The notes below the pieces were generated by a model. It searched no databases, had not been told where the DNA came from, and worked only from the letters and a program-made list of their open reading frames with translations. A program made the position numbers and the translations under genes. A DNA stretch of 16,206 nucleotides from Granulicella sp. (lineage in GTDB: Bacteria > Acidobacteriota > Terriglobia > Terriglobales > Acidobacteriaceae): positions 1-16,206 of the forward strand of contig PKWK01000232.1 of the NCBI GenBank assembly GCA_003133205.1, written 5' to 3'. Each line of letters starts with the position of its first letter. Within the stretch, counting starts at the first letter, position 1. Positions 1-16,206 of the stretch are shown here, piece by piece.

Positions 1-399
<399 letters not shown>

Positions 400-441
400 C
401 CCACTCATGCGCGATGAGACTGCGCATGAATGGGGCACCCG
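400..441. repeat. 42-bp hairpin repeat, copy 1
   Basis: This 42-bp stretch is identical to 1808-1849. It forms a hairpin: a 13-base left arm (400-412, CCCACTCATGCGC) pairs with GCGCATGAATGGG (422-434) with one mismatch around a nine-base loop. It lies 25 bp past the stop codon of the beta-barrel gene on that gene's transcribed side. No U-tract follows, so it does not look like an intrinsic terminator. It is unlike the palindromes that flank the two transposase genes and is probably a second REP-like family. Confidence 0.85.
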
Positions 442-466
442 TTATGGGCGGGCCATCTGCCTGAGA

Positions 467-1024
467 TCAGGGCCTTGGCCGCGGGAAATGGTAGACGACG
501 CCCGTATCGATGTAGGACGTGCCGGCACCGGGGTTGGAACTGGAGCCGCCACCCGCGGCGCCGCCTATTTCCAACGCACGCAGATCGATGGAGCCTGTCA
601 GGCGTATATCGAGGCCAAGAGCAAGCTGTAAGGCCCCGCTCGTTTTTCGCTTCGCCTGGAGCGGATCACCCCCTGCTGAACTCACCACACCGCCGCCGAG
701 TTGGAAGTATGGCCGCAATGGATTGTGGTTCGGCACAAAGCCGATGCGCACGGCCGAGGTCGCCGATACCCCTCCCCGGGTGCCCAGACCGTATGACACG
801 CGGCCATCAATGCCCGCGGTAAGACGGCTCTGAATGGGGAAATTGTAAAAGCCGCCAGCAAGGAACCCGAGCGTATCGCTCTTGCAATTCGTATATGAAC
901 TGCTGTTCAGGCAAAAATTGGTGGCCGCTACAGTGCCATAGACCGAGGTTTGAGCACGAGCCGTTTGCGTTGGAAGGAGGAGGACGAATAAACCGGACCA
1001 GGGAGCATAGCCTAGAAATCTCAA
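467..1024 (-). CDS. Small secreted outer-membrane beta-barrel protein
   Basis: A 185-residue protein with a Sec signal peptide: a hydrophobic core at about residues 11-19 and a likely cleavage site after T-A-R-A (residue 24). The rest alternates polar and hydrophobic residues with many Gly, Ser, Thr and aromatic residues and ends in a Y-H-F strand plus a short PRPRP tail, as in OmpA/OmpX-like porin-fold proteins (OMP_b-brl type). Segments such as Y-F-Q-L-G-G-G and L-A-L-G-L-D-I-R-L are typical membrane strands. I choose the TTG at 1024-1022. An in-frame stop lies just upstream at 1039-1037, no ATG is available in frame, and a GAAAGG lies six bases before the TTG; an adjacent CTG is the only other option. 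Acidobacterial genomes carry many such proteins of unknown role, so no ligand can be assigned. Confidence 0.75.
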   Translation of the reverse strand: MRFLGYAPWSGLFVLLLPTQTARAQTSVYGTVAATNFCLNSSSYTNCKSDTLGFLAGGFYNFPIQSRLTAGIDGRVSYGLGTRGGVSATSAVRIGFVPNHNPLRPYFQLGGGVVSSAGGDPLQAKRKTSGALQLALGLDIRLTGSIDLRALEIGGAAGGGSSSNPGAGTSYIDTGVVYHFPRPRP

Positions 1025-1081
1025 CAGGGGCCTTTCTTACGGGACTCAACTTATTCGAGGCTAGTTTATCTTGAGCTTCCT

Positions 1082-1103
1082 GTCGCCCAAAAAAATGGGC
1101 GAC
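1082..1103. repeat. Perfect 8-bp hairpin with A6 loop
   Basis: GTCGCCCA (1082-1089) pairs perfectly with TGGGCGAC (1096-1103) around six adenines. It lies between the first transposase cassette and the beta-barrel gene. Neither side has a T-run, so an intrinsic terminator is unlikely. It may sit in the 5' leader of the beta-barrel transcript or be another REP-like relic. Confidence 0.5.
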
Positions 1104-1116
1104 CACGCCGGGTTCT

Positions 1117-1176
1117 TGAGATAGGCCCGGACTTTAGTCCGGGCAATATGGCTCTGATGGGGATGGGCTTCAGCCC
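1117..1176. repeat. Left palindrome pair of cassette A
   Basis: The outer hairpin is GCCCGGACT-TT-AGTCCGGGC at 1125-1144, a 9-bp stem with a 2-base loop. The inner hairpin is GGGCT-TC-AGCCC at 1165-1176. Positions 1117-1145 are the inverted counterpart of 2417-2445, with one mismatch over 29 bp. The two hairpins are about 20 bp apart, as in a REP doublet. Confidence 0.8.
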
Positions 1177-1188
1177 CTGGGACAAGCC

Positions 1189-1623
1189 TTATATGGTGGG
1201 TGGGGCATCCATGCGATGCGCGTATGGTGTCGACGAAGAGACCCAGGGACAGGAGTCGAGCCGCTTCTTTGCTGGATTGTTGAGGATGTAGAAGGTTTGG
1301 TTGCGGAGGTCTTCCTCATCGACCACGCGGTGGGCGTGGTAGCCGTCCTGCCATATGTCGCCTGAGAAATCCCAGCGTACGGCGAAGGAGAATCCGCCCT
1401 TGATGAGTTGGGCGCAGCGTTCGATGGCCATGTCCGGGGCGGGAGTGAGAAGGATGTGGACGTGGTCGGGCATGACGACGAAGGCGTGAAGTTGGAATTT
1501 ATCGGCGTCGCGATAACGGAAGAGGGTGGCGATGAAGAGTTCGGCAGTTGCGGTGCGTTGGAAGAGGCGACGACGTTGGTGAGTTATGGCAGTGAGGGCG
1601 TAGGTCTGGGGTTTGAGGCGCAT
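1189..1623 (-). CDS. REP-associated tyrosine transposase (RAYT, IS200-like Y1 HUH family), copy A
   Basis: A 144-residue protein of the Transposase_17/Y1 family, single-strand DNA nucleases that act at foldback palindromes. The HUH-type histidine pair is at residues 54-56 (M-P-D-H-V-H-I-L-L). A W-Q-D-G-Y-H-A-H segment lies at 91-98 and F-Y-I-L-N-N-P at 111-117. Tyr95 and Tyr112 are the candidates for the catalytic tyrosine, and I cannot decide between them by eye. The frame stays open upstream to 1812, but the start is the ATG at 1623: it matches copy B exactly, and the extension would translate the palindromes. The gene appears intact and differs from copy B at about eight residues (R18L, D41G, M65I, W84K and others). 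It stops with TAA beside the left palindrome pair. Confidence 0.9.
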   Translation of the reverse strand: MRLKPQTYALTAITHQRRRLFQRTATAELFIATLFRYRDADKFQLHAFVVMPDHVHILLTPAPDMAIERCAQLIKGGFSFAVRWDFSGDIWQDGYHAHRVVDEEDLRNQTFYILNNPAKKRLDSCPWVSSSTPYAHRMDAPPTI

Positions 1624-1642
1624 GGTGGGAGGGCGTGTCCCA

Positions 1643-1704
1643 GGGGCTAAAGCCCCTTGTTTCTCGGTGGCCGGTGATGCCCTAAAGTCCGGGCCTATCT
1701 CAGA
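1643..1704. repeat. Right palindrome pair of cassette A, outer arm decayed
   Basis: The inner hairpin GGGGCT-AA-AGCCCC (1643-1656) is perfect and lies about 20 bp upstream of the transposase ATG. The outer palindrome (1679-1694) has lost four bases (GGAC) from one arm compared with the intact equivalents at 1125, 1862 and 2418. The remaining GTCCGGGC can no longer form the 9-bp stem. Confidence 0.75.
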
Positions 1705-1807
1705 AGCAAAAGCAAAGGCAGGAGAGAGTGTACTCCGTGGCTTTGGTGCTGCGGTCGATTCGTGGTCAGGTGCGCGTAATGGGCTGAATACCGAAATGGA
1801 CACCGAC

Positions 1808-1849
1808 CCCACTCATGCGCGATGAGACTGCGCATGAATGGGGCACCCG
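1808..1849. repeat. 42-bp hairpin repeat, copy 2
   Basis: Identical over 42 bp to 400-441 and in the same orientation, with the same 13-bp arms (one mismatch) and nine-base loop. It sits in the spacer between the two transposase cassettes, eight bases before the homology of cassette B begins. The two copies therefore bracket the beta-barrel gene plus cassette A as direct repeats. Confidence 0.85.
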
Positions 1850-1856
1850 GCGTGAA

Positions 1857-1916
1857 GATAGGCCCGGACTTTAGTCCGGGCAATACGGCGCTGATGGAGA
1901 TGGGGCTTTCAGCCCC
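1857..1916. repeat. Left palindrome pair of cassette B
   Basis: The outer hairpin is GCCCGGACT-TT-AGTCCGGGC at 1862-1881, identical to 1125-1144. The inner hairpin is GGGGCT-TTC-AGCCCC at 1902-1916, one base pair longer than its partner in cassette A. Confidence 0.8.
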
Positions 1917-1927
1917 TGGGACTAGCC

Positions 1928-2362
1928 TTATACGGTGGGCGGGTTGTCCATGCGATGCGCGTATGGTGTCGACGAAGAGACCCAGGGATAGGCGTCGAGC
2001 CGCTTCTTCGCGGGGTTATTGAGGATGTAGAAGGTTTGGTTGCGGAGGTCTTCCTCATCGACCACGCGGTGGGCGTGGTAGCCGTCCTGCCATATGTCGC
2101 CTGAGAAATCCTTGCGTACGGCGAATGAGAATCCGCCCTTGATGAGTTGGGCGCAGCGTTCGATGGCGATGTCGGGTGCGGGGGTTAGCAGGATGTGGAC
2201 GTGGTCGGGCATGACGACGAATGCGTGAAGTTGGAATTTGCCGGCGTCGCGATAACGGAAGAGGGTGGCGATGAAGAGTTCGGCAGTTGCGGTGCGTTGG
2301 AAGAGGCGAAGACGTTGGTGAGTTATGGCAGTGAGGGCGTAGGTCTGGGGTTTGAGGCGCAT
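1928..2362 (-). CDS. REP-associated tyrosine transposase (RAYT, IS200-like Y1 HUH family), copy B
   Basis: A 144-residue paralogue of copy A at roughly 94% identity and of identical length. The HVH metal-binding pair (residues 54-56), the W-Q-D-G-Y-H-A-H segment (91-98, Tyr95) and the Y-I-L-N-N-P segment (112-117, Tyr112) are all conserved. The start is the ATG at 2362, which opens the frame with MRLKPQTYALTA; the gene ends with TAA at 1930-1928. The known activity of E. coli TnpA-REP is cleavage and rejoining of single-stranded REP hairpins, and the flanking hairpins are the obvious substrate here (inference). The substitutions outside the motifs look conservative enough for both copies to be functional. 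Confidence 0.9.
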   Translation of the reverse strand: MRLKPQTYALTAITHQRLRLFQRTATAELFIATLFRYRDAGKFQLHAFVVMPDHVHILLTPAPDIAIERCAQLIKGGFSFAVRKDFSGDIWQDGYHAHRVVDEEDLRNQTFYILNNPAKKRLDAYPWVSSSTPYAHRMDNPPTV

Positions 2363-2381
2363 GGTGGGAGGGCGTGTCCCA

Positions 2382-2445
2382 GGGGCTAAAGCCCCTTGTT
2401 TCTCGGTGGCCGGTGGTGCCCGGACTGAAGTCCGGGCCTATCTCA
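2382..2445. repeat. Right palindrome pair of cassette B
   Basis: The inner hairpin is GGGGCT-AA-AGCCCC at 2382-2395. The outer hairpin is GCCCGGACT-GA-AGTCCGGGC at 2418-2437. Both stems are perfect. Read on the minus strand, 2417-2445 matches 1117-1145 in 28 of 29 positions, so the whole tandem array has terminal inverted repeats. Confidence 0.8.
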
Positions 2446-2545
2446 GAAGCAAAAGCGACGGATTGAGAGAGTGTGTTCCGTGGGTGTTACGGGGCGGCCC
2501 TATGGTAGCGTGGGAGGCAGTAGAATCGGAAGGAAACCTCAAGTG

Positions 2546-3100
2546 ATGCTCCTTTTCGTCAGTTCGGCTGCGCTCCTCGCGATCGAATGTCTATATCTTC
2601 TGTGGCTCAGAGAGCGATCTTGGGAAAGAGTGACACTCCCTCGGCAGCGGATTGCGTTTCCGCCATTTTGTCCCTCTTGCTTAGTTGCGGCGACAGAGGT
2701 CGAGTGCGTGGAGGGATCGTTTTCACGAACGGTTGGGCCGACCCGGAAGGAGTTTGTTGCGCTGACTGTTCCGTACTGCAAAATATGCGGGACAGCTTTG
2801 AATTTAGACCGGAAACGCGCATGGAATGCCGTCGTGGTACCCGTCATGGTGACTATCGCGGGCTCCTGGATGTGGGGGACATTTGGAGCACCTGACGGGA
2901 ACGATTGGATCGGCACCGCTTCTCTAATCGGACTACCCGTAGTTTGGCCGATCTACTCGATCTACAGCCACCGGAAACGTGCCGTTTGTGCTCGCCGATA
3001 CAACCGCCAGATAATAGAGGTGAGAGCGAAACATCTTGTCTATGCAGAAGCGCTTCGACAACTAAATCCATCTGGTGAGTTGAGTGCGCCAGCCCGCTGA
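2546..3100 (+). CDS. Unrecognised membrane protein with two CxxC pairs
   Basis: About 184 residues, no family recognised. An N-terminal hydrophobic helix (about 1-21) is followed by a region with C-P-S-C (42-45) and Y-C-K-I-C-G (77-82). The four cysteines form a plausible zinc-ribbon or rubredoxin-like knuckle. Two more hydrophobic helices follow (about 94-113 and 121-140), then a basic stretch (H-R-K-R) and a soluble tail. The overall look is a small inner-membrane protein with a metal-binding loop. The frame is open further upstream, but GGAAGGA at 2528-2534 supports starting at the GTG (2543) or the adjacent in-frame ATG (2546); I use the ATG. It converges on the next gene with only 11 bp between stops. 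Base composition looks more moderate than in the arabinose genes. Confidence 0.6.
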   Translation: MLLFVSSAALLAIECLYLLWLRERSWERVTLPRQRIAFPPFCPSCLVAATEVECVEGSFSRTVGPTRKEFVALTVPYCKICGTALNLDRKRAWNAVVVPVMVTIAGSWMWGTFGAPDGNDWIGTASLIGLPVVWPIYSIYSHRKRAVCARRYNRQIIEVRAKHLVYAEALRQLNPSGELSAPAR

Positions 3101-3111
3101 TTACGGGAGGA

Positions 3112-3594
3112 TCACTTATGCCCGCGTTTCAAGGCGATTGTTCTTTCGCCGTCCCTCGTTCCTTCGTCAAACAAGTCGGGATGTGTTTTCACTGCGGAGG
3201 AGAAGGCCTGAGAGCTTGGCTCGTCAAACTTCAGCATATACATGAATGAACAGAATCCAGAGTAAGTGGTCTCGCCCACGACAGTAAGGAAGTCTTCGAG
3301 GATTTGCCATAATCTCAAATCCTCCCTAACTTCGTCGGAGTTCTGCTTATTGAGCGGGCTAAGCTTAGACGCTGTTTCCGGCGACACAAATCCGCTCGGG
3401 AAATGAACGCCCAAGAGTCCATAGGATCGCCTTAGCCTTTCTCGCAGTTGCAGGTCTCGCCGTGCGCAATCCGTGTAACGGAAATAGCTTTCCTGCAACT
3501 TCTCCAATTCCTTACGGTTTTTCGCGAAGTCTCTGATCTCGTGGACCGTCCGGTGATACATCTCGCAGATAGCGTGATTCGCAATTTCGCTCAT
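3112..3594 (-). CDS. Unrecognised 160-residue soluble protein
   Basis: No family recognised and no signal peptide or membrane segment seen. The first half is rich in charged residues with heptad-like spacing (R-D-F-A-K-N-R-K-E-L-E-K-L-Q and R-R-D-L-Q-L-R-E-R-L-R-R), suggesting helices or a short coiled coil. The second half contains aromatic, less charged segments such as S-G-F-C-S-F-M-Y-M-L-K-F. The start at the ATG 3594-3592 lacks an obvious ribosome-binding sequence, and an ATG at codon 12 preceded by GCGAG is an alternative. The gene uses more A/T-ending codons than the carbohydrate genes to the right, which hints at transfer together with its convergent neighbour. It may be a real accessory gene of unknown function. 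Confidence 0.5.
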   Translation of the reverse strand: MSEIANHAICEMYHRTVHEIRDFAKNRKELEKLQESYFRYTDCARRDLQLRERLRRSYGLLGVHFPSGFVSPETASKLSPLNKQNSDEVREDLRLWQILEDFLTVVGETTYSGFCSFMYMLKFDEPSSQAFSSAVKTHPDLFDEGTRDGERTIALKRGHK

Positions 3595-3639
3595 GTATGA
3601 ACATTAGCACAACAAGTGTGTTGTGTGCGAGTTCTGGTG

Positions 3640-3930
3640 TTAACTGAAGAGGAACTCCTTCGTGCGGAGGTCGCGGATGGGGTCGCGGAGTTTTACGGCT
3701 TTTTCGAATTCGAATTTCTTGGCGGCTTCGCGCATGTCGGATTCCAGGTTGGCGATGTAGGTGTCGAGTTCGGCCTGGGTGGCGAAGTCGGGGATGCCTT
3801 CGGCTTCGTCGGTGAGGTCGGCGTAGTTGGCTTTGAGGATGCCGGCCAGGCCCATTTCGAGTGGCCGGATGATGGACATGGGCGTGATGCCGTTTTCTTC
3901 GTTGAAGAGCTCCCGCTTTTCGCGGCGGCC
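3640..3930 (-). pseudogene. uvrB: C-terminal remnant of excinuclease subunit uvrB
   Basis: From about 3930 down to the TAA at 3642-3640 the minus strand encodes roughly 95 residues matching the end of UvrB. An R-R-E-K-R-E-L-F-N-E-E-N-G-I-T-P motif comes first, then a variable linker, then the UVR domain that contacts UvrC (Y-I-A-N-L-E-S-D-M-R-E-A-A-K-K-F-E-F-E-K-A), ending L-R-T-K-E-F-L-F-S. UvrB is about 660 residues, so the helicase-like core, ATP-binding motifs and beta-hairpin (over 550 residues) are missing. The frame continues open upstream to 4194, but that part is antisense to the next gene and does not resemble UvrB. The usual D-R-I of the UVR helix is D-P-I here, consistent with decay. 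The break is near 3930, about 95 bp from the neighbouring start codon. Confidence 0.8.
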
Positions 3931-4024
3931 GGGGGGTGGACCACCGAATGACGAACAGACCGTTGACTTACAATTAGCCCATTGACGGGATGGAAATCGG
4001 GACGAGCACCACGGAGAGAACCAA

Positions 4025-4798
4025 ATGGCACTGATGAAGACATCGAATCCGGCACTGGGCGACAAGACGTTTACCGACCTCGCCAAATCCGGCCAGTTCG
4101 GCGACCTCGCCGACACCGCCCGCATGACGCTCAGCGGCACGGTCAACAAGACCGGCATCCTGCTGCTCTGCTCCATCGCGACGGCAGCGTACACGTGGCG
4201 CCTGTTCCTTCAGGCGGCGGGCGACATGTCGGCCGTGGGACCGTTGGTGCTCGGCGGGCTGATCGGCGGATTCATCTTCGCGATGGTCACCATCTTCAAG
4301 AAAGAATGGGCGCCGGTCACCGCGCCGATTTATGCGCTGCTGGAAGGCCTGGTGCTGGGCGGAATCTCGGCCGTGACCAACGCGCGCTATCCGGGCATCG
4401 GGATCCAGGCGGTGAGCCTGACCTTCGGCACGCTGTTCGTGCTGCTGCTGGCGTATAGCTCGGGGCTGATCAAGGTGACGGACAAGATGCGGCTCGGGAT
4501 CGTCGCGGCGACCGGCGGCATTGCGGTCTTCTATGTGCTGGAACTGCTGCTGGGATTCGCCGGCATCCACTTCACGCAGATCAACGGCAATGGCGCAATC
4601 GGGATTGGGTTCAGCCTGTTCGTGGTGGCCATCGCATCGCTGAACCTGGTACTGGACTTCGACTTCATCGAGCAGGGCGTCGCGGTTGGCGCTCCGAAGT
4701 ATATGGAGTGGTACGGCGCGTTCGGAATCATGGTGACGCTGGTGTGGCTGTACCTGGAGATTCTGCGGCTGCTCTCGAAGATGCGCAGCCGGAACTGA
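4025..4798 (+). CDS. Bax inhibitor-1/YccA-like integral membrane protein
   Basis: A 257-residue protein with a soluble N-terminal stretch (about 1-42) and about seven hydrophobic segments, near 44-62, 72-91, 97-116, 127-146, 156-178, 190-212 and 230-250. It ends with a short basic tail. The block L-V-L-D-F-D-F-I-E-Q-G-V followed by A-P-K-Y-M-E-W-Y-G-A-F (208-233) is the signature of the bacterial Bax1-I group (PF12811-like) of the TMBIM superfamily. Acidic residues in this segment correspond to those that gate calcium leak in the studied homologue YetJ. The role here is unproven; membrane stress or ion leak is the usual guess. GGAGAG six bases before the ATG supports the start. It stands alone, transcribed away from the uvrB remnant. 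Confidence 0.88.
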   Translation: MALMKTSNPALGDKTFTDLAKSGQFGDLADTARMTLSGTVNKTGILLLCSIATAAYTWRLFLQAAGDMSAVGPLVLGGLIGGFIFAMVTIFKKEWAPVTAPIYALLEGLVLGGISAVTNARYPGIGIQAVSLTFGTLFVLLLAYSSGLIKVTDKMRLGIVAATGGIAVFYVLELLLGFAGIHFTQINGNGAIGIGFSLFVVAIASLNLVLDFDFIEQGVAVGAPKYMEWYGAFGIMVTLVWLYLEILRLLSKMRSRN

Positions 4799-4892
4799 TT
4801 GGTGCCCCCAAGCACTCTGAGTTTGAACCAGTTGGTGGAGAACGCGTCCAAAGCTGAGGCCCTGAGCGCCGAGACTGCCAGTATCTTCGATG

Positions 4893-4906
4893 GGGGTGAG
4901 CACCCC
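4893..4906. terminator. GGGGTG-AG-CACCCC hairpin, possible weak terminator
   Basis: A perfect 6-bp G/C-rich stem about 95 bp past the stop of the BI-1-like gene. The following bases (TAAGTAATTGATTAT) are AT-rich but not a T-run, so any terminator would be imperfect. It may instead be a REP-like palindrome. Confidence 0.3.
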
Positions 4907-4955
4907 TAAGTAATTGATTATATGTGGAAATGACCAGCCTATGGCTCCGCCAGCG

Positions 4956-4971
4956 ACGGGTATACACCCGT
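4956..4971. repeat. Short hairpin ACGGGT-ATAC-ACCCGT
   Basis: A 6-bp perfect stem with a 4-base loop in the convergent intergenic region. Neither side carries a T-tract. Function unknown. Confidence 0.35.
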
Positions 4972-5079
4972 GCGCGGGCGGCCTAGGAGGAGGGGTGTCC
5001 TAAACTGCCCTCGGGTCTTCTGCGCCGGGCCGCTCGAACTTGCCGCGCCGCATCTGGACTCCAGGTTGCGCACGAGTTC

Positions 5080-6531
5080 TTACCGAAGCTGCCGACGCAG
5101 TTCGCGCAGGCACGTGTCCGCGTCGATGACGATGAGTTCGATGCCGGCGATCTCCGCGAAGTCTTCGAGATGCTCTGTCGTCAGTGCCTGGCTGAAGCCG
5201 GTGTGGTGGGCTCCCCCGGCATAGATCCAAGCAGCAGCCGCTACTTTGAGACTCGGTTTCGGCAGCCATACCGCACGCGCGACAGGAAGATTCGGCAACT
5301 CCTCATCCGGCTGAACGACGTCGACTTCGTTGACTACCAGCCGGAAGCTATCTCTCATTTCCACAAGAGACGCGACCACGGCAGGCCCGCTGGGTGCAGT
5401 GAAGACAAGCCTCGCGGGATCGGCTTTGCCGCCAATCCCTAGCGGATGCACTTCGAGCGACGGCTTCCCGGCAGCGATCGACGGGCAGATCTCGAGCATG
5501 TGGGAACCAAGGACTTTCGGAATGCCGCCGAAGTCATAGGTGTAGTCCTCCATGAAGGATGTACCACCTTGCATCCCGAGCGCCATTACCTTCATGATGC
5601 GCACGAGTGCTGCAGTCTTCCAGTCGCCTTCGCCGGCAAAGCCGTAGCCGTCTGCCATCAGGCGCTGCACCGCTATGCCGGGAAGCTGGTCCAAACCGTG
5701 GAGATCCTGGAACGTGTCGGTGAAGGCGCCGAAGCCGCCCTCTTCGAGAAACGCCCGCAATCCTAGTTCGATTCTGGCGGCGCTGCGAAGTGAGTCGGGC
5801 CGATCGTGGTTCTCCGCGATGGTGTAAGCGTCGCGATATTCCGCGAGCAGCTTATCGACCTCTGAGTCGCTGAACTGATTCATGCGATCGACGAGATCGC
5901 CCACGCCGTATCCGTTGACGCTGTAGCCGAGCTGCGCCTCCGCCGAGACCTTATTGCCTTCGGTGACGGCGACGTCGCGCATATTGTCTCCGAAACGCGC
6001 CACCTTGAGGTTCTGCGATTCGTGCCAGCCTGCCGCAGCACGGGTCCATGTGCCGACCTCTGCGACTGTATCGGCGTCTTGCCAGAAGCCGACGACCACT
6101 TTCCGCGGCAGTCGCAGCCGCGCCGTGATGAAGCCAAACTCGCGATCGCCATGGGCCGCCTGGTTCAAGTTCATAAAGTCCATGTCGATGGAGGACCATG
6201 GGAGCTCGCGATTGAACTGCGTATGCAGATGCAGGAAAGGTTTTGCCAACGACTTGAGGCCTGCGATCCACATCTTCGCCGGCGAGAAGGTGTGCATCCA
6301 GAGCACAAGGCCGATGCAGTTTCTGGCGTTGCTCGCCTCCCGGCAGAGCTCGCGCACCTGCTCGCTGGTGGTCAGCACAGGCTTAAAGACAATCTTGACC
6401 GGAATCGCGCCTTCGGCATCGAGAGAGGCAGCAATCCTCTGCGAGTTTTCTGCAACCTTCGCGAGAGCCTCGGCTCCGTAAAGGTGCTGACTCCCAGTAA
6501 CGAACCATACTTCGAGGTGATCCAAGTTCAT
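5080..6531 (-). CDS. araA: L-arabinose isomerase
   Basis: A 483-residue protein that aligns by eye along its length with AraA (E. coli about 500 residues). It converts L-arabinose to L-ribulose in the cytoplasm using Mn2+. The N-terminus [19 protein letters not shown] is diagnostic. The catalytic and metal residues can be placed: Glu301 (F-A-G-E-G-D-W-K), Glu328 ([10 protein letters not shown]), His344 (L-G-S-H-M-L-E) and a His of the pair 442-443 (G-G-A-H-H-T-G-F-S). These correspond to E306, E333, H350 and H450 of E. coli. AAAGGA eight bases before the ATG supports the start. It lies 53 bp downstream of the permease on the same strand and is the last gene of the presumed operon. No araB or araD follows it. 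Confidence 0.96.
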
Positions 6532-6584
6532 TGTTGAATTCCTTTCATCGAACGATTTTTCTCAGAAGTGGGACACGGCGGACC

Positions 6585-8123
6585 TCATCCGGAAGTGCTC
6601 TGTGCCGTCACCTGGTCTGCCTGTGAACTGGCTCTGCGCAAGAGCAAATACACCGGAACTCCGCTCAGCACGATCAGCAACCCAGGCCATGTGGTCGCCG
6701 TTCGATAGGCGAACAGCATCGCCAGAACGATCGAGGAGCCGGCGATGTAGAGAGCCGGCAGCCAGGGATATCCCCAGCAGCGATACGGCCTGGGCGCATC
6801 GGGCCGCGTGTACCGCAAGCGGAACAGGCCAACCACCGTGAGGATGTAAAAGATGAGGGCAGCGGAGATCACGTAATCGAGCAGGTTGCTGTAGAGATTG
6901 CCGTAGGTTTGCGTTGCGGCGTTATAGGTGCGTGGCAGGACGAGTAGCAAAGACCAAAGGCATTGGATAGCGAGTGCCCATCCGGGTACCCGGGCACGGT
7001 TGAGCGTGCCGGCACGGCGGAAGAAGAGGCCATCCTGAGCCATCGCGTAGCAAGCGCGCCCGCCGGCGAGAGTGAGAGCATTGACCGTGCCGAAGGTGGA
7101 GACCATGATGAGGCAGCCCATCGCAAGCTTGCCAATTCCCGGCAGGATGGTATCAACGACCAGGGTTGCGACGCGGTCACCCGGCGCAGTCTGAATGGCC
7201 TCGACCGGAAGTACGGCGAGGTAGCAGAGGTTGCAAAGCAAATAGAGTGCAATGACGATGAAGGTGCCAATGCCAAGGGCAAGCGGCAGGTTGCGCCTTG
7301 GGTTGCGGACCTCGCCGGCGACGAACGTAATGTCGTGCCACGAGTCCGCAGAGAAGAGCGAGCCGGTCTGCGAGACACAGAGTGCGACCAGGAGTCCGAA
7401 GCCGGTCGTGGCGTCGAGAGTGCGAATCAGGGCGACATGCCGGGGGTGCCATGCATCGCTGAAGTTGGCATGGAAGATTGAGGGGTTGCGCAAGAAGGCG
7501 AGGGCGCCGAGACCCAGGAGCACGACTATGCCGGCGAGCTTCGCAACGGTGAAGATGTTTTGGATCAGCTTGCCCCAGGAGACGCCGCGGGTGTTGATGA
7601 AGCACGTCAGCAGGATGATGGCGAGGGCGAGGGCCTGGGCGGTGGAGAGCGACAAAGCGTAGCTGGGAAGGATATGGATGGGCGCGATGAGATAGTGGCT
7701 TTCGTTGACGGACGGGAACAGGACGCCGCTGAAGCGGGCAAAGGCGATGGCTACGGCGGCGATGGAGCCCGTCTGGATGACGGTGAGGAGTGTCCAGCCA
7801 TAGAGAAAGCCGAGCAGAGGTGAAAAGGCTTCTCGAAGGTAGACGTACATGCCTCCCGCGGAGGGCATCATAGCGGCTAGCTCTCCATAACTGAGAGCAC
7901 CGAAGACGGTGAGGACGCCGGTGATGATCCAGGCGACGAGCAGCCAGCCAGCCGAACCGACCTGCCGGGAGATCTCCGCGCTAACGATGAAGATGCCGGA
8001 GCCTACCATGATTCCGGCGACGATCATGATGGAGTCGAAGAGGCCGAGCGCTTTGCGGAACTCGGTGGGTGATTCGCCCGTTTCAGCGGCCTCTATGAGG
8101 TTCAAATCTGTTGCGAGCTGCAT
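6585..8123 (-). CDS. APC-superfamily permease (amino acid transporter-like) in the arabinose operon
   Basis: A 512-residue, very hydrophobic protein with about 12 membrane helices and the APC-superfamily TM1 signature G-S-G-I-F at 41-45, preceded by A-G-I-M-V. The cytosolic N-terminus (about 1-24) is followed by the R-K-A-L-G-L-F-D entry into TM1. By family it is an amino-acid/polyamine-type cation symporter or exchanger. Its position between a beta-L-arabinofuranosidase and arabinose isomerase suggests it imports the arabinose product, or hydroxyproline or glycosylated hydroxyproline; this is inference. The frame is open upstream to 8480, but that extension is antisense-like sequence within the GH127 3' end, and GGAGG nine bases before the ATG at 8123 fixes the start. 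It lies 79 bp after the GH127 stop with a hairpin in the gap. Confidence 0.88.
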   Translation of the reverse strand: MQLATDLNLIEAAETGESPTEFRKALGLFDSIMIVAGIMVGSGIFIVSAEISRQVGSAGWLLVAWIITGVLTVFGALSYGELAAMMPSAGGMYVYLREAFSPLLGFLYGWTLLTVIQTGSIAAVAIAFARFSGVLFPSVNESHYLIAPIHILPSYALSLSTAQALALAIILLTCFINTRGVSWGKLIQNIFTVAKLAGIVVLLGLGALAFLRNPSIFHANFSDAWHPRHVALIRTLDATTGFGLLVALCVSQTGSLFSADSWHDITFVAGEVRNPRRNLPLALGIGTFIVIALYLLCNLCYLAVLPVEAIQTAPGDRVATLVVDTILPGIGKLAMGCLIMVSTFGTVNALTLAGGRACYAMAQDGLFFRRAGTLNRARVPGWALAIQCLWSLLLVLPRTYNAATQTYGNLYSNLLDYVISAALIFYILTVVGLFRLRYTRPDAPRPYRCWGYPWLPALYIAGSSIVLAMLFAYRTATTWPGLLIVLSGVPVYLLLRRASSQADQVTAQSTSG

Positions 8124-8145
8124 TCGCTTATGCCTCCAGATACAG

Positions 8146-8174
8146 CAGGCGGGTCCGCTGGTGGGACCCGCCTG
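8146..8174 (-). repeat. Strong intercistronic hairpin between GH127 and permease genes
   Basis: CAGGCGGGTCC (8146-8156) pairs perfectly with GGACCCGCCTG (8164-8174), an 11-bp G/C-rich stem with a seven-base loop, 28 bp past the GH127 stop and 23 bp before the permease start. No U-run follows in the minus-strand transcript, so it is unlikely to be an intrinsic terminator. It is better explained as a 3'-end stabilising or processing element that lets GH127 mRNA accumulate relative to the downstream genes (inference). Confidence 0.7.
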
Positions 8175-8202
8175 AGTTGCAAAGTGCCGGTAAGTCTTGG
8201 GG

Positions 8203-10215
8203 CTAGACGACTCCTTCGTTGCGGACGTAGACGGAGTACCGCTCATCCATGATGAGGTTGAGCGGTATAAGGGTGTGAGTGGGACCGCGACCCTGGGTGC
8301 GGAACTGCAACGGGTAGCGGCGTGTACCTTCAGTCTGTTCGAACCAGATGCCGTCGTCAGCAATCGGGGGCGGGACAGGAGCGGAAGCGGGCGCATTGTT
8401 CGGCCGGCGCTGACCCGGGGAACGAGTGCTGACCGTGGGCATCGGGTATCCGTCGTCGAAGCCGCGGGGACCCGAACCACCGTAGATCATGGAGTTGGTG
8501 AGGCCCTCGCTCCCCTGGCGCACGGCGAGTACGAGCGGACCGTACATCGCGGCCTGGACCTGCTTGTCGTCCGGCGCCTGATCGATGTGAAGCGTCATAG
8601 GGATGTCAATGGTGACGACGTCCCCGGCTTTCCACGGGTGGTTGATTTCGAGATAGGTGGATGGGATGGCAGTGGCAGTCATCGGCGCGCCGTTGACTGC
8701 GACGCTGACGCCCTTGGTTGCCCAATAGGGAACCCGGACTTTAATGGCGGTCGGCTTGGATGGAGCAGCATCCACCGTGAACGTGATGGTCTGCTCGTTG
8801 GGGTATTTTGTCGTCTGGCGGAGTTGCAGGCCACGCTCTTTCCAGTCGAGTTTGGAGGGGATGAAGAGATTGACGTAGACGGACGAGTCATCGTGGAAGT
8901 AGATCGAGTCGTTGAGCTTGGCATACTCCTCGGAGCCCGTACCGGTGCAGCACCAGAAGGCATCGAACTGTGTGCCAAAGGTCTTATACATGCCGGGGCG
9001 CAGCGAGACGTAATACATCAGCATGCCATTGCGGTCCTGCGTGCCGTAGCGGACGTTGAGCAGCATGCGCTCGTAGTAGTCAAAGTGTTTCGCGTCGGGT
9101 TGCTGTCCGAAGAGATGACGGGTGAGCTTCATCATATTGTAAGAGCAGCAGCACTCCTCGGCGGCGGGCCCGAGTTGGCTGGCTACGCCGTCCGGTTCGT
9201 GCCATCCCTCGCCGTTACTGGTGCCGCCGGTGCAATAACTGTGGTGATCTTTGACGATGCGGTAGAAGTTCTGGGCAATGCTCTGGTAGCGGGTGTCGCC
9301 GGTCAGTTCGTAGCCACGAATCGCGCCAATCATCTTCGGGATATTGGTGTTGGCGTGATTGCCGTTGAGCATGTCCTGGTTGGCTGCAAGGGGCTCGAAC
9401 ATCTTCTTGTGTTCGAAGCGATAGCCCAGGTCGCGGTACTTGGGGTTCCCCGTGATGGCGTAGAGGTTGAAGGACGCCTCATTCATTCCGCCATGCTCGG
9501 TGAGCAGGACGCGCTGCCACTCGTCATCGGAGATGGATTTGGCGTAGGTGTCGGCCCAGTCAGCCATCTTGAGGGCGACGTCGAGGGCCTGCTTGTTGCC
9601 GGTGTGCTCATACATATCGATCATGCCGGCCAAAATCTTATGGTAGGTGTAGAAGGGAGCCCAGACCTTCTGATGGGCGCGGAGTCGGTCGTAGAAGGTG
9701 GCCGGGTATGCGCCAAGGTATCCATCTTTGGCCTGGCACTGAGCGAGAATGGCGACGAGATCGTTGGCCTTGGCGACGATGACCTCGTCCCCGGTACTTG
9801 CATGGACGAAAGCGCACGAAGAGAGGTAATGGCCGACGTAGTGGCCGCGCAACTCACAGTCGGGGGCCTCCCAGCCGCCGATGGGTTCTGCGTCGGAGGG
9901 GATGCCAACGGTGACGCGGAAGTTATGCGCGAGTCGCTCGTTGGGCAGGGAATAGAGATAGCTCCGATTGAGCTCCATCATGTCCTTCCAAAAGCTGGGC
10001 AGGAGACGGACCTGGGTCATGGAGAACGGCTCCGCTTTCCACTTGATCTTGGCGACGGCGGCGCGGGTGAGCGAAACGTTGGCAGTATCTATGCCGCTTG
10101 ACGCCATGGCCTTGCTATCTGCCACGGCCGCTCCGGCTTTCGAAGGCAGAAGAGTTAAGGCGCCTGCAGCGGCTGCACCGCCGAGAAAATGTCTACGTGT
10201 CGGTTTCAGGTTCAT
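8203..10215 (-). CDS. Tat-exported GH127 beta-L-arabinofuranosidase (DUF1680)
   Basis: A 670-residue GH127 enzyme that cleaves terminal beta-L-arabinofuranose, known from HypBA1 on hydroxyproline-linked arabino-oligosaccharides. A twin-arginine signal (T-R-R-H-F-L-G-G at 6-13, hydrophobic to about 30) directs folded export. The (alpha/alpha)6 domain carries the family's unusual Zn-thiolate site: Glu336 (T-S-N-G-E-G-W) as acid/base equivalent of HypBA1 E322, Glu353 and Cys355 (A-A-E-E-C) matching E338/C340, and Cys422-Cys423 (F-W-C-C-T-G-T-G) matching the nucleophile and ligand C417/C418. A beta-sandwich region follows and a low-complexity Pro/Ala segment lies near residues 600-620. GAGG close before the ATG supports the start. 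It is 117 bp downstream of GH43 and heads the permease-araA genes. Family and site assignment are strong; exact substrate is not. Confidence 0.93.
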   Translation of the reverse strand: MNLKPTRRHFLGGAAAAGALTLLPSKAGAAVADSKAMASSGIDTANVSLTRAAVAKIKWKAEPFSMTQVRLLPSFWKDMMELNRSYLYSLPNERLAHNFRVTVGIPSDAEPIGGWEAPDCELRGHYVGHYLSSCAFVHASTGDEVIVAKANDLVAILAQCQAKDGYLGAYPATFYDRLRAHQKVWAPFYTYHKILAGMIDMYEHTGNKQALDVALKMADWADTYAKSISDDEWQRVLLTEHGGMNEASFNLYAITGNPKYRDLGYRFEHKKMFEPLAANQDMLNGNHANTNIPKMIGAIRGYELTGDTRYQSIAQNFYRIVKDHHSYCTGGTSNGEGWHEPDGVASQLGPAAEECCCSYNMMKLTRHLFGQQPDAKHFDYYERMLLNVRYGTQDRNGMLMYYVSLRPGMYKTFGTQFDAFWCCTGTGSEEYAKLNDSIYFHDDSSVYVNLFIPSKLDWKERGLQLRQTTKYPNEQTITFTVDAAPSKPTAIKVRVPYWATKGVSVAVNGAPMTATAIPSTYLEINHPWKAGDVVTIDIPMTLHIDQAPDDKQVQAAMYGPLVLAVRQGSEGLTNSMIYGGSGPRGFDDGYPMPTVSTRSPGQRRPNNAPASAPVPPPIADDGIWFEQTEGTRRYPLQFRTQGRGPTHTLIPLNLIMDERYSVYVRNEGVV

Positions 10216-10253
10216 GTTGCCTCATCTTGCTGGCCGTTTTTCAAGCGTTCTGC

Positions 10254-10272
10254 GGATACAATTTAGAGTACA
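10254..10272. promoter_or_regulatory. Possible operator upstream of GH127
   Basis: On the minus strand, a TGTAC half-site (10272-10268) and GTATCC (10259-10254) are separated by eight bases. This resembles the TATAC...GTATAC dyad in the GH43/DUF5695 divergent region; the shared stretch is ATTGTAT followed by C at the second next base. The match is partial and could be chance. Confidence 0.22.
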
Positions 10273-10332
10273 TAGAAAATCACCTGCGCGTCATTCTTGT
10301 CAACAAAAGGCTGAGGGCGCGAAGCGAAGGAA

Positions 10333-11946
10333 TCATTGTGGCGAGGACGAAGCTGCCGGACACTCTAACTTTGCGTCGCCAGCCGGGGCCAGTTTTTGCA
10401 GCGCGGACAGTGCGACAACCTTTGGGGCGAGTGTCTCCCACTCCTGGACGGCAACCCCGGCGTGCTGCTGACCATCGCCGGAAGCATCGAACACGGCGCG
10501 GAGGCAGCGCGTCGTCACGCGATCGAACTTCACGTCGACAAAGGAACCCATCGTAGTCGGATAGCCGCTCGCGTTCGCGACAGGACGCCATTCGTCTCCA
10601 CTGCGATATTCGAGGTGCCAGGCGGCAGGCGGAGCTACTCCGATGTTCGCACCTTGGCGGTGATCGCTCCAGAACATGATGCGCGAGCCGTCCAGCGTGA
10701 CCGGCTTGGCCCACTCATACTGAATCCACTGGCTGGCGGGGTTGTGCGGCGTCCAACTACCCCACATATCCGGAGGCAAGGGATTCGGCCGGACGATGCC
10801 GTCGTTGAGCGCCTTGATCCAGTACTGGACTGGAACCGGCTCATTGGATGCAGTCGCGCGTGCCGCCGAGGCAATGTTGCGGGTCGGCGCCGCCGGCGGC
10901 CTCGGCTCATGCGTCTGTTTGACCTTAAGCATCCGCGCGGGCGAGACGCTGTCGTCCCACTGCACGGTGTCGATTGCGACACTGCGTCGGAAGTGTCCGC
11001 CTCCCTTGGCGTCGGCGGTGTGATAGATGATGTACCACTTTCCCTTGAACTCGATGACGCCCGGATGCGACGTGGTCGAGGAGACAGGGTCGAGGATGAC
11101 GCCTTGATAGGTCCATGGCCCAAGCGGCGAGTTGGATGTGCCATAGGCAATGCAGGCGTGATAGTTCGCTGGTGTGCAGGGCGAATGGGGGCCTGCCTGG
11201 TTGTCGGCGTAGACCATGTAATAGGTGTCCTTGCGCCGGAAGAGCCACGCTGCCTCGAAGAATCCCGTGAGGCTGTCGACCTTTACTACCTTGCCCTTGG
11301 GCGTCACCATATCCGGTTCGAGCTCGACACCGCGGAGCTGACCGAACGTACCCCAGTACAGATAGACCCGTCCGTCGTTATCAACCATCGCGGTAGGATC
11401 GATGTTTTCGATTTTGTTGGGCTCGGGCAGCGACTGGGAGACGATCGGGCCACTCGGATGAGCATCCTTCCACGGCCCAAGCACACTGTCGGAGACGGCG
11501 ACGCCAATTACGGATGGTTCGGCGTGTTCACGCTTTCCTTCCTCTACCGGTGCAAACAGGTAGAAGCGCTTATCTGGACCCTGAACGATCTGTCCGGCCC
11601 AGGCGTGGCCCGGTTTTGACCAGGCAAACACTGCCTCGGGTCGCAGGATGCCGGGATAGTGCAGCCACTGTTTTGAGGCGACGTTCTTTGTCGCGAACAG
11701 CTGCCACTCGTTCATGACGAAGTTGTTGGCATTGGGAGGCGCCTCGTCGCGTCCGGCGATGATGTACAACTTGTCGCCGACGACGACCGGGGCCGGATCG
11801 GCGGAGTAATAAGAACCGTCGGAGAGTATCGGGTTGCCGGCGCTATGGATGACGCGTGGCTGCGGCTCTTGTGTCAACGCCAGGGAAGATACCGCCAGAA
11901 GAACAAGGATGGCAGCACAAAGGGCGACAAGGCGCACGTTTTTCAA
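10333..11946 (-). CDS. Secreted GH43-family glycosidase with C-terminal discoidin-like domain
   Basis: A 537-residue protein: a Sec signal peptide (about 1-25), a five-bladed propeller GH43 domain (about 38-345) and an F5/8 type C-like beta-sandwich (about 357-506). GH43 landmarks are Asp50 (Y-S-A-D-P-A-P, base), Asp183 (N-I-D-P-T-A-M, pKa modulator) and Glu231 (G-F-F-E-A-A-W, acid), plus Y-H at 308-309 near the usual metal or His site. The family includes alpha-L-arabinofuranosidases, arabinanases and beta-xylosidases; with GH127 and araA beside it, arabinose release is most likely. I take the TTG at 11946 as start because GAGGA precedes it, no in-frame ATG exists nearby and K-N begins a normal n-region. 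A GTG three codons later is the alternative. It lies 117 bp ahead of GH127 on the same strand and is divergent from the DUF5695 genes. Confidence 0.9.
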   Translation of the reverse strand: MKNVRLVALCAAILVLLAVSSLALTQEPQPRVIHSAGNPILSDGSYYSADPAPVVVGDKLYIIAGRDEAPPNANNFVMNEWQLFATKNVASKQWLHYPGILRPEAVFAWSKPGHAWAGQIVQGPDKRFYLFAPVEEGKREHAEPSVIGVAVSDSVLGPWKDAHPSGPIVSQSLPEPNKIENIDPTAMVDNDGRVYLYWGTFGQLRGVELEPDMVTPKGKVVKVDSLTGFFEAAWLFRRKDTYYMVYADNQAGPHSPCTPANYHACIAYGTSNSPLGPWTYQGVILDPVSSTTSHPGVIEFKGKWYIIYHTADAKGGGHFRRSVAIDTVQWDDSVSPARMLKVKQTHEPRPPAAPTRNIASAARATASNEPVPVQYWIKALNDGIVRPNPLPPDMWGSWTPHNPASQWIQYEWAKPVTLDGSRIMFWSDHRQGANIGVAPPAAWHLEYRSGDEWRPVANASGYPTTMGSFVDVKFDRVTTRCLRAVFDASGDGQQHAGVAVQEWETLAPKVVALSALQKLAPAGDAKLECPAASSSPQ

Positions 11947-11989
11947 TAGTCCTCACATTCGAGCCAAGGCTTGCGGCTGCTGCCATATA

Positions 11990-12018
11990 TTTATACGTTA
12001 TTGTATACATTGAATCAG
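11990..12018 (-). promoter_or_regulatory. Candidate GH43 promoter with embedded dyad operator
   Basis: On the minus strand, CTGATT (12018-12013) and TATAAA (11995-11990) are separated by 17 bp, a plausible sigma-70-type promoter about 45-50 bp from the TTG start. The spacer contains the perfect palindrome TGTATACA (12002-12009), which is also the right half of a TATAC-N6-GTATA dyad (11992-12007). Such placement suits repression, for example by a GntR- or LacI-type sugar regulator. Because the region is divergent, the site could also control the DUF5695 genes. The regulator is not in the window. Confidence 0.4.
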
Positions 12019-12042
12019 GGCAGAACTTCCAGGAGACGGTAA

Positions 12043-15000
12043 ATGGATCGACGTCGATTCCTTCAGTGTGGCGCATTATTGGTTCTTCCAGTCTTCGGTC
12101 GCGTCGTCTGTCAGACACCCTCCAACTCTCCCTTTCAGGTGAAGTACACCTCCACCGGTGTCTCCAGCCTACAGAGGGTCCAGGACAAATACGCCACCGA
12201 CTACATTCAGTCCGGTCACGCGCTTGGCGACATCACCATCCGCTATCGCACTGAGGGAACCGGCCCGTGGAACGAAATCTCCGCCGCCAGCCGCGATCTT
12301 GGAGTGGAGGGCAGTGCGCAGAAAGCTGCCGCGGCCTACACCATCAGCCGCGTGCAGCCCACGCTCGTCGGCGGTGCCCGCGTCTCCGCCTCGGTGAGCG
12401 GCCCCGGCGTCCGCGTGCTCAGCGCCGCCTTTGAGCCCTCCACCTCACACGACATCGGCGCGACACGCTTCATCTGGACGGCGAAGAAGGGATCCAGCGA
12501 ATGGGTCGAGTACGACTTCGACAAGCCGCAAACGATCCACTCAGCCGAGGTCTTCTGGGCCGCCGACGCAGGCCGCCGTCTGAACACCAAACTTCCAGTC
12601 GCCTGGAAGATACTTTACAAAGCAGGCGACGATTGGAAGGACGTTCAGCAGGAGAAACAGTCCCCGATCGCCGCCGATATTTTCAACCAGACTACCTTCC
12701 GGCCCGTCACCACCACCGGCATCCGGCTGCAGGTGCAGCTTGAAACCGATGCCACTGCGGGTATGCTCCAGTGGCGCCTCAACGGCGAGCCCGCCCGCAT
12801 GGTTCAACCTGTCGATGATCTTCAGGCCTCCGAGACCTTTCAGCCCTCGGGCGACGCCCTCGTCTGGACCATCGCCCTCCACAACCCCACTGACCACCCC
12901 ATCGAGATCGGCGACCTCTCCGTCGGTCTGCCCATGAATCGTCATTACGTCGGGGATAAGACCGAGACCTACACCAAGCGCGTTATCCAGCACAGCTCCA
13001 TCGCCGGCGACGGCTCATACATCTACTGGATGCGCACCAACGCCGAAGGGCCCTACCTAGTCATGACACCCTTGGCCGGCACGTCGCTCGAGTACTTCCA
13101 GGAGCTGCCCTCCACCAGAATCTACAACGCCTACATTCACTCCTCGGCCAGTTTGGCCGATCTCAAAGCCAAGGGCGGCAACTGGCGCCTGCCCGCCACC
13201 CATCTCGTCTTGGCGCCGAAGGGCAACGCTGGCGACAGCAAGACCTACAGCTTCCGGTTCCGCTGGGCTCCTGATTATGACGGTGTTCGCGAGGTGCTGT
13301 ATCAGGAGAAGCTGTTCGATGTCGCCGTCGTCCCGGGCATGACTGTGCCCACCGACCTCGACGCCGAATTCTCCCTCCACACCCGCAATGCCGGTCTGAA
13401 GATCGATGCCGAGCACCCCGAAAAGACGCAGGTCACCGCCCTTGGCGAACATGGCAAAGACATTCACGTCTACAAGGTCCACTTCAGCAAGCTCGGCGAG
13501 AATATGCTCAACGTCCGCTACGGCGACGGACAGTATCTCTCGCTCGAGTTCTTCGTCACCGAACCCATCGAGACCCTCTTCAAGAAGCGCTCCGCCTTCA
13601 TTGTTTCCCACGAGCAGCACACCGATCCCACCAAGTGGTACAACGGCCTGTTCTCGCAGTGGGACATGAAAAATCACATTCTGCGCAGCCCTGACGATCT
13701 TGACGGCCTGCAATCCTACGCGGTTGCTTGCGACGATACCGAGCTTGGCAAGTCCGCGTTCATCGCCGGCAAGAATATCGTCTACCCATCGCAGAAGGAG
13801 ATCTCCGTGGTCGAGGATTACATCAGCAAGTTTGTCTGGGGAGGCCTGCAGGAGACCACGAAGGAGAAAATTCCTTACGCCGTTTACGGCATCCCGAACT
13901 GGAAGGTCAACCGCGAAAGCCCCGATCCCGGCACCAAGGGCCAGGAACACGTCTGGCGCATCTACGATTATCCTCACGTCGTGGCGATGTACTACAACAT
14001 GTATCGCGTCGCCCAGCTATACCCGGAGACCACCAAATACCTCGACAGCAAGGGCTACCTCGAGCGCGCTTTCGGGACCGCCAAGGCCTTCTTCACCGTA
14101 CCCATGGACCTCATCAAGTGGTCTCCCTATGACACAGGCACCTACAACGAGATCGTCATCCCCGACCTCATCGAGGCGCTCGATCGGGAGGGCCAGCACG
14201 ACGAAGCCGCCTATCTGCGCGGCGAATGGGAGAAAAAGGTCAAATACTTCATCAACGACCACCCGTACCTCTACGGCTCTGAATACCCCTATGACACCAC
14301 CGGCTTCGAGTCCACCGCCGCTCTCGCCAAGTACGCGATGGCTCGCCTGCAGGCACCTAGCGCGACGCCCGGTTCTCAAGGGCTTCCCGGACAGGCGGCC
14401 TTCGCAAGCCAGGTCAAGTACGACGACGCCAAGACCTTCCTCGATGGCCAGTTCGCCCTCAACGTCGCCAGCCGTGGATGGCTTGAGACCGCGTACTATG
14501 ACATGGGCAGCGACTACCGTGGCAACGGCAACATCTCCTACACCCTCAGCTACATGTCGCAGATGGGCGGATGGGGCATCCTCGACTATGCCTACTATCA
14601 GTCACGTGATCCAGCGAAGTACCTTCGCCTCGGCTTTCCCTCCTATCTCAGCTCTTTTGCCCTGATCAACTCTGGCACTGCCGAGTCGAATTACGGTTAC
14701 TGGTACCCCGGCAAAGACAACGACGGGGGAGCAAGTGGCGGCTTCGAGGCTCGACCCTGGGGACGTGCCTGGCTGGGTAATAAGGAGATGGGCCGAGGCC
14801 CCTGGTGGTACTCGGGCGAGATCGAACTTGGCTTTAGCGGAGCTCTTCGCGACGCAGCCACTGTCGCTGTCGACGATCCTATCTTCGGACGCTACGCTTA
14901 CGGCGGCACCATCGCGCAGCACGGCGGCCGCACCGAGGTCGTGCCTCACGACGGTCTGCGCGAGCGCCTCCACATCCTCACCGGCGGCCAGCGCGTGCAC

Positions 15001-15267
15001 CTGCTCCTTGATCGCGATGCTTTCGCCGCGGGGAAGTCGATCTCCTACGACGACGGCCTCGCGCACCTGCGCTTCACGCTTGAAAACCATGCCACCTTTG
15101 CCCACCCGATCGCACTCGCGCTCACAGGTCTTTCTGCCGGAAGTTATCGCTTGGTCGTCGACGGCGTGCGGCGGCCCGCTCAGGCTCCGGTCGATGGTGC
15201 TCTCAACCTTCAGGTGCCCATTTCCGGCAGGCCGGTCACGGTCGAACTTGTACGGGCCGAAAAGTAG
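12043..15267 (+). CDS. Tat-exported DUF5695-like protein with inserted discoidin-like domain, putative glycosidase
   Basis: A 1074-residue protein that begins with a twin-arginine signal (D-R-R-R-F-L-Q). Residues about 30-106 and 252-420 look like two halves of a beta-sandwich, and about 107-251 is a discoidin-like insert (E-W-V-E-Y-D-F-D-K-P, A-W-K-I-L-Y-K-A, L-Q-W-R-L-N-G). The C-terminal half (about 515-960) is helical and aromatic-rich with features of an (alpha/alpha)6 toroid. Acidic candidates for catalysis are D697/E703 (S-P-Y-D-T-G-T-Y-N-E-I-V) and E756 (Y-D-T-T-G-F-E-S-T-A-A-L). It ends with a beta domain of the kind that closes such glycosidases. I assign DUF5695 from memory of the family; function is unassigned to my knowledge. 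AGGAG six bases before AAATG supports the start. The downstream paralogue follows after 37 bp. Confidence 0.8.
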   Translation: MDRRRFLQCGALLVLPVFGRVVCQTPSNSPFQVKYTSTGVSSLQRVQDKYATDYIQSGHALGDITIRYRTEGTGPWNEISAASRDLGVEGSAQKAAAAYTISRVQPTLVGGARVSASVSGPGVRVLSAAFEPSTSHDIGATRFIWTAKKGSSEWVEYDFDKPQTIHSAEVFWAADAGRRLNTKLPVAWKILYKAGDDWKDVQQEKQSPIAADIFNQTTFRPVTTTGIRLQVQLETDATAGMLQWRLNGEPARMVQPVDDLQASETFQPSGDALVWTIALHNPTDHPIEIGDLSVGLPMNRHYVGDKTETYTKRVIQHSSIAGDGSYIYWMRTNAEGPYLVMTPLAGTSLEYFQELPSTRIYNAYIHSSASLADLKAKGGNWRLPATHLVLAPKGNAGDSKTYSFRFRWAPDYDGVREVLYQEKLFDVAVVPGMTVPTDLDAEFSLHTRNAGLKIDAEHPEKTQVTALGEHGKDIHVYKVHFSKLGENMLNVRYGDGQYLSLEFFVTEPIETLFKKRSAFIVSHEQHTDPTKWYNGLFSQWDMKNHILRSPDDLDGLQSYAVACDDTELGKSAFIAGKNIVYPSQKEISVVEDYISKFVWGGLQETTKEKIPYAVYGIPNWKVNRESPDPGTKGQEHVWRIYDYPHVVAMYYNMYRVAQLYPETTKYLDSKGYLERAFGTAKAFFTVPMDLIKWSPYDTGTYNEIVIPDLIEALDREGQHDEAAYLRGEWEKKVKYFINDHPYLYGSEYPYDTTGFESTAALAKYAMARLQAPSATPGSQGLPGQAAFASQVKYDDAKTFLDGQFALNVASRGWLETAYYDMGSDYRGNGNISYTLSYMSQMGGWGILDYAYYQSRDPAKYLRLGFPSYLSSFALINSGTAESNYGYWYPGKDNDGGASGGFEARPWGRAWLGNKEMGRGPWWYSGEIELGFSGALRDAATVAVDDPIFGRYAYGGTIAQHGGRTEVVPHDGLRERLHILTGGQRVHLLLDRDAFAAGKSISYDDGLAHLRFTLENHATFAHPIALALTGLSAGSYRLVVDGVRRPAQAPVDGALNLQVPISGRPVTVELVRAEK

Positions 15268-15304
15268 TTCTCAAAAAGAAGTCAAACTTGATCGAGGTAC
15301 TCCG

Positions 15305-16206
15305 ATGCGCATCGAACCCAATTCGCGAACACCGCGGAATCCCGCTCTTTCGGCTGTCACCGGCATCTGCCATCTCACTGCGGTGCTGGCGCTGACGGCG
15401 ACTCTGGCGCTTTCCTCACAGGCACCCGCACAGGCACCTGCACCCACACAAGCACAAGCACCGGCGCAGGCTCCGCGCGGTCCGCGCGTCTTGCCTCCAG
15501 GCCCGATGATGGATGGCGGCAAGATAACGCTGAAATCCCCCACCCTCAGCGTCGAGCTCCTCAAATATTCTGGAACCGTCGCGCAGTTGAACCCCAAGGC
15601 CGACCCCGCCCTGGACTACACTCCCGGCGACCGCCTCAAGGAGCGCTCTGCCGACACCTTCTACCATCTCGGCGATCTCGATCTGCGTATCCGTGCCGCA
15701 GGCGCTACCGACTGGACCGACATCTCCACCGCCTTCCACCGTGCGCCCGTCGCCGTCACCGCCTCCGACGCCACCCATTTCACCAGCGACGTCACCTCCA
15801 GCCTGCCCGACGGCACGCCCCTCAAGATCGTCCGCACCTGGGCGGTCGAGGGCGGCGACCTTGTCCTCCGCTTCACTGTCAGCAACACCGGTGGTTCCCC
15901 CGTCGAACTCGGCGGCGTCGGCATCCCGATGGTCTTCAACAACATCATGAACGGACGCACGCTCGACCAGTCCTACCGAACCTGCTCGTTCTACGACCCC
16001 TACATAGGCGAGGATGCGGGCTATGTCCAGGTCATCCGCCTGAGCGGCGTCGGTCCTGTGCTGCTCGTCGTGCCCGACGGCCACACCCCCTTTGAGGAGT
16101 GGAAGCCCATCCTCGATCGCCGTGATCGCGAGACCGGTAAAGGCGTCCTCGGCAATGACCCCACACCCCGGGGCACCACCTTCGAAGGCTCGTACGACTG
16201 GATGGT
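15305..16206 (+). CDS. Second DUF5695-like secreted protein, 3' end outside the window
   Basis: From the ATG at 15305 (GAGG at 15294-15297, seven-base spacing) the frame is open to the edge, giving 300 codons. A long n-region and a hydrophobic stretch (about 24-37) form a signal peptide. An Ala/Pro/Gln-rich linker with repeated Q-A-P units (about 39-58) follows. Then comes the N-terminal beta-sandwich (S-P-T-L-S-V-E-L-L-K-Y-S-G-T-V, Y-H-L-G-D-L-D-L-R-I-R, L-V-L-R-F-T-V-S-N-T-G-G-S-P-V-E-L), then F-Y-D-P-Y-I-G-E-D-A-G-Y. These correspond segment by segment with the preceding gene but without the discoidin-like insert. The 37-bp gap and shared strand indicate one transcription unit. The catalytic part is not visible here. 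Confidence 0.8.
   Translation, partial: MRIEPNSRTPRNPALSAVTGICHLTAVLALTATLALSSQAPAQAPAPTQAQAPAQAPRGPRVLPPGPMMDGGKITLKSPTLSVELLKYSGTVAQLNPKADPALDYTPGDRLKERSADTFYHLGDLDLRIRAAGATDWTDISTAFHRAPVAVTASDATHFTSDVTSSLPDGTPLKIVRTWAVEGGDLVLRFTVSNTGGSPVELGGVGIPMVFNNIMNGRTLDQSYRTCSFYDPYIGEDAGYVQVIRLSGVGPVLLVVPDGHTPFEEWKPILDRRDRETGKGVLGNDPTPRGTTFEGSYDWM

What the first reader, a model, noticed from the sequence alone, without database searches (positions are those of the whole stretch)
12043..16206. Tandem DUF5695-like proteins as candidate uncharacterised arabinan-active enzymes
Two exported paralogues with an N-terminal beta-sandwich, the first with an (alpha/alpha)-type aromatic-rich catalytic-looking domain, are divergent from GH43, GH127 and araA. 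Genome context points to action on L-arabinose-containing polysaccharide or glycoprotein. Candidate acidic residues are D697, E703 and E756. To my knowledge this family has no established activity, so this is the best candidate for new biochemistry in the window.
Basis: inference. Interest (0 to 1): 0.75.

Follow-up and report, generated by a model that had tools for sequence, protein, structure and literature searches.

The report
Lyase-fold enzymes for plant hydroxyproline glycoproteins
Two neighbouring, probably exported bacterial proteins of a little-studied family are distant relatives of a known sugar-cutting lyase, and related genes lie near arabinose and hydroxyproline breakdown genes in at least two phyla, so they likely strip sugars from plant cell-wall glycoproteins, though the bond they would cut is untested.

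The parts
12043..15267 (+). DUF5695 protein A (1074 aa): exported-looking, N-terminal beta-sandwich with an inserted F5/8C module, alpha/alpha barrel, C-terminal beta domain
12457..12741 (+). F5/8 type C insert of A (residues 139-233); 29% identical over 86 aa to the C-terminal module of the neighbouring GH43
13558..14862 (+). alpha/alpha barrel region of A (about residues 506-940); Q603, R639, D642, Y643 and Y837 shared with B and PL27; E747/D751/E756 motif shared with B
15305..16206 (+). DUF5695 protein B (core PF18951 subfamily), 37 bases after A, cut by the window end
   Evidence: complete in L001-L004
10333..11946 (-). GH43 protein; its C-terminal F5/8C-like module matches the C-terminal part of HypBA2 (GH121)
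8203..10215 (-). GH127-type beta-L-arabinofuranosidase with TAT signal
6585..8480 (-). amino-acid permease (domain at residues 145-601 of the ORF; true start probably internal)
5080..6531 (-). araA, L-arabinose isomerase (797 bits, cut-off 622)

Best explanation
Genes A and B encode probably exported proteins, predicted to share the PL27 fold, that likely cleave hydroxyproline-linked, arabinose-bearing glycans of plant cell-wall glycoproteins (extensin or arabinogalactan-protein type). Shown by sequence: homology of A to PL27, a conserved residue set (Q603, R639, D642, Y643, Y837 in A), a motif S-E-x3-D-x-T-x2-E kept in A and B (S746 to E756 in A), and genomic linkage to arabinosidases and to hydroxyproline and arabinose catabolism. 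Inferred: GH43, GH127 and GH27 enzymes trim arabinose and galactose, A and B cut a linkage those cannot, peptidases shorten the bared peptide, the permease imports amino acids, and araA plus the hydroxyproline pathway feed both products into central metabolism. The bond would more likely be hydrolysed (with E747, D751 and/or E756 as acid and base) than cut by elimination, because PL27-type elimination needs a uronic acid and neither gene family tested for uronate or rhamnose use is linked.
Against: No biochemistry. The only characterised relatives are Rha-GlcA lyases, and the zero counts for GH88/105 and RhaA are compatible with chance (expected 0.69 and 0.08); at 35 kb GH88/105 is near 2 (expected 1.19). 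Seventeen of 30 DUF5695 genes have no GH127 within 20 kb and 24 of 30 no epimerase, some because contigs end. Caldilineaceae loci mostly show ABC transporters and dehydrogenases instead. One of 7 Bacteroidota B loci (L085) has none of the linked clusters. Adjacent genes also include GH31, BNR/sortilin-like proteins and xylose-isomerase-like barrels. The B profile does not find 5no8 by sequence. A and B may have different substrates. No coordinates were available, so the geometry of the acids was not seen.
Confidence: 0.45

Rival explanations
1. A and B are PL27-like lyases that remove rhamnose-glucuronate type caps from arabinogalactan proteins by beta-elimination, as BACCELL_00875 does.
For: Nearest fold and only PDB profile hit of A is PL27; Q603, R639, [DN]642, Y643 and Y837 are kept in A, B and PL27, and a tyrosine is the proposed PL27 base (recalled from the abstract of the 2017 PL27 paper, not held here). 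AGPs are themselves hydroxyproline-rich (general knowledge).
Against: No enrichment of GH88/105, the group that includes the GH105 acting on the unsaturated product of Rha-GlcA lyase action in an AGP locus (0 of 30 within 20 kb, 2 of 30 within 35 kb; GH105 role seen in passages of PMC8406133, there for GH145); RhaA is in 6 of 20 genomes and never near; A and B lie outside the PL27 clade on long branches and carry the acidic motif in another form.
Confidence: 0.25
2. A and/or B is a glycosidase on free arabinan or another arabinose polysaccharide, with no special tie to glycoproteins.
For: GH127, GH43, GH51 and araA neighbours.
Against: Linkage to hydroxyproline epimerase and to DUF885, and amino-acid permease and S9/DPPIV-like genes in several loci, are not expected for an arabinan locus.
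Confidence: 0.15
3. A or B acts on the peptide side or is a non-catalytic glycan-binding protein of the locus.
For: Peptidase-type neighbours; alpha/alpha barrels with lost catalysis exist (general knowledge).
Against: Deep conservation, 64 invariant columns over 60 sequences, many of them charged or aromatic barrel residues, fits an enzyme.
Confidence: 0.15

Closest known systems
PL27 L-rhamnose-alpha-1,4-D-glucuronate lyase BACCELL_00875 (PDB 5NO8, 5NOK)
   Same: Same two-domain fold over 623 (A) and 621 (B) residues; PL27-type homologues match PF18951 in 23 of 24 scanned; shared Q, R-x-x-[DN]-Y and Y residues.
   Different: Separate clades on long branches (2.3 for A, 3.3 for B, more to PL27; BACCELL_00875 itself is not in the tree, its homologues are); extra C-terminal beta domain in A and B; E747-x3-D751-x4-E756 in A where PL27 has E537-x3-E541; linked genes are for arabinose and hydroxyproline, with no enrichment of rhamnose isomerase or GH88/105.
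Bifidobacterium longum Hyp-arabinoside system HypAA (GH43), HypBA2 (GH121), HypBA1 (GH127)
   Same: GH43 and GH127 enzymes together, F5/8C modules (passages of PMC7263609).
   Different: GH121: 19 of 20 DUF5695 genomes have nothing at 1e-15 and the twentieth a weak partial match. DUF5695 and, in part of the loci, hydroxyproline catabolism are present instead.
GH127/GH146 beta-L-arabinofuranosidases
   Same: Also alpha/alpha barrels; appear in the Foldseek list (GH146 8k7x, TM 0.25 by query).
   Different: A has no PF07944 match up to E 1; structural match far below PL27 (TM 0.49 by query).
trans-4-hydroxyproline degradation pathway (recalled scheme: epimerase, FAD dehydrogenase, DapA-like deaminase, semialdehyde dehydrogenase)
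   Same: Genes of these four kinds lie near A or B in Mucilaginibacter and Granulicella.
   Different: Only the Mucilaginibacter epimerase passes its curated cut-off; the others are assigned by resemblance and neighbourhood. Here the pathway is linked to glycosidases.

Membership tests
PF18951 (DUF5695) | Profile score over the curated cut-off (25.2 bits) | tested here: met
   A 198 bits; B fragment 240.5 bits
PL27 | N-terminal beta-sandwich plus (alpha/alpha)6 barrel | tested here: met
   predicted models; PL27 domain description seen in passages of PMC8377490
PL27 | Detectable sequence similarity to BACCELL_00875 | tested here: met
   Profile of A: 1.8e-13. Not found with A alone up to E 1 nor with the B profile; profile-profile probability 98.99% for A, 98.19% for B, against PL27-type homologues
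PL27 | Falls inside the PL27 clade | tested here: not met
   A, B and PL27-type proteins are three clades, support 100/99, 100/100 and 100/100
PL27 | Catalytic residues of PL27 conserved | tested here: inconclusive
   Shared invariants found, but the paper naming the PL27 catalytic residues is not held
PL27 | Rha-GlcA lyase activity | not testable with these tools
   needs purified protein
PL27 | Genomic link to a GH105 partner (usual, not strictly defining) | tested here: inconclusive
   0 of 30 DUF5695 genes within 20 kb, expected 0.69; 2 of 30 within 35 kb, expected 1.19
GH127/GH146 | PF07944 catalytic-domain match | tested here: not met
   no match for A up to E 1
GH127/GH146 | Closest fold | tested here: inconclusive
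   GH146 and GH127 chains appear in Foldseek below PL27; none among the 50 rows
Hyp-arabinoside degradation system (HypAA/HypBA2/HypBA1) | GH43 and GH127 enzymes in one cluster | tested here: met
   window; L001 and L004 by cluster
Hyp-arabinoside degradation system (HypAA/HypBA2/HypBA1) | GH121 HypBA2 | tested here: not met
   0 of 20 genomes over the (very strict, 3200-bit) cut-off; 1 of 20 with a weak partial match at 1e-15

The most novel reading that the evidence does not exclude
DUF5695 subfamilies A and B are two new carbohydrate-active enzyme families that turned the PL27 lyase scaffold into a deglycosylase for plant hydroxyproline-rich glycoproteins, taking the place of GH121, and they mark cross-phylum loci that eat the whole glycoprotein: its arabinose, its galactose and its hydroxyproline.
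Probability: 0.3. Interest if true: 0.75.

Novelty: new variant of a known kind. Interest (0 to 1): 0.55.

Why it matters
Extensins and arabinogalactan proteins are widespread plant-wall glycoproteins whose microbial breakdown, in the papers seen here, is described mainly for bifidobacteria, a xanthomonad and gut Bacteroides. Loci that join sugar and hydroxyproline catabolism in soil and bog bacteria would show how the whole molecule is recycled, and would give a testable pair of enzymes for removing glycans from hydroxyproline.

Tried and rejected
GH127-like fold: rejected as the nearest one, because PL27 is far better matched. D697/E703/E756 as a catalytic set: rejected as a set. Searching PDB with A alone or with the B profile gave no relative (none up to E 1; one chance hit, E 0.66). 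Papers: 'DUF5695' occurs in one held paper, seen as a passage (a table of velvet-protein domains), which is unrelated; 'PF18951' in none; DUF5695 with 'glycoside hydrolase' in none. Searches for hydroxyproline catabolism or hydroxyproline-rich glycoproteins with extensin, arabinose or GH127 (listings only) showed, among plant papers and others, bifidobacterial and xanthomonad systems and one in silico Latescibacteria paper, whose passages propose HRGP degradation with GH127; none of them names DUF5695. The alignment A2 was meant for B but held GH127 proteins that matched only through the F5/8C module; it was dropped and replaced by A4. CAZy itself is not searchable here, so whether A or B already has a CAZy number is not known.
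Full report
What is there. The window carries, on the minus strand, araA (5080-6531), an amino-acid permease (ORF 6585-8480), a TAT-exported GH127 (8203-10215) and a GH43 with a C-terminal F5/8C-like module (10333-11946), and on the plus strand two DUF5695 genes, A (12043-15267) and B (15305 to beyond the end), 37 bases apart. No whole genome is held for the window. Among 78 loci fetched from genomes, its closest relatives are Granulicella, 82-93% identical over A. In 4 of 4 Granulicella loci (L001-L004) GH43, A, B and a GH27-cluster gene follow in the same order.

PL27 and the Pfam family. A search with stretches of BACCELL_00875 found 675 proteins; of the 120 listed, 107 have PF18951 precomputed. 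Of 24 that I aligned and scanned, 23 match PF18951 at E <= 0.001, and the two whose scores I saw pass the cut-off (29.6 and 31.2 against 25.2). So the claim that the family has no established activity is not right in a strict sense: PL27 enzymes release rhamnose from gum arabic by beta-elimination at glucuronate (passages of PMC8377490). In a maximum-likelihood tree of 43 proteins (20 of the 60 A rows, 12 of 30 B rows, 11 of 24 PL27-type rows), A, B and PL27 are three clades with support 100/99, 100/100 and 100/100, parted by long branches; the letter make-up of many rows differs, which the model does not allow for. Hence A and B are relatives of PL27, not members of its clade.

Candidate catalytic residues. 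Among 60 A-type sequences D697 occurs in 3, E703 in 59 and E756 in 59. In B the column of E703 is glycine. Residues kept in A, B and PL27 by profile-profile alignment are Q603, R639, D642 (N in B and PL27), Y643, Y654, T679 and Y837 in A numbering. A and B share S-E-x3-D-x-T-x2-E with E747, D751 and E756 (60, 59 and 59 of 60 in A; E684, D688 and E693 invariant in 30 of 30 B rows). PL27 has H-E-V-N-Y-E-Q as its consensus there, with E537 and E541 invariant in 24 of 24; the register differs between the A and the B comparison, so which acid equals which is not settled. That a tyrosine is the proposed base of PL27 is recalled from the abstract of the 2017 paper, which is not held. No coordinates could be read, so pocket geometry is untested.

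Genomic context. Of the 78 fetched loci (3 to 24.5 kb, many cut by contig ends), 22 hold a member of the cluster whose representative is GH127; by record title they include Acidobacteria, Bacteroidetes, Planctomycetes, Armatimonadetes, Lentisphaerae and Anaerolineales. Of 109 immediate neighbours of A, 87 were scanned: I dropped 22, mostly very short or very long ones, among them a GH127-cluster gene, two SusC-like-cluster genes, a Caldilineaceae pair and a Granulicella GH43; 15 near-duplicate Caldilineaceae, Granulicella and Botrimarina loci had been left out before. GH127 is the commonest family with 7 of 87, followed by DUF885, GH31 and sortilin/BNR-like proteins with 4 each.

Whole-genome test. 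The 20 genomes were picked by hand from those of the 78 loci, for long contigs or named isolates. Within 20 kb of their 30 DUF5695 genes (22 A, 8 B) I counted GH127 near 13 (expected 1.37), 4-hydroxyproline epimerase near 6 (0.14), DUF885 near 8 (0.49) and araA near 4 (0.16), against GH3 near 1 (1.16), GH88/105 near 0 (0.69) and RhaA near 0 (0.08). Within 35 kb the numbers, in the same order, are 15 (2.33), 8 (0.24), 9 (0.85), 5 (0.28), 2 (1.98), 2 (1.19) and 0 (0.14). For GH127 I merged split matches and left out rows under about 43 bits (105 genes entered, 134 matches tallied); for GH88/105 I left out 7 rows under about 60 bits (60 of 67 entered). By genome, within 20 kb, GH127 is near in 10 of 20 and epimerase in 4 of 20 (12 of 20 have a match to it, 10 over the cut-off). 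The probabilities (3e-9 for epimerase, 1e-8 for DUF885, 2e-5 for araA, about 8e-11 for GH127) treat A and B of one locus, and related genomes, as independent and are therefore too small; the contrast with the GH3 control is the firmer point. The zeros for GH88/105 and RhaA are no significant depletion; they only show no enrichment.

Hydroxyproline. In Mucilaginibacter polytrichastri (L060) the genes beside A include a 4-hydroxyproline epimerase (601.6 bits, cut-off 376), a D-amino-acid-dehydrogenase-like FAD protein, a DapA-like protein and an aldehyde dehydrogenase; the last three are below their models' cut-offs and are assigned by resemblance. Clusters of these four occur together in L016, L020 and L060, and two of the four in L017. 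In G. mallensis, G001 contig 5 at about 91-128 kb (read in L003, L086 and L087) holds a GH127-type gene, an aldehyde dehydrogenase of the same cluster, araA, ribulokinase (550 bits, cut-off 428), GH43, A, B, GH27, two outer-membrane-barrel-cluster genes, a DapA-like gene, two FAD oxidoreductases, an epimerase-like gene (412 bits, just under cut-offs of 442 and 450) and an M1 peptidase. Of 7 fetched Bacteroidota B loci (L079-L085), 5 hold S9/DPPIV-cluster genes, 4 DUF885-cluster genes, 2 the amino-acid-permease cluster also seen in Granulicella, 2 GH127-cluster genes and 1 a GH43; L085 holds none of these. In L041 an ornithine-cyclodeaminase/mu-crystallin protein lies between B and A.

The carbohydrate-binding insert. 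A's F5/8C insert (residues 139-233) is 29% identical over 86 residues to the module of the GH43 next door. Of 17 non-A proteins in the loci and window that match it, that GH43 included, 12 are GH127-cluster (7) or GH43-cluster (5) proteins. The GH43 module itself matches the C-terminal part of HypBA2, whose F5/8C domains are discussed as CBM32 (passages of PMC7263609). In the loci the insert is found in the window's A and in the 4 Granulicella ones (5 of 79), though many of the 120 listed protein relatives carry PF00754.

How it most likely works. The known bifidobacterial route for hydroxyproline-linked arabinans uses HypAA (GH43), HypBA2 (GH121) and HypBA1 (GH127) (passages of PMC7263609). 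DUF5695 loci have in good part GH127 and in some cases GH43, but 19 of 20 genomes show no GH121 at 1e-15. I therefore infer that A and/or B supplies a cleavage in the deglycosylation of hydroxyproline-rich glycoproteins that the neighbours lack, and, since the linked sugar pathway is arabinose and not rhamnose or uronate, that hydrolysis is somewhat more likely than elimination. This last step is inference.

Verdict. The families are a new variant of a known kind (PL27-type fold), with the reaction open.

Noticed in passing
window 1189-1812 (-) and 1928-2362 (-): Two tandem, closely similar Y1 transposase (IS200-like, PF01797) genes, 46.9 and 46.8 bits; the repeat-associated (RAYT-like) type is recalled, not tested.
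   Followed up: partly
window 4025-4795 (+): Bax inhibitor 1-like membrane protein (PF12811, 261 bits).
   Followed up: no
L034 and L035 (Botrimarina), 7763-14602 (+): Plus-strand run of a GH127-cluster gene with the same F5/8C module, an aldose 1-epimerase-cluster gene and A, at the same coordinates in two species.
   Followed up: partly
G007 contig 101 about 167-193 kb; G003 contig 15 about 2.717-2.738 Mb: Clusters of araA with DUF885 plus hydroxyproline epimerase (G007) or GH127 (G003) that lie away from that genome's DUF5695 gene: such loci exist without it.
   Followed up: no
plasmid records H1-H4 (Sphingomonas, Novosphingobium): DUF5695-type proteins at 24-27% identity on plasmid records, three of the four annotated so.
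   Followed up: no
Caldilineaceae loci such as L006, L010 and L013: A-type genes in a conserved setting with oligopeptide ABC transporter genes and, in part, short-chain dehydrogenases, different from the arabinose setting.
   Followed up: partly
60 genomes drawn from the phylum of G004, plus G004 itself: DUF5695 is rare there: 2 of 61 genomes, one of them the centre; the other (G041) shows a B-type gene only.
   Followed up: no
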